NCBI RefSeq assembly: GCF_002224485.1 | Contig: NZ_CP022463.1 | Span: 580,804-644,803 of the forward strand | Length of the DNA: 64,000 nucleotides | Source: Sinomonas sp. R1AF57 | GTDB taxonomy: Bacteria; Actinomycetota; Actinomycetes; Actinomycetales; Micrococcaceae | Direction: 5' to 3' | Shown here: piece by piece, positions 1-64,000 of the stretch | Layout of the letters: each line of letters begins with the position of its first letter | Position numbering within the stretch: the stretch's first letter is position 1 | The notes under the pieces: generated by a model | Databases searched by the model: none | The model's input: the letters and a program-made list of their open reading frames with translations, nothing else | Told to the model about the DNA's origin: nothing | Translations under genes and position numbers: made by a program

Positions 1-53
1 GAAACCTGCTCCTCCCGGTCGGCACAGCGGCGGGTGGGCGGGGGGGAAGGGGC

Positions 54-965
54 TCAGGATTCTGGGGTGCCCTGATGGAAGCGGAGGCGCCACCGGTCGT
101 CGCTGCGCTGCCAGAGGGAGCTCCTCAGGGTCGCCCCCGCCGCCCCGACGGCGCGGTAGAGCACCTGGATCGCGTCCTCCGAAATGGGGGATGCGTCGAT
201 GAGCTCGAACCGGACCTGCAGGTCCGGCGCATCGACCAGTTCCTCGATCAGCTCCTCGCGGCCCCAGATCCGGCCAGACGCGCCGACCTCCCGATATTCC
301 GGGTGGAGGAGGTAGGCGAGCTGGCCGTAGTCGGCCCGGACCTCGGGGTTGAGCAGTTCCTGCTCGAGTTCTACGACTGCGGTGACGTCACGGTCGTCCC
401 CGCGGTCGGCCGGTTCGTCGCCGGGGCCCGCGAAGAGCTCGGGTTGGTCGATGGTCGGAGCCGGGCCGGCCCCGGAGGCCGGAGCCTCCGGGCGGCGTGC
501 AGCGGCAAACCCAGGTCCCTCGGCCGGTTCCGCTCCCGACTGGTAGGCGAGGGCAACGGCCCGCGCGCGCCCGTCGGCGGCCTCGTTCAGCTGGTGGCCC
601 GCGTGGCCCCGCACCCACTCGAAGGTGTACTTCCGCCCGACCAGCTCGGCGTCGATCTGCCGCAGGAGGTCGACGTTGAGCACAGGCTTCCCGTCGGCCT
701 TCTTCCAGCCGCGCCGCTTCCACCCCGGAATCCACTTCGTCACGCAGTTGATGACGTACTGGCTGTCGCACAGGACGTGGAGCGGCTCGTCGGGGACGTG
801 GGCCGTGGACCGGAACAGGTCCAGGACGGCCATGAGCTCGCCCTGGTTGTTCGTCCCGTGCGGCCAGCCCCCGGCGTGCCAGCGCTCCTCGTCGATGTAC
901 CAGGCCCAGCCGGCCGGGCCGGGGTTGCCGAGGGCGGAGCCGTCGGCGGCGGCGGTGATGGTCAT
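54..965 (-). CDS. RNase HI family protein with C-terminal NTF2-like (DUF4440-type) domain
   Basis: A 303-residue protein. Residues 1-145 are a type-1 ribonuclease H, which cuts the RNA strand of RNA:DNA hybrids. The start MTITAAADGSALGNPGPAGW is typical, and the acidic catalytic set can be read as D8, E43 (NQGELMAV), D67 (LCDSQY) and D131 (NEAADGRA). A low-complexity Ala/Pro/Gly linker (about 148-185) joins it to a roughly 115-residue domain that resembles DUF4440/SnoaL-like NTF2 folds (LEQELLNPEVRADYGQLAYL, ending WRLRFHQGTPES). Stand-alone RNase HI is about 150 residues, so this is a fusion. The open frame runs upstream to 1217, but the family N-terminus begins at 965; an in-frame ATG at 974 is the alternative. 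The role of the second domain is unknown. Confidence 0.85.
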   Translation of the reverse strand: MTITAAADGSALGNPGPAGWAWYIDEERWHAGGWPHGTNNQGELMAVLDLFRSTAHVPDEPLHVLCDSQYVINCVTKWIPGWKRRGWKKADGKPVLNVDLLRQIDAELVGRKYTFEWVRGHAGHQLNEAADGRARAVALAYQSGAEPAEGPGFAAARRPEAPASGAGPAPTIDQPELFAGPGDEPADRGDDRDVTAVVELEQELLNPEVRADYGQLAYLLHPEYREVGASGRIWGREELIEELVDAPDLQVRFELIDASPISEDAIQVLYRAVGAAGATLRSSLWQRSDDRWRLRFHQGTPES

Positions 966-1044
966 GGCCTCCATCCTGCCAGACACGGCCGACAGCCCGG
1001 GCGGCCCGTCCCCAGCTGCGGAGCGGGTCGCCGCGGAGGCACGA

Positions 1045-1335
1045 TCAGCCGGCGAAGCGGCGCGCGTTGTCGGTCTCGATGGCGCCGTAGGCCGACCCGG
1101 CGCTGCGCAGCGCGGCGCCGATCTGGCCCAGGGACGTCTCGACCTGCGCCTGGGTCCGCGCCCAATCCCCGGCCAGGATCTGGAAGCTGTTCGACGCCTG
1201 GCCCTCCCAGCTCCCACGGAGGGCCTCGAGATTGTTCCGCAGCGCCTGGACCTCCGCCCTCACCCGCTCCGAGGTCGCCAGCACCGCCTGGGCGCTCGAG
1301 TCGATCGCCTCGGTGTCCACCTTCATGATCGCCAT
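1045..1335 (-). CDS. WXG100 family (ESAT-6-like) protein
   Basis: A 96-residue helical protein with the WXG turn in its middle (LRGSWEGQASNSFQ, about residues 42-55) and the usual length for the ESAT-6/WXG100 family. Such proteins form helical-hairpin dimers and are often exported by type VII secretion. No EccC/FtsK-like ATPase, LXG toxin or other secretion gene lies nearby, so the export route and partner cannot be told here. The start at 1335 (MAIMKVDTE) has a GGAG about 8 bases upstream; an internal ATG at 1326 is possible. The gene stands alone between the RNase HI gene and a sensor kinase on the same strand. Confidence 0.85.
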   Translation of the reverse strand: MAIMKVDTEAIDSSAQAVLATSERVRAEVQALRNNLEALRGSWEGQASNSFQILAGDWARTQAQVETSLGQIGAALRSAGSAYGAIETDNARRFAG

Positions 1336-1483
1336 CTCACTCCGCCTTCCGTCAGGATCCGCGGCCCTCGCCGCGCCTACCCTGCCGAGCCTAGGAAGGC
1401 CTGCCACCGGAGAGCAGCGCAGAGGACTCCTATGTGGACAGATGGCGCGAGTCTGGGCCTGTGGAGGACCAGTGGGAGGCGCG

Positions 1484-3037
1484 CTATGCGCCCCGCCCGC
1501 CACCCGCCGTCGTGCGCGGCGCCGTCCCGGGGCTGCCGGCTTCCTCGCGCGCGACGCCGGTGGACGTGGGCGGTTCGGCCGGGCGCTCGGGCACGACGAC
1601 GTACGGCAGCTCGATCACGAACGTGGCACCGCCGCCGGGGGTGTCCTGATGCCGCACAGAACCGCCGTGCGAGGCCACGATCGCGGCGACGATCGCGAGC
1701 CCGAGGCCGGTCCCGCCGGTGTCGCGCGCCCTCGAGGTGTCCGCCCGGTAGAACCGCTCGAAGATCTTCGCGGCGTCCTTCTCGGCGATCCCGGGCCCGT
1801 GGTCCCTCAGCTCGACGGCGGCGACGTACCGGCCGCCGGCCGCCCGCGTCCCGACGGCGATCTCGAGCGGCGAGCCGCCCGGCGTATACCGGAGGGCGTT
1901 CCCCACGAGGTTCCCGATGACCTGACGCAGGCGGGCCTCGTCGCCCAGCGTCGGGGCGGCCGCCGGCCTCGCGCCGTCCTCGAGTCCCACGAGCCGGATC
2001 GCGCGCTGGGGGGCCGAGGCCTGGGCGTCCACGACGGCGTCGTGCGCGAGAGGCAGGAGGTCTACCGGGCGGAGCTGGAGCGGGCGCTGCTCGTCGAGGC
2101 GGGCGAGGGTGAGGAGGTCCTCGACCATGGTCCCCATGCGCTTCGCCTCGCTCTCGATCCGGCCCATCGCGGTGGCCACGTCCTCGTCCTTGGCGAGGGC
2201 CCCGTGGCGGTAGAGCTCGGAGAAGCCGCGGATGGTCACGAGGGGCGTGCGCAGCTCGTGGGAGGCGTCGGAGATGAAGCGCCGCATGCGGGCCTCGGAG
2301 GCCATCCGCGCCTGGAACGCCACCTCGATGTGGGACAGCATCGCGTTCAGCGACGAGGAGAGCCGCCCCAGCTCAGTGCCAGGCGCCTCCTCGTCGACGC
2401 GCTGGGAGAGGTCCCCTGCGGCGATCGCGGCAGCCGTCTTCTCGACCCGGCGCAGCGGCCGGAAGGCCCGGGTCACCGTCCAGGTGGCGATCACGAACGC
2501 CGTGGCGAGCGTGATGATCCCGACGCCCGCGGTGAGCGAGAGCGTGTGCGCCACGGCCTGGTCCACGCTGGTCAGCGGCAGGCCGATGATCATCGCCGCG
2601 GGCTGGTTGGTCTCGATGATCCGCACGGGAATCGCCGTGTAGCGCCAGTCGATGGCCCGGTCGGTGCCGCGCGTCTGCAGCACCTGCCCCGACTTCTGGA
2701 TGGCTGCGGCGTCCGCGACGCTCATCGCGGGGACGTCGGGGCGCCCCTCGGTGTCCTCAGGCTGGATGTACGTCTGCGGAGACCCGCCCTCGGGGTACAG
2801 CACGAGGATGTAGTCCTGCGGGATGAGGGGATTGACCTCGGTCAGGAGCTGGATGTTCTGGTTGTCCCGCGCGAACCCGGAGGCGGTAGCGAGCTTGAGG
2901 TCCAGCTGGCCGATCAGGTAGGTCTTCAGCTGGGTGACGGTGGCCGCGGCCGTGAAGAAGATGGCGCTCGTGAGCAGGACCATCATGATCGCGACGAGCT
3001 GCGTCCGCAGCGACGTCCTCTTCCACGCGGCCAGCAC
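1484..3037 (-). CDS. HAMP-domain sensor histidine kinase (TrcS-like)
   Basis: A 517-residue membrane kinase that would autophosphorylate and pass phosphate to the response regulator encoded just upstream. Order: N-terminal membrane segment (about 15-40), an extracytoplasmic sensor region of about 130 residues, a second membrane segment, HAMP, a HisKA box with the phospho-acceptor in DASHELRTPLVTIRG, then the ATPase domain with N-box (IGNLVGNALRYTPGG), G1 (DHGPGIAEKD) and G2 (GGTGLGLAIV). I place the start at a GTG (3037) three bases after the regulator's stop, which suggests translational coupling; the longer open frame to 3184 overlaps the regulator. The arrangement resembles TrcRS of mycobacteria. 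The signal sensed is unknown. Confidence 0.9.
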   Translation of the reverse strand: MLAAWKRTSLRTQLVAIMMVLLTSAIFFTAAATVTQLKTYLIGQLDLKLATASGFARDNQNIQLLTEVNPLIPQDYILVLYPEGGSPQTYIQPEDTEGRPDVPAMSVADAAAIQKSGQVLQTRGTDRAIDWRYTAIPVRIIETNQPAAMIIGLPLTSVDQAVAHTLSLTAGVGIITLATAFVIATWTVTRAFRPLRRVEKTAAAIAAGDLSQRVDEEAPGTELGRLSSSLNAMLSHIEVAFQARMASEARMRRFISDASHELRTPLVTIRGFSELYRHGALAKDEDVATAMGRIESEAKRMGTMVEDLLTLARLDEQRPLQLRPVDLLPLAHDAVVDAQASAPQRAIRLVGLEDGARPAAAPTLGDEARLRQVIGNLVGNALRYTPGGSPLEIAVGTRAAGGRYVAAVELRDHGPGIAEKDAAKIFERFYRADTSRARDTGGTGLGLAIVAAIVASHGGSVRHQDTPGGGATFVIELPYVVVPERPAEPPTSTGVAREEAGSPGTAPRTTAGGGRGA

Positions 3038-3039
3038 GG

Positions 3040-3753
3040 TCAGCGCTTCTCCGCCGTCCGCAGCACGTACCCCACTCCGCGCTTGGTCTGGATGAGGCTC
3101 GGCCCGTTCGCGTCGACCTTGCGGCGCAGGTAGGAGATGTACGACTCCACGATGGAGGCGTCGCCGTTGAAGTCGTACTCCCACACGTGGTCCAGGATCT
3201 GGGACTTGGACAGCACCCGGTTCGGGTTGAGCATCAGGTAGCGCAGGAGCTTGAACTCGGTGGGGGAGAGGTCGATCGTGACCCCGCCGCGCCGCACCTC
3301 GTGGGCGTCGTCGTCGAGCTCGAGGTCGTCGACGCGGAGCACGGCGTCGTCGTCCAGCAGCGGCTGGGTGCGGCGGAGGACGGCCCGGATGCGCGCGACG
3401 ACCTCGTCGAGGCTGAACGGCTTGGTGACGTAGTCATCGCCGCCGACGGTGAGCCCCTGGACCTTGTCCTCCGTCTCGTCCTTGGCGGTGAGGAACAGGA
3501 CGGGCACGTGGCGCCCGGCCGCGCGCAGCTTCCGTGTGACGGTGAAGCCATCCATGTCCGGGAGCATGACGTCCAGCACGACGAGGTCCGGAGCCTGCTC
3601 CTCCGCCGCGGTGAGCGCCTCCCGGCCGTTGCCGGCGGCGATGACCTCGAAGCCGGCGAAGCGCAGGGAGGTGGACAGGAGCTCGCGGATGTTCGGCTCG
3701 TCGTCGACGACGAGCAGCTTCGCCTCGGGTTCGGTCTTCTTCACGCTTCCCAT
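3040..3753 (-). CDS. OmpR-family response regulator (TrcR-like)
   Basis: A 237-residue two-domain regulator. The receiver domain (about 12-125) has the acidic pocket (LLVVDDEPN), the phospho-acceptor Asp in LVVLDVMLPDMDG, and the conserved Lys in VTKPFS. The C-terminal winged helix (about 140-235) has the OmpR/PhoB signature LSPTEFKLLRYLMLNPNRVLSK and ends in the DNA-binding RGVGYVL wing. It is the first gene of a two-gene operon with the kinase; its stop (3040) is three bases from the kinase GTG. The start MGSVKKTE at 3753 is chosen because the longer frame runs into the MarR gene. Target genes are not known. Confidence 0.93.
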   Translation of the reverse strand: MGSVKKTEPEAKLLVVDDEPNIRELLSTSLRFAGFEVIAAGNGREALTAAEEQAPDLVVLDVMLPDMDGFTVTRKLRAAGRHVPVLFLTAKDETEDKVQGLTVGGDDYVTKPFSLDEVVARIRAVLRRTQPLLDDDAVLRVDDLELDDDAHEVRRGGVTIDLSPTEFKLLRYLMLNPNRVLSKSQILDHVWEYDFNGDASIVESYISYLRRKVDANGPSLIQTKRGVGYVLRTAEKR

Positions 3754-3811
3754 GGTGCGTTCAGTTTCTGAGAATTTTCTGGATGGTTGCTGTGTGCTGA
3801 TTGCGGCTGGC

Positions 3812-4276
3812 CTAGACGGCAGGTGCCGGCGGCGCCGGCGCTGCCGCATTCGGCTCGGCGGGCGACGGCGTCTGGCTGAGGCCGGCGATCTCCTCGAGGG
3901 CGGCGCGCATCGCCGTGTACCGCTCGGCGCCGATCGCGGCGCCCCATGCCGCCTCGATCTCCTCGACGGCGGCGAGGGCCTTCGACGCGATGCGGCGTCC
4001 CGCGGGCGTGCGCCGGACGATCTTGGCCCGGGAATCGGCGGGGTCGGCAAGCATCTCGACGAGTCCCTGCTCCTCGAGCGCGGCCGCGAACTGCCCCGCC
4101 CCGGCCTTGCTCATGCTGGCCAGCGCAGCCATGTCGCCCACCCTCACGCCGTCGTCCGGAACGAGGGTCAGGTAGCGCAGCTGTGACGACCTCAGCCCGC
4201 TGCGGTCCCTCGCGTAGAGCTCGGCGCGGAACGCTTCGAAGACCGCCCCCAGGAGATTCGCGATGTTCTCCGCCAT
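3812..4276 (-). CDS. MarR-family transcriptional regulator
   Basis: A 154-residue winged-helix regulator. The fold can be read as a helical N-terminus, a helix-turn-helix with VRVGDMAALASMSKAGAGQFAAALEE, and a wing with the family-typical DPADSRAKIVRRTPAGRRI. An Ala/Pro-rich tail of about 20 residues ends the protein. I take the ATG at 4276 (MAENIANLL) rather than 4303 (MFTF) because the latter lies inside a perfect inverted repeat in the divergent promoter. The gene is divergent from a phosphotransferase gene, 41 bases apart, and that repeat (4292-4314) is a likely operator for both. The ligand is unknown. Confidence 0.85.
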   Translation of the reverse strand: MAENIANLLGAVFEAFRAELYARDRSGLRSSQLRYLTLVPDDGVRVGDMAALASMSKAGAGQFAAALEEQGLVEMLADPADSRAKIVRRTPAGRRIASKALAAVEEIEAAWGAAIGAERYTAMRAALEEIAGLSQTPSPAEPNAAAPAPPAPAV

Positions 4277-4291
4277 CCCCCTAGTGTAGGG

Positions 4292-4314
4292 GAAAGTAAA
4301 CATGCTTTACTTTC
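4292..4314. promoter_or_regulatory. Perfect inverted repeat, candidate MarR operator
   Basis: GAAAGTAAA (4292-4300), five-base spacer CATGC, then TTTACTTTC (4306-4314). The arms are perfect complements in an otherwise GC-rich region. The repeat sits between the divergent starts of the MarR gene (4276) and the phosphotransferase gene (4318). MarR proteins usually bind AT-rich palindromes of about this size and repress their own divergent promoter. That it is the operator is inference from place and symmetry. Confidence 0.7.
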
Positions 4315-4317
4315 GGC

Positions 4318-5439
4318 ATGGACGCCTCTCAGGAGGCTCAGGCGGCGAAGTTGGGCCGGGCGCAGATCGCCCTCGATGAGCTCGCGGCCATAGCGGCCCG
4401 CGCGGCGGGAACGCACGACGGCGCGCGGCAGCTTGAGCGGCTGACGGTCGAGCCCGTGCCGGGCGAGGTCTACAACATGACCACCGAATGCCTCCACCGC
4501 GTCGGCGGGACCGTCGACGGACTCCCGTTCTCCCTCATCGTCAAGGTCTGCCGCAGCCCGCTCTACTGGCCCGGCATCGCGCAGGTCCCCGAGGCTCTCC
4601 GGGAGTATCTCGCCCAGGTGATCAACTGGCGGACTGAGCTCGACGCCTATACCGGCCAATTGGCCTCGACCCTCCCGGAGGGCATGGCCATGCCCGTCGT
4701 CTATCTCGTCCGGGAGCTGCCCGGGGAGTACGCCGCCATCTGGATGCAGGACGTCCTCGAAGGCCCAGAGCCGTGGGACGAGGCGCGTTTCGCCCGCGCC
4801 GGCTACCTCCTGGGCCGCTTCGCCGGCACCCCCGGCGTGCAGCGCCCACCGGAGCGGCCGCTCCGGTTCTTCTACGAGGGCGCGGCGCGGCACGTGTTCA
4901 TCCCGCGGCTCCTCAGCCGGGAGCCGGAGGACAACCCGGTCATCGCCCAGGCCGCCGACCCGGCGCTCCTTGCGGACCTGCGCGCCTTCGCGCTCCGCGC
5001 CGAGGACTACCTCGCCGAGCTCGAGGCCCTGCCGCGACTCCGCGCGCATGGGGACGCCAGCCCGCAGAACCTCTTCGCGTCGGACGGCTCTATGACCGCC
5101 ATCGACTGGGGCTCCTACTCGCTTCAGCCGGTGGGGTTCGACCTCGGCCAGCTGCTCGCCGGGCGAATCAACAGCGGCGAGCTCGGACCCGACGCCCTCC
5201 GGGCACTGGCTCCTCTCGTCCAGGACGAGTACGCCCGCGGGCTGGAGGATGCGGGCACGAGGATCTCGCGCGCCGTCGTGCGCCGCGGCCACGTGCTCTC
5301 GATGGCGATCTTCAACTGCCTCTCCGCGCTCTCGCCGCGCGAGCTGGCCGACGGCGACTCGCCGGCCCTGCGCGAGCGCCTGCGCACGCGCGCGGGGATG
5401 GCCCGGTTCCTCCTCGATGCGGTGCGCGAGACCGCGTAG
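4318..5439 (+). CDS. Phosphotransferase family protein (APH-like kinase fold)
   Basis: A 373-residue protein with the aminoglycoside phosphotransferase/choline-kinase-like fold. The catalytic loop can be read as AHGDASPQNLFASDG (about residues 243-257), followed by the metal-binding IDWGSYSLQPVGFDLGQLLAG, equivalent to the HGDxxxxN and xDW/D motifs of the family. The N-terminus has a weak nucleotide-binding lobe. The substrate cannot be told from sequence; sugar, aminoglycoside, macrolide and unknown small molecules are all possible. The ATG at 4318 lies only three bases after the candidate MarR operator, so the transcript may be leaderless or nearly so. The divergent MarR gene suggests induction by a small molecule. 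Confidence 0.8.
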   Translation: MDASQEAQAAKLGRAQIALDELAAIAARAAGTHDGARQLERLTVEPVPGEVYNMTTECLHRVGGTVDGLPFSLIVKVCRSPLYWPGIAQVPEALREYLAQVINWRTELDAYTGQLASTLPEGMAMPVVYLVRELPGEYAAIWMQDVLEGPEPWDEARFARAGYLLGRFAGTPGVQRPPERPLRFFYEGAARHVFIPRLLSREPEDNPVIAQAADPALLADLRAFALRAEDYLAELEALPRLRAHGDASPQNLFASDGSMTAIDWGSYSLQPVGFDLGQLLAGRINSGELGPDALRALAPLVQDEYARGLEDAGTRISRAVVRRGHVLSMAIFNCLSALSPRELADGDSPALRERLRTRAGMARFLLDAVRETA

Positions 5440-5452
5440 GCCGGGGCGCGCA

Positions 5453-7384
5453 CTACTCCGGGCGGTTCGCGGAGCCGGCGTCGTGCCGGAAGGGGGTCTC
5501 GACGCCGTCGTAGGCGAGGTGGAAGACCATCCCCTCGCGGGCGTGCTGCAGGTTGTGGCAGTGGTCCATCCAGATGCCGGGGTTGTCCGCGGTCAGGAGG
5601 ACTGTCCAGATCTGGCCGGGCCGGACGTCGAGGCTGTCCATCCGCAGGTCCGCGGCGGCTGCACGGCCGTCGACGCTCAGCACGCGCACGTGGTGGCCGT
5701 GCGGATGCATCGGGTGGACCTCGCTGCTGCGGTTGATGACCGTGAGCTGGACGCGCTCGCCCTCGCGGACCACCAGGGGCGGGATGTTCGGGTACACCGC
5801 GCCGTCCACGGTGAAGGCGAACCGGGGCACGCCGTCGACGAAGCGCAGGAGCCTGTCCACCGTGTAGGCCACTGTCCGGTCCGGTGCCGGAGAGGGCTGC
5901 GCCGCGGGCGCCCCGTACCCGGCCAGGTCGATCTCAGGCCCCTGGACGAACCGGGGCACGGAAGCGGGAGCCGGCGTCCCGTCCGGTGCGAGCACGAGGG
6001 CGCCGCCGCGTGATCCCTCCACGGCCACCTGGACCGGGTGGTCGGGCATGGTGAGCACGACGTCGTAGCGGCCACCCGCTGCGAGCGGCAGGACCGTCTG
6101 GGCGAGCTCCGCGCCGCCGGGGAGCTCGCCGCCATCGACTGCCGCGAGCCGGAAGGCGGCTCCCGCGACGCTGAAGCGCTGGGTGAGCTGGTCCGTGTTG
6201 ATGAGCCGGACGCGCACCTGGCGGCCTGAAGCGACGGTCTCCGTCCACACGCCGGCATGGCTCCCGAACAGGGTGGCCCCGCCGATGGTGTGCACAGGGA
6301 CGGTGAGGTCGGCGACGGAGGGGTCGCGCCCGTCGGCAGGGTCGACGACGAGGCTGCCGTAGAGGCCCAGCGGCTCGTTCCCGGCCGCGTTCTGGTGCGT
6401 ATGGTACCAGTAGGTGCCGGTCTGCACGGCCGGGAACTCGTAGGTGAACGACTGGCCCGGCATCACGGCGTCCTGCGTCACGCCCGGGACACCGTCCATG
6501 GCGTTGGGGACGTCGTAGCCGTGCCAGTGGAGCGTCACGCCATCGGGGACGCTGTCGTTGACCAGGGTGACCCGGACCGTGTCGCCCTCGGTGGCGCGCA
6601 GTGCGGGGCCGGGGAGGGAGCCGAACGTGAGGGCGTCGACGGTCTGGCCGCTGTCGAGGGTGACCCGCTCGCTCCTGGCGTGGAGTGTGTAGTCGCGCAC
6701 TGGCCCCTGCGGCGCCCCTGCGCGGAGCGTGTCGACGCCGCGAGGAGGCGCGTCGGTGGACGTGGTGGTGGAGGCAAGGGTCGAGTGATGGGACGCGGCA
6801 TGGAAGGCCGACGGTGCGGCCGCGCGGCTGTCCATCCACGCCACCGCGAGCGACCCGGCGATGAGGGCCACGCCGAGGACGCCCGCGGCCTTGATGGCGC
6901 GATGCCGCCAGCCTCGGGCGAACCCGGTGGCCGCGGCGGCCGCGCCCAGGAGCGCGACCGCCGCCAGAACGGCGGCCGGAAGCCAGCCGGCCGGCGTTCC
7001 GAGTGTCACGACGGCGAGGAATCCGGCCGTCGTCAGGGCTGCCGCCAAGGCCAGGGCAGGGAGCTTCAGCCGCGGGGCCGACGGGGGGATCAGCGGCGGA
7101 AGCACGACGGCGGCGAGGCCGGCCAGGCAGCCCGGTGCGGTGAGCGCTGTGGCCCCCAGGAGGCGGTCGCCCACGAGGGCCGGGACGGCCGCGAGCAGCA
7201 GCCCGAACCGCAGGACCCCGAGGGCGACCGCGAGCACCGCGGCCGCGGTGGGTGTCCAGACGGGGAGCCAGCCCGGGGCCGTCGGGCTGCGTCTGAGCAC
7301 CGCCGCGGCCAGCGCCCCGATCCATGCCGCCGCGCAGGCGGCGGCGAGGATGAGGTCGATGCCGAGGACGGCCGATCCGGCCAT
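5453..7384 (-). CDS. Membrane-anchored multicopper oxidase
   Basis: A 643-residue protein with two parts. Residues 1-190 hold about six hydrophobic membrane segments. The rest is a multicopper oxidase exposed outside the cell. Copper motifs in order: HWHGYDVPNAMDGVPG and YWYHTHQ in the N-terminal cupredoxin domain (about 275-330), and HPMHPHGHHVRVL and WMDHCHNLQHAREGM in the C-terminal domain (about 570-625). Together these supply the HXH pairs and HCH triad of the trinuclear and type-1 sites, with Met as the likely axial ligand. It should oxidise metals or phenolics with reduction of oxygen to water; the substrate is unknown. Ordinary bacterial laccases lack the N-terminal membrane block. 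The DUF6220 membrane gene lies 24 bases upstream on the same strand, so they probably form an operon. Confidence 0.88.
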   Translation of the reverse strand: MAGSAVLGIDLILAAACAAAWIGALAAAVLRRSPTAPGWLPVWTPTAAAVLAVALGVLRFGLLLAAVPALVGDRLLGATALTAPGCLAGLAAVVLPPLIPPSAPRLKLPALALAAALTTAGFLAVVTLGTPAGWLPAAVLAAVALLGAAAAATGFARGWRHRAIKAAGVLGVALIAGSLAVAWMDSRAAAPSAFHAASHHSTLASTTTSTDAPPRGVDTLRAGAPQGPVRDYTLHARSERVTLDSGQTVDALTFGSLPGPALRATEGDTVRVTLVNDSVPDGVTLHWHGYDVPNAMDGVPGVTQDAVMPGQSFTYEFPAVQTGTYWYHTHQNAAGNEPLGLYGSLVVDPADGRDPSVADLTVPVHTIGGATLFGSHAGVWTETVASGRQVRVRLINTDQLTQRFSVAGAAFRLAAVDGGELPGGAELAQTVLPLAAGGRYDVVLTMPDHPVQVAVEGSRGGALVLAPDGTPAPASVPRFVQGPEIDLAGYGAPAAQPSPAPDRTVAYTVDRLLRFVDGVPRFAFTVDGAVYPNIPPLVVREGERVQLTVINRSSEVHPMHPHGHHVRVLSVDGRAAAADLRMDSLDVRPGQIWTVLLTADNPGIWMDHCHNLQHAREGMVFHLAYDGVETPFRHDAGSANRPE

Positions 7385-7408
7385 GGGGTGCCTCCTGGGG
7401 CCGCCTGG

Positions 7409-7870
7409 TCAGGCGGCGGCTGTCTCGGCGGGCGTGGCGGCCGGCCTCGGCGTGGCTCCCGTCTTGTCGAGACGGCGGGCCCGCAGCAGCAGCCAGTAGC
7501 AGCAGAAGATGATCAGCAGGCCCGTGACCGCGTGGGTCGCGACGGCCCACGCGCCGGCGATGGTGGGGTTGTCCGGGCCGGCGCCGGTGAGCAGGCCGCC
7601 GACGATGAAGACCAGCAGCTGGACCCAGGTGAGTGCGAAGATCCCGACGGTGAGCCAGATGGTGTTCTTGCCCGCCTTCGCGAGCGCGGCACACAGGATG
7701 GCCACGAGTGCCAGGAGGCGCAGGACGACCTGTCCGTTGAAGGCGTGGTAGTCGAAGGACTCGTGGTTGGGGATGAGGTCCAGGGCGAACGTGCCGAACG
7801 CGGCAAGGTAGAGCTGGGCGATGGTGTCGAGGAAGAGGAGGGCAGCGACGACGAGGAATGCCTTGCGCAT
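7409..7870 (-). CDS. DUF6220-type four-helix membrane protein
   Basis: A 153-residue protein with four hydrophobic segments (about 3-23, 45-65, 72-92 and 104-128) and a basic C-terminus (LRARRLDKTG). I recognise it as DUF6220-like from the MRKAFLVVAALLFLDTIAQLY start and the NGQVVLRLLALVAI segment. Function is unknown. It is the first gene of a probable operon with the multicopper oxidase, which begins 24 bases downstream. Heme or quinone binding is possible but unsupported. Confidence 0.7.
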   Translation of the reverse strand: MRKAFLVVAALLFLDTIAQLYLAAFGTFALDLIPNHESFDYHAFNGQVVLRLLALVAILCAALAKAGKNTIWLTVGIFALTWVQLLVFIVGGLLTGAGPDNPTIAGAWAVATHAVTGLLIIFCCYWLLLRARRLDKTGATPRPAATPAETAAA

Positions 7871-8057
7871 GGGGGGCTCCAGGGGAGAGTGCGAGTGTCC
7901 GGTATGGGCCGTCGGCCGAGGCCTCGCGCTCCGGCCAGAGCGCTCATGACGAGGCCTCAGAACATTCCCAGCACCTTCAGGGTAGGCCGGTGGGTACGCG
8001 TTGTAAAGATGGTTTAGCTAATTGATTGATGAACTCGAAGGAGGTTCCCTAAGCGGT

Positions 8058-8092
8058 ACAGCGCCCCCGGTTCTGTGGGTCGGGGGCGCTGT
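8058..8092 (-). terminator. Strong hairpin, likely terminator of the surface-protein gene
   Basis: ACAGCGCCCCCG (8058-8069) and CGGGGGCGCTGT (8081-8092) pair perfectly over 12 bases with an 11-base loop. It lies 24 bases past the stop of the surface-protein gene and before the promoter region of the DUF6220 gene. A pyrimidine-rich run (CCTTTCT) follows on the plus strand only; there is no U tract on the minus-strand transcript. The rest of 7871-8115 holds no gene that I can see. Confidence 0.65.
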
Positions 8093-8115
8093 CCTTTCTG
8101 GTGTTCTAGACGGGC

Positions 8116-9915
8116 TCAGCCGTTGGTGATGGTGAAGTTCTCAACGCCGCAGGCTGACGAGGCCGTCAGGTTGTTGGCATCGCCCGAGTAAGTCGATGCC
8201 CAGCGCCATGTTCCTGCCGTGGCGGCGTGGAACGTGCTGTTGGTGGTGCTGTACGTGCCGTTGCCGCTGACGGGCACCGTCTGCGTGAGGGCCGGTGTGC
8301 CGGAGCAGGTCGCGTCGGTCGGAGCGTACAGGTTGAAGGTGATCGACCCGCCAGGGGTTCCGAATCCGCCGGACAGCGTGAAGTTGTCATTCGGGATGAG
8401 GTCCTGGGCGGTGGCCACGGTCGGCTGCGCCTTGGTCACGACGAGATGCTCCTCGGTGCAGGTGCTGGAGGCGCCGTTGTTGTTGGCGTCGCCGCTGTAG
8501 ACCGCCTGCCAGTAGTAGTCGCCCGCAGAGTTGAACGTGATGGCGTTCGAATCCGGGATGACGCCGTTGGTGACGGTCATGGTACCGGCGGCTTGTGCGT
8601 TCTTGGCGCAGGCGCTGTCACTGTAGACCGTGTACGTGACGGTGCCGCCAGCGGTGGCCGTCGCTCCCGTGAGGGCGGCGGAGTCATGGACGGCGGTGCC
8701 CACCGCGACCGAAGTAGCGGAGAGCGTGGTCGCGATCGTCGGGCTGACGTTGATGTGGTTCGTGTAGGTGCAGTCGACATTGCCGCCCAAGCCCATCGTG
8801 ACGTTCACGGTGGCGCCGCTGACTGCGTAGCTAGTGCCCGAGCCGGTTGCGGTGCAGGCAACGCTCTTGAGCGTCCAACCTGCTGTAACCTGTGCGGCGG
8901 TGAGATTCTCGGTGACTGACGATGCTCCCGCGGCGACGGAAGTGTACTGCTTCTGTCCGCCGTTGCTCAGGGTGAAGGCACTGGTTCCGATCTTGCCCGT
9001 CGGCGCGTAGTTGAAGGTCGAGTCTCCGTTCTCGGTGACCTTGTGGATCGTGATCGTTCCGCAGTTGGAGATGTTGACGGGAATCGGTGCGATGAAGTCC
9101 TTGAGTTCCGCCGTGAACGAGGACGACGACCTGCTCTTGACGAAGGCGCTGCCGAAGGACTCGCATGTCCCTTCAGGGATGACGCCGGCGCCGGTCAGGT
9201 CGATCGCTGCCTCGCCGAACAGGCCGGTGCCGATGTTCGTGTTGAGGAACGGCTCGGACACGGAAGCGCTATTCACAGCGCCCTCGGCGTTCGTTCCTGT
9301 CAGTGTTGCGTGCTTGCCCCAACACGGCAGGGCGTTCGCGGAGAAGCATTGGCCGACGGTGTTGCCTGCGGCGGCCGTGAGCCACGTGTTGATGCCAAGC
9401 GTCGGGGTGCCGCTGCCGCCGAAGTCGTAGGTGACCAAGAGGTCGCCCGCTGTCCGGTTCAGGCTCACCGGTCCCGTAGTTGATGCCGTGAACCCTGTGG
9501 TCGGGTTCTGGCTGATTTCGAAGTCGAGATTTGCGTTTCCGATGTTGACGAGCCGTTCCCAGCCCAAATAGAGGTAGACGTGGCCGTTGGATCCGGTCTC
9601 GGACGCCTCGTAGAACCTGGTGAGATCGTTCTTGTTGGGCGGAATGGAGCCGGTCACGACCGTGGCGTTGGGGTCGTCTTCCTTGGTCCCTTGGCCGAAC
9701 GAGTTGTCGGTGCTGCCCGAGGGCTTGTCGACGCCGGTGTTGAGGCCGGCCACATTGGCCCAGTCGGTGTTGCCGGGAGTGTTGACGGCCAGGTTCCCGT
9801 CGGAGCCTTCGAATAGGCTGCCACTGAGGTTCGCCTGCGCCGACGTCGCGCCTGCCATCACGAGGGCGGTCACGGCGATACAAGCACCCCACCGGGTGCG
9901 GTGTGTGAGTTTCAT
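8116..9915 (-). CDS. Secreted surface protein with prealbumin-like and Ig-like repeats
   Basis: A 599-residue exported protein. A Sec signal peptide (basic KLTHRTRWG, hydrophobic core, likely cleavage after SAQA) is followed by an actinobacterial surface domain of about 270 residues rich in Gly, Thr, Asn and Ser (residues 31-300). Next comes a prealbumin/SpaA-like domain (GTITIHKVTENGD to VDCTYTNHI, about 305-410), then two related Ig-like repeats of about 95 residues, each with a Cys pair (CAKN..SSTC and CSGT..SSAC) and the shared YSGDANN motif. It stops at the end of the second repeat with no LPXTG signal, so it is probably released or loosely held. Its codon use looks less GC-biased than its neighbours, which may reflect transfer. 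The start MKLTHR at 9915 is set by the signal peptide. A GlxR-type box and a long leader lie upstream. Confidence 0.8.
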   Translation of the reverse strand: MKLTHRTRWGACIAVTALVMAGATSAQANLSGSLFEGSDGNLAVNTPGNTDWANVAGLNTGVDKPSGSTDNSFGQGTKEDDPNATVVTGSIPPNKNDLTRFYEASETGSNGHVYLYLGWERLVNIGNANLDFEISQNPTTGFTASTTGPVSLNRTAGDLLVTYDFGGSGTPTLGINTWLTAAAGNTVGQCFSANALPCWGKHATLTGTNAEGAVNSASVSEPFLNTNIGTGLFGEAAIDLTGAGVIPEGTCESFGSAFVKSRSSSSFTAELKDFIAPIPVNISNCGTITIHKVTENGDSTFNYAPTGKIGTSAFTLSNGGQKQYTSVAAGASSVTENLTAAQVTAGWTLKSVACTATGSGTSYAVSGATVNVTMGLGGNVDCTYTNHINVSPTIATTLSATSVAVGTAVHDSAALTGATATAGGTVTYTVYSDSACAKNAQAAGTMTVTNGVIPDSNAITFNSAGDYYWQAVYSGDANNNGASSTCTEEHLVVTKAQPTVATAQDLIPNDNFTLSGGFGTPGGSITFNLYAPTDATCSGTPALTQTVPVSGNGTYSTTNSTFHAATAGTWRWASTYSGDANNLTASSACGVENFTITNG

Positions 9916-10021
9916 GGGGGATGTGCTTTCGCGGGTTTCTTCACGAGAAGCGGTCCGGCCCCAGCTGCCGTCCGTGGGACCGCCGAAGCGGTACGTCCCA
10001 GCCATCGGCCATCTACTCATC
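9916..10021 (-). promoter_or_regulatory. Possible structured leader of the surface-protein gene
   Basis: Read on the minus strand, this stretch holds a stable hairpin with a UUCG tetraloop: ACCGC TTCG GCGGT inside outer GGGAC/GTCCC bases, near 9974-9997. A second small hairpin, CTTC TCGT GAAG, lies about 25 bases before the start codon. I could not match it to a known riboswitch class. It may be a plain 5' untranslated region. Confidence 0.35.
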
Positions 10022-10037
10022 TGTGACGTAGCTCACA
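10022..10037. promoter_or_regulatory. GlxR/CRP-type box
   Basis: TGTGACGTAGCTCACA is a perfect match to the TGTGANNTANNTCACA consensus known for GlxR (the cAMP-responsive CRP/FNR-family regulator of Actinobacteria). It lies 107 bases upstream of the surface-protein start and 20 bases past the end of the helicase gene. It most likely controls the surface protein; activation or repression depends on a transcription start I cannot fix. Confidence 0.65.
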
Positions 10038-10057
10038 ATGAGCTGGGAAAACGCCTG

Positions 10058-11779
10058 TTATGCAATCTCCCCGGCGTCGAGGATCCGGTAGGCGTACCCC
10101 TGCTCGGCGAGGAAGCGCTGCCGCTTCGCGGCGAAGTCCGCGTCGAGGGTGTCGCGCGCGACGAGCGCGTAGAACCGGGCGCCGCGGCCGTCAGCCTTGG
10201 GCCTCAGAAGCCGCCCGAGCCGCTGCGCTTCCTCCTGCCGCGACCCGAACGAGCCCGACACCTGGATTGCCACCGACGCCTCCGGCAGGTCGATGGAGAA
10301 GTTGGCCACCTTCGACACCACCAGCCGCCGCTCCTCGCCTGCGCGGAACGCGTCGAAAAGCCTCTGCCGCTCCTTGACACTGGTCGCCCCCGTGATCACG
10401 GGCGCGCCGATGCGCTCGCCGATCTCCGCCAGCTGGTCCAGGAACTGCCCGATCACGAGCAGCTGCTCGTCGTCGTGCTTGGCCACGAGCCGCTCCACGA
10501 CGTCGGTCTTCGACTCGCTCGCGGCGCAGAGCCGGTACTTGTCCGCCTCCTCCGCCATTGCGTACGCCATGCGCTCGTCGCGCGGCAGGTCCACCCGCAC
10601 CTCGATGCAGTCTGCCGGTGCGATGTACCCCTGGGCCTCGATGTCCTTCCACGGCGCGTCGTACCTCTTCGGCCCGATGAGGGAGAACACCTCGCCCTCG
10701 CGACCGTCCTCCCGCACGAGCGTGGCCGTGAGGCCCAGGCGCCGCCGGGCCTGCAGGTCCGCCGTCATGCGGAAGATGGGCGCGGGGAGCAGGTGCACCT
10801 CGTCGTAGACGATGAGGCCCCAGTCGTTCGCGTCCAGCAGCTCGAGGTGCGGGTAGAGGCCGCCGCGCTTGGCGGTGAGCACCTGATAGGTCGCGATCGT
10901 GACCGGCTTGACCTCCTTCACCGCGCCCGAGTACTCGCCGATCTCGTCCTCGGTCAGCGTCGTGCGCTTGAGGAGCTCGTCCCGCCACTGCCGCGCCGAG
11001 ACGGTGTTCGTCACCAGGATGAGCGTGGTGGTCGAGGACTGCGCCATCGCCGCCGCCCCCACGAGGGTCTTCCCGGCACCGCACGGAAGCACGACGACGC
11101 CGCTGCCGCCCGCCCAGAAGTTCTCCGCCGCCACCCGCTGGTACGGCCTCAGTGACCACCCGCCGCCCGCACCCGCGGACGACGCCGGCGACCCGCCGCC
11201 GTCGTGCGTCCCACCGGCGGCGTCGGTGCCGGGGGCGGCCGTCACGGTCTCGGTGAGCGCGATGGGATGCGGCGTCCCGTCCACGTACCCGGCACGGTCC
11301 TCGGCAGGCCACCCGAGCTTGAGCAGCGCCTGCTTGAGCGCTCCGCGCTGGGAGGAGTGCACCACGGTGGTCTGGGGGTCGATCCGCGGGCCCAGCATGG
11401 GGACGATCTTCTTGGCCCGGTGGACCTCCTCGAGCACGGGGAAGTCATCCGAGCGGAGCACGAGCCCGTGCACCGGGTCCTTCTCGAGCCGCAGCCGCCC
11501 GTAGCGCGACATCGTCTCCTCGACATCGATGAGGAGGGCGTGCGGGACGGGGTAGCGCGAGAAGCGCAGGAGCGTGTCGAGGACCTGCTCGGCGTCGAGG
11601 CCCGCCGCGCGCGCGTTCCAGAGCCCCAGCGGTGTGAGCCGGTAGGTGTGCACGTGCTCGGGCGCGCGCTCGAGCTCCGCGAACGCCGCGATCTCGTGGC
11701 GGGCCTCGGTGGCCTGCGGGTGGTCGACCTCGAGGAGGATCGTCTTGTCGCTCTGGACGATGAGCGGTCCGTCGCCCAT
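10058..11779 (-). CDS. XPB-type DNA repair helicase
   Basis: A 573-residue superfamily 2 helicase of the XPB/Rad25 type, the ATP-driven 3'-5' translocase of nucleotide excision repair in archaea and eukaryotes. After an N-terminal DNA-damage-recognition-like domain (about 1-190) the motifs run: Walker A LPCGAGKTLVGAA (about 238-250), DEVH box VYDEVHLLPAP, motif III GLTATLVREDGRE (which also covers the RED-like site), and motif VI QRLGRLLRPK. A 30-residue Gly/Ser/Ala-rich insertion (AAPGTDAAGGTHDGGGSPASS, about 188-212) before motif I is probably disordered. The gene follows an 800-residue helicase-associated gene by 48 bases on the same strand, a pairing I know from Actinobacteria. Its cellular role in bacteria is not settled. 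Confidence 0.9.
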   Translation of the reverse strand: MGDGPLIVQSDKTILLEVDHPQATEARHEIAAFAELERAPEHVHTYRLTPLGLWNARAAGLDAEQVLDTLLRFSRYPVPHALLIDVEETMSRYGRLRLEKDPVHGLVLRSDDFPVLEEVHRAKKIVPMLGPRIDPQTTVVHSSQRGALKQALLKLGWPAEDRAGYVDGTPHPIALTETVTAAPGTDAAGGTHDGGGSPASSAGAGGGWSLRPYQRVAAENFWAGGSGVVVLPCGAGKTLVGAAAMAQSSTTTLILVTNTVSARQWRDELLKRTTLTEDEIGEYSGAVKEVKPVTIATYQVLTAKRGGLYPHLELLDANDWGLIVYDEVHLLPAPIFRMTADLQARRRLGLTATLVREDGREGEVFSLIGPKRYDAPWKDIEAQGYIAPADCIEVRVDLPRDERMAYAMAEEADKYRLCAASESKTDVVERLVAKHDDEQLLVIGQFLDQLAEIGERIGAPVITGATSVKERQRLFDAFRAGEERRLVVSKVANFSIDLPEASVAIQVSGSFGSRQEEAQRLGRLLRPKADGRGARFYALVARDTLDADFAAKRQRFLAEQGYAYRILDAGEIA

Positions 11780-11827
11780 GCGGGCCTCCTTCCGGCGATC
11801 GCGGCGGCGGCCCGGCGCCGCGGACCG

Positions 11828-14230
11828 TCAGGCCAGCTCGACGTCGATGATCCGGTGCACGCTCAGCACGCGTTCGGTCTCTCGTTCTGGGTCGAAGACG
11901 CGCACGCGGCCGGCAGAGATCGACACTGGCCGGAGCTCCTCGACGCTCGAATTGCCGAGCGCGTCGACGATGTTCAAGCGTACCGCCCGCTTGAGCCGGA
12001 TCGCCTTCTGCAGCGTCTCGATGCCCATCAGCGGAGCTGCCTCGTCCCCGTTGAGGCCGACGGGGGACTGCGTGCGCAGGATCGCCAGCTGGGCCTCCAC
12101 GGTTTCGCTGTCCGGCTGCTTCGGACGCGGCGCGGGCGTGGGGAGCGGGCTCGCCGCGGTGCGGCGCCGCAGTCGGACCACCGGGTCCAGCGACGCGTCG
12201 ACGGCGGGGGAGAGCCCCAGCTCGCGGAGCACCACGGCGACCTCGCTCGGTGAGGCGTTGCTCACGACGACGGTCGGGGCGATCTGCGTCAGGCCCAGCG
12301 GGCGCGCAGCCGGGTCGGCGAGGAGGCCCGCGAGGGCTGCCTCGTCGTCGCTGGCGATGAAGCTGCCCGCACGGCCGACGCGGATCCGCCCGTGGCGCGC
12401 TGCCGTGTCGTCCACGAGGTAGGCGAGGGGCTGGGGGACCGGGGTCGACGAGTGCTCGGCGAGGAAGGCGTGGATCGACGCCGCGTCCTCGCCGGCGTCG
12501 AGGGCCCGGCGCAGGCTCGCGGCAGAGAAGCGGTAGATCGTCGCGGGACCGCGTCCCTCGGGCACCGCCAGCAGCGCGAGGCGCCGCGCGAGGACCGGGT
12601 CGAGGTAGCCGGGCGCCACGGCGGTGAGGTCCGCCTGCAGCAGGACCTTGTCCACCCCCGCGGGAAGGAACTCCTCGAGGCACTCGCGTGCCGCGTCGAA
12701 GTCGTCCCGGAGCACGGCCTCGCCCACGGACGTGAGCGCCCCAGATCCGGTGAAGCCCAAGAGCGCCGCTTCACCCAGGACCATGTCGAGCAGGCCGCGC
12801 AGCCTGCGCCCCAGCCGCGGCTGGAGCCAGTCGATCCGCTGGCGCAGGGCCTCCGGCCCGGCCACCGTGCACCGGCCCCTGGCCTGCGCTGTGCCGCGCG
12901 CACCGGACTCTGCCGCGATCTGCGCCATGACCTCGAGCACGCGGCGCCGCACGGCCGGGGCGTCCGGGCGCTGGCCCTCCCCGGAGAGCGGGGAGAGCTG
13001 GTCGCTGCCCTCGGCGGACATCGCGAGGGAGGGCACCCGGTGCGTGTCGAGCCAGACTGTCGCGAGGATGAGCCACTGCTCGGGCCGCGGCAGCGCGAGC
13101 CACGCCTCGGCACCCGTGGCACGCCATGTCGAAGTGTCCGGGTCGAGGCTGAGCACGCCGGCCTCCGAGGCGAGCTCGAGGGCGAACACCGCGGGGTCCG
13201 GGTCCGTGCGCAGCGCCGTTGCCAGCCGCCGCAGCTCCCTCGTGCCGACGCCACCGGCGCGGAGCGTCTCGATGGGGCGCTCCGAGGCCTCGACCGCGAG
13301 CGCGCTCACCGTCCGCAGGACGTCTCCGATGGCCCCGAGGGCAGCGTTGCGGCGGAGCGCCTCGGTCGTCGTCGTGGTCTCCACGGGAGGCGGCGTGAGG
13401 GAGAGCTCTGGCACGATCCTGCCACCGCGCAGTGCGAGGCCCACCGGGCGCGGAAGCTCCACGTGCTCGTCGTCGAGCGGGACCAGGAGGCCGCGGGAGA
13501 GGAGCCAGTCCACCGGGTTGTCGGTCCGGCGGCCGGGGCGGATGCGGGCAAGCGCATGGGGCACCGCGCCCACCGGCCAGTTCTCGAACTTCGCCAGGAC
13601 CTCGGCGGTCCGCGGCGGAGCGCCCTCGAGGGCCTCCGGAAGGGCCGCCCACCGCTCGAGGGCGTACGCGGCCGCGATGTGGTGTTCCACAGGCTGCTGC
13701 TGGACGGCGCCGGGGATCGCGTTCACGATCGCCGCGGCCCGGTCCGAGAACAGGGCTGACGCCGCGGTCAGGTCCGTGTAGGAGCGGCCGAGCCCGGCCG
13801 GGTAGCTTCCGAGCACCTCGCGGATCCTGGCGACGGGCAGGTAGTAGCGGCGCCGGCTCCCGGAGGCCGAGTGGATGGTGTCCGGCGGGTCCGCCCGGTA
13901 GATGAGGGCGAGCTGCGAGAGGGCGGCCAGGACGGACTCGAGCGTCCCCAGCGTCGCGTTGCCCACGGCGTGGCGGAGCTCGACGGCGCTGCCGCTGCGG
14001 CCCTCGTCCTCGTTGGTGGTCAGCACGAGCGCCTCGAGCACCTGGAGCTCGGGCTTGGACAGCGCTTCGAGGGCGCGCTGCAGGCTGACCCTCGCGCAGG
14101 CCCGCGCGGCGAGCGCTGCGAAGTCCGGCACCCCAGGCATGATGAGGTCCGGCCGTGCCGCGAACAGGTGCCTCAGGGAGTCGTTGCCCCGTGCGGAGAG
14201 CTCTTCGGCGAGCGCGCGGATCGAGGACAT
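11828..14230 (-). CDS. Helicase-associated (Helicase_C_3-type) domain protein
   Basis: An 800-residue protein of the actinobacterial family annotated with an XPB/Ssl2-like helicase-associated domain. No Walker A or DEAD motif is visible, so it is not itself an ATPase. The N-terminus (SIRALAEELSARGNDSLRHLF..RPDL) and the winged-helix-like LSKPELQVLEALVL are family-typical. The conserved C-terminal block (about 520-800: FIASDDEAALAGLLADP, LNIVDALGNSSVEELRPVSISAGRVRVFDPERETERVLSVHRI) resembles WYL-like beta folds. It lies one base from the small membrane gene upstream and 48 bases from the XPB gene downstream. I infer that it partners XPB, perhaps as a DNA-loading or nuclease-recruiting subunit. 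Confidence 0.8.
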   Translation of the reverse strand: MSSIRALAEELSARGNDSLRHLFAARPDLIMPGVPDFAALAARACARVSLQRALEALSKPELQVLEALVLTTNEDEGRSGSAVELRHAVGNATLGTLESVLAALSQLALIYRADPPDTIHSASGSRRRYYLPVARIREVLGSYPAGLGRSYTDLTAASALFSDRAAAIVNAIPGAVQQQPVEHHIAAAYALERWAALPEALEGAPPRTAEVLAKFENWPVGAVPHALARIRPGRRTDNPVDWLLSRGLLVPLDDEHVELPRPVGLALRGGRIVPELSLTPPPVETTTTTEALRRNAALGAIGDVLRTVSALAVEASERPIETLRAGGVGTRELRRLATALRTDPDPAVFALELASEAGVLSLDPDTSTWRATGAEAWLALPRPEQWLILATVWLDTHRVPSLAMSAEGSDQLSPLSGEGQRPDAPAVRRRVLEVMAQIAAESGARGTAQARGRCTVAGPEALRQRIDWLQPRLGRRLRGLLDMVLGEAALLGFTGSGALTSVGEAVLRDDFDAARECLEEFLPAGVDKVLLQADLTAVAPGYLDPVLARRLALLAVPEGRGPATIYRFSAASLRRALDAGEDAASIHAFLAEHSSTPVPQPLAYLVDDTAARHGRIRVGRAGSFIASDDEAALAGLLADPAARPLGLTQIAPTVVVSNASPSEVAVVLRELGLSPAVDASLDPVVRLRRRTAASPLPTPAPRPKQPDSETVEAQLAILRTQSPVGLNGDEAAPLMGIETLQKAIRLKRAVRLNIVDALGNSSVEELRPVSISAGRVRVFDPERETERVLSVHRIIDVELA

Positions 14231-14231
14231 C

Positions 14232-14513
14232 TCAGCGCCGCTTCCTCTCGAGGACCGTCCAGACGACGGCCGCGGCCATGATCAGGAAGGCGACCGGCAG
14301 CCCGTACAGGGCGACCGACGCGACCCAGGTCGGCGCCGCGCTCCCGGACGCCGCCAGGCCGAGGGTCACCGCCCAGGCTCCCAGTGAGACCACCGCCAGG
14401 ACTCCGCCGACCACGGTGAGGAGGCGCAGCCGTCCGCGCACGTCGTCGTGCATCCCCGGGCCCGCCCCTGCCGGTCTGTCGGCGGGTCCCCCGTCCGAGT
14501 GAGAAGGCACCAT
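14232..14513 (-). CDS. Small two-helix membrane protein
   Basis: A 93-residue protein with two hydrophobic segments (about 30-50 and 66-88), a positively charged loop-end and a basic C-terminus (LERKRR). The first 20 residues are low-complexity (HSDGGPADRPAGAGPG), and an ATG at 14450 (MHDDVRGRL), preceded by a G-rich stretch, may be the true start. It ends one base before the helicase-associated gene begins, so the two are probably translated together. Function unknown. Confidence 0.65.
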   Translation of the reverse strand: MVPSHSDGGPADRPAGAGPGMHDDVRGRLRLLTVVGGVLAVVSLGAWAVTLGLAASGSAAPTWVASVALYGLPVAFLIMAAAVVWTVLERKRR

Positions 14514-14697
14514 GGCCTAAACCTAACAGTGAGTTGCCCGGCCGACGGGCAAGGGGCCTACTTTGCGCGCGTGAGCCAGTAACCTAGGAGCAGTACAGCA
14601 AGCGCCCGTGACGGGCCCGGGCAGGCCTCTGCGCCCGCCGACCCGCCGTGCCACGGCGGCGCTTTCCTTCGAGTCCTCACAGATGGGGGTTGTGGCA

Positions 14698-15072
14698 GTG
14701 CCCACTGGCAAGGTCAAGTTCTTCGACAAGGCGAAAGGCTTCGGCTTCATCGCCGGCGACGACGGTCAGGAGGTCTTCCTGCCCGGGTCCGCCGTGCCCG
14801 CCGACGCCGAGATCAAGACCGGGACGAGGCTCGAGTACGGCATCGCCGACGGCCGCCGCGGCCCGCAGGCGCTGTCCGCGAGGGTCCTCGAGAAGCTGCC
14901 CTCCGTCGCCCGGGCCAAGCGCATGCCGGCCCGTGAGCTCGCCCCGATCGTCCAGGACCTCGTCAGCGTCCTGGACAACCTCTCCGGCCAGCTGTCCAAG
15001 GGCACGTACCCGGACAAGGGTGCCTCCATCGCCGCCGTGCTCCGCCGGGTCGCGGACCAGCTCGAAGCGTAG
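14698..15072 (+). CDS. Cold-shock-domain protein with C-terminal extension
   Basis: A 124-residue protein. Residues 1-65 are a cold-shock domain, which binds single-stranded RNA or DNA: TGKVKFFDKAKGFGFIAGDDGQ has the RNP1 (KGFGFI) and the start of RNP2 (here VFLPGSAV, not the usual VFVH, so one aromatic/His contact is missing). A roughly 60-residue helical extension follows (MPARELAPIVQDLVSVLDNLSGQLSKG), absent from 67-residue CspA proteins. I choose the GTG at 14698 because GGGGG lies 8 bases upstream; an in-frame ATG at 14683 is the alternative. The DUF3027 gene starts two bases after the stop, so the two are an operon. Confidence 0.85.
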   Translation: MPTGKVKFFDKAKGFGFIAGDDGQEVFLPGSAVPADAEIKTGTRLEYGIADGRRGPQALSARVLEKLPSVARAKRMPARELAPIVQDLVSVLDNLSGQLSKGTYPDKGASIAAVLRRVADQLEA

Positions 15073-15074
15073 AC

Positions 15075-15593
15075 ATGGCCGACGCGAGGAGAACCGCCCC
15101 GAAGGGCCTGCCGACCACCGCCGATGGCATCCCCATCTGGCGGATCGGCAAGCCGGATGCCTTCCTGGCCGCCGCGGTGGGCGAGGCGCGCGCGGCCCTC
15201 GCCGACGTGGCCCGTCCCGAGGACATCGGGGAGCACGTCGCGGCCAAGAGCGAGGGCGAGCGCGTGGTCACCCACCTGTTCGAGTCGCTGCTGCCCGGCT
15301 ACCGCGGCTGGCAGTGGTTCGTGACGGTCGCGCGCACCTCCCGCTCCAAGGTGGTCACGGTGAGCGAGGTGGGCCTGGTCCCGTCCAAGGACTCGGTCCT
15401 CGCTCCCGAGTGGGTGCCGTGGGCGGACCGCGTGCGTCCGGAGGACCGTGCCCGCGCCGAGGCGGAGGTCGCCGAGGCTGCCCCGGCTCAGCAGGCGCAC
15501 GACGGCGACGGCTCGCCCGAGGCTGAGGGCTCGCCTGCCGCGGCCGGAGCGGAGGGCGGCTCCGAGGAGGCCGCGCCTGCCGCTGAGGACTGA
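15075..15593 (+). CDS. DUF3027 domain-containing protein
   Basis: A 172-residue protein of the actinobacterial DUF3027 family. The conserved part (about 12-125) includes AKSEGERVVTHLFESLLPGYRGWQWFVTVAR and the VTVSEVGLVPSKDSVLAPEWVPWADRVRPED block. The last 45 residues are an acidic, Ala/Glu/Gly-rich tail with no fold. Family members are often longer, so this one has a reduced C-terminus. Function is unknown; the constant neighbour is the cold-shock-domain gene directly upstream, which hints at a link with RNA or translation. Confidence 0.85.
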   Translation: MADARRTAPKGLPTTADGIPIWRIGKPDAFLAAAVGEARAALADVARPEDIGEHVAAKSEGERVVTHLFESLLPGYRGWQWFVTVARTSRSKVVTVSEVGLVPSKDSVLAPEWVPWADRVRPEDRARAEAEVAEAAPAQQAHDGDGSPEAEGSPAAAGAEGGSEEAAPAAED

Positions 15594-15613
15594 GCGACCC
15601 AGCCCTGACGGAA

Positions 15614-15647
15614 GGCGGGCCTCCACCTGCGAAGGTGGAGGCCCGCC
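15614..15647. terminator. Bidirectional terminator between DUF3027 gene and serC
   Basis: A perfect 15-bp stem (15614-15628 with 15633-15647) closed by GCGA lies between two convergent genes. It is 20 bases past each stop and followed by GTCGTGCG. It would end both transcripts. Confidence 0.85.
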
Positions 15648-15666
15648 GTCGTGCGTCGGACGGTGC

Positions 15667-16911
<1,245 letters not shown>

Positions 16912-16997
16912 CTAATCTGAGCGGTTCAAAATAAGCTAGAATTGCGGCAGCGACGCCGTCCGCACCGCCCCACCGCCCGAGGAGCTCGAAGCACCGC

Positions 16998-17693
16998 ATG
17001 TCCGACCTCATCGACACCACCGAGATGTACCTGCGCACCATCCTCGAACTCGAGGAGGAGGGCATCACCCCACTGCGCGCGCGCATCGCCGAGCGGCTCC
17101 GCCACTCCGGCCCCACCGTCTCCCAGACCGTGGCGCGCATGGAACGCGACGGCCTCGTGGTCGTCTCGGGAGACCGGCACCTGCAGCTGACCCTCGACGG
17201 CCGCAGGCGGGCGGTCGAGGTGATGCGCAAGCACCGCCTCGCGGAGCGTCTCCTCTCCGACGTGATCGGGCTGGACTGGCCCTACGTCCATGACGAGGCG
17301 TGCCGCTGGGAGCACGTCATGAGCGAGCGCGTCGAGCGCCGGCTGTACGAGCTGCTCGGACGGCCCACCGAGTCGCCCTACGGGAACCCCATTCCTGGCC
17401 TCGAGGCCCTCGGCGGCACCCCCTCCGAGGGGTTCGCCGACGGCGTCGTCACGCTCGTGGAGGCGATGGACACCTATGCCCCGGGTTCCCGGGTTGTGGT
17501 GAGCCGGCTCGCCGAGCCGATCCAGGTGGACCCGGAGCTGCTGGCCCAGCTCGATGAGGGCGGCATCCGTCCGGGCGCCACGGTCGCCCTCGAGCGGGTG
17601 GGGGACTACATCTCGGTGCGCGTGGCAATGGTCGACGGCGCGCTGGAACTGCCGGTCGAGGTTGCGGCGCACGTCTTCGTCTCGGTGGCATAG
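16998..17693 (+). CDS. DtxR/IdeR-family metal-dependent regulator
   Basis: A 231-residue metal-dependent repressor. The N-terminal winged helix (about 1-75) has the metal-site residue M10 (TTEMYLRTI) and the recognition helix [18 protein letters not shown]. The dimer and metal domain carries the C-x2-E-H set in [15 protein letters not shown] (about residue 102-106), as in iron-sensing DtxR/IdeR, where MntR has other residues. A C-terminal SH3-like FeoA domain (about 145-231) completes the three-domain form. It most likely senses Fe(II) and represses iron uptake, though no iron genes or clear DtxR boxes lie here. It is divergent from serC. Confidence 0.9.
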
Positions 17694-17815
17694 CTGGCCC
17701 ACCAGGCGCGTAGTTACTGGGGAGTCGCACAAGGCCTCACACAAGAGGACAAAACCTCTACTCGGTGGAGTAACCCGTCAGACGCCAATTTGATGTGAGC
17801 TTCCTCTCACTAAAG

Positions 17816-17832
17816 GTCACGAAAGCGTTACA
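17816..17832 (+). promoter_or_regulatory. Direct repeat resembling an MtrA box
   Basis: GTCACG (17816-17821), five bases, GTTACA (17827-17832). It lies 31 bases before the c-di-AMP riboswitch of the M23 peptidase gene. MtrA, the actinobacterial cell-wall response regulator, binds paired GTNAC-type boxes upstream of peptidoglycan hydrolase genes. Assignment is by resemblance and by the like repeat before the next riboswitch. Confidence 0.5.
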
Positions 17833-17862
17833 TCGGGTTTGAGTTCCTCTATGCTGGAAGAC

Positions 17863-18111
17863 AAGCGCCGAGACTTCGGCGTGATCCCAGCCGCACGCCG
17901 AGCTCTGCCAGCGGACCGGGATGCAGCAATCCAAGGCAGAGGCGGGGGAACCACCAGCGGCGGCCGAGGCCGCCTTGGGGTGAAGCCCGCAGCACGCTCG
18001 GGACACTGGCATGCAGGATCCATCCGTGGATACCCGTGTGCCCAGACCCGTGCGGCTGGGCCGAGTCCGGACTCTCTGGCTCGAACCCGACAGCTAACTT
18101 CGCAGGCGCTT
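17863..18111 (+). promoter_or_regulatory. c-di-AMP riboswitch (ydaO/yuaA type), copy 1
   Basis: A 249-base leader with the hallmarks of the ydaO-yuaA aptamer. P1 is AAGCGCC (17863-17869) paired with GGCGCTT (18105-18111). Conserved parts include GCGGGGGAACCAC (17942-17954), TTGGGGTGAAGCCC (near 17975-17988) and GAACCCGACAGCTAACTTCG (18083-18102). Its 3' P1 strand ends four bases before the ribosome site of the M23 gene. High c-di-AMP is known to turn such genes off. The gap 17694-17862 before it holds the promoter and an MtrA-like box but no gene. Confidence 0.9.
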
Positions 18112-18130
18112 GACGAGAGAGGGAATTCGC

Positions 18131-18958
18131 TTGAGCCAGCAAGCTGTCCGCGGTCGACGTCGCGCCCAGTCGCCGTCGTTCGCTGAGGTCGACCATGCAG
18201 CGGGCCTGCGCCCGCGGGACGCCAGCAGACGCGGCCGCCGCGCCGCCGAGCGGCAGAGCCCCGTCCGCCAGCTCGCCGAGATCGCCTCGGTCGCCGGGGT
18301 CGGGCAGAAGGCCGGGGTCGCGCTCGCCGCGACGGGCCTTGTCCTGACCGTGACGGTCCCCACCGCCACCGGTGCCATCGAGGCCGGCGCCGCCTCGAAG
18401 GCTTCCCAGGTCGTCGACACGGCCGTCCTGCCTGCAGTCACGGCGCCAGAGGACGCCTCCGTCGCCTTCAGCCGGGCCTCCGTAGGCAGTGCGCTCAACC
18501 CCGACGGCCAGCTCCAGCAGATGCTCACAGCCGAGTCTGCCAAGGGTGTCACTCCGGCCCAGGCCCAGCACTCCCTCGGCGCCCCCCTCGACTCCATGGA
18601 GAAGACCTCGCCCTTCGGCTACCGCGTGAGCCCCATCAGCGGGTGGGCCGCCGAGTTCCACCGCGGGCAGGATTTCGCCGCCCAGTGCGGGACCGCAGTC
18701 AAGGCAGCCGCCGGCGGAACCGTGACCTTCGCCGGATGGCATCCCTATGGCGGCGGGAACCGGGTCGTGATCGACCACGGCAACGGGCTCGAGACCACCT
18801 ACAACCATCTCTCCTCGTTCTCGGTCTCTGTGGGCCAGAAGGTGGACCGCGGGGCGCTCATCGCCCTCAGCGGCACGACCGGCGCCTCCACCGGCTGCCA
18901 CCTCCACTTCGAGGTCATGGTCAACGGCGACGTCGTCGACCCCAACGGCTGGCTCTGA
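18131..18958 (+). CDS. M23-family peptidoglycan endopeptidase
   Basis: A 275-residue exported cell-wall hydrolase. A long basic N-terminal region (about 50 residues, RGRRRAQS..RRGRRAAERQ) comes before the hydrophobic segment VALAATGLVLTVTVPTATG, so the signal is unusually extended and may act as a membrane anchor. The C-terminal M23/LytM domain (about 155-275) has its zinc ligands in FHRGQDF (H and D) and HLHFEV, with FGYRVSP at its start. It should cut peptide cross-links. I place the start at a TTG (18131) with GAGAGAGGGA seven bases upstream; the open frame starts at 18110 inside the aptamer stem. It is controlled by a c-di-AMP riboswitch and is followed by two related secreted hydrolase genes. 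Confidence 0.9.
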   Translation: MSQQAVRGRRRAQSPSFAEVDHAAGLRPRDASRRGRRAAERQSPVRQLAEIASVAGVGQKAGVALAATGLVLTVTVPTATGAIEAGAASKASQVVDTAVLPAVTAPEDASVAFSRASVGSALNPDGQLQQMLTAESAKGVTPAQAQHSLGAPLDSMEKTSPFGYRVSPISGWAAEFHRGQDFAAQCGTAVKAAAGGTVTFAGWHPYGGGNRVVIDHGNGLETTYNHLSSFSVSVGQKVDRGALIALSGTTGASTGCHLHFEVMVNGDVVDPNGWL

Positions 18959-18987
18959 GCCGCTTCAGCGGCCCTCTCCTGCCCTCC

Positions 18988-19015
18988 AGGGCGCGTGCTT
19001 TCGGGCGCGCGCCCT
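18988..19015 (+). terminator. Terminator after the M23 gene
   Basis: AGGGCGCG (18988-18995) pairs with CGCGCCCT (19008-19015), followed by TCGTCGTGTCCTTTTCG. It lies 30 bases past the stop and separates this gene from the next riboswitch. Confidence 0.65.
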
Positions 19016-19052
19016 TCGTCGTGTCCTTTTCGTGATCCTCGATAAACACACC

Positions 19053-19069
19053 GTGATCCGAATGTGACA
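19053..19069 (+). promoter_or_regulatory. Second direct repeat resembling an MtrA box
   Basis: GTGATC (19053-19058), five bases, GTGACA (19064-19069), with the same six-five-six spacing as at 17816. It lies 66 bases before the second c-di-AMP riboswitch. Confidence 0.45.
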
Positions 19070-19134
19070 TATGGTCCGGTGTCCTGTAGGGTCGTTCCTG
19101 TTCCAGCTCCTACCAAGTTGGAACATTCGGAGAG

Positions 19135-19302
19135 AATGCCTAGCTCTGCCACTCTCCGAAGCCGTTCGCACACACCGCTTGGCAGAGGCGGGGGAACCAC
19201 TTCTGGTCCTCTTCAGGGAGGGCCTTGGGGTTAAGCAGCCCGGCGCGAGCCGGGAGGCCGGATACTTCCAATCCGAACCCGACAGCTCACCTCGTAGGCA
19301 CT
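19135..19302 (+). promoter_or_regulatory. c-di-AMP riboswitch (ydaO/yuaA type), copy 2
   Basis: A 168-base aptamer, shorter than copy 1 because one peripheral arm is reduced. P1 is AATGCC (19135-19140) with GGCACT (19297-19302). GGCAGAGGCGGGGGAACCAC (19181-19200) is identical to copy 1, and GGCCTTGGGGTTAAGC and GAACCCGACAGCTCACCTCG follow in order. The ribosome site GGGAGAGG begins one base after P1, so P1 formation could block translation. The region 18959-19318 otherwise holds only a terminator and an MtrA-like box. Confidence 0.9.
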
Positions 19303-19318
19303 GGGAGAGGCTACTTCT

Positions 19319-20062
19319 GTGTCGTCACGCACCATGACTGCGCGCCATCGCGCCGTACCGGTCCGCACCCGTCCGCTCGAGGCTGTCGCGCAGGCGGTGT
19401 CCGACAATGCAGGCACCATCGGCCGCCAGGCGGCCGTCATCGCCGCGGCGTCCGGGCTGATCATCAGCGCCGGGCTCCCCGCGCAGGCTGCAGAAGCCCA
19501 GCGCGAGGCTTCCGCCCTCTCCGACGTGGCCAGCACTGCTGTGCCGAGCGTCGTCGCGTCCACCGATGCCCAGGTCTCCTTCGAGCGCCCCGCCGTTGAG
19601 TCGGTCGCCGCGCCCGTCGTCGAGCCCGTCAAGACCCAGTCCACCGCTCCGGCCGCACAGACGCAGACCGCTACCGCGCAGGCCGCGGTCGCGACGAAGT
19701 CGTCGCCCGCTGTGGACGCCACCGTGAACGCCGCCGGCTCGAGCCTCGCGGCGATCGCCTACACGGGCATCGGCCACCCCTACGTCTGGGGCGGCAACAC
19801 CCCTGCCGGCTGGGACTGCTCGGGTTTCACCCAGTGGGTCTACGCCCAGGCAGGCATCAGCATCCCGCGTGTCCAGGCATGGAGCATCATGCGCCAGACC
19901 GCCACTCCGGCCCCCGGTGACCTCGTGGTCCAGAACGGCGGCGCCCATGTTGGCATCTACGTCGGCAACGGGATGATGATCAGCGCGCTCAACCCCTCGC
20001 AGGGCACGCTGCTGCACGCCGTGGCCGCGACCGGCTCGTCCGTCTTCTACACCCTCAGCTGA
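19319..20062 (+). CDS. NlpC/P60 (C40) family cell-wall peptidase
   Basis: A 247-residue secreted hydrolase. The first 60 residues are a basic start and a hydrophobic export segment (RQAAVIAAASGLIISAGLPAQA), nearly the same as in the next gene, so the pair arose by duplication. An Ala/Val/Thr-rich linker follows (about 60-130), then an NlpC/P60 domain (about 140-247). The catalytic Cys is in GWDCSGFTQWVYAQAG and the His in AHVGIYVGNG. NlpC/P60 enzymes cut the D-gamma-Glu-diamino-acid bond of stem peptides. The GTG start at 19319 has GGGAGAGG nine bases upstream, just after the riboswitch. Confidence 0.9.
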   Translation: MSSRTMTARHRAVPVRTRPLEAVAQAVSDNAGTIGRQAAVIAAASGLIISAGLPAQAAEAQREASALSDVASTAVPSVVASTDAQVSFERPAVESVAAPVVEPVKTQSTAPAAQTQTATAQAAVATKSSPAVDATVNAAGSSLAAIAYTGIGHPYVWGGNTPAGWDCSGFTQWVYAQAGISIPRVQAWSIMRQTATPAPGDLVVQNGGAHVGIYVGNGMMISALNPSQGTLLHAVAATGSSVFYTLS

Positions 20063-20077
20063 GAACCATCCACTTCC

Positions 20078-20108
20078 GGGCGCGGCGGTGACCCCCGCTG
20101 CGGCGCCC
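20078..20108 (+). terminator. Hairpin between the two NlpC/P60 genes
   Basis: GGGCGC (20078-20083) pairs with GCGCCC (20103-20108), with further GC pairing inside. There is no U run. It may weaken read-through into the second NlpC/P60 gene, which has no riboswitch of its own in the 100-base gap. Confidence 0.4.
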
Positions 20109-20162
20109 TCCGAGGGCCGTCCCCCTGCGGCCTGAGGGACACGAGAGAGAGAACTCACCCGT

Positions 20163-20933
20163 ATGACCACCCGTGCAGGAATCGGGCGCCACCGCGCCGA
20201 CAACACCTCCTCCCTTGCCATCATCGCCAAGGCTGTCACCGAGAACGCCGGCGGCGTCGGCCGCCAGGCCGCCGTCATCGCGGCTGCCAGCGGCCTCGTC
20301 CTGACCAGCGGCGTCGCCGCCAACGCTGCCGAGGTCTCGTCCCAGCGCGAGGCGTCGGCCCCGGTTGCCCTCGAGGTCGAGAGCGCCGTCCAGGCGCCGA
20401 TCTCGGCTGAGACGACGGCCGCCGTCACCTTCGAGCGTCCCGCGGTCGAGTCCGTCGCCGCCCCGGTCGTCGAGAAGCCGGCCCCGGCCCCCGTCGCCGA
20501 GGCTGCCCCGCAGGCCCAGGCTCCGGCTCCGGCTCCCGCCAAGGTGCAGGCCGCGGCCAGCACCGCGGTGCAGGCTCCCGCCCCTGCCCCCGCCGCCGCG
20601 AGCGGCCAGGGTGCCGCCATCGCCGCCGCCGCGTACGCCCAGCTGGGTGTCGCCCAGGACTGCACGATGCTCGTGACCAACTCGCTGGCCGCCGTCGGCA
20701 TCCACTACCACGGCTGGCCGGCCGGCTATCTCTCCCTCGGCCGCACGGTCAGCGCCGCCGAGGCCCAGCCCGGCGACCTCGCCTACTACGCCAACGGCGG
20801 CATGGGCCTGGCCCACATCGCCGTGTACGTCGGCAACGGCATGGCCGTCCACGGCGGCTGGAACGGCGGCACCACCGCGCTGTTCAGCGTGAACGTGGGC
20901 TCCGGCCCGGTCTTCATCCGCGTCGGCGGCTGA
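20163..20933 (+). CDS. NlpC/P60-like secreted protein, second copy
   Basis: A 256-residue relative of the previous gene. The export segment RQAAVIAAASGLVLTSGVAANA and the AVTFERPAVESVAAPVVE stretch are shared. A Pro/Ala linker of about 60 residues (APAPAPAKVQAAASTAVQAPAPAPAAA) is longer than in the first copy. The C-terminal domain (about 150-256) keeps a Cys in AQDCTMLVTNSLAAVG and a His in LAHIAVYVGNG, but the usual DCSGF is DCTML, so the substrate or activity may differ. It has no riboswitch; its ATG at 20163 follows GAGAGAGAGAA and is 100 bases after the upstream stop. Confidence 0.82.
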   Translation: MTTRAGIGRHRADNTSSLAIIAKAVTENAGGVGRQAAVIAAASGLVLTSGVAANAAEVSSQREASAPVALEVESAVQAPISAETTAAVTFERPAVESVAAPVVEKPAPAPVAEAAPQAQAPAPAPAKVQAAASTAVQAPAPAPAAASGQGAAIAAAAYAQLGVAQDCTMLVTNSLAAVGIHYHGWPAGYLSLGRTVSAAEAQPGDLAYYANGGMGLAHIAVYVGNGMAVHGGWNGGTTALFSVNVGSGPVFIRVGG

Positions 20934-20985
20934 CCCAAACGACACCGCCCTCCCGGGCACTGCGAACGGCCCCGGGAACGTGCGC

Positions 20986-21023
20986 CTCAGGCGCCCCATA
21001 CCGCGAGGAATGGGGCGCCTGAG
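20986..21023 (+). terminator. Rho-independent terminator after the cell-wall hydrolase genes
   Basis: CTCAGGCGCCCCAT (20986-20999) and ATGGGGCGCCTGAG (21010-21023) form a perfect 14-bp stem with a 10-base loop, followed by GGTTTTAAT. It is the best classical terminator in the window. The 190 bases from here to the HNH gene hold no other feature. Confidence 0.9.
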
Positions 21024-21212
21024 GGTTTTAATCCGCACCGGTCAGAACATGTCGCGCGCGTGAACTTCGGCCGACGGTTGGGGCGCCGCATGCCGCCTGT
21101 TCGTTTAATCACGCAACCGTTCAGTACTCTTGGAGAGTCGATCCAGCCCGGCTACGCACAGGGCAGCCGGCCCTGTGCCCCTGACCGGGTGCGGCCGTGA
21201 AGAGGAACGCGC

Positions 21213-21713
21213 ATGCGCACACTCGTTCTGAATGCTGGTTATGAACCGCTCGCGGTGGTCACGTTCCGCCGCGCCCTCGTGCTGGTGCTCGCCGGGAAGG
21301 CGAGCGTCGTGGCGGAAGACGGCGATCCAGTCGTCGGACCGCGCGAAGTGCTGGGGCGCCCGTCCGTGATCCTGCTGAACCGGTACATCAGGCCCCGCCG
21401 GACCTACACCACCGCCGTCAGCAGACGCGGCGTGCTCCGACGGGACGCGCATGCCTGCGCGTACTGCGGCAAGTCAGCCCACACCGTCGACCACGTGCTC
21501 CCGCGCTCGCGCGGCGGAGCGGACTCGTGGGAGAACCTCGTGGCCTGCTGCCTGCGGTGCAACAACGTCAAGGGCGACCACACGCCCGCGGAGATGGGGT
21601 GGAAGCTGCGCTTCAGCCCCTCTCCGCCTGTGGGTGTGGTGTGGCAGATCAAGGAACTCGAGAAACCGGCAGCCCAGTGGAGCCCGTTCCTCGTCCCGGA
21701 GTCGGCGGCCTGA
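21213..21713 (+). CDS. HNH endonuclease family protein
   Basis: A 166-residue protein. Residues 1-70 (MRTLVLNAGYEPLAVVTFRRALVLVLAGKA) are the conserved N-terminal part of a widespread bacterial HNH family. The nuclease motif follows: CAYCGKSAHTVDHVLPRSRGGADSWENLVACCLRCNNVKGD, with two CxxC zinc pairs and the DH-N-N metal site intact. It is a stand-alone housekeeping-type HNH protein, not linked to an intron, phage or CRISPR. The biological target is unknown. Its stop lies 36 bases inside the MobA frame as I have started it. Confidence 0.85.
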   Translation: MRTLVLNAGYEPLAVVTFRRALVLVLAGKASVVAEDGDPVVGPREVLGRPSVILLNRYIRPRRTYTTAVSRRGVLRRDAHACAYCGKSAHTVDHVLPRSRGGADSWENLVACCLRCNNVKGDHTPAEMGWKLRFSPSPPVGVVWQIKELEKPAAQWSPFLVPESAA

Positions 21714-22396
21714 GCCAGGAAGCCCCTCCGCCGTTCGACGCCGTCGTCCTCGCCGGCGGCCGCGCCACGCGCCTCGGCGGCTTCCCCAAGCCCCTCCTGG
21801 TCTTCGAAGGAGCCACCCTCCTCGAGCGCGCCCTCGCCGCGGTCGCCGCCGCCAGGCAGTCCGTCGTCGTAGGCCCCGGCCCCGACGCCGTCGGCGCGCC
21901 GCCGGCGGTGCGCTTCGTCCTCGAGGAGCCGCGCTTCGGCGGCCCACTCGCCGCGCTCGGCGCCGGAGTCGCGGAGCTGGGGCGACGTGCGCCGGACGGG
22001 GCGCCGTGGGTGGTCGTGCTCGCGGTCGACGTCCCCCGGTCCGCCGATGCGGTGCCCCTCCTCCTCGACGCGGCGGTGGGCTCCGCGCGGGCGGCCGCCG
22101 CTGCCGAGGGCGGGCGGGGGCCCGAAGCAATCGTCGCGGAGGACGACGCCGGGCGCATCCAGCCGCTCCTGGCCGCCTACCGCCGTGGTCCCCTCACGCG
22201 GGTGCTCGCGGGACTCGCCCGCGAGGGCGGGCTCACCGACCGCCCGATGCGGGACCTCGTTGCTAGGCTGGACCTGCTGCCCCTGCGCCTCCCAGCAGGC
22301 CTCTCCGACGACGTCGACACGTGGGACGCCGCGGAGCGCTGGGGCATCGGACGCCCGGATGCCCCGGGCGGGACGGCACGGCAGGAGGACCTGTGA
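21677..22396 (+). CDS. mobA: Molybdenum cofactor guanylyltransferase (MobA-like)
   Basis: A 239-residue nucleotidyltransferase that would join GMP to molybdopterin to give the guanine dinucleotide cofactor needed by the YdeP-type enzyme encoded downstream. The GTP-binding loop is FDAVVLAGGRATRLGGFPKPLLVFEGATLLERAL (about 23-56), and a metal-binding Asp sits in VVLAVDVPRSADAVP. The start is uncertain: no ATG exists near the domain start, and I use a GTG at 21677, which overlaps the HNH gene. It overlaps the DUF6457 gene by one base (TGATG), opening a four-gene coupled set. MobA and MocA-type (CTP) enzymes are hard to tell apart; the neighbours favour MobA. Confidence 0.8.
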   Translation: MEPVPRPGVGGLSQEAPPPFDAVVLAGGRATRLGGFPKPLLVFEGATLLERALAAVAAARQSVVVGPGPDAVGAPPAVRFVLEEPRFGGPLAALGAGVAELGRRAPDGAPWVVVLAVDVPRSADAVPLLLDAAVGSARAAAAAEGGRGPEAIVAEDDAGRIQPLLAAYRRGPLTRVLAGLAREGGLTDRPMRDLVARLDLLPLRLPAGLSDDVDTWDAAERWGIGRPDAPGGTARQEDL

Positions 22397-22728
22397 TGAC
22401 TGAGCCCTCGACAGCGGGCGGGCCGGAGGGCGGCCGCCAGGACGGCGCCCCGGACCAGGACGCCGTGCTGCGGACCTGGTGCGCCGAGCTGGCGCAGGCG
22501 CTGGGGCTCGAGATCGACGTCGACATCGATGCCGTGCTCGGACTGGCCGGGGTCGCGGCGCATTCCATCGTCCGCCCGGCCGCGCCACTGACCACGTACC
22601 TCGTCGGCTACGCGGCCGGCCTCGCCGCCACCAGCGCCGATGCCGAGCTGGGCCCGGAGGCCGAGACCCCGGGCCAGATCGCCCTGCGGCTGGCCAAGGC
22701 ACACGGGACGGCCGGGACCGAGGGATGA
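22396..22728 (+). CDS. DUF6457 family protein
   Basis: A 110-residue protein placed between MobA and MoeA with one- and four-base overlaps. The conserved core is VLRTWCAELAQALGLEIDVDIDAVLGLAGVAAHSIVRPAAPLTTYLVGYAAGLA (about 28-80), matching DUF6457. It is mostly helical with no visible cofactor motif. Its constant place in molybdenum-cofactor operons suggests an accessory role there, but no activity is known. Confidence 0.75.
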   Translation: MTEPSTAGGPEGGRQDGAPDQDAVLRTWCAELAQALGLEIDVDIDAVLGLAGVAAHSIVRPAAPLTTYLVGYAAGLAATSADAELGPEAETPGQIALRLAKAHGTAGTEG

Positions 22729-24071
22729 CACCAGGCCCGCCAGCGGCCGATTCCCACCACGCGCTCCAGCACTCCTGGGCCGAGGCCCGGGCGGCAGCGG
22801 CCGCCGCGGCAGGCCCGCTCCCGCCGTCGTCCGCCCCCCTCGAACGGGCCTCGGGCCGCACCCTCGCCGAGGACCTGGTGGCCTTGCGCGACATGCCGCA
22901 CTACGCCTCGTCCGCGATGGACGGATGGGCCGTGTCCGGGACCGGCCCGTGGATCCTCGCCGAGCCGGGGGAGCCGCTGCACGCCCACCAGGCGAGCACC
23001 ATCGTGACCGGCGGCGCGCTCCCGCCCGGTGCGCGCGCCGTCCTCCGCCGCGAGTACGGAGAGGTGGCCCCGGACGACGACGGCCTCCCGCACCTGCGAC
23101 TCGGCCCCGCCGCACCGCCCGGCTCGCCATCCGGCGGCGCGGACATCCGGCCCGCGGGGGAGGAAGCCCGCGAGGGCGAGGTGCTCCTTCGCTCCGGTAC
23201 GTCTCTCGGCCCGGCGCAGGTCGCGCTCGCCGCGCTCGCCGGGTACGACGAGGTCCCCGTCACGGGCCGTCCCCTGGTCAAGCTGGTGCGCACCGGCGAC
23301 GAGGTCACCGAGGCGGGCCTGCCCGGCCCAGGCCGTGTGCGGGACGTGTTCAGCTATCTCATCCCGCCCCTTGTCGAGGCCTACGGCGGGATCCTCGCCG
23401 TCCACGAGAAGATCGGCGACGGCGCCGACGAGTGGGCGGCAGCGATGGCCGACACGCCCTCCGCCAGCGGCGCGCCCGGTGGGCGCGACGGCGACGCCCC
23501 GCCGCCCGACGTCGTGATCACCACGGGCGGCACCGGGCTCGGCGGCTCGGACTACTTCCGTGCCACGGTCGCCGAGCTCGGCGGCCGGCTCCTCATCGAC
23601 GGCGTGGCCATGCGTCCGGGCCACCCCACGGTGCTCGCCGAACTCCCCGACGGCCGCTTCTTCCTCGGCCTGCCGGGCAACCCGCTGGCCGCCGTCGTCG
23701 GGCTCGTGACGGTCGGCGAGCCGCTGTTCGCCGCGCTGTGCGGGCGGGAGCCGCTCGCCGTCGTCGAGCTTCCCTCGGGGGAGGCGTTCGAGGCCGAGCT
23801 CAAGCGCACCCGGGTGCTCCCGTTCCGCCGGATGTACGGCATGGCCTCTCCGGCGACCGGCATCGGGTCGGGCATGCTGCGGGGCCTCGCGCGGGCGGAC
23901 GGCTTCATGGTCGTGCCTCCGCACGGACTCGAGCTCGCGCAGCCGGTTGCGTGCCTGCCCCTGCCGTGGGGCCGCCCCCTCGACACGCCAGCCAAGCCCG
24001 CGGCCGCGAAGGGCAGGCGGCGCTCCGCGGCGTCAAAGGAGCCCGTGGACTGGAGCGGCCTGGACGCCTGA
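22725..24071 (+). CDS. moeA: Molybdopterin molybdenumtransferase
   Basis: A 448-residue enzyme that inserts molybdate into adenylylated molybdopterin. Family signatures: MPHYASSAMDGWAV near residue 57-70, PAGEEAREGEVLLRSGTSLGPAQVALAALAGYDEVPV, the MPT-binding TTGGTGLGGSDYFR (about 265-280) and LPGNPLAAVVGL near the end. It is somewhat longer than E. coli MoeA because of insertions rich in Gly/Ala/Pro, such as DTPSASGAPGGRDGDAPPPD. It starts at an ATG that overlaps the DUF6457 stop by four bases (ATGA). Confidence 0.92.
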   Translation: MTPGPPAADSHHALQHSWAEARAAAAAAAGPLPPSSAPLERASGRTLAEDLVALRDMPHYASSAMDGWAVSGTGPWILAEPGEPLHAHQASTIVTGGALPPGARAVLRREYGEVAPDDDGLPHLRLGPAAPPGSPSGGADIRPAGEEAREGEVLLRSGTSLGPAQVALAALAGYDEVPVTGRPLVKLVRTGDEVTEAGLPGPGRVRDVFSYLIPPLVEAYGGILAVHEKIGDGADEWAAAMADTPSASGAPGGRDGDAPPPDVVITTGGTGLGGSDYFRATVAELGGRLLIDGVAMRPGHPTVLAELPDGRFFLGLPGNPLAAVVGLVTVGEPLFAALCGREPLAVVELPSGEAFEAELKRTRVLPFRRMYGMASPATGIGSGMLRGLARADGFMVVPPHGLELAQPVACLPLPWGRPLDTPAKPAAAKGRRRSAASKEPVDWSGLDA

Positions 24072-24137
24072 GCGTGCCGTTGCCCGCATCGTGGGCGGCG
24101 ATTCGCCTTCTCCTGTGGCGTACAGCACGATGGTGCC

Positions 24138-26465
24138 ATGACCCACGACTCGCCGGTGACGGACATCAACGAGGATTCCCTGCACGTCGAGGCCCCCGAG
24201 ACGGCGGCCGCCGGGCTGAAGGCGGTGACGGTTGCCCTCCAGCGCGGGCTCGAGCAGGCTGGGCCGTGGCGCACCGCCCGTTCGCTGCTGCGCATCAACC
24301 AGCGCGGCGGGTTCGACTGCCCGGGCTGCGCCTGGCCTGAATCCGACGGCAAGCGCAAGACCGCGGAGTTCTGCGAGAACGGCGCGAAGGCAGTCGCGGA
24401 GGAGGCCTCGGTCTCCGCCGTGACCCCCGAGTGGTGGGAATCCCACCCGATCGAGACGCTGCGCGACAAGACGGACTACTGGCTCTCCAAGCAGGGGCGC
24501 ATCACCGAGCCCGTCGTCCTGCGCCCGGGCGACGACCGCTACCGCCGCATCTCTTGGAGCGAGGCGTTCGACCTCGTGGGCGAGCACATCCGGGCGACGA
24601 CGCCGGACCGCTGCGTCTTCTACACCTCGGGCCGGACGGCCAACGAGACCGCCTTCATGTACCAGCTGTTCGCCCGCAGCCTCGGGACGAACAACCTCCC
24701 CGACTGCTCCAACATGTGCCACGAGTCGTCCGGCTCCGCGCTCAACCCCACCATCGGGATCGGCAAGGGCACGGTGTCCCTCGAGGACATCCACGAGGCG
24801 GAGCTGATCCTCGTCGTGGGGCAGAACCCCGGCACCAACCACCCGCGCATGCTGTCCGCGCTCGCCGAGTGCCGCGCGAAGGGCGGGAAGGTCGTGGCCG
24901 TGAACCCGCTGCCCGAGGCCGGCCTCCTGCACTTCAAGGACCCGCAGAACCTCTCGGGCTATGTCGGTGAGGGCGCAACGATCTCGGACGAGTTCCTGCA
25001 GATCAAGGTCGGCGGCGACCTCGCGCTGTTCCAGGCCCTCGGCCACCTCCTCCTGGAGGAGGAGAAGCGCGCGCCCGGGACGGTCGTGGACCGCGCCTTC
25101 ATCGAGGCGCAGACCGTGGGCTTCGAGGCGTACGCGGCCGCGCGCGCCCAGATCGACTGGGATGAGACGGAACGGGCCACCGGCCTGTCCCGCCTCGAGA
25201 TCGCCACGGTCGCCAACCTCCTCGCCAAGTCCAAGGCCACCGTGGTGTGCTGGGCCCTCGGCCTGACGCAGCAGCCGCACTCGGTGGACACGATCCGCGA
25301 GATCATCAACCTGCTCCTGCTCCAGGGCAACTTCGGCAAGCCGGGCGCCGGCGCGTGCCCGGTCCGCGGCCACTCGAACGTCCAGGGCGACCGGACGATG
25401 GGAATCTGGGAGAAGCCCAAGGAGTGGCTCCTCGCGGCGCTGGACAAGGAGTTCGGGATCGCCTCCCCGCGCGAGCACGGCTTCGACTCCACGGAGACGC
25501 TGCACGCGTTCGAGAAGGACGAGGTGGACGTGTTCGTGGCGCTGGGCGGCAACTTCGCCCAGGCCAACTCGGACACCGAGGCGCTCGAGGCGGGCATGCA
25601 GCGCGCCGGCCTGACCGTGCACATCTCGACCAAGCCGAACCGCTCCCACGTGGTGCACGGGAAGACCTCGCTGATCCTTCCGACGCTCGGCCGCACCGAC
25701 CGCGACGACAAGCACCCGAAGGGCCGACAGTTCCTCTCGGTCGAGGACTCCATGTCCATGGTCCACGCGACGCAGGGACGGCTCGAGCCCATCTCGGACC
25801 ACCTGCTGGCCGAGCCCGTCATCGTCGCGCGCATGGCCGTCGCGGCCCTCGGCGAGGACCATCCCGTGGACTGGCGCGCCATGGCGGAGGACTACGACGT
25901 GATCCGCGACCACATCTCCCGCGTGCTGCCCGGCTTCGAGGACTTCAACGCCAGGATCCGCACGAAGAACGGGTTCGTCCTGCCGAACCCCCCGCGGGAC
26001 ACGCGGACCTTCGCCACCGAGGCCGGCAAGGGCCAGTTCACGGTGAGCCCGCTCGAGTACCTCGATGCGCCCGACGGGCATCTGGTCCTCCAGACCATTC
26101 GCAGCCACGACCAGTACAACACCACGTTCTACGGGCTCGACGACCGCTACCGGGGCATCCGCGACGGACGCCGCGTGGTCCTCGTCCACCCCGAAGACCT
26201 CGCGGAGCTGGGCTTCGCGGACCGTGAGCTGGTCGACGTCGTGAGCGTGTTCCGCGGCGAGAAGCGCCGGGCCGAGCGGTTCCGGCTCGTCGCCTACCCC
26301 ACTGCGAGGGGCTGCGCGGCAGCCTACTTCCCGGAGGCGAACGCGCTCGTGCACCGCGACAACGTGGCCAGGGAGTCCAACACGCCGGGCTTCAAGGCCA
26401 TCACCGTCCGCTTTGAGCGCCACGCAGCTGCTGAGGACGAGGCGCGCGCGGGACAATTGAGCTGA
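24138..26465 (+). CDS. FdhF/YdeP-type molybdopterin oxidoreductase
   Basis: A 775-residue protein of the FdhF/YdeP family, related to formate dehydrogenase alpha subunits. The marker of the family is the N-terminal GGFDCPGCAWPES (about 55-67). Downstream are NETAFMYQLFARSLGTNNLPDCSNMCHESSG (metal-site region), GQNPGTNHPRML, GKPGAGACPVRGHSNVQGDRTMG and a C-terminal dinucleotide-binding domain (SHDQYNTTFYGLDDRYRGI). Only one CxxC pair is seen near the N-terminus, so the canonical four-Cys [4Fe-4S] site of formate dehydrogenase is incomplete. YdeP in E. coli is tied to acid resistance; the substrate is not known. MobA, MoeA and FdhD around it would supply and sulfurate its cofactor. Confidence 0.88.
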   Translation: MTHDSPVTDINEDSLHVEAPETAAAGLKAVTVALQRGLEQAGPWRTARSLLRINQRGGFDCPGCAWPESDGKRKTAEFCENGAKAVAEEASVSAVTPEWWESHPIETLRDKTDYWLSKQGRITEPVVLRPGDDRYRRISWSEAFDLVGEHIRATTPDRCVFYTSGRTANETAFMYQLFARSLGTNNLPDCSNMCHESSGSALNPTIGIGKGTVSLEDIHEAELILVVGQNPGTNHPRMLSALAECRAKGGKVVAVNPLPEAGLLHFKDPQNLSGYVGEGATISDEFLQIKVGGDLALFQALGHLLLEEEKRAPGTVVDRAFIEAQTVGFEAYAAARAQIDWDETERATGLSRLEIATVANLLAKSKATVVCWALGLTQQPHSVDTIREIINLLLLQGNFGKPGAGACPVRGHSNVQGDRTMGIWEKPKEWLLAALDKEFGIASPREHGFDSTETLHAFEKDEVDVFVALGGNFAQANSDTEALEAGMQRAGLTVHISTKPNRSHVVHGKTSLILPTLGRTDRDDKHPKGRQFLSVEDSMSMVHATQGRLEPISDHLLAEPVIVARMAVAALGEDHPVDWRAMAEDYDVIRDHISRVLPGFEDFNARIRTKNGFVLPNPPRDTRTFATEAGKGQFTVSPLEYLDAPDGHLVLQTIRSHDQYNTTFYGLDDRYRGIRDGRRVVLVHPEDLAELGFADRELVDVVSVFRGEKRRAERFRLVAYPTARGCAAAYFPEANALVHRDNVARESNTPGFKAITVRFERHAAAEDEARAGQLS

Positions 26466-26498
26466 CGCATGCCGCCAGAACCGAGCTAGGAGGCCGTG

Positions 26499-27356
26499 AT
26501 GGGCCGGTTGAGCCAGCGCCGCAAGGTGCACAAGTACGTCCTGGGCAGCGAGCACCCCGTGCGCCACAAGGAGGACGTGCTAGCGGTCGAGGAGCCGCTC
26601 GAGATCCGGCTGTCCACGCCGCTGGGCGGCATGACCTACAGCGTGACGATGCGCACGCCCGGGGACGACTTCGACCTCGTGGCCGGGTTCCTCGTCTCCG
26701 AGGGCGTCGTGTGGGAGTCCGGGCAGCTCGTCTCCGAGCGCTTCTGCGCGGGGGAGGACGAGCAGGGCCGGCAGACGTTCAACGTCGTCGACGCCCAGCT
26801 GCGCCCCGGCGTGCCGCTGCCCGCCACCGGCCGCAACGTGTACACGTCGAGCTCGTGCGGGATCTGCGGGACCGAGTCGATCGAGGCGGTGCGGCGCTCC
26901 TCCCACCACAGCCCCGCGGGCGACGGCGTGCGGCTGCTCCCCGAGCTCGTCGCCGGCCTGCCCGCCCGCCTGCGCGCGGCCCAGGCGCTCTTCGACCGGA
27001 CCGGCGGGGTGCACGCCGCCGGGCTGTTCTCGGTCGGCGACGACGGCACCTCGGCTGAGCTGCTCTGCCTCCGGGAGGACGTTGGGCGTCACAACGCGGT
27101 GGACAAGGTCGTGGGCTGGGCCCTCCGCGAGGGCCGGCTGCCGCTCGCCGGGACCGTCCTGCAGGTCTCCGGGCGCGCCTCCTTCGAGCTCGTGCAGAAG
27201 GCTGCGATGGCCGGCATCCCCGTCCTGGCAGCCGTCAGCGCTCCGTCGACGCTGGCAGTGGAGCTGGCCGAAGAGTCCGGGGTCACCCTCATCGGCTTCA
27301 GCCGCGGGGACGGCTTCAACGTCTACGCGGGACACGAGCGGCTGGTCGCCTCGTAG
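26499..27356 (+). CDS. fdhD: Formate dehydrogenase accessory sulfurtransferase
   Basis: A 285-residue FdhD protein, which passes sulfur from a cysteine desulfurase to the molybdenum cofactor before it is inserted in FdhF-type enzymes. The active Cys pair is in TSSSCGICGTES (about 122-131). Other signatures are DFDLVAGFLVSEGVV, CLREDVGRHNAVDKVVGWAL and VSGRASFELVQKAAMAGIPVLAAVSAPS. The ATG at 26499 follows AGGAGG by five bases; a GTG directly before it is less well spaced. It lies 33 bases after the YdeP-type gene and ends the molybdenum operon. Confidence 0.94.
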   Translation: MGRLSQRRKVHKYVLGSEHPVRHKEDVLAVEEPLEIRLSTPLGGMTYSVTMRTPGDDFDLVAGFLVSEGVVWESGQLVSERFCAGEDEQGRQTFNVVDAQLRPGVPLPATGRNVYTSSSCGICGTESIEAVRRSSHHSPAGDGVRLLPELVAGLPARLRAAQALFDRTGGVHAAGLFSVGDDGTSAELLCLREDVGRHNAVDKVVGWALREGRLPLAGTVLQVSGRASFELVQKAAMAGIPVLAAVSAPSTLAVELAEESGVTLIGFSRGDGFNVYAGHERLVAS

Positions 27357-27460
27357 TCCCTCTCGGATCTGTACCGAAATGAGACCGGCCGTCCGTTCCG
27401 CCGGGGGATACGGCGGAGTAGCTTTGATGTCCACAGGTTTGTCAACTGATTGGATATTCC

Positions 27461-30400
27461 GTGCATGACGACCGCCGGATCATCGAGGCGCGCATCGACA
27501 GGTTCATCCGGGAGCGCCTGCAGCGCGCCGTCTACCGCCGTTCCATCCCCCTGACGGTCGAACGCTGGGACGCGCCGGGGGAACCCGTGCCCGTCGCAGA
27601 GGCCCTGCGGCAGGCGTTCGTCCCGGCGGCAGAAGGAGCCCCATGGGGCCCGCCGTGGAGCACGACATGGCTGCGCCTCACCGGCGAGGTTCCCCCCGGG
27701 TGGGGAGGCCCGGGCACGGACCTCGAGGCCGTCGTCGACCTCGGATTCACCACCGAACTGCCCGGCTTCCAGTGCGAAGGGCTCGTGTGGCGCGCCGACG
27801 GCACGACCGTCAAGGCCCTGAACCCGCGCAACCACTACGTCCCGCTCGCAGCGCTGGGAGGAGGGCGCGACGTCGAGTTCTACGTCGAGGCGGCGGCGAA
27901 TCCTGACATCGCCCAAGGGTGGACGTTCCAGCCGACCCCGCTCGGCGACGCCGCCACTGCGGGCACCGAACCCCTCTACCGGCTCGGCCGCATGGTCCTC
28001 GCAGAGCGGGACACCACCGCATGGGAGCTCCTCCAGGACGCCTCAGCCCTCACCTCCCTGATGCATGAGCTTCCCGACGACCGTCCGCGGCGGCACCAGA
28101 TCCTGCGCGCGCTCGAGCGCATGGCGGACGCCGTGGACCCCTCCGACGTCGCAGGCACGGCGCCTGCGGGACGCGACGCGCTCGCCGGCGTCCTCGCGCA
28201 GCCGGCGACGGCGAGCGCCCACCGGATCATCGGCACGGGCCACGCCCACATCGACGCGGCCTGGCTGTGGCCGGTGCGGGAGACGCAGCGCAAGTGCGCC
28301 CGCACATTCTCCAACGTGGTCGCGCTCATGGACGAGGACCCGGACCTGGTCTTCGCCTGCTCGCAGGCCCAGGAGCTGGCCTGGATCCGCGACGGCTACC
28401 CTCAGCTGTTCGAGCGGATCAAGGAGAAGGTCGCCGAGGGGCGCTTTGTCCTCGTCGGAGGGATGTGGGTCGAGTCGGATACGAATATGCCGGGCGGGGA
28501 GGCCCTGGCCCGCCAGTTCCTCGAGGGCAAGCGTTTCCTGCTCGAGGAGTTCGGGGCGGAATGCGAGGAGACCTGGCTCCCCGACACCTTCGGCTACTCG
28601 GCCGCGCTCCCGCAGATTGCCCGCTCGGCGGGCAACCGGTGGTTCCTGACCCAGAAGATCTCCTGGAACCAGGTCAACCGTTTCCCCCACCACACATTCC
28701 TCTGGGAGGGGATCGACGGCACCCGCGTGTTCACGCACTTCCCGCCCGCGGACACCTACAACTCGGACCTGCGCGCCTCTGACCTCGCCCACGCCGAGCG
28801 GAACTTCCGCGAGCACGGACGCGCCACGGTGTCCCTCCTCCCGTTCGGCTACGGCGACGGCGGCGGCGGCCCCACCCGGGAGATGATGGCGGCCGCGCGG
28901 CGCTGGGACGACCTCGAGGGCTCACCCCGCTTCGAAGTGGCCTCGCCGCGGCGGTTCTTCACCGAGGCCGAGGCGGAGTACGCGTCTCCGCCCGTGTGGG
29001 CGGGGGAGATGTACCTCGAGAAGCACCGCGGCACCTACACCGCCCAGGCGCGCACCAAGCGGGGGAACCGGCGCTCCGAGCACCTCCTGCGCGAGGCCGA
29101 GCTGTGGTGCGCCACGGCGTCTGTCCGGGCGGGCGCGCCCTACCCGGCGCACGAGCTCCAGCGCCTGTGGAGGCTCACCCTCCTCCAGCAGTTCCACGAC
29201 ATCCTCCCGGGTAGCGCGATCGCATGGGTGCACCGCGACGCCGAGCGGAACTACGCCGCGATCGAGCGCGGCCTCGAGGGACTCATCGCGCGTGCGGCGG
29301 AATCGCTCGTGGGCGCGGGAGACCGCGAGATCCTGCTCAACGCCGCGCCCCGGGCCAGGGCGGGAGTCCCGGCTCTGGCCGCGGGCGCCGTCGTGCGCCC
29401 CGAGCGGCCGGCGACCCTCGCCGCGAGGGGCGGGGGCTGGGTCCTCGAGAACGGCGCGGTGCGCGCGGAGGTCGACGGCGAGGGGTTCCTCGTGGGCCTC
29501 GTGGACGCGGTGTCGGGGCGTGACGCGATCGCCCCGGGGGCGCGCTCGAACCTGTTCGAGCTGCACCGGGACACCCCCAACGAGTGGGACGCCTGGGACC
29601 TGGACGAGTTCTACCGCAACAGCGCCGAGGCGATCATGGGCGCGGACGCGGTGGGGCCGGGAGACGGGGCGGAGGGGGAGGCGGTGCTCGTGGTCGAGCG
29701 GTCCTTCGGCGCATCGCGGGTGCGCCAGCGCCTCGTGCTCGCCCCCGGCGCGACGTCCCTGCGTATCGAGACCGAGGTCGACTGGCACGAGCGCCAGAAG
29801 CTCCTCAAGCTCGGCTTCGGCCTCGACCTCCGCGCCGAGCACAGCTCCTCGGAGACGCAGTTCGGCCATGTGCGGCGCCCCGTCGCGGTGAATACGTCGT
29901 GGGACGCGGCCAGGTTCGAGATCTGCGCGCACCGCTGGATCCACGTGGGCGAGCCGGGCTACGGCGTCGCTCTCGCGAACGACGCGACCTACGGCCACGA
30001 CGTCACGCGCACCGTCCGCAGCGACGGGGGCACGACGACGACCGTGCGGCTCTCCCTGCTGAAGTCGCCGCTGTACCCGGACCCGGCGGCTGATTCCGGA
30101 CTGCACCGGTTCACGGTCGTCCTCGCGCCGGGGGCGGGGATCGCCGACGCGCTGCGCGAGGGCTACGAGCTCAACCTGCCCGAGCGGACGGTACGGGGCG
30201 CGCGCGACGTCGAGGCGCTCGTGTCCGTCTCGGAGTCCTCGCTCGTGGTGGAGGCCGTGAAGCTCGCCGCCGACGGTTCGGGCGACGTCGTCGTGCGGCT
30301 CTACGAGTCCCTCGGTACCAGAGCGGCGGCCGAGGTCGAGGCGGGGTTCGAGTGCGCGGGGGTCGACGCGGTCGACCTGCTCGAGCGACTGCTCGCGCCG

Positions 30401-30496
30401 GGAGCGCCCTCGCCCATCACGGGCGCGACGGGCCGTACGGTCCAGCTCAGCGTGCGCCCGTTCGAGCTCGTCACGCTGCGCTTCCGCCGTCCATAA
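27461..30496 (+). CDS. Alpha-mannosidase (GH38)
   Basis: A 1011-residue glycoside hydrolase family 38 enzyme, expected to release alpha-linked mannose with retention through a zinc-bound site. The metal motif is GHAHIDAAWLWPVRET (about 260-275). The nucleophile Asp lies in WLPDTFGYSAALPQ. The middle domain (TYTAQARTKRGNRRSEHLLREAE) and the long beta C-terminal domain (GVALANDATYGHDV, RLSLLKSPLYPDP) are intact. No signal peptide is seen, so it acts in the cytoplasm, perhaps on imported mannosides or lipid-linked glycans. The start is a GTG at 27461 with a weak ribosome site. It stands alone, 104 bases after fdhD, and ends at a hairpin. Confidence 0.93.
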   Translation: MHDDRRIIEARIDRFIRERLQRAVYRRSIPLTVERWDAPGEPVPVAEALRQAFVPAAEGAPWGPPWSTTWLRLTGEVPPGWGGPGTDLEAVVDLGFTTELPGFQCEGLVWRADGTTVKALNPRNHYVPLAALGGGRDVEFYVEAAANPDIAQGWTFQPTPLGDAATAGTEPLYRLGRMVLAERDTTAWELLQDASALTSLMHELPDDRPRRHQILRALERMADAVDPSDVAGTAPAGRDALAGVLAQPATASAHRIIGTGHAHIDAAWLWPVRETQRKCARTFSNVVALMDEDPDLVFACSQAQELAWIRDGYPQLFERIKEKVAEGRFVLVGGMWVESDTNMPGGEALARQFLEGKRFLLEEFGAECEETWLPDTFGYSAALPQIARSAGNRWFLTQKISWNQVNRFPHHTFLWEGIDGTRVFTHFPPADTYNSDLRASDLAHAERNFREHGRATVSLLPFGYGDGGGGPTREMMAAARRWDDLEGSPRFEVASPRRFFTEAEAEYASPPVWAGEMYLEKHRGTYTAQARTKRGNRRSEHLLREAELWCATASVRAGAPYPAHELQRLWRLTLLQQFHDILPGSAIAWVHRDAERNYAAIERGLEGLIARAAESLVGAGDREILLNAAPRARAGVPALAAGAVVRPERPATLAARGGGWVLENGAVRAEVDGEGFLVGLVDAVSGRDAIAPGARSNLFELHRDTPNEWDAWDLDEFYRNSAEAIMGADAVGPGDGAEGEAVLVVERSFGASRVRQRLVLAPGATSLRIETEVDWHERQKLLKLGFGLDLRAEHSSSETQFGHVRRPVAVNTSWDAARFEICAHRWIHVGEPGYGVALANDATYGHDVTRTVRSDGGTTTTVRLSLLKSPLYPDPAADSGLHRFTVVLAPGAGIADALREGYELNLPERTVRGARDVEALVSVSESSLVVEAVKLAADGSGDVVVRLYESLGTRAAAEVEAGFECAGVDAVDLLERLLAPGAPSPITGATGRTVQLSVRPFELVTLRFRRP

Positions 30497-30532
30497 GCCC
30501 CAGCGCCTGTGTGAGCTTGCCCTTAAATGGCT

Positions 30533-30564
30533 GAGTGGTGGCGGCCCGAAGGCCGCCGCCACTC
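30533..30564. terminator. Hairpin between convergent genes
   Basis: GAGTGGTGGCGGCC (30533-30546), tetraloop CGAA, GGCCGCCGCCACTC (30551-30564), with a single G-T pair in the stem. It lies 36 bases past the mannosidase stop. The next gene converges on it. Confidence 0.8.
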
Positions 30565-30611
30565 ATCCCCCCAATGAAGAACCACCCTGTCCCCCTGACA
30601 GGCCGTGTTCA

Positions 30612-30627
30612 CACAATCATGATTGTG
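30612..30627. promoter_or_regulatory. Perfect 16-bp palindrome in a convergent gap
   Basis: CACAATCATGATTGTG is a perfect AT-leaning palindrome between the 3' ends of the mannosidase and membrane-protein genes. No promoter is expected there. It may be a protein-binding site or part of a terminator; nothing supports one over the other. Confidence 0.4.
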
Positions 30628-30675
30628 GCACGTCCTAATGAAAATGTGAATTCAGTTCCTCAATGTGCTGGATTT

Positions 30676-31395
30676 TTACCTTGTGAGACGTCGCGGGGCG
30701 GACGCGGCGCGGCGACGGGCCTGCAGGCTGGCGACCCAGATCACCGTCAGCCCGGCGAAGAGCAGCAGGAGCACCGAATAGTTCATCGTCTGCATGACGG
30801 GCACCCAGGAGAGCGGCATGAGCGGGAAGAGGTTCGTGAAGATCAGCAGGGTATAGCCCGCGCCGATCAGCCCGGCGGCAACGCGCAGCGCCGGCAGGGC
30901 AGCCCCGACCGTCGCCCGGACCAGCGAGGGGATGAGCACCACACCGGTGAACGTGGGGTACACGCGCCCCAAGGCGGCGTAGACGCCGAACCAGACCTCG
31001 TCGGTGCCCTCGTGCAGGCCCACGCTCGACGGCTGCAGTCCCATGAGGAGGAAGGACGCCACCGTCCCCGCGGCCACGACCCCCAGCGCGCCCAGGCCCC
31101 AGGGGCCGTACAGGGCCTGCTCGGCCCCGCGGGACCCGAAGGCCCGCGCGATCCGCACCGCCAGCAGCAGGCACACGGCGTAGATGAAGAAGCGCAGGAG
31201 GAGGTTGGCGAGGTTCACTCCGCCGAGCAGGGCGTCGATGGCGAGGTAGGGCCGCTCGATGCTGAGGAGGATGGTGGCGGCGAACAGGGTGAAGAGCCAC
31301 ATCATGAGGCGGTTCTCCCCGCGGAGGGCCGCGGGGATCCGCACGACGGCGAGCAGGACGGCGATGCCGAACGTGATCCAGGCGAGCCAGGTCAT
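30676..31395 (-). CDS. Integral membrane protein
   Basis: A 239-residue protein with about seven hydrophobic segments: MTWLAWITFGIAVLLAVVRI at the start, and further segments near 33-50, 62-90, 105-125, 145-165, 172-195 and 203-222. It ends in a basic tail (QARRRAASAPRRLTR). I do not recognise the family. It begins with a four-base overlap (ATGA) with the HTH gene upstream, so the two are translated together. This pattern, a cytoplasmic DNA-binding protein coupled to a membrane protein, is common in actinobacterial accessory regulation. Confidence 0.8.
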   Translation of the reverse strand: MTWLAWITFGIAVLLAVVRIPAALRGENRLMMWLFTLFAATILLSIERPYLAIDALLGGVNLANLLLRFFIYAVCLLLAVRIARAFGSRGAEQALYGPWGLGALGVVAAGTVASFLLMGLQPSSVGLHEGTDEVWFGVYAALGRVYPTFTGVVLIPSLVRATVGAALPALRVAAGLIGAGYTLLIFTNLFPLMPLSWVPVMQTMNYSVLLLLFAGLTVIWVASLQARRRAASAPRRLTR

Positions 31396-32123
31396 CCGAG
31401 GTGCTCCCAGACGCGCGATGCGGCGCGCTCGTCGGTGGCGGCGCGCCGCAGGTTCTTGCCCAGGGCCGCGAGCCGCTCGGAGGCCATGAGGACCAGTTCG
31501 GCGTCGGGGAGCCGCCTGAGCGCGCCCTCGGTGGCCTCGGGCGGCCATCCCGCCTCGCCTGCCGTCACCAGCCCGGTGACCACGAGGCCGTTCCGGAGGC
31601 CGACCCCGGCCTCCCTCGCCGTGCTGACGGCGAGCTCGGGGCTCAGGCGGTTCGCGCTCAGCTGGGCCGAGAAGTTCTGGGGGGCCACGCCGGAGGCGAT
31701 GCTCACACGCTGTCGCAGCTCGCCGTCGTCGATCGCCTCGACCCACTGGCGCACCGCCGCATCCGGATGGCCCGCCGCGGCCGACGCCGGGTGCGTGCCG
31801 TTGGGGGCCAGCTCGCCGCTGCGGACCAGCAGCTCGCGCAGGAAGCGGGCCGTGGGGACCTGGCTGAGAAGTTCGGCGTCGGTCGGAGGCGCGGTGCTCG
31901 CCGCGAGCTCGCGGTACGGGTCGAAACGCGCGAGGCCGAGGACGGGGTTCTGCCCGTACGCGCGGGCGACTGCGACGACGGTCGCCTCGGGGACCTTCCC
32001 GCGGACCAGCTGCTGGGCGAGGGTGCTCCGCTTGACGCCTGACCTGCGGCAGATGTCGGCGGCGGACTTGCCTGGAGCGAGTTCCTGCATCCAGTGGCGG
32101 AAGTCCAACGCTGAGACAGGCAC
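31392..32123 (-). CDS. Helix-turn-helix protein coupled to a membrane protein
   Basis: A 243-residue protein with an N-terminal XRE-like helix-turn-helix (about 5-55: KSAADICRRSGVKRSTLAQQLVRGKVPEATVVAVARAYG). The rest is mostly helical and of unknown fold (PTARFLRELLVRSG, RVSIASGVAPQNFSAQLSANRLSPELAVSTAREAGV), and the latter part looks like a second, more degenerate HTH. I choose the GTG at 32123 because GGAGGGGG lies five bases upstream; the ATG at 32141 sits on that same ribosome site. It probably regulates a small regulon together with the membrane protein. Confidence 0.75.
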   Translation of the reverse strand: MPVSALDFRHWMQELAPGKSAADICRRSGVKRSTLAQQLVRGKVPEATVVAVARAYGQNPVLGLARFDPYRELAASTAPPTDAELLSQVPTARFLRELLVRSGELAPNGTHPASAAAGHPDAAVRQWVEAIDDGELRQRVSIASGVAPQNFSAQLSANRLSPELAVSTAREAGVGLRNGLVVTGLVTAGEAGWPPEATEGALRRLPDAELVLMASERLAALGKNLRRAATDERAASRVWEHLG

Positions 32124-32229
32124 GGAACCCCCTCCTTCCATTTCAGCCGCGCGAGAGCTCCCCGGGCGGGCGGCTTGGTCCTGCGTGTCGATTTTACGTT
32201 GTCCGGGGGCTGCCCTATGCTGGTCTTAG

Positions 32230-32268
32230 CCCGCCGGCTCGCGCACCCCCCAATCGCGAGTCGGCGGG
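32230..32268 (+). promoter_or_regulatory. Leader hairpin, candidate attenuator of the ABC exporter
   Basis: CCCGCCGGCTCGCG (32230-32243) pairs with CGCGAGTCGGCGGG (32255-32268) with one G-T pair, followed by TCTTTCACTTTCTC. It lies 25 bases before the ABC gene. A possible promoter (TTTTAC, 18 bases, TATGCT ending at 32219) would start transcription just before it, so the hairpin would sit at the 5' end of the message. Confidence 0.55.
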
Positions 32269-32292
32269 TCTTTCACTTTCTCGGGAGAGTTC

Positions 32293-34185
32293 ATGAGCAG
32301 CATGTACAGCGCGGCGTGGAGCTCGCTGCATCAGATCACGCGGGCCAAGGACGGCAGGAACCCGTTCAACCGCGAGACCCTCCGCCGGGTCCTCGGCTTC
32401 GCGAGGCCGCACCGCGGGCGGCTGGTGGCGTTCGTGCTCGCCTCGGTCGTCGCGGCGGTGCTCGCGGTCGCGACCCCGGTCCTGGCCGGGCAGGTCGTCG
32501 ACGCGATCGTCGCGCGCGAGGACGTCTCCACCGTCGTGTGGCTCGCCGTCCTCATTGCCGTCGTCGCGGTCGCCGATGCCGGGTTCGGACTCCTGACCCG
32601 GTGGCTGTCCGCGACCATCGGCGAAGGCGTGATCCTCGACCTCCGCCGGGCTGTCTTCGACCACGTGCAGAAGATGCCCATCGCGTTCTTCACCCGGACC
32701 CGCACCGGCGCGCTCGTGAGCCGGCTCAACAACGACGTCATCGGGGCCCAGTCGGCGTTCGCGGGCACCCTCTCCGGCGTCGTCAGCAACGCCGTCGCCC
32801 TCGTCCTCACCGTTGCCGTCATGGCGCAGAAGTCATGGCTCGTGACGCTCCTCGCGCTCATCCTCCTGCCGATCTTCCTCGTCCCGGCACGCCGCATGGG
32901 CGGCCGCGTCGCCGACCTGCGGCGCGAGGCCGCGGCCCACAACGCCGCCATGAGCACGCAGATGACCGAGCGCTTCTCCGCCCCGGGCGCCACGCTCATC
33001 AAGCTGTTCGGCCGCCCCAACGAGGAGTCGCGCGAGTTCGCCGTGCGCGCCAGGCGTGTGCGGGACATCGGGATCCGCTCCTCGATGCTGACCTTCACGT
33101 TCATCACCGCGCTCACCCTGGTCTCCTCGCTCGCCCTCGCGCTCGTCTACGGGGTGGGCGGCTGGCTCGCGATCGGCGGGCAGCTCGCGGCGGGCGACGT
33201 CGTCGTGCTCGCCCTGCTCCTGACCCGCCTGTACGCGCCGATCACCAACCTCTCCAACGCGCGCGTGGAGATCATGGGCGCCCTGGTGAGCTTCGAGCGG
33301 GTGTTCGAGGTGCTCGACCTCGCCCCGCTCATCACCGAGAAGCCCGACGCCAAGGCGCTGCCCTCGGGCGCGGTGCCCGTCGAGTTCGACGACGTCCGCT
33401 TCGCCTACCCGAGCGCCGAGAAGGTCTCCCTCGCGTCCCTCGAGGAGGTCGCGGTGCTCGACACGCGCGGCGGCGAGGAGGTGCTCCACGGCATCTCGTT
33501 CCGGGTCGACCCGGGGCAGACGGTGGCGCTGGTCGGCTCCTCGGGCGCGGGCAAGTCCACGGTCGCCCAGCTCGTGGCCCGGCTGTACGACGTCGACTCG
33601 GGCGCCGTGCGCATCGGCGGCGTCGACGTGCGGGACACGACCTTCGAGTCCATGCGCGGCACGGTCGGGATGGTCACCCAGGACGGGCACCTGTTCCACG
33701 AGACCATCGCCGAGAACCTGCGGCTCGTCCGCCCCGGCGCCTCCGACGAGGAGCTGTGGGACGTGCTGCGCCGCGCGAGGCTCGAGGCGATGGTGCGCTC
33801 GTTGCCGGACGGTCTGGGCACCATCGTGGGGGAGCGGGGCTACCGGCTCTCCGGCGGCGAGCGCCAGCGGCTGACGATCGCACGTCTCCTGCTCGCCGCG
33901 CCCCGCGTCGTGATCCTCGACGAGGCCACCGCCGCCCTGGACTCGACCAACGAGGCCGCCGTGCAGGCGGCCCTCGCCGAGGCGCTCGAGGGCCGCACCG
34001 CCGTCGTGATCGCCCACCGGCTCTCGACGGTCCGGGCCGCGGACCAGATCCTCGTGGTGGAGGACGGCCGGATCGTGGAGCGCGGGACGCATGCCGAACT
34101 CCTCGCGGCCGGCGGCCGCTACGCCGAGCTGTACACGACCCAGTTCGCGGAGGCATCTGCGGTGGCGGACGAATTCGCGCAGTAG
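32293..34185 (+). CDS. ABC exporter, fused permease and ATPase
   Basis: A 630-residue half-transporter of the MsbA/multidrug type, which would dimerise to export a lipid or drug-like compound. About six membrane segments lie between residues 35 and 330 (VAFVLASVVAAVLAVATPVLAG is the first). The nucleotide-binding domain (about 360-610) has Walker A GSSGAGKSTV, signature LSGGERQRL, Walker B VVILDEATAALD and the switch His in VIAHRLSTV. A roughly 25-residue insertion (AEKVSLASLEEVAVLDTRGGEE) lies just before the ATPase beta-core, absent from MsbA. The substrate is unknown. The ATG at 32293 follows GGGAGAG. A leader hairpin lies just upstream. Confidence 0.9.
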   Translation: MSSMYSAAWSSLHQITRAKDGRNPFNRETLRRVLGFARPHRGRLVAFVLASVVAAVLAVATPVLAGQVVDAIVAREDVSTVVWLAVLIAVVAVADAGFGLLTRWLSATIGEGVILDLRRAVFDHVQKMPIAFFTRTRTGALVSRLNNDVIGAQSAFAGTLSGVVSNAVALVLTVAVMAQKSWLVTLLALILLPIFLVPARRMGGRVADLRREAAAHNAAMSTQMTERFSAPGATLIKLFGRPNEESREFAVRARRVRDIGIRSSMLTFTFITALTLVSSLALALVYGVGGWLAIGGQLAAGDVVVLALLLTRLYAPITNLSNARVEIMGALVSFERVFEVLDLAPLITEKPDAKALPSGAVPVEFDDVRFAYPSAEKVSLASLEEVAVLDTRGGEEVLHGISFRVDPGQTVALVGSSGAGKSTVAQLVARLYDVDSGAVRIGGVDVRDTTFESMRGTVGMVTQDGHLFHETIAENLRLVRPGASDEELWDVLRRARLEAMVRSLPDGLGTIVGERGYRLSGGERQRLTIARLLLAAPRVVILDEATAALDSTNEAAVQAALAEALEGRTAVVIAHRLSTVRAADQILVVEDGRIVERGTHAELLAAGGRYAELYTTQFAEASAVADEFAQ

Positions 34186-34190
34186 CCCCG

Positions 34191-34232
34191 GTTGAGGGGT
34201 CATGTCCCTGTGTTGAGGGGTCATGTCCCTGC
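34191..34232 (-). repeat. 21-bp tandem repeat array A (two units, family 1)
   Basis: Two 21-base units starting GTTGAGGGGTCATGTCCCTG, identical except for the last base of each. They fill most of the gap between the ABC and NUDIX genes. Read on the minus strand they match arrays B and C. Confidence 0.9.
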
Positions 34233-34261
34233 GCCGACGGTCCTCGGGATAGTCTCTGACT

Positions 34262-34720
34262 GTGCCTGCCCGGATCACCGTCTCTGCCGTGTGCGTCTAC
34301 TCGCCGGAGGGGCGCCTCCTAACCGTCCGCAAGCGGGGGACCGACCGCTTCATGCATCCGGGCGGAAAGCCCGAGCCGGGCGAGTCCGCGGCGGAGGCCG
34401 CGAGCCGTGAGCTGTCCGAAGAGGTGGGCATCGACGTCCCGGCCAAGGACCTCGTGCTGCTGGGCGCCTGGATTGCGCTCGCCGCGAATGAAGCCGCCAC
34501 CGACATCGAGGCGACGGTGTTCACCGCGCCCGGGGAGCACAACCCGAGCGAGGTCCATCCCGCTGCCGAGATCGAGGAGCTCCGCTGGATCGATCCCGAC
34601 GCCGAGCCGTCGGAGGATCTGGCGCCGCTCCTGACGGACCACGTCCTTCCCCTGCTTGCGCGGCAGGGACGCGACCCCTCAACACAGGGACATGACCCCT
34701 CAACGCGGGCAGCCTCCTGA
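34262..34720 (+). CDS. NUDIX hydrolase
   Basis: A 152-residue hydrolase of nucleoside-diphosphate derivatives. The Nudix box GGKPEPGESAAEAASRELSE, continuing to EVGI, is complete (about 38-61), including the RE and EE metal ligands. The substrate class (oxidised nucleotide, ADP-ribose and others) cannot be told. The start is a GTG at 34262. The last 20 residues (RQGRDPSTQGHDPSTRAAS) are translated from repeat array B, so the reading frame has been extended into an intergenic repeat; the folded enzyme probably ends near residue 132. The gene is bracketed by arrays A and B in opposite orientation. Confidence 0.88.
   Translation: MPARITVSAVCVYSPEGRLLTVRKRGTDRFMHPGGKPEPGESAAEAASRELSEEVGIDVPAKDLVLLGAWIALAANEAATDIEATVFTAPGEHNPSEVHPAAEIEELRWIDPDAEPSEDLAPLLTDHVLPLLARQGRDPSTQGHDPSTRAAS
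34666..34707 (+). repeat. 21-bp tandem repeat array B (two units, family 1)
   Basis: Two 21-base units, GGGACGCGACCCCTCAACAC and GGGACATGACCCCTCAACGC (each plus one base). They lie inside the 3' end of the NUDIX frame and are inverted relative to array A. Confidence 0.9.
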
Positions 34721-34813
34721 AGCTGGGCGCCAGGTGGGAAATCGGCGAACCGGGCATGAACAGTCGCTGAAGTCCGCCGCCTGCGGCACTACCCGCCGGT
34801 AACTTGGTGGGCC

Positions 34814-36097
34814 GTGACCACTACCCGCCGCAGCTTCCTCTCAGCAGCGTCCCTCGCCGCCCTCGGCGCCGCAGCCCTCACCGGGGCCGCCGCGCCGTCC
34901 GCCGCCCGGGTCATCGCGCCTTCCGCCCTGCCCGCCGACCCGGCCGCGTCCGGGGTCGAGCACATCATCGTCGTGATGATGGAGAACCGTTCCTTCGACC
35001 ACTTCCTCGGGTGGCTCCCCGGCGCCGACGGGAAGCAGAGCGGCCTCATCTACACCGACCGCTACGGCATCCCGCACGGAACGCACCATCTGGCCGACTA
35101 CCAGGGGTGCAGCCACCCCGACCCCGACCACTCGCAGGAGGGCGGGCTGATCGAGTTCAACAACGGCAGGTGCGACGGCTGGCTCCGCGCCGGCGACAAC
35201 GACGACTTCGCCATCGGCTACTACACGGACGCCGACCTCGCGTTCTTCGCCCAGGCCGCGCCCGGCTGGACCGTCTGCGACAACTACTTCGCGGCGGTGA
35301 TGGCAGAGACGTACCCGAATCGCTTCTACCAGCACGCCGCCCAGACGGACCGCATCCACAACTCCTCCGCGAACGCGACCATCCCCACCATCTGGGACCG
35401 TCTCGCCGCCGCCGGCGTCAGTGGGAAGTACTACTACTCCGACGTGCCGTTCCTCGCGCTGTGGGGGACCAAGTACATGCCGATCTCCTCGCCGTACTCG
35501 GCGTTCCTCAGCGACTGCGCCGCCGGCACCCTGCCGTCGGTCAGCTTCGTCGACCCGCGCTTCATGGACGAGGGCTCGGGAACATCCGGCGACGACCACC
35601 CCCACGCGGACGTCCGGTCGGGAGAGCTCTTCCTCAACGAGGTCTACCGCGCCGTGACGACGTCGCCGACGTGGTCCCGCACCATGCTCGTGGTCAACTT
35701 CGACGAGTGGGGCGGCTTCTACGACCACGTCGCGCCGACCACCGCCCCCGACACCAGCCAGGCGACGGCGCTGCGCGGCTTCCGGGTTCCCGCCCTCGTC
35801 GTCTCGCCCTTCGCCCGCCGCGGCGCGGTCGCGTCCGGCACCTACGACCACACCTCGGTCCTCAAGGCCATCGAGTGGCGCTGGAACCTCCAGGCCCTTA
35901 CCCCACGCGACGCCAACGCCGCCAACATCGCCGAGGTCCTCGACTTCGCCTCGGCGCCCAACCTCGCCGCCCCGGCCTACACGGTCCCTCCCTTCGCCGC
36001 CGGCGCGCCCTGCACGCCCCTCCCCGGCGGGGACCCGGAGGACGAGTGGCACCCGCTCAAGAACCGCGCCATCGCGGAAGGATGGAAGCTCGCATGA
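34814..36097 (+). CDS. Tat-exported phosphoesterase (phospholipase C family)
   Basis: A 427-residue exported enzyme of the PF04185 phosphoesterase group, which includes bacterial phospholipase C and acid phosphatases. The N-terminus TTTRRSFLSAASLAALGAAAL is a twin-arginine signal. The catalytic start is HIIVVMMENRSFDHFLGWLPG (about 50-70), with Glu-Asn-Arg-Ser as usual. Further metal residues are in DDHPHADVRSGELF and VVNFDEWGGFYDHVAP. The substrate may be a phospholipid or another phosphodiester. The GTG start at 34814 sets the Tat motif at residues 4-8. It overlaps the next, related gene by four bases. Confidence 0.88.
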   Translation: MTTTRRSFLSAASLAALGAAALTGAAAPSAARVIAPSALPADPAASGVEHIIVVMMENRSFDHFLGWLPGADGKQSGLIYTDRYGIPHGTHHLADYQGCSHPDPDHSQEGGLIEFNNGRCDGWLRAGDNDDFAIGYYTDADLAFFAQAAPGWTVCDNYFAAVMAETYPNRFYQHAAQTDRIHNSSANATIPTIWDRLAAAGVSGKYYYSDVPFLALWGTKYMPISSPYSAFLSDCAAGTLPSVSFVDPRFMDEGSGTSGDDHPHADVRSGELFLNEVYRAVTTSPTWSRTMLVVNFDEWGGFYDHVAPTTAPDTSQATALRGFRVPALVVSPFARRGAVASGTYDHTSVLKAIEWRWNLQALTPRDANAANIAEVLDFASAPNLAAPAYTVPPFAAGAPCTPLPGGDPEDEWHPLKNRAIAEGWKLA

Positions 36098-37260
36098 ACC
36101 GCCCACAGCTCGCCCCGGGCGCCCTTGCCTTCTCCGCACGACGGCGCCCGCTCGCCGTCGTGCTCGGAGCCCTCGCCGTGCTGGTGCTCGCCGCCGTCGC
36201 GCTCGTGCGTGCCGGAGGGGGCCAAGAGGCAAGCGCGGCCGACACCGCGCCGCAGTACCTGCCCGCGAGCTCCCACGTGTTCGTCATCAACCTCGAGAAC
36301 AAGGGCTACGACGAGACGTGGGGCGCGTCCTCGCAGGCGCCCTACCTCTCGCAGACGCTGCGCTCGCAGGGCGTCCTGCTGAACAGCTACTACGGCACCG
36401 GCCACAACTCCCTGGACAACTACATCTCCCAGATCTCGGGCCAGGGCCCGAACAGCCAGACCCAGGCGGACTGCCAGACCTACTCGCCGTTCGTCCAGAC
36501 CGGCACCGCGGCCCAGGGCCAGGCGGTGGGCAGCGGGTGCGTGTACCCGTCCGGCGTGCCGACGGTCGCGGACCAGCTCACCGCGGCCGGCAAGACGTGG
36601 AAGGGCTACATGGAGGACATGGGCACGCCCTGCCGCCATCCCCAGCCCGGCGCGGTGGACGACACCCAGAAGGCCCGGGTCGGCGACCAGTACGCCGCGC
36701 GCCACAATCCGTTCGTGTACTTCGCGGGCATCACCCGCTCCCCGGACTGCGCCAAGAACGACGTCGACCTGACCGCCCTCAGCGGCGACCTCGCCTCGGC
36801 CTCGACCACCCCGGCAGTCTCCTTCATCACCCCCAACCTCTGCCATGACGGGCATGACTCCCCCTGCGTGGACGGCCAGCCCGGCGGCCTCGTCTCGGCC
36901 GACGCCTGGCTGAAGCAGTGGGTGCCCGTCATCACGAACTCGCCCGCGTTCACGAAGGACGGCGTGCTGGTCATCACGTTCGACGAGTCCGACGGCCCGC
37001 AGCAGGACGCGAGCGCGTGCTGCGGCGAGGGGCCCGGCCCGAACGCCGCGCTGCCCGGCATCACGGGGATGGGCGGTGGCCGCGTCGGCGCGCTCGTGCT
37101 CTCGCCGTTCACCGCGGGCGGGACGTGGTCCACGACCCCGTACAACCACTACAGCCTGCTCGCGAGCGTCGAGGATCTCAACGGCCTGCCCTACCTCGGG
37201 TACGCCGGCGCCCCGGGCCTCAACCGCTTCGGGCTCGACGTGTACAACAAGGGGGTCTGA
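36094..37260 (+). CDS. Membrane-anchored or secreted phosphoesterase (acid phosphatase-like)
   Basis: A 388-residue relative of the previous enzyme, from a different branch of PF04185. Residues 20-42 (LAVVLGALAVLVLAAVALV) are a signal anchor. The catalytic start is HVFVINLENKGYDETWG (about 62-78), with GTGHNSLDNYISQISGQGP, DGVLVITFDESDG and YNHYSLLASVEDLNGLPYLG following. The Ser/Thr nucleophile region differs from the first copy (ENKG instead of ENRS). It begins at an ATG overlapping the upstream stop (ATGA), so the two enzymes are made together and may act in turn on one extracellular phosphoester. Confidence 0.85.
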   Translation: MNRPQLAPGALAFSARRRPLAVVLGALAVLVLAAVALVRAGGGQEASAADTAPQYLPASSHVFVINLENKGYDETWGASSQAPYLSQTLRSQGVLLNSYYGTGHNSLDNYISQISGQGPNSQTQADCQTYSPFVQTGTAAQGQAVGSGCVYPSGVPTVADQLTAAGKTWKGYMEDMGTPCRHPQPGAVDDTQKARVGDQYAARHNPFVYFAGITRSPDCAKNDVDLTALSGDLASASTTPAVSFITPNLCHDGHDSPCVDGQPGGLVSADAWLKQWVPVITNSPAFTKDGVLVITFDESDGPQQDASACCGEGPGPNAALPGITGMGGGRVGALVLSPFTAGGTWSTTPYNHYSLLASVEDLNGLPYLGYAGAPGLNRFGLDVYNKGV

Positions 37261-37271
37261 CCCTCAGCGCA

Positions 37272-37313
37272 GGGACATGACCCCTCAGCACAGGGACATG
37301 ACCCCTCAACGCG
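37272..37313 (+). repeat. 21-bp tandem repeat array C (two units, family 1)
   Basis: Two 21-base units, GGGACATGACCCCTCAGCAC and GGGACATGACCCCTCAACGC (each plus one base), preceded by a partial unit at 37260-37271. It lies between two convergent genes, in the same orientation as array B. Confidence 0.9.
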
Positions 37314-37327
37314 AAGGGACGGCAGGG

Positions 37328-37765
37328 TCAGCGGGTCCGGCGCAGGACGCTCTCCAGGAGCAGGTCCTTCGCCGGGCCGGTGACGTCCCACGTCCAGCGC
37401 AGCTCGTCGGGGCCCACCGCCTCGTAGTACACGCGGTAGTCGTCGGGGGAGCACCAGTGGGTGCCGTCGGAGGCCGCGCGGGTGAGGTCGACCGAGTGGA
37501 AGGGGCGCCCGTCGGCGAAGAAGACCTCCATCGCGCCCGGGTGCGCTCCGGGCCGCCAGACGTACTCCCGCGTCGCCGGTCCCTCGTGGGCGCCCCAGCG
37601 GACGGTGCCCTCCTCGCGCTGCTGCAGCGCGCCGTCGTCCGCATCGGTGCTGAGGGGGGCGAAGGTGACCGTGCCCGAGAAGCGGCCCCGGGCGCCGGTC
37701 GCGCGGTCCAGCATCGTCCGTTCGACGGACCACGTGCCGCGGAGGAACGCGTACAGGTCAGGCAC
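37328..37765 (-). CDS. DUF6314 family protein
   Basis: A 145-residue protein matching DUF6314: PDLYAFLRGTWSVERTMLDRATGARGRFSGTVTFAPL at the start, then a beta-rich body with DGRPFHSVDLTRAASDGTHWCSPDDYRVYYEAV and a final WDVTGPAKDLLLESVLRR. The fold looks lipocalin-like, which would suit binding of a small hydrophobic ligand; this is inference. I start it at a GTG (37765), 13 bases after the tRNA 3' end. A TTG at 37777 would almost touch the tRNA. There is no ribosome site, so the message is probably leaderless or made by tRNA processing. Confidence 0.78.
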   Translation of the reverse strand: MPDLYAFLRGTWSVERTMLDRATGARGRFSGTVTFAPLSTDADDGALQQREEGTVRWGAHEGPATREYVWRPGAHPGAMEVFFADGRPFHSVDLTRAASDGTHWCSPDDYRVYYEAVGPDELRWTWDVTGPAKDLLLESVLRRTR

Positions 37766-37778
37766 TGGATACGACAAG

Positions 37779-37852
37779 TGCCCCCGACCGGAATCGAACC
37801 GATGGCCTGCCCTTTAGGAGAGGGCCGCTCTATCCTACTGAGCTACGGGGGC
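37779..37852 (-). tRNA. tRNA-Arg (CCU)
   Basis: A complete 74-base cloverleaf on the minus strand. The acceptor stem is GCCCCCG/CGGGGGC with discriminator A. The D arm is GCTC/GAGC, the anticodon arm GCCCT-CTCCTAA-AGGGC gives anticodon CCT, and the T arm is ATCGG-TTCGATT-CCGGT. No CCA is encoded. It reads AGG codons, which are rare in this GC-rich genome. No integrated element is seen on either side. Confidence 0.97.
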
Positions 37853-37909
37853 CCGCCCGCGAGAGCGGGCACGCACCAGCATACAAGGTCGTGAGGCTAG
37901 GCTGGCGAC

Positions 37910-38722
37910 GTGGCACAGGCACGGTCTCGGCAGGGTTCGGGCGACGGCGGCCGGACGGAACGCATCCGGCTCTACCTCGGCGCGTGGTCGGCCGTGAGCG
38001 TCGTGCAGTTCTTCGCCGCCGAGGCGGCCACGATCGCCCAGTGGGCCGGACCCGCGCCGTACAGCCGCAGGCTCGGCTTCATCTCGGACCTCGGCCAGGT
38101 CAGCTGTGGCCTCCACGGCACCCGTGAGATCTGCTCGCCCCTCCACGCCCTCATGGACGTCTCCTTCGTGCTGCAGGGGATCGGCATGGTCATCGCCGCG
38201 CTGCTCCTGACGTCCCCGGTGCTCCGGGTCGCCGCCGAGTGGCCGGCCGTGCTCGCCGAGCGCCGCCTCACCGCCGCCCTGATGCGCACGACGCCGCCCC
38301 TCGCCTCCCACGCGACGGTCGCCGTCCCGCGGCTCGCCACGCTCGCGGTCCGGCTCCTGCTCGCGGCCGCGGGGATCGGGGTGGCGGTCGTGGGACTCTT
38401 CCCGCAGGATTCGGTGGAGTCCATCCATCTGGCGGGCGCCACCGCCTACTTCCTGGGCGGCTCGTGCGCGCTCGTGGTCCTCGGACTCCTCTGGCTGCGC
38501 CGCACGGCCGCCGCCTGGCCGGTCCTGCTCCTGGGCGCGACGGCGCTCACCTCGACCCTCGTGGGCGGCGCGCTGCAGATGCGCGTGCCCGAACCCGGCA
38601 CCCTCGAGCGGCTCATGGGCTACCCGGTCACGATCGGCATCGCCCTCGTGGGCGCCGTCCTCGCGTGGCGGCTGGGCGTGCCCGCCCGGGCCGCGCGGGC
38701 GCTCGCCAGAGCCCGCGCCTGA
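37910..38722 (+). CDS. DUF998 family membrane protein
   Basis: A 270-residue membrane protein with about seven hydrophobic segments. It starts YLGAWSAVSVVQFFAAEAATIAQWAG, has the DUF998-typical loop YSRRLGFISDLGQVSCGLHGTREICSPLHALMD with two Cys, and GLFPQDSVESIHLAGATAYFLGG before the later helices. The function of the family is unknown. The GTG start at 37910 lies 57 bases from the tRNA gene, divergent from it. The C-terminus is basic. Confidence 0.82.
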   Translation: MAQARSRQGSGDGGRTERIRLYLGAWSAVSVVQFFAAEAATIAQWAGPAPYSRRLGFISDLGQVSCGLHGTREICSPLHALMDVSFVLQGIGMVIAALLLTSPVLRVAAEWPAVLAERRLTAALMRTTPPLASHATVAVPRLATLAVRLLLAAAGIGVAVVGLFPQDSVESIHLAGATAYFLGGSCALVVLGLLWLRRTAAAWPVLLLGATALTSTLVGGALQMRVPEPGTLERLMGYPVTIGIALVGAVLAWRLGVPARAARALARARA

Positions 38723-38746
38723 GGCGGCCGGACCGCAGCGCCGGGA

Positions 38747-39373
38747 TCACGCCGTCGTGCGCTGCCTCCTGGCCAGCAGGACGGCAGCCGCGGCCGCCGC
38801 GAGCATGAGGACCAGCAGCACCCACCCGGCCACGACGAGCACCGACGCGAGCACGGCTGCCCCGGTGTCGGCGGGTGAGCCCAGAGCGGTGTCGACGGCC
38901 ACGTTGCCCGCCAGGCGCACGACGACGAATGCGGCCACGAGCGCGAACGCGGACCATCGCTGGGCCTTGGCCTTGAGCCAGGAGCCGAACACCAGCAGGA
39001 ACGTGAACCCGGCCGCGAGCGGGAAGATGGTCCCCGCGGTCTTGTGCACGTAGTTGAGCTGGCCGAGGGCGTCGTCGTCCATCGCCCCGCGCAGCTGGGA
39101 GATGTAGTCGGGGGAGAACCCGCCGATGAGCGAGTCCGGCATGGCGAGGCCGCCGGAGAGCTGGGTCATCTGCGTCAGGGTCAGCAGGTGCAGGTACCAG
39201 AACATGAAGACGCTCGCCACGAGGCCTGCGATGATGATGAGCTTCGCGTTGCCCTGGGCCTGCTCGGGCGTCCGCTGGGTCGTCGGGTTCACGGGCTGGC
39301 CGGCACGGGCTCCCGGCGGGACCGCAGCCCGGTCGCCGTGCTTGCGCGCCCGCTGGGCGGGGGTCTTGGACAT
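38747..39373 (-). CDS. Membrane protein with four predicted helices
   Basis: A 208-residue protein. The first 40 residues are basic and unstructured (TPAQRARKHGDRAAVPPGARAGQPVNPTTQ). Four hydrophobic segments follow (about 45-68, 113-132, 139-157 and 172-200). The loop after the first (GGLAMPDSLIGGFSPDYISQLRGAMDDDALGQLNYVHKTAG) is a recognisable block that I know from actinobacterial conserved hypotheticals. Function unknown. It is divergent from the inositol-phosphatase gene and convergent with the DUF998 gene. Confidence 0.72.
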   Translation of the reverse strand: MSKTPAQRARKHGDRAAVPPGARAGQPVNPTTQRTPEQAQGNAKLIIIAGLVASVFMFWYLHLLTLTQMTQLSGGLAMPDSLIGGFSPDYISQLRGAMDDDALGQLNYVHKTAGTIFPLAAGFTFLLVFGSWLKAKAQRWSAFALVAAFVVVRLAGNVAVDTALGSPADTGAAVLASVLVVAGWVLLVLMLAAAAAAVLLARRQRTTA

Positions 39374-39429
39374 GGTCCCATTATCGCCTCCCGGGCGCCG
39401 GTGGACTGGGCGCCGGTAGGCTGGGGGCC

Positions 39430-40269
39430 GTGGCTGAGATGAGCGAGCACCTCGATTCCCTTCCCGACCTCGACCCCGGTCTGAACGACGCGGACCTGGC
39501 CGCCGCCCTCGTGCGGGCCGCGGGCGACCTCGCGCTGCGGATGCGGCAGGACGGGCTCGACGCCGAGCGCAAGACTTCCGTCTCGGACATCGTCACCGCC
39601 GCCGACAAGGCCGCCGAGGCCTACGTCCTGGCCCAGCTGCGGCGCTGCCGCCCGGACGACGGCGTGTTCGGCGAGGAGGGGGCACAGGTGCCCTCGGCCT
39701 CGGGGCGCACGTGGGTGATCGACCCCGTGGACGGGACGCTCAACTTCTTCACGGGCTCGAGCTACTGGTGCTCGGCGCTCGCCCTGCGCGGCGAGGCGGC
39801 CGACAGCGACGCCGACCCGGAGTCCCTCCTCGGCGCGATCTACCAGCCCCAGGAGGACAAGCTGTGGGTGGGAGGCGACGCCACGCCGGCGACCCTCAAC
39901 GGCGAGGCGCTCGCCGGGCCGGCCGACGCGCGGCTCGGGCTCCTCGGCGCGGCGACGTCCATCCAGCCGCGCTGGCTCGAGCAGCCGCTGTCCGCGATGC
40001 CCTGGCACGCCGCGGCCGTCCAGGCCGCGTCGATCCGCATCCTCGGCTCCGGCTCGTGCGACCTGGCCCGCGTGGCCACCGGCGAGATCGGCGTCTGGTT
40101 CCAGCACTCCTGCCCGCAGTGGGACTGGCTTCCCGGCAAGGCGATCGTGACCGCGGCGGGCGGCTCGACCGCCACCGTGGAGGTCAATGGGCTCACCTGG
40201 TTCGCGGCGGGGGGCACGACGGCGGTGCGGGAGGTCGTGGCAGCGCTCGCCTCGGCGCGGCTCGGCTGA
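39430..40269 (+). CDS. Inositol monophosphatase family protein
   Basis: A 279-residue Mg-dependent phosphatase of the IMPase fold. Motifs in order: SDIVTAADKAAEAYV, GVFGEEGAQ (Glu metal ligand), WVIDPVDGTLNFFTG (Asp ligands), and WDWLPGKAIVTAAGG near the C-terminus. Substrates in the family include inositol phosphates, histidinol phosphate and PAP; the sequence does not decide. The start is a GTG at 39430. It is probably a single-gene unit, 157 bases before the DUF892-like gene. Confidence 0.88.
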   Translation: MAEMSEHLDSLPDLDPGLNDADLAAALVRAAGDLALRMRQDGLDAERKTSVSDIVTAADKAAEAYVLAQLRRCRPDDGVFGEEGAQVPSASGRTWVIDPVDGTLNFFTGSSYWCSALALRGEAADSDADPESLLGAIYQPQEDKLWVGGDATPATLNGEALAGPADARLGLLGAATSIQPRWLEQPLSAMPWHAAAVQAASIRILGSGSCDLARVATGEIGVWFQHSCPQWDWLPGKAIVTAAGGSTATVEVNGLTWFAAGGTTAVREVVAALASARLG

Positions 40270-40426
40270 GGCGGCGCGGGCCGCCCGCACGGGCGATGGC
40301 GCGTCCATTGTTGCAGCCCCTGTGAGGCGGCGGGACAATGGACCCAAGGACTGAGGCGGACGCCCCGCAAGAAGTGCCAACAGGCTTCGCGCCCGCCGCA
40401 CGCCAGCTGGGAGGCGACGGACTGCC

Positions 40427-40936
40427 ATGTTTGAGCACTTTTCCGAGGCCCATGAACTCTTCGTGTACCGGATGGGCATCGCCCGGGGAACCACCCGGCG
40501 GGCGATCGTGACCCTGGGGACCCTTGAGCAGCACGCGCAGCGCGCGGAGGTCGGGGCCCTGATGCGGGACCTGTCCGAGGAGGCCAGGGCCCATACTGCC
40601 GCCCTCGAGGACCTCTTCGCCGAACTGGAGCGCAACGTCGCCGTTCCTGTTGCGCATACCGCGGACGGGCTCGACAAGGAGGTCCACTCCGTGGTCCGCA
40701 AGACCGACGAGGGCATCCTCGACCTCGCGGTCCTGCCGCTCGCGCTCGAGATCCAGTACGCGGCCATCGCGGCGTACGAGCCGCTCGCCGTCTACGCCAG
40801 GGAGTGGCTCGAAGGGGACGTCGCGGACCGCCTCGAGAAGTGCGTCGCGGAGCAGCTCTCCTCACGCAACCAGGTGCTCGGGCTCATGCGCACCGTCTTC
40901 GCCAGCGGGGACACCGTCCAGGCCCGGCCGGACTGA
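40427..40936 (+). CDS. DUF892-like ferritin-fold protein
   Basis: A 169-residue all-helical protein. The pattern AHELFVYRMGIARGTTRRAIVTLGTLEQHAQRAEVGALMRDLSEEARAHTAALEDLFAEL, then DEGILDLAVLPLALEIQYAAIAAYEPLAVYA, fits the DUF892/YciF four-helix ferritin-like family. Metal-ligand candidates are E and H in EEARAH and E in EIQYAAIAAYE. Related proteins are general-stress proteins, so stress induction is likely. Function is not shown. Confidence 0.65.
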   Translation: MFEHFSEAHELFVYRMGIARGTTRRAIVTLGTLEQHAQRAEVGALMRDLSEEARAHTAALEDLFAELERNVAVPVAHTADGLDKEVHSVVRKTDEGILDLAVLPLALEIQYAAIAAYEPLAVYAREWLEGDVADRLEKCVAEQLSSRNQVLGLMRTVFASGDTVQARPD

Positions 40937-41002
40937 GACGGACCGAGCGGGGCCTGAGGGGCTGACGCACCACTGAGCGGGGGAGCCACGACGGGAGGAA
41001 CG

Positions 41003-41251
41003 ATGAGACACCACAACGAGAACCAGCACGAGCCGGGCGCTCCGGAGACGCGCGTGAGCACGTTCATGCGTGTCATGGGCCGGCTGCGGGACGTCTACGG
41101 GCCCGCGAACCGGCGCATCGCCCAGGAGGAGCTGCGGCACCGGCCCAACCCGGAGGACCTCAGGACCCAGCACGAGGTCGACGGGATCGAGGTCGAGGTG
41201 GACAGTGAGGGGCACCGGTACGGGGTGCGCAGGGACGGCGCCGGCGGGTGA
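41003..41251 (+). CDS. Small hypothetical protein
   Basis: An 82-residue charged protein with no membrane segment. The middle (VSTFMRVMGRLRDVYGPANRRIAQEELRHRPNPEDLRTQHEVDGIEVEVDSEGHRYGVRRD) looks conserved-type, and GGGAGGAACG lies just before the ATG. I do not recognise a family. It lies between the DUF892-like gene and pcrA on the same strand. Confidence 0.6.
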   Translation: MRHHNENQHEPGAPETRVSTFMRVMGRLRDVYGPANRRIAQEELRHRPNPEDLRTQHEVDGIEVEVDSEGHRYGVRRDGAGG

Positions 41252-41301
41252 TCCCGCAGGCTGCCGCTCCGCCGGCACCGGCGGCCTAAAATAGAGGGAT
41301 C

Positions 41302-43836
41302 ATGGATATGCTCTTCGATCCCTATGCCCACGTGCCCAAGCCCGGTGTGCCCGGGGGCGCGCAGGAACCGGATCCCGACGAGCTGCCGCCGGTTCCCGAC
41401 GAGGAATACGGCGCGCCCGAGGACATGCCTGCCGGCTGGCTGCCGGCCTCCGACCCCGCCGAGGACGCCCGGCGCGAGGCCGAGGAGTCGGCGGCGCGCC
41501 TGCTCGAGGGCCTCAACCCCCAGCAGCTCGAGGCCGTGACCCATGCGGGGAGCCCCCTGCTCATCGTCGCCGGCGCCGGCTCGGGCAAGACGCGCGTGCT
41601 CTCGCACCGCATCGCCTACCTCATCGCGACGCGCCGGGCGCACCACGGGGAGATCCTCGCCATCACGTTCACCAACAAGGCCGCGGCGGAGATGCGCGAG
41701 CGCATCGAGGCGCTCGTGGGCGAGCGGGCACAGCGGATGTGGATCTCGACCTTCCACTCCTCGTGCGTGCGGATCCTGCGCCGCGAGGCGAAGTCCGTGG
41801 GCCTGAACTCCAACTTCTCGATCTACGACTCGGCGGATTCCCTCCGGCTCATCACCCTCGTGCACAAGGGCCTCGAGCTCGACCCCAAGAAGGTGGCACC
41901 CAAGGCCGTCCAGCACAAGATCTCCTCGCTCAAGAACGAGCTCATCGACGCGGACGACTTCGCGGGGCGCGCCAACCTGAACGACCCCTTCGAAGCAGGG
42001 GTGGCCGAGGTCTACAAGGGCTACACGCAGCGCCTGCGCCAGGCCAACGCGATGGACTTCGACGACCTCATCGCCGAGACCGTGTACATGTTCCGGGCCT
42101 TCCCCGCGCTCGCGCAGATGTACCGCCGCCGGTTCCGCCACGTCCTCGTCGACGAGTACCAGGACACCAACCACGCCCAGTACGCGCTCGTCCGGGAGAT
42201 CGTCGGGGAGGGGGACGAGGCGTCCGAGCTGACCGTGGTCGGCGACTCGGACCAGTCGATCTACGCCTTCCGCGGCGCGGACATCCGCAACATCGTCGAG
42301 TTCGAGAAGGACTACCCCGAGGCCCGCACCATCAAGCTCGAGCAGAACTACCGCTCGACCCAGACCATCCTCTCCGCCGCCAACGCCGTGATCTCGCGCA
42401 ACCCGAACCGGCCCGAGAAGCGGCTGTGGACCTCGGAGGGCGACGGCGAGAAGATCATCGGCTACGCCGCCGAGAACGAGCATGAGGAAGCACGCTTCAT
42501 CGCCAAGGAGATCGACAGGCTCACCGACTCCGGCGAGTTCCGCCCCGGCGACGTCGCGGTCTTCTACCGCACCAACGCCCAGTCCCGCAGCCTCGAGGAG
42601 ATCCTCATGCGGGTCGGCCTGCCGTACAAGGTCGTGGGGGGCACGCGCTTCTACGAGCGCAAGGAGGTCAAGGACGCGCTCGCCTACCTGCGCGTGCTCG
42701 TCAACCCGGACGACGACGTCAACCTCCGCCGCGTGCTCAACGAGCCGAAGCGCGGCATCGGCGAGCGGGCCGAGGGGACGATCGCCGCGCTCGCGGAGCG
42801 GGACCGCGTCTCGTTCATGGCGGCGATGCGGCGCGCAGACGAGGCGCCCGGCATGGCGACCCGCTCGCTCAACGCGGTGAACGCCTTCGTCAAGCTCCTC
42901 GACGACCTCGCGGCCGTCGCGGAGGGCTCGGGCGCCGCCGAGGCGCTCGAGGCCGTGCTCGAGCAGACGGGGTACCTCGCCGGCCTCCGTTCCTCGACGG
43001 ACCCCCAGGACGAGTCGCGCGTCGAGAACCTGGCCGAGCTCGTCGCCGTCGTGCGCGAGTACGAGCGCGAGAACCCCGAGGGCAGCCTCGAGGAGTTCCT
43101 CGAGCAGGTCTCGCTCGTGGCGGACGCAGACCAGATCCCGGACACGCCCGACGGCGCCTCTCAGGCCGAGGTCGACGCGGCGGTCGCCGAGGCGAGGCGG
43201 CAGGGCGTCGTGACGCTGATGACCCTCCACACAGCCAAGGGGCTCGAGTTCCCGGTGGTGTTCCTGACCGGCATGGAGCACGGCGTGTTCCCGCATCGTC
43301 GCGCAGCCACGGACCCCGACGAGCTCGCCGAGGAGCGGCGCCTCGCGTACGTGGGCCTCACGCGGGCCCGCAAGCGCCTCTACCTCACGCGCTCCGAGGT
43401 CCGCAGCCTCTGGGGCCAGAGCGAGTACTACCCGGCGAGCCAGTTCCTTGGCGAGGTCCCGGCCGAGCTCATCCAGTGGAAGCGGGAGGGCTCCAAGCGG
43501 CCCCCGGCCGTGGGCACCGCCGGAGACGGCTTCAACGGCCGGTACGGTGGCGCGGGGTCCCGGTACGGCGGCTCGTCGTGGGGCGCCGGGGCGAGCCGGA
43601 ACGCGAGCTTTGCCACGATCTCGCCCGCGTCCTCGGCCACGAAAAAGGGCCGCGTGCAGCCGCAGAAGGAGGTCATCTCCGTCAGCGTGGGGGACAAGGT
43701 GAACCACACCGCGTTCGGAGACGGCACCGTGATCGGGGTCGAGGGCGCGGGCGACAAGACCGTCGCGAAGGTGAGCTTCGACGTCGGCGAGAAGCGACTC
43801 CTGCTGCGGTACGCGCCCCTGACGAAGGTGGGCTGA
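41302..43836 (+). CDS. pcrA: ATP-dependent DNA helicase PcrA/UvrD
   Basis: An 844-residue superfamily 1A helicase, which unwinds DNA 3'-5' in nucleotide excision and replication restart. Motifs: Q motif LNPQQLEAVTH, Walker A GAGSGKTRVL, TFTNKAAAEMRERI, Walker B VDEYQDTNHAQY, GDSDQSIYAFRGAD, LEQNYRS, VVFLTGMEHGVFPHRR and VGLTRARKRLYLT. An N-terminal extension of about 50 Pro/Gly/Asp-rich residues precedes the helicase. The C-terminus ends with the PcrA Tudor-like domain (VSVGDKVNHTAFGDGTVIGVEGAGD), used to contact RNA polymerase. Start ATG at 41302. Confidence 0.95.
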   Translation: MDMLFDPYAHVPKPGVPGGAQEPDPDELPPVPDEEYGAPEDMPAGWLPASDPAEDARREAEESAARLLEGLNPQQLEAVTHAGSPLLIVAGAGSGKTRVLSHRIAYLIATRRAHHGEILAITFTNKAAAEMRERIEALVGERAQRMWISTFHSSCVRILRREAKSVGLNSNFSIYDSADSLRLITLVHKGLELDPKKVAPKAVQHKISSLKNELIDADDFAGRANLNDPFEAGVAEVYKGYTQRLRQANAMDFDDLIAETVYMFRAFPALAQMYRRRFRHVLVDEYQDTNHAQYALVREIVGEGDEASELTVVGDSDQSIYAFRGADIRNIVEFEKDYPEARTIKLEQNYRSTQTILSAANAVISRNPNRPEKRLWTSEGDGEKIIGYAAENEHEEARFIAKEIDRLTDSGEFRPGDVAVFYRTNAQSRSLEEILMRVGLPYKVVGGTRFYERKEVKDALAYLRVLVNPDDDVNLRRVLNEPKRGIGERAEGTIAALAERDRVSFMAAMRRADEAPGMATRSLNAVNAFVKLLDDLAAVAEGSGAAEALEAVLEQTGYLAGLRSSTDPQDESRVENLAELVAVVREYERENPEGSLEEFLEQVSLVADADQIPDTPDGASQAEVDAAVAEARRQGVVTLMTLHTAKGLEFPVVFLTGMEHGVFPHRRAATDPDELAEERRLAYVGLTRARKRLYLTRSEVRSLWGQSEYYPASQFLGEVPAELIQWKREGSKRPPAVGTAGDGFNGRYGGAGSRYGGSSWGAGASRNASFATISPASSATKKGRVQPQKEVISVSVGDKVNHTAFGDGTVIGVEGAGDKTVAKVSFDVGEKRLLLRYAPLTKVG

Positions 43837-43923
43837 GGCGGCAGGCACGCCCCGCAGCCCTTCTCACGGGCGCAGACCCGGCCTACCGTAGGAGTGGTCT
43901 CTGGGCGTGAACGGAGCCGTGCC

Positions 43924-45219
43924 ATGAAGATCCTCTTCGCCAGCCTCACCCAGGACGGCCACTTCAACCCGCTCACCGGGATCGCCGCGGCTGCCCAGGA
44001 CGCGGGCCACGAGGTCGCGTTCTACACCGGAAGCCTCTACGCGGGGAAGCTCGCGCGCATGGGCGTCCGGCATGAGCCCTACAGGCGGGCCGTCGAGATC
44101 ACGGCGGAGAACATCAACGAGGTCTTCCCCGAGCGCGTGAAGCTCAGCGGGCCCCGGCAGATCGCCTTCGACGGCCGGGCCATCTTCGCCGACAACGTGG
44201 GCCGGTTCTTCGAGGACCTGCGCGAGATCCACGGCGAGTTCCCCTTCACGGTCCTCGTGCACGACACCGGGTTCTTCGCTGCCGAGCTCGCCGTGCGGCT
44301 GCTCGGCGTCCACTCCGTTCCGGTCAACGTGATCGGGGACATCGAGAGCGACCCGGACGTGCCCCCGATGTTCTTCGGCTTCGGGCAGGCACGGAACCGG
44401 CTCGACCGCGCCAAGCACGCCGCGGCGCGCTACCTGTCCAACCAGGTGGTGTTCCGCCCGGCCAAGGTCCGCTACCGCGAGATCCTCGCACAGCACGGGG
44501 TGCCCTTCAGCCTGCGGACCGTCATGACGGACCTGCCCTACCGCTACGCGACCGCCGTCATCCAGACCGGCACGCAGAGCCTCGACTTCCCGCGCAGCCG
44601 CGTCAACCCCAAGGTGCGGCACGTGGGTGCGCTCCTGCCGTGGCGGGACCCGGGCGGAGACCGGGGCGCCGATGTCCCGCTCGGCGGGTACCGGCGTCGT
44701 GCGCTCATCTCGCAGGGGACCATCGACACCGCCGACTTTGCCAAGCTCGTGTACCCGGCCGTCGAGGCGCTGCGGGGGAGCGGCATGCAGCTGGTCGTGT
44801 CCACGGGGCGGCAGCCGGCGGCGCCGGTGCGGGAGCGGATCGGCGGACCGGACGTCGTGGTCGAGGAGTTCGTCGACTTCGACGCCGTCCTGCCCGCCTC
44901 CGACGTCTACATCACCAACGGCGGACAGGGCGGGGTGCTCATGGCGATCGCGCACGGCGTGCCGATGGTGGTCGCCGGGCTCAACGAGGGCAAGGGGGAC
45001 GTCAACGCGCGGCTCGCCTTCCGCGGCCTCGCCGAGGACCTGCGCACCGAGCGCCCGCGGGCCGAGGCGATCCGGGCCGCCGTCGACCGTGTGCTCGCCG
45101 ACGACGCGATGCGCGCCCGCATCGCGGCCGTGCGGGCCGAGCTCGCGGCGCACGACCCGCTCGCGGAGAGCATCGAGGTCATCGAATCCGTCGGCTCCCG
45201 CCTACAGCACCGCCCCTGA
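43924..45219 (+). CDS. UGT/MGT-like glycosyltransferase (GT1)
   Basis: A 431-residue GT-B enzyme. The N-terminal half starts MKILFASLTQDGHFNPLTGIAAAA, with the acceptor-side His of GT1 enzymes in place. The C-terminal donor site is VVVEEFVDFDAVLPASDVYITNGGQGGVLMAIAHGVPMVV, with the PSPG-like block reduced (GGQGG for HGG). It would move a sugar from a nucleotide donor to a small molecule, lipid or sterol-like acceptor. The ATG at 43924 is chosen over the GTG frame at 43894 by the family start. It stands alone between pcrA and sucC. Confidence 0.85.
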   Translation: MKILFASLTQDGHFNPLTGIAAAAQDAGHEVAFYTGSLYAGKLARMGVRHEPYRRAVEITAENINEVFPERVKLSGPRQIAFDGRAIFADNVGRFFEDLREIHGEFPFTVLVHDTGFFAAELAVRLLGVHSVPVNVIGDIESDPDVPPMFFGFGQARNRLDRAKHAAARYLSNQVVFRPAKVRYREILAQHGVPFSLRTVMTDLPYRYATAVIQTGTQSLDFPRSRVNPKVRHVGALLPWRDPGGDRGADVPLGGYRRRALISQGTIDTADFAKLVYPAVEALRGSGMQLVVSTGRQPAAPVRERIGGPDVVVEEFVDFDAVLPASDVYITNGGQGGVLMAIAHGVPMVVAGLNEGKGDVNARLAFRGLAEDLRTERPRAEAIRAAVDRVLADDAMRARIAAVRAELAAHDPLAESIEVIESVGSRLQHRP

Positions 45220-45388
45220 TTTCTACCAATTGTAGAGCTGTGCGGTTGGTCACGAACGGCTCCCGGGGCGGACTGGTGCGGGGCGGAGGGACTAGAGTTG
45301 CCCCTTGGAGCATCAGGCCCGCCGTGGGGAGGCTCTCTGCGGCGCGTGCTCCGAGTCAGAACTACTTCGACGTAGAGGACACTGAACC

Positions 45389-46564
45389 GTGGACCTGTTT
45401 GAATACCAGGCGCGCGATCTGTTCGAGGCACACGGCGTTCCCGTGCTCGCCGGAATCGTTGCGCACACCCCCGAGGAAGCCAAGGCTGCTGCCGAGAAGA
45501 TCGGCGGGGTTACCGTTGTCAAGGCCCAGGTGAAGATCGGCGGCCGCGGCAAGGCCGGCGGTGTCAAGGTCGCGAAGACCGCTGACGAGGCATTCGAGCA
45601 CGCCACCAACATCCTCGGCATGGACATCAAGGGCCACACGGTCAAGAAGGTCATGATCGCCGCCGGTGCGGACATCGCCGAGGAGTACTACTTCTCGGTC
45701 CTCCTCGACCGCGCCAACCGCAACTACCTGGCCATGTGCTCGGTCGAGGGCGGCATGGAGATCGAGCAGCTCGCCGTCGAGCGCCCCGAGGCCCTGGCCA
45801 AGGTTCCCGTCGACCCGGCCGTCGGCATCGACGCCGCCAAGGCCTCCGAGATCGTCGAGGCCGCCGGCTTCGCCCCCGAGCTGCGCGAGAAGGTCGCGGC
45901 TGTCCTGGTCAAGCTGTGGGACGTCTTCAAGGGCGAGGACGCCACGCTCGTCGAGGTCAACCCGCTGGTCAAGACCGGTGCCGGAGACATCATCGCCCTG
46001 GACGGCAAGGTCTCCATCGACGAGAACGCCGGCTTCCGCCACCCCGAGCACGAGGAGCTCGTGGACAAGGAGTCCGAGGACCCGCTCGAGGCCAAGGCCA
46101 AGGCCCTGGACCTGAACTACGTCAAGCTCGACGGCGAAGTCGGCATCATCGGCAACGGCGCCGGCCTCGTGATGTCCACCCTCGACGTCGTGGCCTACGC
46201 CGGCGAGCGGCACGGCAACGTCAAGCCCGCGAACTTCCTGGACATCGGCGGCGGCGCGTCCGCCGAGGTCATGGCCAACGGCCTCGGGATCATCCTCGGC
46301 GACGAGCAGGTCAAGAGCGTCTTCGTGAACGTCTTCGGGGGCATCACCGCGTGCGACGCCGTCGCGAACGGCATCGTGGGCGCGCTGGACAAGCTCGGCG
46401 ACTCGGCGAACAAGCCGCTCGTCGTGCGCCTCGACGGCAACAACGTCGACGAGGGCCGCCGCATCCTCCACGAGGCGAACCACCCGCTGGTGACCCTCGC
46501 CGAGAACATGGACCAGGGCGCCGACAAGGCCGCCGAGCTCGCCAACTCGGGCGCTGCGAAGTAA
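45389..46564 (+). CDS. sucC: Succinate-CoA ligase, beta subunit
   Basis: A 391-residue subunit of succinyl-CoA synthetase, the TCA-cycle enzyme that couples succinyl-CoA hydrolysis to ATP or GTP formation. The ATP-grasp N-terminal domain starts [22 protein letters not shown] with [18 protein letters not shown]; the metal site is [21 protein letters not shown]. The C-terminal domain has [17 protein letters not shown] and [19 protein letters not shown]. It begins at a GTG (45389) and is followed by sucD after 14 bases. Confidence 0.97.
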
Positions 46565-46578
46565 GGGACGAGAGAAAA

Positions 46579-47514
46579 ATGTCGATCTTCCTCAACAAGG
46601 ACAACAAGGTCATCGTCCAGGGCATCACCGGCGGCGAGGGCTCCAAGCACACCGCCCGCATGCTCGCGGCCGGCACCAACATCGTGGGCGGCGTGAACGC
46701 CCGCAAGGCCGGCACCACGGTCTCCCACAACGACCAGCACGGCAACCCGGTCGAGCTCCCGGTCTTCGGCTCCGTCAAGGAGGCCATGGCCGAGACGGGC
46801 GCGGACACGTCCATCGTGTTCGTGCCGCCGGCCTTCACCAAGGACGCCGTGGTCGAGGCCATCGAGGCCGAGATCGGCCTCGTCGTGGTCATCACCGAGG
46901 GCGTCCCGGTCCAGGACTCCGCCGAGTTCTGGGCGCTCGCGCAGTCCAAGAAGGACGCCGAGGGCAACCAGACCACGCGCATCATCGGCCCGAACTGCCC
47001 CGGCATCATCACCCCGGGCGAGGCGCTCGTGGGCATCACCCCGGCGAACATCACCGGCAAGGGCGGCGTGGGCCTGGTCTCCAAGTCCGGCACGCTGACC
47101 TACCAGATGATGTACGAGCTGCGTGACCTCGGCTTCTCGACCGCCATCGGCATTGGCGGCGACCCGGTCATCGGCACCACGCACATCGACGCCCTCGCCG
47201 CGTTCGAGAAGGACCCGGACACGAAGGCGATCGTCATGATCGGCGAGATCGGCGGCGACGCCGAGGAGCGCGCGGCCGAGTTCATCAAGAACAACGTCAC
47301 CAAGCCGGTCGTCGGCTATGTCGCGGGCTTCACCGCGCCCGAGGGCAAGACCATGGGCCACGCCGGCGCCATCGTCTCCGGCTCCTCCGGCACGGCCCAG
47401 GCGAAGAAGGAGGCCCTCGAGGCCGCCGGCGTCAAGGTCGGCAAGACGCCGTCCGAGACCGCCCACCTCCTCCGCTCCGTCTACCCGGTGCACCTCCCGG
47501 ACAGCAGCCTCTGA
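46579..47514 (+). CDS. sucD: Succinate-CoA ligase, alpha subunit
   Basis: A 311-residue CoA-binding subunit of succinyl-CoA synthetase. It has [35 protein letters not shown] (Rossmann, CoA binding), [32 protein letters not shown] and the phosphorylated His in [16 protein letters not shown] (about residue 255). The ATG at 46579 sits after GAGAG. It is coupled to sucC and ends at a very strong terminator. Confidence 0.97.
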
Positions 47515-47530
47515 GGTTCTGACCCGGCCC

Positions 47531-47581
47531 ACGACGGCGGCCGGTCGCCTTCCCGCACGGGAGGCGACCGGCCGCCGTCGT
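47531..47581. terminator. Strong terminator after sucCD
   Basis: A perfect 19-bp stem (47531-47549 with 47563-47581) tops an inner TCCCG/CGGGA hairpin, so almost all of the 51 bases pair. The stem ends in ACGACGGC/GCCGTCGT, the same ends as two other terminators in the window. It would stop sucD transcription and also transcription from the convergent monooxygenase gene. Confidence 0.88.
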
Positions 47582-47600
47582 GCTTCCCGGCCAGACCCGT

Positions 47601-47641
47601 CTGGGGGTCACGTCCTGAGGGTCACATCACGTGACCCCCAG
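47601..47641. repeat. Inverted repeat E, related to the TGACC repeats
   Basis: CTGGGGGTCACGT (47601-47613) and ACGTGACCCCCAG (47629-47641) are perfect complements around a 15-base loop that holds another GGGTCAC. A further GGTGACC follows at 47644. It lies between sucD's terminator and the monooxygenase stop. Confidence 0.7.
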
Positions 47642-47686
47642 GAGGTGACCTTCAGATGGGCTCTGCAGTTCAGGCGGGGCTGCGGC

Positions 47687-48808
47687 TCAGACGGGGGCGA
47701 GGGTGCGGGCCGCAATCTTCTCCGCGACGAGTCGGGCGTCCTTGCCGACGCCGCCCACGAGGTGCGAGTAGAGCCCGCGTTGGAAGAGGAGGCCCACGAA
47801 GAAGAGGCCCGGGAGGCCCTCGGCCGCGCCGTCGGTCTGCACCGGATAGCCGTCCGGCCCGAGGTCCAGGGAGCGGACGAAGGAGTAGTCGTGGGTGTAC
47901 CCGGTGCACCACAGGACGTTGGCCACGTCGAGCACCGTCCCGTCGTCGAGCTGGGGCCTGCCGTCGACCACGCCCACCGTGCGGGCCTGCACCCGGTGGA
48001 CCCCCGCGGCGTCGAGGTCGGCGCGCTTCGTGCGCACGAGCGGAGCGCTGCCGCCGCGGATCGCGGGGCGCGCTCTGCGCCCTACCGGAGTCCGGAGTGT
48101 CAGGACGTAGTTCGCGAGGAACCAGAAGAGCGGCCCGCGGACGCGCTCGCCCCCCGGGATCTCCCCGGGATGGCGGCCGGAGAGCCACGTCTCGTGGCCG
48201 GCCCGGACGGAATCCAGGGCGAGGTCCGCGCCGGAGGTGCCGGCACCGACCACCAGCACGGGCCCGGGCAGCAGCTGGCCGGCATTCCGGTAGCCGCTCG
48301 AGTGCATCTGGCGGATCCCGGGATCGAGGGTCGCCGCGACGGCCGGAACCTTCGGCACGGCATCGGCACCGGTCGTGATCACCACGTTGTCCGCCCGCAG
48401 CTCGCCGTCGTCTGTCGCCACGCGGAAGCCGCCGCCGTCGAGGGCCTCCACCGAGGTGACGCGGACGCCGGTGCGGATGCGGGCGCCGAGCGGCGCGGCG
48501 TACGACTCGAGGTAGTCGCCGAGCTCGCGGCCGGTGGGGAAGGCAGATCTGGGCCCGGGGTACGGCATCCCCGGGAGGCCGTTGACGCGGGCGGGCGTGA
48601 AGAGCCGCAGGGAGTCGTAGCGTTCGCGCCACTGGTCGCCGATCCGGTCGCGGGCCTCGAGGACCACGCAGTCGAGGCCGGCGTCGGCGAGCCAGTGCGC
48701 CGTGGCGAGTCCGGCTTGGCCGCCGCCCACGATCACGGTGCCGATGCGGTGCTCCGCGGCGCTGCCGGCCGGAGCGGGGGAGGGAATGCGGGGCTGGGTG
48801 CTGGTCAT
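47687..48808 (-). CDS. FAD/NAD(P)-dependent monooxygenase (CzcO-like)
   Basis: A 373-residue flavoprotein. FAD binding is at TVIVGGGQAGLATAHWL (about 23-40) and NAD(P)H binding at VLVVGAGTSGADLALD (about 190). DQWRERYDSLRLFTPARVNGLPG and VLWCTGYTHDYSFV match the CzcO/flavin-containing monooxygenase group, which hydroxylates small molecules or ketones. The start MTSTQPRI at 48808 is set by the family; upstream frame belongs to the repeat-rich gap. The substrate is unknown. It lies on the same strand as the LuxR gene, 145 bases after it. Confidence 0.87.
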   Translation of the reverse strand: MTSTQPRIPSPAPAGSAAEHRIGTVIVGGGQAGLATAHWLADAGLDCVVLEARDRIGDQWRERYDSLRLFTPARVNGLPGMPYPGPRSAFPTGRELGDYLESYAAPLGARIRTGVRVTSVEALDGGGFRVATDDGELRADNVVITTGADAVPKVPAVAATLDPGIRQMHSSGYRNAGQLLPGPVLVVGAGTSGADLALDSVRAGHETWLSGRHPGEIPGGERVRGPLFWFLANYVLTLRTPVGRRARPAIRGGSAPLVRTKRADLDAAGVHRVQARTVGVVDGRPQLDDGTVLDVANVLWCTGYTHDYSFVRSLDLGPDGYPVQTDGAAEGLPGLFFVGLLFQRGLYSHLVGGVGKDARLVAEKIAARTLAPV

Positions 48809-48893
48809 GCCTCGACGGTACGGCCACGGATGCATGCGGCGCGTCGGGCGGATCGTGTATCCGCGAGGCCGGCGGCATGGGCATTTGTGTGCA

Positions 48894-48937
48894 GGGACGG
48901 GACCTCGCAAGGGGTGGGACGCGACCCCGCAACGGGG
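48894..48937 (+). repeat. Repeat array D (two units, diverged family 1)
   Basis: Two units of 21-22 bases, GGGACGGGACCTCGCAAGGG and GGGACGCGACCCCGCAACGG. They resemble array B with CGCAA for CTCAA. They lie between the monooxygenase and LuxR genes. Confidence 0.7.
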
Positions 48938-48953
48938 GGAGGTGGGGAGCGGC

Positions 48954-50618
48954 CTAGACGAGGGAGTGGTCGTACGCATAGGCCGTCGCCGCGGCGCGGG
49001 AGGCGATGCCGAGCTTGGCGTAGATGTTCGCGAGGTGCCGGGCGACCGTCTTCTCGCTGAGGACGAGTTCGTTCGCGATCGCGCGGTTCGTGAGCCCGGC
49101 GGCCACGAGCCGCACGACCTCGACCTCCCGCTCGGTCAGGGGAACGGGCGACGGCGCGCGGCGCCGCCCGCGCCCGGCGTCCGGCAGCGCCGCGAGGTCC
49201 GGCTGCGCGCCGAGCCGTTGGAAGGCCTCCCGTGCGGCGTCCACCTCGAGGGCTGCCGCCTCATCGTCCCCGAGTGCGGCGTAGCAGCGGCCGAGCGTCA
49301 CCCGCGCGCGAGCTTCGGGATAGGGCATGCCGAGGTCGTGCCACGCGAGCGACGCGTCCCGCAGGCTCCGCACCGCCTGGGCCGCCTCGCCCGCGGCACA
49401 GCACACCGTGCCCTCCGCGGTGAGCGCACGAGCGCGGGACAGGGCGGCGGCAGGCCCACCCGAGGGCCCGGCCCTCTCGGCCATGGCGGCAATCTCGGCC
49501 GCGCCGGCCCGAGCGGCATCGATGTCTCCGACGGCGGCCATGACCTCCACGTACGCCGGGAGGAACTCGGCGCGCTCGGACCGCCGCGTGAGCTCGAGGC
49601 TCAGCCGGCGGGCCGAGACGGCTGCCGCGTCCGCCCTCCCTTGGGCCAGGCGCAGGAGCATCAGTCCCGGCTCGGGCCGGCGCCCTGCGGAGTTCGCGAG
49701 GCGGTAGGCGTCCTCGGCCTCGGCGAAGCGCCCGGTGAGCCGGTGCATTTCTCCGAGCTGGTAGCCGGCCAGACCCGTGTCGGCGGGAAGGAGCCGCTGC
49801 ACCGCCCGGGCGGCCTCGTCGAGTGCGCCGGACCAGTCGCCGTCGAGCATCTTCACCTGGGAGCGGTGCACGAGGCACTGCCCGCGGAAGGGCACGAGCT
49901 CGGGGTGCTGGGCGCACCAGTCGGTGGCGGCGGTCGTCCACTCGCGGGCGCGGGCGAGGTCCTCGGACCGCAGCGAGGCCGAGATCACCGAGCAGTAGGC
50001 CACTCCGTTGACGATCGGCGTGTTCACCTCGCCCGAGGTCACGGTCGCCATCGCCTCGTCGAGCTCGGCGAGGCCTTCGCCGGTGCTGCCGAGCCGCAGG
50101 AGGGCCCAGCCGGCGCTCAGGCGCGAGAAGACCTCGGTGTCCGTGTCCCGGACGGGGCGCGCGAGCGCAATGGCCTCGCGTGACAGCTCGAGCGCCCGGC
50201 GCGTCTCGGCAGGGTCCGGCGAGGCGAGGGACCGGTGCCCCAGGCCCGAGAGCAGCAGGGCACGCTCCGCACCGAGCCGGGACTCGTCGACGATCCCCGC
50301 GAGCCGCCGGCCCCACGCCTCGGCGCGGGCCCGGTCCCCGCGGCTGTCGTGCGCGAAGGAGAGCCAGAAGGCGGCGCGGGCGGCAGCGGCGGCGTCGTCC
50401 GTCCCGAGGAAGTCCCGGAAGGCGCGGCCGAAGAGGTCGATGCTGCGGTCCTCGCGCCCCAGGAGATAGGCGCTGAACGCGGCCAGCATGAGGTCGCTGC
50501 CGGGCAGCGGTGTGTCCGAGTCGGCGCGCTCGAAGGCCTCGAGGGCTCGGGTCCAGGACCCTGCCTCGTACAGCCGCCGGCCGTCGGCTGCGAGCGGAAC
50601 GGAGCTGGGGACCGCCAC
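48954..50618 (-). CDS. LuxR-family regulator with TPR-like repeats
   Basis: A 554-residue regulator. The first 470 residues are helical repeats of the tetratricopeptide type (LYEAGSWTRALEAFERAD, AGYQLGEMHRLTGRFAEAEDAYRLA), with no ATPase domain as in MalT-type LAL regulators. The C-terminal LuxR helix-turn-helix is PLTEREVEVVRLVAAGLTNRAIANELVLSEKTVARHLANIYAKLGI (about 485-535). The start is a GTG (50618); the longer frame overlaps the divergent promoter. It is divergent from the zinc dehydrogenase gene, 106 bases apart, and probably regulates it. Confidence 0.85.
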   Translation of the reverse strand: MAVPSSVPLAADGRRLYEAGSWTRALEAFERADSDTPLPGSDLMLAAFSAYLLGREDRSIDLFGRAFRDFLGTDDAAAAARAAFWLSFAHDSRGDRARAEAWGRRLAGIVDESRLGAERALLLSGLGHRSLASPDPAETRRALELSREAIALARPVRDTDTEVFSRLSAGWALLRLGSTGEGLAELDEAMATVTSGEVNTPIVNGVAYCSVISASLRSEDLARAREWTTAATDWCAQHPELVPFRGQCLVHRSQVKMLDGDWSGALDEAARAVQRLLPADTGLAGYQLGEMHRLTGRFAEAEDAYRLANSAGRRPEPGLMLLRLAQGRADAAAVSARRLSLELTRRSERAEFLPAYVEVMAAVGDIDAARAGAAEIAAMAERAGPSGGPAAALSRARALTAEGTVCCAAGEAAQAVRSLRDASLAWHDLGMPYPEARARVTLGRCYAALGDDEAAALEVDAAREAFQRLGAQPDLAALPDAGRGRRRAPSPVPLTEREVEVVRLVAAGLTNRAIANELVLSEKTVARHLANIYAKLGIASRAAATAYAYDHSLV

Positions 50619-50724
50619 GCTTCGAGGATAGATCGGAGTAGGTTGGAGCTGAACTGCCGAGCCGGACCGCCGGGCTGATCCGCCGGGCTTCGCCCCGGTG
50701 CCCCCACACGACCAAGGAGCATCC

Positions 50725-51792
50725 ATGCGCGCCACCATGATCCACGGAACCCGCGACATCCGGGTCGAGGACCGCCCCGACCCGGAGGTGCTGCTGCCCG
50801 GCGACGCCGTGGTCCGGGTGACGGCCGCGTGCGTGTGCGGCTCCGACCTGTGGCCCTACCGCGGCGTGCGCGAGGTGACGGAGCCGAAGCCGATTGGGCA
50901 CGAGTTCGTCGGCGTCGTCGAGGCGGTCGGCGACGAGGTGACTGCCGTGAAGCGCGGCGACTTCGTCATCGCGCCCTGGGCCGTCTCCTGCGGGACGTGC
51001 CCGCCGTGCCGCAACGGCGTCCAGGTCGCGTGCGAGCACCGCGCAGCCTGGGGCGGCAGCGACGAGCAGGGCCTCCCGGTGGACGGCGGCCAGGGCGAGC
51101 GGGTCCGCGTCCCCATGGCGGACGGAACCCTCGTGGCCGTGCCGGGCGTGACCGACCCCGACGAGGCGCTCACCAAGAGCCTGCTGACTCTCTCCGACGT
51201 CATGGGAACGGGCCACCACGCGGCGGTCGCCGCGCACGTCGGGCCCGGTCGCAGCGTGGTGGTGGTGGGCGACGGCGCCGTCGGCCTCTCCGGGGTCCTC
51301 GCGGCCAGGCGGCTGGGCGCCGAGCGGATCATCGCGATGTCCCGGCACGAGGACCGCGCCGAGCTCGCACGCCAGTTCGGCGCCACGGACGTCGTCGCCG
51401 AACGCGGCGCTGAGGCGGCCGAGAAGGTCCGCGAGCTGCTCGGCGGGGTGCTCGCCGACTCCGTCCTCGAATGCGTGGGCACGAAGGAGTCGATGGACCA
51501 GGCGCTCCGCTGCACCCGGCCGGGCGGAAGCCTCGGGTTCGTCGGCGTCCCCGCCGGCGGCGCGGAGCTGCCCATCGGCACCCTGTTCTCGAAGAACATC
51601 TCCGTGGCCGGTGGCGCTGCCTCCACCCGTCACTACCTGCCCGAACTGCTCGAGGACGTGCTCTCCGGAGACATCAACCCGGGCCTCGTGTTCGACTCGG
51701 TCATGCCGCTCGAGGAAGCCGCCGAGGCCTACAGGGCCATGGACGAGCGCCGCGCGGTCAAGGTCATGCTCGTCCCCGGGCTGCAGCGGTGA
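50725..51792 (+). CDS. Zinc-dependent alcohol dehydrogenase family protein
   Basis: A 355-residue medium-chain dehydrogenase. Catalytic zinc ligands are in CVCGSDLWPYRG (Cys) and PIGHEFVGVVE (His, Glu). Structural zinc Cys residues are in SCGTCPPCRNGVQVAC. NAD(P) binding is at VVVVGDGAVGLSGVLAARRLGAERI. The substrate is unknown. The ATG at 50725 follows AAGGAG. The deaminase gene overlaps its stop by four bases. It lies divergent from the LuxR gene. Confidence 0.9.
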   Translation: MRATMIHGTRDIRVEDRPDPEVLLPGDAVVRVTAACVCGSDLWPYRGVREVTEPKPIGHEFVGVVEAVGDEVTAVKRGDFVIAPWAVSCGTCPPCRNGVQVACEHRAAWGGSDEQGLPVDGGQGERVRVPMADGTLVAVPGVTDPDEALTKSLLTLSDVMGTGHHAAVAAHVGPGRSVVVVGDGAVGLSGVLAARRLGAERIIAMSRHEDRAELARQFGATDVVAERGAEAAEKVRELLGGVLADSVLECVGTKESMDQALRCTRPGGSLGFVGVPAGGAELPIGTLFSKNISVAGGAASTRHYLPELLEDVLSGDINPGLVFDSVMPLEEAAEAYRAMDERRAVKVMLVPGLQR

Positions 51793-52226
51793 CGCGCGAC
51801 ATCGGCTTCGAGGCGGCCCTCGAGGCGGCCCGGGCCGGGCTCGCGGAAGGCGGCATTCCCATCGGCGCCGCCCTCGTCCGCGGGGGCGAGGTCCTCGCCG
51901 TCGGGCGCAATGAGCGGGTCCAGAACGGGGACCCAATCGCCCACGGGGAGATGTCCGCGCTCCGTGCCGCGGGCCGGCAGTCCACCTACCGCGACACCGT
52001 CCTCTACACCACCCTCGCGCCGTGCGCCATGTGCGCCGGGACCATCGTCCAGTTCAAGATCCCGCGCGTCGTGGTCGGGGAGCAGCGCACCTTCCCCGGC
52101 GAGCTGGAGCTCCTGCGCTCGCGCGGTGTCGAAGTCGAGGTCCTCGACGATGCGCGGTGCGTGGAGATGATGGAGGCGTTCCAGCGGGATCAGCCCGCGC
52201 TCTGGGCCGAGGACATCGCCGAGTAG
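51789..52226 (+). CDS. Cytosine deaminase, FCY1-like (CDA fold)
   Basis: A 145-residue zinc deaminase. The zinc site is HGEMSAL (His and the proton-shuttle Glu) and APCAMCAG (two Cys). The rest follows yeast FCY1 closely: GGIPIGAALV, TVLYTTLAPCAMC, FKIPRVVVGE, LRSRGVEVEVLDDARCVEMMEAFQ and a final PALWAEDIAE. This is unlike the CodA-type bacterial cytosine deaminase. Cytosine to uracil is the likely reaction; related bases are possible. The GTG start overlaps the dehydrogenase stop (GTGA), so they are coupled. Confidence 0.82.
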   Translation: MTRDIGFEAALEAARAGLAEGGIPIGAALVRGGEVLAVGRNERVQNGDPIAHGEMSALRAAGRQSTYRDTVLYTTLAPCAMCAGTIVQFKIPRVVVGEQRTFPGELELLRSRGVEVEVLDDARCVEMMEAFQRDQPALWAEDIAE

Positions 52227-52307
52227 TCCGGTCCGCGACCGCGGGGTTTGCGCCGGTCCAGCGGGGGAAGGTTCCCCTCGGCACAGTTCCGAGGACGAGG
52301 AGGAGCC

Positions 52308-52925
52308 ATGGCGGACAAGCCCGGGAACCAGACCCCGAACACGCCCGACGTCAGCGAGACCGAGCTGCGCGGGATGACGGTGGACGAGCTGCGGCACAAG
52401 GCCAAGGAGGCCGGGATCGGCAGCACGTCCACGATGAAGAAGGAGGAGCTCGTCCACGCCCTGGCGGAGGCGGGCGGCGGACGCGGCGGTGCGGACGCGA
52501 AGGGCGAGAAGGCCACGGGCGGGACGGACGGAGGCGAGGGCGCAGGGCCCGACGGGGGCCGGATCCGCACCGGCAGCGGGACCTCGGACTCGCTCAAGTA
52601 CTCGCAGGAAGTGACCTCGCCCGAGGACGAGCCCGAGCGCGAGGGCCGCAGCCTCGTCACCACGCACCACGAGGTGATCCGGAAGTGGGCCGAGGAGCGC
52701 AACGGTGTCCCCGCGACCGTCCCCGGCACCGAGCACGGCGACAGCCTCGGGGTGCTGCGGATCGACTTCGGGGGCGACAGCGACACCCTCCGCGAAGTCA
52801 GCTGGGACGAATGGTTCGCGACCTTCGACGAGCGCAGGCTCAACTTCATCTACCAGGAGCAGCGCAGCGACGGGCGCCAGTCGACGTTCTTCCAGCTCGA
52901 GAACCCCGAGCGCGAGGACGCCTGA
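52308..52925 (+). CDS. Rho_N-domain hypothetical protein
   Basis: A 205-residue soluble, acidic protein. Residues 18-52 (TELRGMTVDELRHKAKEAGIGSTSTMKKEELVHAL) form a Rho N-terminal/SAP-like helix pair, which in other proteins binds nucleic acid. A Gly-rich linker follows. The C-terminal half (VTTHHEVIRKWAEERNGVPATVPGTEHGDSLGVLRIDFGG, then SWDEWFATFDERRLNFIYQE) is a conserved actinobacterial block of unknown function. GAGGAGGAG precedes the ATG. It stands alone. Confidence 0.75.
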   Translation: MADKPGNQTPNTPDVSETELRGMTVDELRHKAKEAGIGSTSTMKKEELVHALAEAGGGRGGADAKGEKATGGTDGGEGAGPDGGRIRTGSGTSDSLKYSQEVTSPEDEPEREGRSLVTTHHEVIRKWAEERNGVPATVPGTEHGDSLGVLRIDFGGDSDTLREVSWDEWFATFDERRLNFIYQEQRSDGRQSTFFQLENPEREDA

Positions 52926-52979
52926 GCCCGTGGCGCTCGGGCCCGAGGCGCCTGGGCCCGAGGCTGCCGCAGCAGTGTC

Positions 52980-53786
52980 CTAGCTGGCCGCAGCCGCGAC
53001 CGGGCTGCCGCCGAGGCGCCGCGTGATGTCCCGGGCAGCCTGGGCGCACGCCTCGCCGAGCACCTGCAGGTGCTCCGGGGAGATGCGGAAGCGGGGGGCC
53101 GAGATGAGCACGGCGGCCACGACGTCCCCGCGGTGGTCGAAGACCGGTGCGGAGACGCCGACCTCCTCGACGGAGGTCTCGCCGTAGTTGAGGGCGTACC
53201 CCCGCTGGGACACCTCGGCGAGGCGGCGCGCGAAGGCATCCAGGCCGGCGTCGTCCGTCTCCGCCAGCGCGACGGTGCCCGCGCGGAGGAGCGCGCGGGC
53301 CCGTTCGGGCTGCTCGGCCGCGAGGAAGACCTGCACCGAGGCGGACACGGCGGTGCTGTAGCGGGTCCCGAGCGTCGTGGTGTGCTTGACCTGGTGCGGG
53401 CTCGGGATCTGCTCCACGGAGACGGCCTCCTGGCCGTTCCACTTCAGCAGCGCGCTCGTCTCCCCGGTCCGCTCCGTGAGTTCCCGCAGCACCGGATACG
53501 CCACGCGGCGCTCGTCGAGGTCGGCCAGGAGGGGGCCGGCGACGGCGATGAGCCCGAGGCCGAGCCGGTACCGCCGCGTCGGCTCGTCGCGTTCCACGAG
53601 CCCCTCCGACTCGAGGGTCGCCAGGATGCGGGAGACAGAGCTCTTGTGCAGCCCGACGCGGGCGGCGATGTCCGTCACCCCTATGAGGGGCTCGTCGACG
53701 CTGAAGCAGCGCAGCACCGCGATGGCATTCGAGATGGGGGACGACCCGCGCGCCTCAGCGGCCTCGCCGTTCACGCTTTCGATCAT
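52980..53786 (-). CDS. IclR-family regulator of the creatinine cluster
   Basis: A 268-residue regulator. The N-terminal winged helix (about 15-75) has NAIAVLRCFSVDEPLIGVTDIAARVGLHKSSVSRILATLESEGLVER. The C-terminal effector domain (about 90-265) has TSALLKWNGQEAVSVEQIPSP and the Cys-less ligand pocket typical of the family. It is the last gene on the minus strand after the MHS transporter, past a strong hairpin. I propose that it binds the GTTGCG-N5-CGCAAC sites in the promoters of the creatinase and MHS genes; PucR or another factor could do so too. Start ATG at 53786. Confidence 0.85.
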   Translation of the reverse strand: MIESVNGEAAEARGSSPISNAIAVLRCFSVDEPLIGVTDIAARVGLHKSSVSRILATLESEGLVERDEPTRRYRLGLGLIAVAGPLLADLDERRVAYPVLRELTERTGETSALLKWNGQEAVSVEQIPSPHQVKHTTTLGTRYSTAVSASVQVFLAAEQPERARALLRAGTVALAETDDAGLDAFARRLAEVSQRGYALNYGETSVEEVGVSAPVFDHRGDVVAAVLISAPRFRISPEHLQVLGEACAQAARDITRRLGGSPVAAAAS

Positions 53787-53829
53787 GGGACAACACCTTA
53801 GGGAATGAGGGACGCCTGGGGCCACACGG

Positions 53830-53879
53830 CGGGTGCGCGCACGACGGCGGGTGGGAGACCGCCGTCGTGCGCGCACCCG
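53830..53879 (-). terminator. Hairpin after the MHS transporter gene
   Basis: A perfect 21-bp stem (53830-53850 with 53859-53879) with an 8-base loop. The centre of each arm is CACGACGGCGG or its complement. It lies 12 bases past the transporter stop and before the IclR gene, so the IclR gene is probably transcribed mostly on its own. Confidence 0.85.
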
Positions 53880-53891
53880 TTCTCAGGCACG

Positions 53892-55214
53892 TCAGTGGGC
53901 GAGCGGCCTGTTCGACGTCTCCTTCGCGCACAGGACGGCGACGAGGGAGACGGCAGCCGCGGCGACGAGGTACCACGCCGGGGCGAGCTTGGTGTGCATC
54001 ATCCCGATGAGCAGGGTCGCCATGAACGGGGCTGTGCCGCCGAAGACCGCGTTGGACAGGTTGAAGCTCACCGCGAAGCCGGAGTAGCGGATGCGGGTGG
54101 GGAACAGCTCGGCGAGGAAGCTCGGGAGCGTGCCGTCGTTGAGGGTGAGCATCGCGCCGAGGGCGATCTGGACGAGGAGCACCATCGCGAAGCTGCCCGT
54201 GTCAAGGAGCATGAACGCCGGGACGGTGAAGAGGATGAACGCCACCGAGGCGGTCAGGAGCACCCGCTTGCGGCCGAACCGGTCCGAGGCGAGGCCCGTG
54301 AGGAAGATGAAGCCTATGTAGGTCGTCAGGGCGATTGTCGTGGCGAAGAACGACTCCGTGGAGCCGAAGCCCAGCTCCTCGGAGAGGTAGGTGGGCATGT
54401 ACGAGAGGATCACATAGAAGCCCACGGCGTTCAGGAGCACCGCGCCGACGGCGAGGAGCAGCGCGCGCCAGTGCTTGGAGAACATGTCCTTGACCGGGGC
54501 GTGGGTGGTCTCGGCCTGGTCCTCGATCGCCCGGAACGCCGGGGTGTCCTCGAGCTTGGTGCGGATGTAGCGCCCGATCAGTCCCATCGGGGCCGCGAGC
54601 AGGAACGGGAGGCGCCAGCCCCACTCCGTCATCTGCTCGGGAGTCAGGACGATGGACAGGAGCGCGGCCAGGAGGGAGCCGAGCAGGAGGCCGGCGGCCG
54701 TGGAGGCGGGCACCACTGCGGCGTAGAGGCCGCGCCGGTTGGCAGGGGCGTACTCGACCAGGAACGCGGAGGCCCCGGCGTACTCGCCTGCGGCGGAGAA
54801 GCCCTGCACGACCCGGACGGCCAGGAGCAGGATCGGGGCCCCGACGCCGATCACCGCGTAGGACGGGATGAGCGCGATGCAGAACGTCGCGCCGCTCATG
54901 ATCAGGATCGACAGGGACAGGGCAGTGCGGCGTCCCAGCCGGTCGCCGATGTGGCCCCACACGAACCCGCCGAGCGGGCGGATGAAGAAGGAGATCGCGA
55001 AGACCGCGAACGTTGCGAGGAGGGCTGTCTGACGGTCCGTCTCCGGGAAGAAGGCCTGGGAGATCGTCGCCGCGAGGTACCCGTAGACCGCGTAGTCGAA
55101 CCACTCGACGAAGTTGCCGAAGAAGCTGCCCCACAGGACGCGGCGGCGTGCGTCTTTGCTGATGCCGTCGGCCTGCTGGATGTCGGAGGGGGCTGTGGAG
55201 TTCTCAGTGCTCAA
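53892..55214 (-). CDS. MFS transporter, MHS family
   Basis: A 440-residue, 12-helix symporter of the metabolite:H+ (MHS) type, which takes up proline, betaine, shikimate and other organic acids. Signatures are GSFFGNFVEWFDYAVYGYLAA at the first helix, FFIRPLGGFVWGHIGDRLGRR in the 2-3 loop, and RVVQGFSAAGEYAGASAFLVEYAP. In this cluster a likely substrate is creatine, creatinine, sarcosine or betaine. A GTTGCG-N5-CGCAAC site lies 23 bases before the start, so it is probably co-regulated with creatinase though separated from it by a terminator. Confidence 0.88.
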   Translation of the reverse strand: MSTENSTAPSDIQQADGISKDARRRVLWGSFFGNFVEWFDYAVYGYLAATISQAFFPETDRQTALLATFAVFAISFFIRPLGGFVWGHIGDRLGRRTALSLSILIMSGATFCIALIPSYAVIGVGAPILLLAVRVVQGFSAAGEYAGASAFLVEYAPANRRGLYAAVVPASTAAGLLLGSLLAALLSIVLTPEQMTEWGWRLPFLLAAPMGLIGRYIRTKLEDTPAFRAIEDQAETTHAPVKDMFSKHWRALLLAVGAVLLNAVGFYVILSYMPTYLSEELGFGSTESFFATTIALTTYIGFIFLTGLASDRFGRKRVLLTASVAFILFTVPAFMLLDTGSFAMVLLVQIALGAMLTLNDGTLPSFLAELFPTRIRYSGFAVSFNLSNAVFGGTAPFMATLLIGMMHTKLAPAWYLVAAAAVSLVAVLCAKETSNRPLAH

Positions 55215-55236
55215 AGGAAACCACCAGTATCTTGGG

Positions 55237-55253
55237 GTTGCGTTTAGCGCAAC
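55237..55253. promoter_or_regulatory. Operator site 1, GTTGCG-N5-CGCAAC
   Basis: GTTGCG TTTAG CGCAAC, a 17-base perfect inverted repeat, 23 bases upstream of the MHS transporter start. A second small palindrome ATTGCACCAAT (55257-55267) adjoins it. Confidence 0.75.
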
Positions 55254-55359
55254 TCGATTGCACCAATGTAGGCTCGCCCACCGCTTGTGGTCAAGATCAC
55301 TCGTGCATGTGACGCGCAGAACGCACCTCGGTTGCCTCCAGGTACTGCCGCCACGTACG

Positions 55360-55403
55360 ACGACGGCGCCGCACCCCGCGCGGGCGGGGTGCGGCGCCGT
55401 CGT
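55360..55403 (-). terminator. Terminator after the creatinase gene
   Basis: A perfect 20-bp stem (55360-55379 with 55384-55403) closed by GCGG, 10 bases past the creatinase stop. The outer ends are ACGACGGC/GCCGTCGT. Confidence 0.88.
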
Positions 55404-55413
55404 GCGTGCCGGA

Positions 55414-56673
55414 TCAGGCCTCGATGATGTTCTTCTCCGGGCCGAACGGGAACTTGGTGATGTTCTCGACCGAGTCCTCGCCGATCACGAGGATGTCGTG
55501 CTCGCGGTAGCCGCCCGCGCCCGGGAGGCCGTCGGCGACCGTGATCATCGGCTCCATGGAGACGACCATGCCCGGCTCGAGCACCGTCTCGATGTCCTCG
55601 CGGAGCTCGAGGCCGGCCTCGCGGCCGTAGTAGTGCGAGAGGACACCGAACGAGTGGCCGTAGCCGAACGTGCGGTTGGGGAGGAGGCCGTAGCCGATGT
55701 AGATCTCGTTGAGCTCGGCGGCGATGTCCTTGCAGACGGCGCCCGGCTTGATGAGCTCGAGGCCGCGGCGGTGCACCTCGACGTTGATGTTCCACAGGCG
55801 CAGGCTCTCCTCGTCCGGCTGGCCCAGGAACAGGGTGCGCTCGAGGGCCGTGTAGTAGCCGGAGGTCATCGGGAAGCAGTTCAGCGAGAGGATGTCGCCC
55901 TTCTCGAGCTTGCGGGTCGTGGCCCAGTTGTGGGCGCCGTCCGTGTTGATGCCCGACTGGAACCAGACCCAGGTGTCGCGGACCTCGCGGTGGGGGAACG
56001 TCTTGGCGATCTCGTGCACCATGGCCTCGGTGCCAGCGAGGGCGACCTCGTACTCGGTGATGCCCTCGCGGATCGCGTTGCGGATGGCCTCGCCGCCCAG
56101 GTCGCCGATGCGGGCGCCGTGCTTGATGACCTCGATCTCCTCGGCGGACTTGATCATGCGCTGGCGCATGGCGTCCTGGGAGACGTCCAGGAGCGCGGCG
56201 CCGGGGAACGCGGCGGCGATCTTCTCGCGGGTCAGGGTCGGGAGCGCGTCGTCCTCGACGCCCAGGCGGGTGGCCCGGACGCCGCGCTGGCGCAGGGCCT
56301 CCTGGAGGCCGAAGTAGAAGTTGTCGCGGCGCCAGTCGGTGTAGACGATGTTCTCGCCGTAGGAGGTGCGCCACGGCATTCCGGCGTCGATGTTCGCGGT
56401 GACGGTGACCGAGTCGTCGGCGGTGACGACCAGAGCGTAGTTGCGGCCGAACGTCGTGTAGAGGAAGTCGGAGTAGTACTTGATGCCGTGGTAGCTCGTC
56501 AGGATGACGGCGTCGAGCTCCTTGGCGGCCATGATCTGGCGGAGGCCGCCCAGGCGGCGCTCGAACTCCGCATCGGAGAACGTGAGCTTGCCCTTGGAGC
56601 CGTTGTGGAGCACCTTGAGGCGCTCGAGCTCGGCGACGCTGGTGGCGGACGTGGAAGCCGTGTCGACGGACAT
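55414..56673 (-). CDS. Creatinase (creatine amidinohydrolase)
   Basis: A 419-residue M24 (pita-bread) enzyme that hydrolyses creatine to sarcosine and urea. It is not a metal peptidase; metal ligands of the fold are absent, and the catalytic His is H248 in GINTDGAHN, the counterpart of His232 in the Pseudomonas enzyme. Other near-identical blocks are TSYHGIKYYSDFLYTTFGRNYALVV, IKHGARIGDLGG, LSLNCFPMTSGYYTALERTLFLG, YGHSFGVLSHYYGREAGLELRED and the C-terminal NITKFPFGPEKNII. The first 25 residues are an extension relative to Pseudomonas. Creatininase lies upstream on the same strand. Two copies of GTTGCG-N5-CGCAAC and extra half-sites lie in its promoter. Confidence 0.95.
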   Translation of the reverse strand: MSVDTASTSATSVAELERLKVLHNGSKGKLTFSDAEFERRLGGLRQIMAAKELDAVILTSYHGIKYYSDFLYTTFGRNYALVVTADDSVTVTANIDAGMPWRTSYGENIVYTDWRRDNFYFGLQEALRQRGVRATRLGVEDDALPTLTREKIAAAFPGAALLDVSQDAMRQRMIKSAEEIEVIKHGARIGDLGGEAIRNAIREGITEYEVALAGTEAMVHEIAKTFPHREVRDTWVWFQSGINTDGAHNWATTRKLEKGDILSLNCFPMTSGYYTALERTLFLGQPDEESLRLWNINVEVHRRGLELIKPGAVCKDIAAELNEIYIGYGLLPNRTFGYGHSFGVLSHYYGREAGLELREDIETVLEPGMVVSMEPMITVADGLPGAGGYREHDILVIGEDSVENITKFPFGPEKNIIEA

Positions 56674-56720
56674 GGTGTCTCCTTCTCAGGGATCGTTGCG
56701 TGGTTGCGAGAAAGTCTTCG

Positions 56721-56737
56721 GTTGCGTTAGCCGCAAC
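56721..56737. promoter_or_regulatory. Operator site 2, GTTGCG-N5-CGCAAC
   Basis: GTTGCG TTAGC CGCAAC, 48 bases before the creatinase start. Extra GTTGCG half-sites lie at 56695 and 56703 and a GTTGCA at 56741, so this promoter holds a cluster of half-sites. Confidence 0.78.
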
Positions 56738-56792
56738 CTCGTTGCATCAGACTAGCTGTGGTGGGCGTCACGGTCAAGCGACGTGCACTTTG

Positions 56793-56809
56793 GTTGCGAT
56801 GAGCGCAAC
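56793..56809. promoter_or_regulatory. Operator site 3, GTTGCG-N5-CGCAAC
   Basis: GTTGCG ATGAG CGCAAC, 72 bases centre-to-centre from site 2 and 11 bases after the creatininase stop. The two sites could hold a DNA loop over the creatinase promoter. Confidence 0.78.
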
Positions 56810-56819
56810 TTTGCGGTGC

Positions 56820-57593
56820 TCAGGGCCGGCTGACCTCGGCGGCGATGGACTCCGCGAGGGCCTTGGACGTGCGCTCGAGCAGGAGCTGCCCCGCCGCCTC
56901 CGAGGCGGCCTTGGCCGAGGACAGGCAGCCCGAGGCCGGGGTGAGCTCCGGCCGCACAGGGAGCACGTCGTATCGGGGCAGCTGGGCCGCGGGAAGGTCC
57001 ATGACGCGGTCCAGCTGGACGAGGCGCGGATAGAGGTGAAGCATGAGCGAGGTCTCGAGGACGCCGCCGTGCTCGACGTCCCAGCCCGGGAACGAGCCGC
57101 GGTAGATCTCCTCGATCGTCTCCTCGTCCACGAAGTCCCAGTAGGAGAGCAGGACGGCGGAGAGGTCCTGGCCGCGCAGGCCGAGCTCCGCGGTGGCCTG
57201 CTCGACGCCCTCGTAGATGAACTGGTAGTTCTCGAAGTGGCCGTTGAGGAAGACGATCCGCCGCGCCCCGTGCCGGGCGAACTCGAGCGTGAGCGTCCTG
57301 GCGATGGAGATAAGCGTCGTGCCGTCGAGGCTCGTCGTGCCCCCCAGGTGGTTGCCGCCGCCGGAACGCTGTTGCGACTTGTAGCCGTACACGATCGGCG
57401 CGGCAACGAGGCCTCCCAGCGAGGCTGCGAGGCGCTCGCCCATGGCCTTCGACAGCAGGACGTCGGTGTTGAGCGGCAGATGCGGCCCGTGCTGCTCAAT
57501 GGATCCGACGGGGACGATGACGGGGGCGCCCGAGGCGATTGCCTCCCGGTAGCTGAAGGCGTCGAGCTCCTCCATGAAGACGCTGGTGGCCAT
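56820..57593 (-). CDS. Creatininase (creatinine amidohydrolase)
   Basis: A 257-residue metal hydrolase that opens creatinine to creatine. The metal and catalytic residues of the Pseudomonas enzyme (E34, H36, D45, H120, E122) align with E33, H35, D44, H119 and E121 here, in VGSIEQHGPHLPLNTDVLL and FLNGHFEN. YGYKSQQRSGGGNHLGGTTSLDG, LSYWDFV and WDVEHGGVLETSLMLHLYP are further matches, which favours true creatininase over the wider family of MftE-like proteins. The NCS1 permease gene lies 96 bases upstream across a hairpin. No GTTGCG site precedes it. Confidence 0.93.
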   Translation of the reverse strand: MATSVFMEELDAFSYREAIASGAPVIVPVGSIEQHGPHLPLNTDVLLSKAMGERLAASLGGLVAAPIVYGYKSQQRSGGGNHLGGTTSLDGTTLISIARTLTLEFARHGARRIVFLNGHFENYQFIYEGVEQATAELGLRGQDLSAVLLSYWDFVDEETIEEIYRGSFPGWDVEHGGVLETSLMLHLYPRLVQLDRVMDLPAAQLPRYDVLPVRPELTPASGCLSSAKAASEAAGQLLLERTSKALAESIAAEVSRP

Positions 57594-57635
57594 GGTTCCT
57601 CCTGGGTGCAGGGTGTGGGAAGGCGTGCTGAAGGG

Positions 57636-57669
57636 CGCCGGCGGCGGGGGTCGTGCCCCGCCGCCGGCG
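57636..57669 (-). terminator. Intercistronic hairpin between permease and creatininase genes
   Basis: CGCCGGCGGCGGGG (57636-57649) and CCCCGCCGCCGGCG (57656-57669) pair perfectly over 14 bases with a 6-base loop. It lies 20 bases past the permease stop and 42 before the creatininase start. It may end most transcripts or tune the ratio of transporter to enzyme. Confidence 0.75.
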
Positions 57670-57689
57670 GAAGGTGGTGTCGCTGGACG

Positions 57690-59276
57690 CTAGGGGATCG
57701 TCGGTGCGGCGGCCGGCGCGGCGGCCGGCACCTCCGGTGACGTCGCGGACGACGCCGGGGACTCGCCGTCGTGCGCGGCGTTGCCGTGGGCCTCGAGGAA
57801 CTCCTCGTCCCGGATGTCGGTGCGGATGCCCAGCGGGACGCCGTGGTGGATCCGGTCGCGGAAGCGCGGGTAGCCGAGTGCGAAGTAGGTGCCGCCGGCG
57901 ACGACGGTCCCGGCGAGCCAGGAGAGGTCCACGCCGCCCATCGCGGTGGCGATCGGGCCCTGGAAGATCGGGATCGCGCCGTACATGAAGAGCCAGGTCG
58001 CGAAGAGGCCCAGGGCGAAGGCGATGAGCGCGGACGGGTTCACCGCCTTGAGGTGGGTGTCGCGGGGGCTCATGAAGAGGTAGTCGAACTTCTTGTGGCG
58101 GCGCTCGAAGATGAAGTAGTGGACCGCCATGATCCCGCCCCACGTCGCGACCCACGCCGCGATCGCGATGACCCAGGTGTCCAGGAGGGTCGCGAAGTCC
58201 TCGGCGAAGAGGAAGAGGATGACCGCGCACATCGAGAAGCAGCCGACGATGATCGAGATCTTCTTGCGGGAGATCCTGATGTCGAGTGCCTGCGTCGCGA
58301 CGCCGAACGTGTAGAGATTGATGATGTTCGTGGCGATCGGGCCGTGGATCACGAGCAGGATCACCGGGATCGCCATGGCGCCGAAGCTCTTGACGATGAG
58401 CTCGCCGGGGTCTGCGGTGCCGTTCATGGTCGCGAGGCTCGCGCCGAGGAGGCCCAGCCAGATGACCGGCAGGAACTGGCCCAGGACCGAGGTGAGGTAG
58501 AGCTTGCGGGCCGGGATCTTCTTGGACACGAACCGCGAGTAGTCGGGGGCGTACGTGAACCAGCCGATGCCCCAGCCGATGCCGATGGCCGTCATGATCC
58601 CGGACATCGCGGCGATGCGCTCGCCGCCGGTGAGGACGGCGCCGGCGGGGCCCGCGTAGGACCAGTCGATGGGGAGCTGCGTCCACGCGATGATCGACAT
58701 CGCGACGAGGACCAGGAGCGTGGGCGGCATGGTGATCCGCTCGAACTTGGCGATCGCGCCGTAGCCGCGGTAGCAGATGCCGACCTGGATGCTCATGATG
58801 ATCGCCGCGACGGCGATCTTCCAGACCAGGTTCTCCTCGGCCGGGTCGACCCATCCGATCATGCCGAACAGCGCCATGACCAGGTCCAGGATGACCCAGG
58901 TGTTCACCGCGGACCAGCCCACGGCCACGATGGCCTGGATGGCCGCAGGGACGTAGGCTCCACGGCGGCCGAAGGCGCCGCGGGCCAGCAGCATGCCGGT
59001 CGCGCCGGTCTTCTGGCCGAGGAGGACGAAGAATCCGAACCCGACCATGCCGATGATGTTGCCGAGGACGAGCACCGTCATGGTGTCCGCGAGGCCGAGG
59101 CCCATGTTGATGCCCAGGGCGCCGAGGATCCAGTTGATGGGGGCTACGTTGGCCCCAGCCCAGATCCAGAACTGCCCGGAGACCTTGGTGGTGCGAGCGG
59201 ACTCGGGGACGGGCTGCAGCACGTCTTCGACGACGTGCGTGGCGTCCTCAGTCTTGCTCTGAGTGCGAAGGCTCAT
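57690..59276 (-). CDS. NCS1-family nucleobase/creatinine permease
   Basis: A 528-residue, 12-helix permease of the NCS1 (CodB/Fur-type) family, importing nucleobases, hydantoins or similar rings with Na+ or H+. It has WIWAGANVAPINWILGALGINMGLGLADTMTVLVLGN at helix 1 and AFGRRGAYVPAAIQAIVAVGWSAVNTWVI. A cytosine-like ring transporter next to creatininase makes creatinine the best guess, as in Pseudomonas where a codB gene neighbours creatininase. The last 30 residues are an Ala/Pro-rich tail. It is divergent from the PucR gene. Confidence 0.88.
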   Translation of the reverse strand: MSLRTQSKTEDATHVVEDVLQPVPESARTTKVSGQFWIWAGANVAPINWILGALGINMGLGLADTMTVLVLGNIIGMVGFGFFVLLGQKTGATGMLLARGAFGRRGAYVPAAIQAIVAVGWSAVNTWVILDLVMALFGMIGWVDPAEENLVWKIAVAAIIMSIQVGICYRGYGAIAKFERITMPPTLLVLVAMSIIAWTQLPIDWSYAGPAGAVLTGGERIAAMSGIMTAIGIGWGIGWFTYAPDYSRFVSKKIPARKLYLTSVLGQFLPVIWLGLLGASLATMNGTADPGELIVKSFGAMAIPVILLVIHGPIATNIINLYTFGVATQALDIRISRKKISIIVGCFSMCAVILFLFAEDFATLLDTWVIAIAAWVATWGGIMAVHYFIFERRHKKFDYLFMSPRDTHLKAVNPSALIAFALGLFATWLFMYGAIPIFQGPIATAMGGVDLSWLAGTVVAGGTYFALGYPRFRDRIHHGVPLGIRTDIRDEEFLEAHGNAAHDGESPASSATSPEVPAAAPAAAPTIP

Positions 59277-59415
59277 GTGAGACTACTTTCTCGAAGGTAT
59301 CGCTTGGGGGAGCGAGTAGCCGGCTGCCTTCAAGCGTAGATGTGCCCCACGTCACCACCTAGACTCGTTCTGTCGCCTGCTGCTCCTGTTGCGGGGGACA
59401 CTCTGTCTCCTTCCG

Positions 59416-60933
59416 ATGGGATTTGCCGTGGCCCTGCCTCTCACCGAAGTCCTCGCCAGCAGCGTGCTCGCCGTCGGCGCACCGGTCGTGGTGGGCGGCG
59501 GTGCCGCGGTGGAGCAGGCGCGTGTCCGATGGGTGCACTCCTCGGAAGTCCTCGAGATCGCTCCGCTCCTCTCTGGCGGCGAGCTCCTGCTCACCGGCGG
59601 GTCCGCCCTCCTCGCGCTCAAGCCGGCCGCGCAGTCCGAGTACATCTGGAGCCTGTCGAACCGGAGGGTCGCGGCGCTTGCCGTGCAGACGGCGGGAACC
59701 GGCAGGCGCCTGCCGTCCGAGCTCGTCGCTGCTGCGGACGAGGCGGCCCTGCCGCTGATCGAGCTCAGACAGGTCGTGCCCTTCGTCGAAGTGGCAGAGT
59801 CCGTCAACCGGCGGATCGTCTCGGGGCAGGTCACGGCGCTCCAGCTCGCGGACAGCCTCTCGCAGGCCCTCACCGAGCGCATTGCCAACTCCGGCGCGCT
59901 GCTCGGTCCGCTCGTGGCGCTCATCGCCGAGACGATGGGAGTGTACGTGCGGGTGGTCGACACGCGGGGCGCCGTGCTCGCATCGGCGGGCCAGGAACCG
60001 GGCGAGGGCGCGCACGGTCCCGACACCGAGCTCGCCGTCGGCGGGATCGGTGCAGCCCGGCTCGAGCTCATCGGGGGCCGCGACGCCGACGACGAGCTTC
60101 TCGAGACCGTCCTCGCGCGGGTCCGCAGCATCGTGGCGCTCGCCCTGGCCCAGCAGCACCGCCCGAGCCTCGCACGCCTCGCCGAGGACGAGCTCCTGCG
60201 GCTCATCGACGCCGGCGGCGGCGGCGACCGGCTGCTCGAACTCAGCCAGGCCGCCGGCATCCCTCCCGAGCAGCCGCTCGTCATGGCCGTGGTCCGCAGG
60301 CCCGTCGACCGGTCCGCCGACATCGAGCAGCGGGCCCGCACCGCCCTTCCGTCGGCACTGCTGGCCGTCGACGGCGACTGGGTCGACATCCTCATGACCC
60401 TGCCTCCCGGCGCCGGGTCCCAGGACCGGGAGCGCGTGCTCGCCGTCCTGCGCGAGGCTGTTGCGGGCCGTGGGCTCACGGGTGCCCTCGGCCCCACCGC
60501 CCCGACCATCCGCCAGGCGGCATACTCGCTGGCCGAGGCCAGGGCGACGTGGCGGATCGGCCGGTCGTCGAAGTGGACCGACGCGATTCACGACGCCTCC
60601 GACTTCCTCGTGGAACGGATGGCCGAGCGCTCGCTGTCCCGGGGGGCCGTGGACGCCATCGTGGAAGAGTCCATCGGCGAGCTCATCCGCCTCGACCAGC
60701 GCCACGGCGGCGAGCTCGTGCGCACGCTCGACGTGTGGATCACCACCGGATGCAATGCCACTGAGGCGGCCGAGATCCTCTTCCTCGAGCGACAGTCGCT
60801 CCACAAGCGGCTCCGGCGGATCTTCTCGGCGCTCGGCGGGGACCCGCGGGGGCGGGGGAAGCTCGGGGCGCTCGCGTTCGCCGTCAAGCTGGTGCGCGGC
60901 AACGCCCAGCTCCGGGACGACGCCCGTCCCTGA
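59416..60933 (+). CDS. PucR-family transcriptional regulator
   Basis: A 505-residue regulator. The N-terminal PucR domain (about 5-130) begins LPLTEVLASSVLAVGAPVVVGGGAAVEQARVRWVHSSE, seen in regulators of purine and amine breakdown. A central GGDEF-like helical region follows, and a PucR C-terminal helix-turn-helix (TLDVWITTGCNATEAAEILFLERQSLHKRLRRIFSALG, about 438-475). It is divergent from the NCS1 permease gene, 139 bases apart, which makes this the likely activator of creatinine uptake. The start may instead be a GTG at 59428, which has GGGA six bases before it. Confidence 0.87.
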   Translation: MGFAVALPLTEVLASSVLAVGAPVVVGGGAAVEQARVRWVHSSEVLEIAPLLSGGELLLTGGSALLALKPAAQSEYIWSLSNRRVAALAVQTAGTGRRLPSELVAAADEAALPLIELRQVVPFVEVAESVNRRIVSGQVTALQLADSLSQALTERIANSGALLGPLVALIAETMGVYVRVVDTRGAVLASAGQEPGEGAHGPDTELAVGGIGAARLELIGGRDADDELLETVLARVRSIVALALAQQHRPSLARLAEDELLRLIDAGGGGDRLLELSQAAGIPPEQPLVMAVVRRPVDRSADIEQRARTALPSALLAVDGDWVDILMTLPPGAGSQDRERVLAVLREAVAGRGLTGALGPTAPTIRQAAYSLAEARATWRIGRSSKWTDAIHDASDFLVERMAERSLSRGAVDAIVEESIGELIRLDQRHGGELVRTLDVWITTGCNATEAAEILFLERQSLHKRLRRIFSALGGDPRGRGKLGALAFAVKLVRGNAQLRDDARP

Positions 60934-60951
60934 TCCCGCCGCCCCCACCGC

Positions 60952-61035
60952 GAGGTCACCCCGTGTGGCGCCGAGGTCACCCTGTGTGGCGCCGAGGTCA
61001 CCCCGTGTGGCGCCGAGGTCACCCCGTGTGGCGCC
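60952..61035 (-). repeat. 21-bp tandem repeat array F (four units, family 2)
   Basis: Four exact 21-base units starting GAGGTCACCCCGTGTGGCGC, with one base change in the second. Two inverted, degenerate units (GGGGTGACGTCG, GGTGACCTCGG) follow to 61075. It lies 18 bases past the PucR stop. Confidence 0.93.
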
Positions 61036-61200
61036 CTAAGGGGTGACGTCGCGGTCAGAGCAGGTGACCTCGGCGGGGGAGGGCGTGAACCTGGAGACGA
61101 CGGCGCGCGAGGCGCGTGAGTGCGGCGAGCGGCCGGTCGCGTCAGGGATCGGGCGCGCCGTCTGACCCGACCGAGCGCGAGGACATCACCGTCCGGCCGG

Positions 61201-62013
61201 TCAGGAGCGATCCTGGGCGGCCGGACCTCCCATGAGTTCGGTGATCTCCTCGCCGGCGGCGATCACGGCCTTGACGAGGTCGGGGTCGGCGTCTGGGTCG
61301 AAGCGGAACGCAGGGCCGGAGATGCTCACGGCCCCGATGACCTCCCCGGTGTGCCCGAAGACGGGGGCCGCGATCGCGTTGAGGCCCTCCTCGAGCTCCC
61401 CGTGGGTCGCGGCGTAGCCCAGACGCATGATCTCGGGCAGCTGCTCGTCCAGCTGCTGGCGCGTGAGAGTGCGCGGCGTGAGCGTCTCGGGAGGCGCATC
61501 CCGCAGCACGTCGTCGCGCAGGCCCGGGTGCATGTAGGCGAGGAATACCTTGCCGCTCGAGGTGGCGTGCAGGGGGGTGAGGTTGCCGATCCAGTTGAAG
61601 CTCGCGAGGTTAGTGGGGCCCATGGCCTGGTCGACATTGACCGCGTACCCGCCGCGGAGCACGGCGAGGTTGACCGTCTCGCCGAACTGATGCGCGAGGT
61701 CCTCGAGGACGGGCCTGGCTGCGTGGACGAGGCTGAGGCGGCGCGGGATCGAGCTCGCGATCCGCAGGAGGCCAACGCCCAATTGGTACTTGCCGCGCCG
61801 GGAGCTCTGCTGCACGAACCCGTGGGCCTCGAGCGCGCCGAGGATGCGCGACGCCGTCGACTTGTGCACGCCGATGCGGTCCGCGACGTGGCCGACGGCG
61901 GCGCTGCCCTCCCTGGCGAGGATCTCGAGGGCTTGGACGACGCGCTCGACGGATTGGACGCCATTGGCTGAGCGGCCCACGTCCGGATCATGGTCGCCGG
62001 ATGTTCTGCTCAT
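61201..62013 (-). CDS. IclR-family transcriptional regulator
   Basis: A 270-residue regulator. The winged helix (about 18-75) is GVQSVERVVQALEILAREGSAAVGHVADRIGVHKSTASRILGALEAHGFV. The effector domain (about 90-260) has the pocket signature NLAVLRGGYAVNVDQAMGP and YAATHGELEEGLNAIAAPVFGHTGEVIGAVSISGPAFR. It is distinct from the creatinine-cluster IclR (about one-third alike by eye). The first 17 residues are an acidic, Asp/Gly-rich extension. Repeat arrays F and G flank it on both sides. Regulated genes are unknown. Confidence 0.88.
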   Translation of the reverse strand: MSRTSGDHDPDVGRSANGVQSVERVVQALEILAREGSAAVGHVADRIGVHKSTASRILGALEAHGFVQQSSRRGKYQLGVGLLRIASSIPRRLSLVHAARPVLEDLAHQFGETVNLAVLRGGYAVNVDQAMGPTNLASFNWIGNLTPLHATSSGKVFLAYMHPGLRDDVLRDAPPETLTPRTLTRQQLDEQLPEIMRLGYAATHGELEEGLNAIAAPVFGHTGEVIGAVSISGPAFRFDPDADPDLVKAVIAAGEEITELMGGPAAQDRS

Positions 62014-62056
62014 GGCCTGATTCTTCCAGACCTGTCGAGCCGGCCCCCGGAGCGCC

Positions 62057-62140
62057 GAGGTCACCGGGTGTGGCGTCGAGGTCACCGGGTGTGGCGTCGA
62101 GGTCACCGGGTGTGGCGTCGAGGTCACCCCGAGCGGTGCC
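62057..62140 (-). repeat. 21-bp tandem repeat array G (four units, family 2)
   Basis: Four 21-base units starting GAGGTCACCGGGTGTGGCGT; the first three are identical and the fourth is diverged in its second half. It is the same length and orientation as array F, on the other side of the IclR gene. Confidence 0.93.
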
Positions 62141-62182
62141 AGCTGAGATTTCGAGATGACGGGCGGTTGAGGCACAACAACC

Positions 62183-62210
62183 CCGGCACCTTCCGCAGGG
62201 AAGGTGCCGG
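62183..62210 (-). terminator. Terminator between arrays G and H
   Basis: CCGGCACCTTCC (62183-62194), GCAG, GGAAGGTGCCGG (62199-62210), a perfect 12-bp stem, extended by ACAAC/GTTGT at its base (62176-62217). It would end the MBL-hydrolase transcript. The gap 62014-62437 holds this hairpin and arrays G and H but no gene. Confidence 0.8.
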
Positions 62211-62249
62211 CCGTTGTCCGTCGGTCCAGGTCGTTCTGGATGCCAGCAA

Positions 62250-62375
62250 GGGGTGACCTCGGCCTTACACGGGGTGACTTCGGGCCCACTGGGGGTGACC
62301 TCGGCCTCACACGGGGTGACCTCGGGCCCACACGGGGTGACCTCGGGCCCACTGGGGGTGACCTCGGCGGGCCCG
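62250..62375 (+). repeat. 21-bp tandem repeat array H (six units, family 2)
   Basis: Six 21-base units, all starting GGGGTGACCTCGG or GGGGTGACTTCGG, with the second half alternating between GCCTCACAC-like and GCCCACTG-like versions. It is inverted relative to arrays F and G and lies past the MBL-hydrolase stop. Confidence 0.93.
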
Positions 62376-62437
62376 GCGGGCCCGGGCCGGACCTCCGCGG
62401 GCCCGGGCCGGGCGGCCCCGGGCCGGGCGGGGTCGGG

Positions 62438-63067
62438 TCAGTGGCCCCGGTCGATCCACTCCTGCAGGTGCGGGGCCTCGTCGCCGATCGTCGTCGAGTC
62501 GCCGTGCCCGGTGTTCACCACGGTCGCGGCGGGCAGCGTGAGCAGCCGGCCCTTGATGGACTCGATGATCGTTCCGAAGTCCGAGTAGGACCGCCCGGTC
62601 GCGCCCGGGCCGCCGGCGAACAGCGTGTCGCCGGTGAAGACCGTCCCGAGCGACTCGGCGTAGAACGACACCGAGCCGGGCGAGTGGCCCGGCGTGTGCA
62701 GGGCACGCAGCTCGGCCCCGCCCACGCTGAACACCTCGCCGTCGGCGATCTCCGCGTCCGGCGCAGTGCCGGGGTACACGTCCTCCCACAGCATGAGGTC
62801 GCCGGGGTGCAGGAGCACGGGCGCCCCGACCTTGTCGGCGAACTCCCGCGCGTGGCGGATGTGGTCGTCGTGCCCGTGCGTGAGCAGCACCGCGGTCACG
62901 GTGCGGCCCGCGACGGCGTCGGCGACAGCCCCGGCGTCGTGCGCGGGGTCGATGACGATGGCCTCCGCGTCGTCGCCCACGATCCAGACGTTGTTGTCCA
63001 CATCCCAGGTGCCACCGTCGAGGGAGAACGTGCCGGACGTGACCAGGCGATCGATCCGAGCCGTCAC
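62438..63067 (-). CDS. MBL-fold hydrolase linked to mycothiol formaldehyde dehydrogenase
   Basis: A 209-residue metallo-beta-lactamase-fold hydrolase of the glyoxalase II type. The metal motif is [12 protein letters not shown], with [32 protein letters not shown] and [12 protein letters not shown] completing the site. It starts at a GTG that overlaps the dehydrogenase stop (GTGA). In Actinobacteria this pair is constant, and the hydrolase is thought to split S-formylmycothiol to formate and mycothiol. This last step is inference from context. Confidence 0.88.
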
Positions 63068-64000
63068 AGCTCGACCACCGAGCGCAGGACCTCGCCGCGG
63101 TGCATCTTCTCGAACGCGGCCTCGACGTCGTCAAGCCCGATCCGCTCGGTCACGAACGCGTCCAGCGGCAGGCGGCCGAGCTTGAACTGCTCGACGAGCA
63201 TCGGGAAGTCGCGGCTCGGGAGGCAGTCGCCGTACCAGGAGGACTTGAGCGAGCCGCCGCGGCCGAACACGTCCAGGAGCGGCAGCTCGAGGGTCATCTC
63301 GGGCGTCGGCACGCCGACGAGGACCACGCGGCCGGCGAGGTCGCGCGCGTAGAACGCCTGCTTGTACGTCTCCGGCCGGCCGACGGCGTCGATCACCACG
63401 TCCGCGCCGAAGCCGTTGGTGAGGTCGCGGATCGCCTCGACCGGGTCGGTCTCCTTCGACACCACGCCGTGCGTCGCGCCGAGGCCCTTGGCGAGCTCGA
63501 CCTTGGCGGGGTCGAGGTCCACGGCGATGATCGTCGTCGCGCCCGCGAGCTTGGCGCCCGCGATGGCGGCGATGCCCACGCCGCCGCAGCCGATGACAGC
63601 AACGGACTCGCCCCGCTTGACCTCGCCGGTGTTGATCGCGGCGCCGATGCCGGCCATGATGCCGCAGCCGAGGAGGCCGACGGCGGCGGGGTCGACGTCG
63701 TCGTCGATCTTCGTGCACTGCCCGGCGGCGACGAGCGTCTTCTCGGCGAAGGATCCGATGCCGAGCGCGGGCGAGAGCGGCGTGCCGTCCTTCAGGGTCA
63801 TCTTCTGCGTCGCGTTGTGGGTCGCGAAGCAGTACTGCGGCTGGCCCTTCCTGCACGCGCGGCACTCGCCGCACACGGCGCGCCAGTTCAGGATGACGCG
63901 GTCGCCCGGCTTGAGGTCGGTCACGTCCGGGCCGACCGCCGAGACGACCGCGGTGGACTCATGGCCGAGGAGGTAGGGGTAGTCGTCCCCGATCCCGCCG
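63064..64000 (-). CDS. S-(hydroxymethyl)mycothiol dehydrogenase, 5' end cut off
   Basis: The 311 C-terminal residues of a class III alcohol dehydrogenase that oxidises the formaldehyde adduct of mycothiol. The structural zinc lobe is [15 protein letters not shown], and part of the catalytic zinc site is visible upstream (LLGHEST). The cofactor site is [53 protein letters not shown] and [21 protein letters not shown] match the mycothiol-dependent (MscR-type) enzyme. The open frame runs off the window end at 64000. The MBL hydrolase is coupled to it downstream. Confidence 0.9.

Follow-up and report, generated by a model that had tools for sequence, protein, structure and literature searches.

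We found that an inverted repeat recurring in the creatinine cluster of Sinomonas sp. R1AF57 is probably the operator of IclR1, the IclR-family protein encoded beside it, through which the use of creatine and creatinine would be controlled (estimated probability of about 0.86). Sequence comparison makes it very probable that an IclR-type switch protein docks on the motif to control creatine and creatinine genes in soil actinobacteria. The preliminary description of this DNA had proposed that the repeat defines a creatine-use regulon of a dimeric-type regulator, possibly the adjacent IclR protein. Both proposals fit our comparative tests, as the motif appears to follow a three-box grammar and tracks IclR1 better than it tracks the PucR-family regulator nearby.

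In the window, i.e., the whole 64,000-nucleotide stretch of DNA analysed, the minus strand encodes an NCS1-family transporter (57690-59276, below NCBIfam cut-offs) upstream of a creatininase (56820-57593; TIGR04448, 324 bits for a cut-off of 235), a creatinase, or creatine amidinohydrolase (55414-56673; match to PDB 1chm, E 9e-170), an MHS-family metabolite:H+ symporter with a TTG start (53892-55214), which is a candidate for creatine or creatinine uptake, and IclR1 (52980-53786). A PucR-family regulator is encoded divergently (59389-60933, plus strand), and a second IclR protein, IclR2, is encoded 9 kb from IclR1 (61201-62016). IclR1 belongs to the IclR family by both PF09339 (56 bits, cut-off 22) and PF01614 (97.9 bits, cut-off 24), and its recognition helix reads GLHKSSVSR. 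Its best NCBIfam matches, BhcR (NF045644, 121.9 bits, cut-off 350) and PcaR/PcaU/PobR (TIGR02431, 98.9 bits, cut-off 284.75), all fall below cut-off and place it in neither subfamily, and residues 90-261 match the IclR-family effector domain of PDB 3obf (E 5e-67). Between the MHS and IclR1 genes lies a long G+C-rich inverted repeat (53826-53876) that looks like a terminator by eye, which suggests that IclR1 is not fully cotranscribed with MHS here. Adjoining the IclR2 gene are genes for an S-(hydroxymethyl)mycothiol dehydrogenase and a hydrolase of the metallo-beta-lactamase fold (62438-63924, continuing to L181:5055), a pair that would fit the removal of formaldehyde from sarcosine oxidation.

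A scan of the window recovered the three perfect 17-bp copies of GTTGCG-N5-CGCAAC announced in the preliminary description, one before the MHS gene (operator O1, 55237-55253, minus strand) and two before creatinase (proximal O2, 56721-56737, minus strand; distal O3, 56793-56809, plus strand). Their spacers (TTTAG, TTAGC and ATGAG, respectively) differ in letters and are constant in length, and an exact-match scan found no further copy in the window, again as described. The nearest other copy has one mismatch, at 8846; with two mismatches allowed, the window holds eight copies, which is not above chance (mean 5.4). Order-1 Markov resamples contained on average 0.01 exact copies, with a maximum of 1 in 200 resamples. 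We also took into account that many repeats could have been picked: 15 palindrome classes (hexamer and spacer) have at least three copies in the window, and resamples too reached three to four copies, with half-sites made of G+C only. Classes with at least two A/T per half-site numbered three in the window and none in five resamples. Taken alone, the window triplet is suggestive; once the comparative data are added, sequence analysis makes it certain that the motif is real, and a chance repeat was ruled out by the multi-locus specificity scan together with resampling. Two further GTTGCG half-sites do occur where they had been reported (56695 and 56703), but we judged them to lie outside the operator because no counterpart was visible by eye in the aligned sites of relatives.

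In its own genome (3,939,870 bases), the motif is restricted to two transcription units. TTGCG-N5-CGCAA occurs four times, versus two for the control pattern, and three of the four are the window copies. The fourth copy (C1:974209) lies within an unrelated mechanical ORF of 308 amino acids (L004:1208-2134). The shorter pattern GTTGC-N7-GCAAC occurs six times, versus three for its control, and its three copies outside the cluster (window 8846, C1:542097 and C1:974209) are all inside mechanical ORFs.

We then compared 90 creatinase loci (1.58 Mb): that of the window, those of 11 same-genus relatives and 78 from a set of 80 named loci. L056 and L058 were left out as duplicates from the same assemblies as L042 and L044, and close relatives (L036 and L037, for example) stayed in the set. 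The conserved core proved to be GTTGC-N7-GCAAC, with 99 copies in 63 of the 90 loci. With any other spacer from 0 to 20 the count stayed at four or below, as it did for all 29 half-site permutations at N7. The inner G/C of the 17-mer is mainly a Sinomonas trait and lies outside this core. Two further peaks of the scan, GCAAC-N3-GTTGC (81 copies) and boxes in the same direction 15 apart (105), led us to recognise the full operator as GCAAC-N3-GTTGC-N7-GCAAC. The third box is exact on at least one side at 68 of the 99 sites and has one mismatch at 24, giving at most one mismatch at 92/99; no exact box was found at five control offsets. Two of the 99 sites are of a sister type, GTTGCT-N5-AGCAAC. 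Three alternating boxes at fixed spacing correspond, as far as sequence can tell, to the layout by which IclR three-box sites are recognised.

This architecture is visible in the window itself. The O2 palindrome is joined at 56741-56745 by an exact GCAAC on the gene strand (minus), forming a strict 25-bp operator that the genome scan matched at G000:C1:637524-637548. O1, which has counterparts before MHS in relatives, has its third box at 55257-55261 on the same strand, GCAAT, with one mismatch to GCAAC and N3 from the palindrome. At O3 the box is weak (GCACT, 56785-56789, two mismatches). O3 lies upstream of the -35 element, 72 bp from O2 and in mirror orientation. In the Sinomonas group, a second palindrome occurs 71-73 bp upstream in 8 of the 12 cluster-bearing genomes, with mirror orientation in all eight pairs, and a single exact copy is found in the other four (L042-L045).

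The position of the palindrome relative to predicted promoters is equally constrained. In the window, predicted sigma-70-type promoters on the minus strand precede MHS (55265-55294; -35 TTGACC at 55289-55294, 18-bp spacer, -10 TACATT at 55265-55270) and creatinase (56749-56777; -35 TTGACC at 56772-56777, 17-bp spacer, -10 TAGTCT at 56749-56754), each ending 11 bp before its palindrome. The full pattern (TTGAC, a spacer of 17-18 bp, TAnnn[T/G]) was found at 53 of the 99 sites, in 49 of the 63 loci, and ends 11-12 bp before the palindrome at these 53. An operator just downstream of the -10 element would cover the transcript start, which is the usual position for a repressor. Furthermore, a GTG-N8-CAC dyad occurs at -34 to -36 at 65/99 sites. 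The window has it in the spacer of the creatinase promoter (56758-56771), as a candidate second control, and lacks it at the MHS promoter. Since the dyad shares the core of the GlxR/CRP consensus TGTGA-N6-TCACA given in PMC7999487, it may add CRP/GlxR-type carbon control.

To assign a regulator, we scored IclR1 as present in a locus at 200 bits or more. IclR1 and the motif occur together in 57 of the 90 loci, IclR1 alone in 4, the motif alone in 6 and neither in 23 (p 4e-12, versus p 0.003 for PucR and the motif in the same loci; both Fisher values overstate independence because the loci are related). The four exceptions among 61 IclR1-bearing loci that lack an exact motif are L068, L093, L097 and L107. 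Among the six loci with the motif and no IclR1 in their flanks, L046, L061, L069 and L092 stop at contig ends, and the genomes of L088 and L099 have a 52% or 66% relative elsewhere. All 69 IclR copies that score at least 150 bits in the 90 loci, a few of them paralogs, keep the recognition-helix residues HKS[ST]. Furthermore, the operator moves with MHS when the latter changes place within the cluster: it lies before MHS where MHS leads the unit, and ahead of each of the two units where an IclR copy lies between them. Four loci of the same genus (L036, L037, L038 and L039) carry a duplicated IclR1 in the cluster, with the second copy between MHS and creatinase. Glutamicibacter creatinolyticus has two creatinase copies; the one in L053 lies beside a fragmented IclR1 without an exact motif, and the other has three strict operators (G136, which we equated with the L053 genome by agreeing coordinates).

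Two other proteins of the window might read the motif in place of IclR1. The divergent PucR, acting as a nitrogen-type activator, adjoins the cluster in 12/12 Sinomonas-group genomes with creatinase and, as given above, shows some association with the motif. We nonetheless regard it as a highly unlikely reader and rejected it in that role: 29 loci have IclR1 and the motif yet no PucR, none of the three loci that carry PucR but lack IclR1 (L047, L060 and L110) has the motif, and the three-box layout has been described for IclR proteins (PMC8222616). Neither L047 nor L060 comes from a genome with an IclR1 ortholog (best matches 31-32%), and a 52% relative is present elsewhere in the genome of L110. 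IclR2, or another IclR paralog, is of the same family as IclR1, and IclR2 itself is only 9 kb away, but we regard this reading as very unlikely and rejected IclR2 as the reader. IclR2 is only about 33% identical to IclR1, adjoins the mycothiol-dependent formaldehyde dehydrogenase gene, and had no ortholog in the stretches of 17-20 kb seen from 11 relatives; moreover, the closest paralog of IclR1 (C1:663.6 kb) is part of a different cluster, which has different sites.

The remaining alternatives concern how the repeat works. Placed in the predicted 5' leader and able to pair into a 5-bp stem, it might act in RNA, as a leader hairpin or riboswitch, and not as a DNA operator. We consider this to have a negligible chance of being correct and rejected it, given that positions 52000-60000 yielded no Rfam match at gathering scores, that a hairpin sits poorly with the third box and with mirror copies upstream of the -35 element, and that the box letters are identical across genera, a count in which exact matches only were included. 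Activation of the PcaU/PobR kind, with repression secondary, is unlikely, yet it accords with O3 lying upstream of the promoter and with the NCBIfam families that IclR1 resembles most, below cut-off. PcaU and PobR act by activation. Against it stand the promoter-linked copy downstream of the -10 element, a position seen at the 53 sites (of 99) that show the full pattern, and the single exact copy of L042-L045. Operator position thus points to repression over activation.

IclR1 repressing from its operator would work as follows. The full site is GCAAC-N3-GTTGC-N7-GCAAC, with the palindrome starting 11-12 bp past the -10 element, and IclR1, perhaps as a dimer of dimers, would bind its boxes. In the absence of inducer the protein would cover the transcript start and block both the creatinase and MHS units, and a metabolite of the pathway (creatine, creatinine or sarcosine) would act on its C-terminal domain to release it. 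In the 8 of 12 Sinomonas-group genomes with paired sites, one promoter lies between two mirror operators, and the regulator may bridge both.

Across 295 genomes of the family, creatinase was found in 124, IclR1 in 117, the strict 25-bp operator in 113 and all three in 103. When sites with T at box base 6, i.e., those of the sister type, are excluded, which removes G040, the operator remains in 112, of which 108 have creatinase. Among creatinase genomes, the association of IclR1 with the operator is weak at the cut-offs used (103 both, 11 IclR1 only, 6 operator only, 4 neither; p 0.019). This table is weakened by the cut-off of E 1e-75, at which some genomes lost IclR1 relatives of 46-55%; in all the genome tables, relatives below about 55% identity are missed and kinship of the genomes inflates the statistics. 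Eight of the 11 genomes with creatinase and IclR1 and no strict operator have a relaxed one, two have none (L197 and L201) and one is cut by a contig end. The operator occurs without creatinase in four genomes: in G031 and G090 no creatine gene was recognised nearby, and in G050 and G290 IclR1 lies near a contig end. The strict three-box sites at L187:4698 and L188:7649 are in two genomes without a creatinase or IclR1 match, and no creatine gene was recognised beside them. G008, of the same genus and without a creatinase ortholog, carries GTTGCGTTATCCGCAAC (L184:5145-5161) directly before homologs of the mycothiol dehydrogenase and hydrolase, as well as a 61% IclR1 fragment at L184:1896-2096; site and fragment are possibly a remnant.

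For each of the 99 sites, the likely target was taken to be the queried protein whose start lies closest downstream, up to a distance of 350 bp. These targets were MHS at 55 sites, creatinase at 27, SHMT at 4, creatininase at 3, NCS1 at 2, and an IclR paralog, an isochorismatase and an IclR2-like protein at 1 each, with no such start at 5. The six sites distant from creatinase that were examined (L223-L228), three on another contig or 2.5 Mb off and three about 12 kb off, all have an MHS homolog downstream, which argues for action in trans. In L069, L080 and L081 a divergent SHMT gene also has the operator on its upstream side, with a homolog of sarcosine oxidase beta after SHMT in L069 and L080. 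Sites before sarcosine oxidase genes, which the preliminary description had suggested looking for, thus exist in a few Arthrobacter-type loci. In the genome of the window, the SHMT/soxB unit that was found (C1:665.5-668.1 kb) belongs to another cluster and has no upstream site within three mismatches.

The sister type points to a second route. We found 19 three-box sites of the form GTTGCT-N5-AGCAAC in 17 of the 295 genomes, 18 of them upstream of a homolog of N-carbamoylsarcosine amidase, at 26-39 bp from the site centre to the projected start. The genes behind these 18 encode proteins 91-95% identical to the Sinomonas protein that matches 1nba, the structure of N-carbamoylsarcosine amidohydrolase (E 1e-162). 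No amidase homolog was found downstream of the nineteenth (L231:5913, G085), whose stretch includes a hydantoinase homolog. An IclR paralog and a fused hydantoinase A/B were each present in 15/17 sister loci. The genome of the window has, outside it, a second cluster of the creatinine-to-sarcosine type (C1 about 655.6-668.1 kb; L181:15574-19900 and L182:1-8162), with genes for MHS, an N-carbamoylsarcosine amidase homolog, a second MFS protein, fused hydantoinase A/B, an IclR paralog, GntR, SHMT and a soxB homolog, the last identified on the relative L183. Its sites are TTTGCT-type palindromes, some doubled 20 bp apart.

The IclR paralog of this cluster (C1:663.6 kb) is 55-57% identical to IclR1, and the paralogs that were checked keep a [GND]LHKSTVSR recognition helix. 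A tree of 99 IclR proteins separates an IclR1 group of 75 rows (support 95/92) from 20 rows of paralogs (94/67), a branch that is not firm in a tree with long-branch warnings and three further rows in neither group. The paralog seems to run the N-methylhydantoin route through the sister motif. We give an even chance to a wider scheme in which two paralogous IclRs split the creatinine-to-sarcosine routes, IclR1 taking sites usually with G/A at box base 6 (creatinase, transporters, a few SHMT/sarcosine oxidase genes) and the paralog taking GTTGCT-N5-AGCAAC/TTTGCT (amidase, hydantoinase), with the mirror operators of Sinomonas clamping one promoter from both sides. As the recognition helices are nearly identical (GLHKS[ST]VSR), specificity would depend on a single base step together with protein residues beyond the helix, and the pair would offer a natural case of divergence between regulator and operator.

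Both enzymes, creatinase and N-carbamoylsarcosine amidohydrolase, are known and structurally characterised (1chm and 1nba). What our analysis adds is a candidate regulator and a predicted 25-bp operator in 112/295 genomes of the family, and a candidate sensor of creatine or creatinine, IclR1, with an effector domain closely related to the solved structure 3obf. Among open-licence PubMed Central papers, we found no direct report of IclR control of creatine or creatinine use and no occurrence of the motif string, and our searches of these papers showed no substrate-specific regulator of creatinase or N-carbamoylsarcosine amidohydrolase genes in Micrococcaceae. The main text of PMC8222616, as distinct from its supplementary tables, makes no mention of "creatin", sarcosine or Arthrobacter; an earlier prediction in that supplement or in RegPrecise is possible.

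The survey of IclR sites in PMC8222616 defines two motif arrangements, gives 32 ortholog groups with predicted three-box sites and cites the requirement of PcaU for its third box. The creatine operator shares with the three-box operators of PcaU, PobR and HmgR the alternating direction of the boxes. One of its box pairs spans 17 bp, like group 1 of the survey (GKTYCRYW3-4RYGRAMC), and the other is arranged like the group 2 core GRAAC-N3-GTTYC, while the palindromes repeated 20 bp apart in the sister cluster resemble its tandem class. Compared with the group 1 consensus, length and most letters agree, but the fourth letter of the creatine box GTTGC is G, not C/T. The correlations reported there between residues His27/Lys28 and bases look favourable when mapped onto GTTGC; as the position numbering is our own reading, they were not counted as evidence. 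Unlike the known three-box IclR systems, the predicted targets here are creatine and creatinine genes. In Corynebacterium glutamicum ATCC 14067, AmtR represses the genes for creatininase, a creatine transporter, N-carbamoylsarcosine amidase and hydantoinase (PMC8864220). AmtR is a TetR-family nitrogen regulator, whereas a local IclR protein and a different operator are indicated here. Given the IclR three-box grammar with a GTTGC box, and AmtR elsewhere, we class the creatine system as a new regulon built on a known kind of operator.
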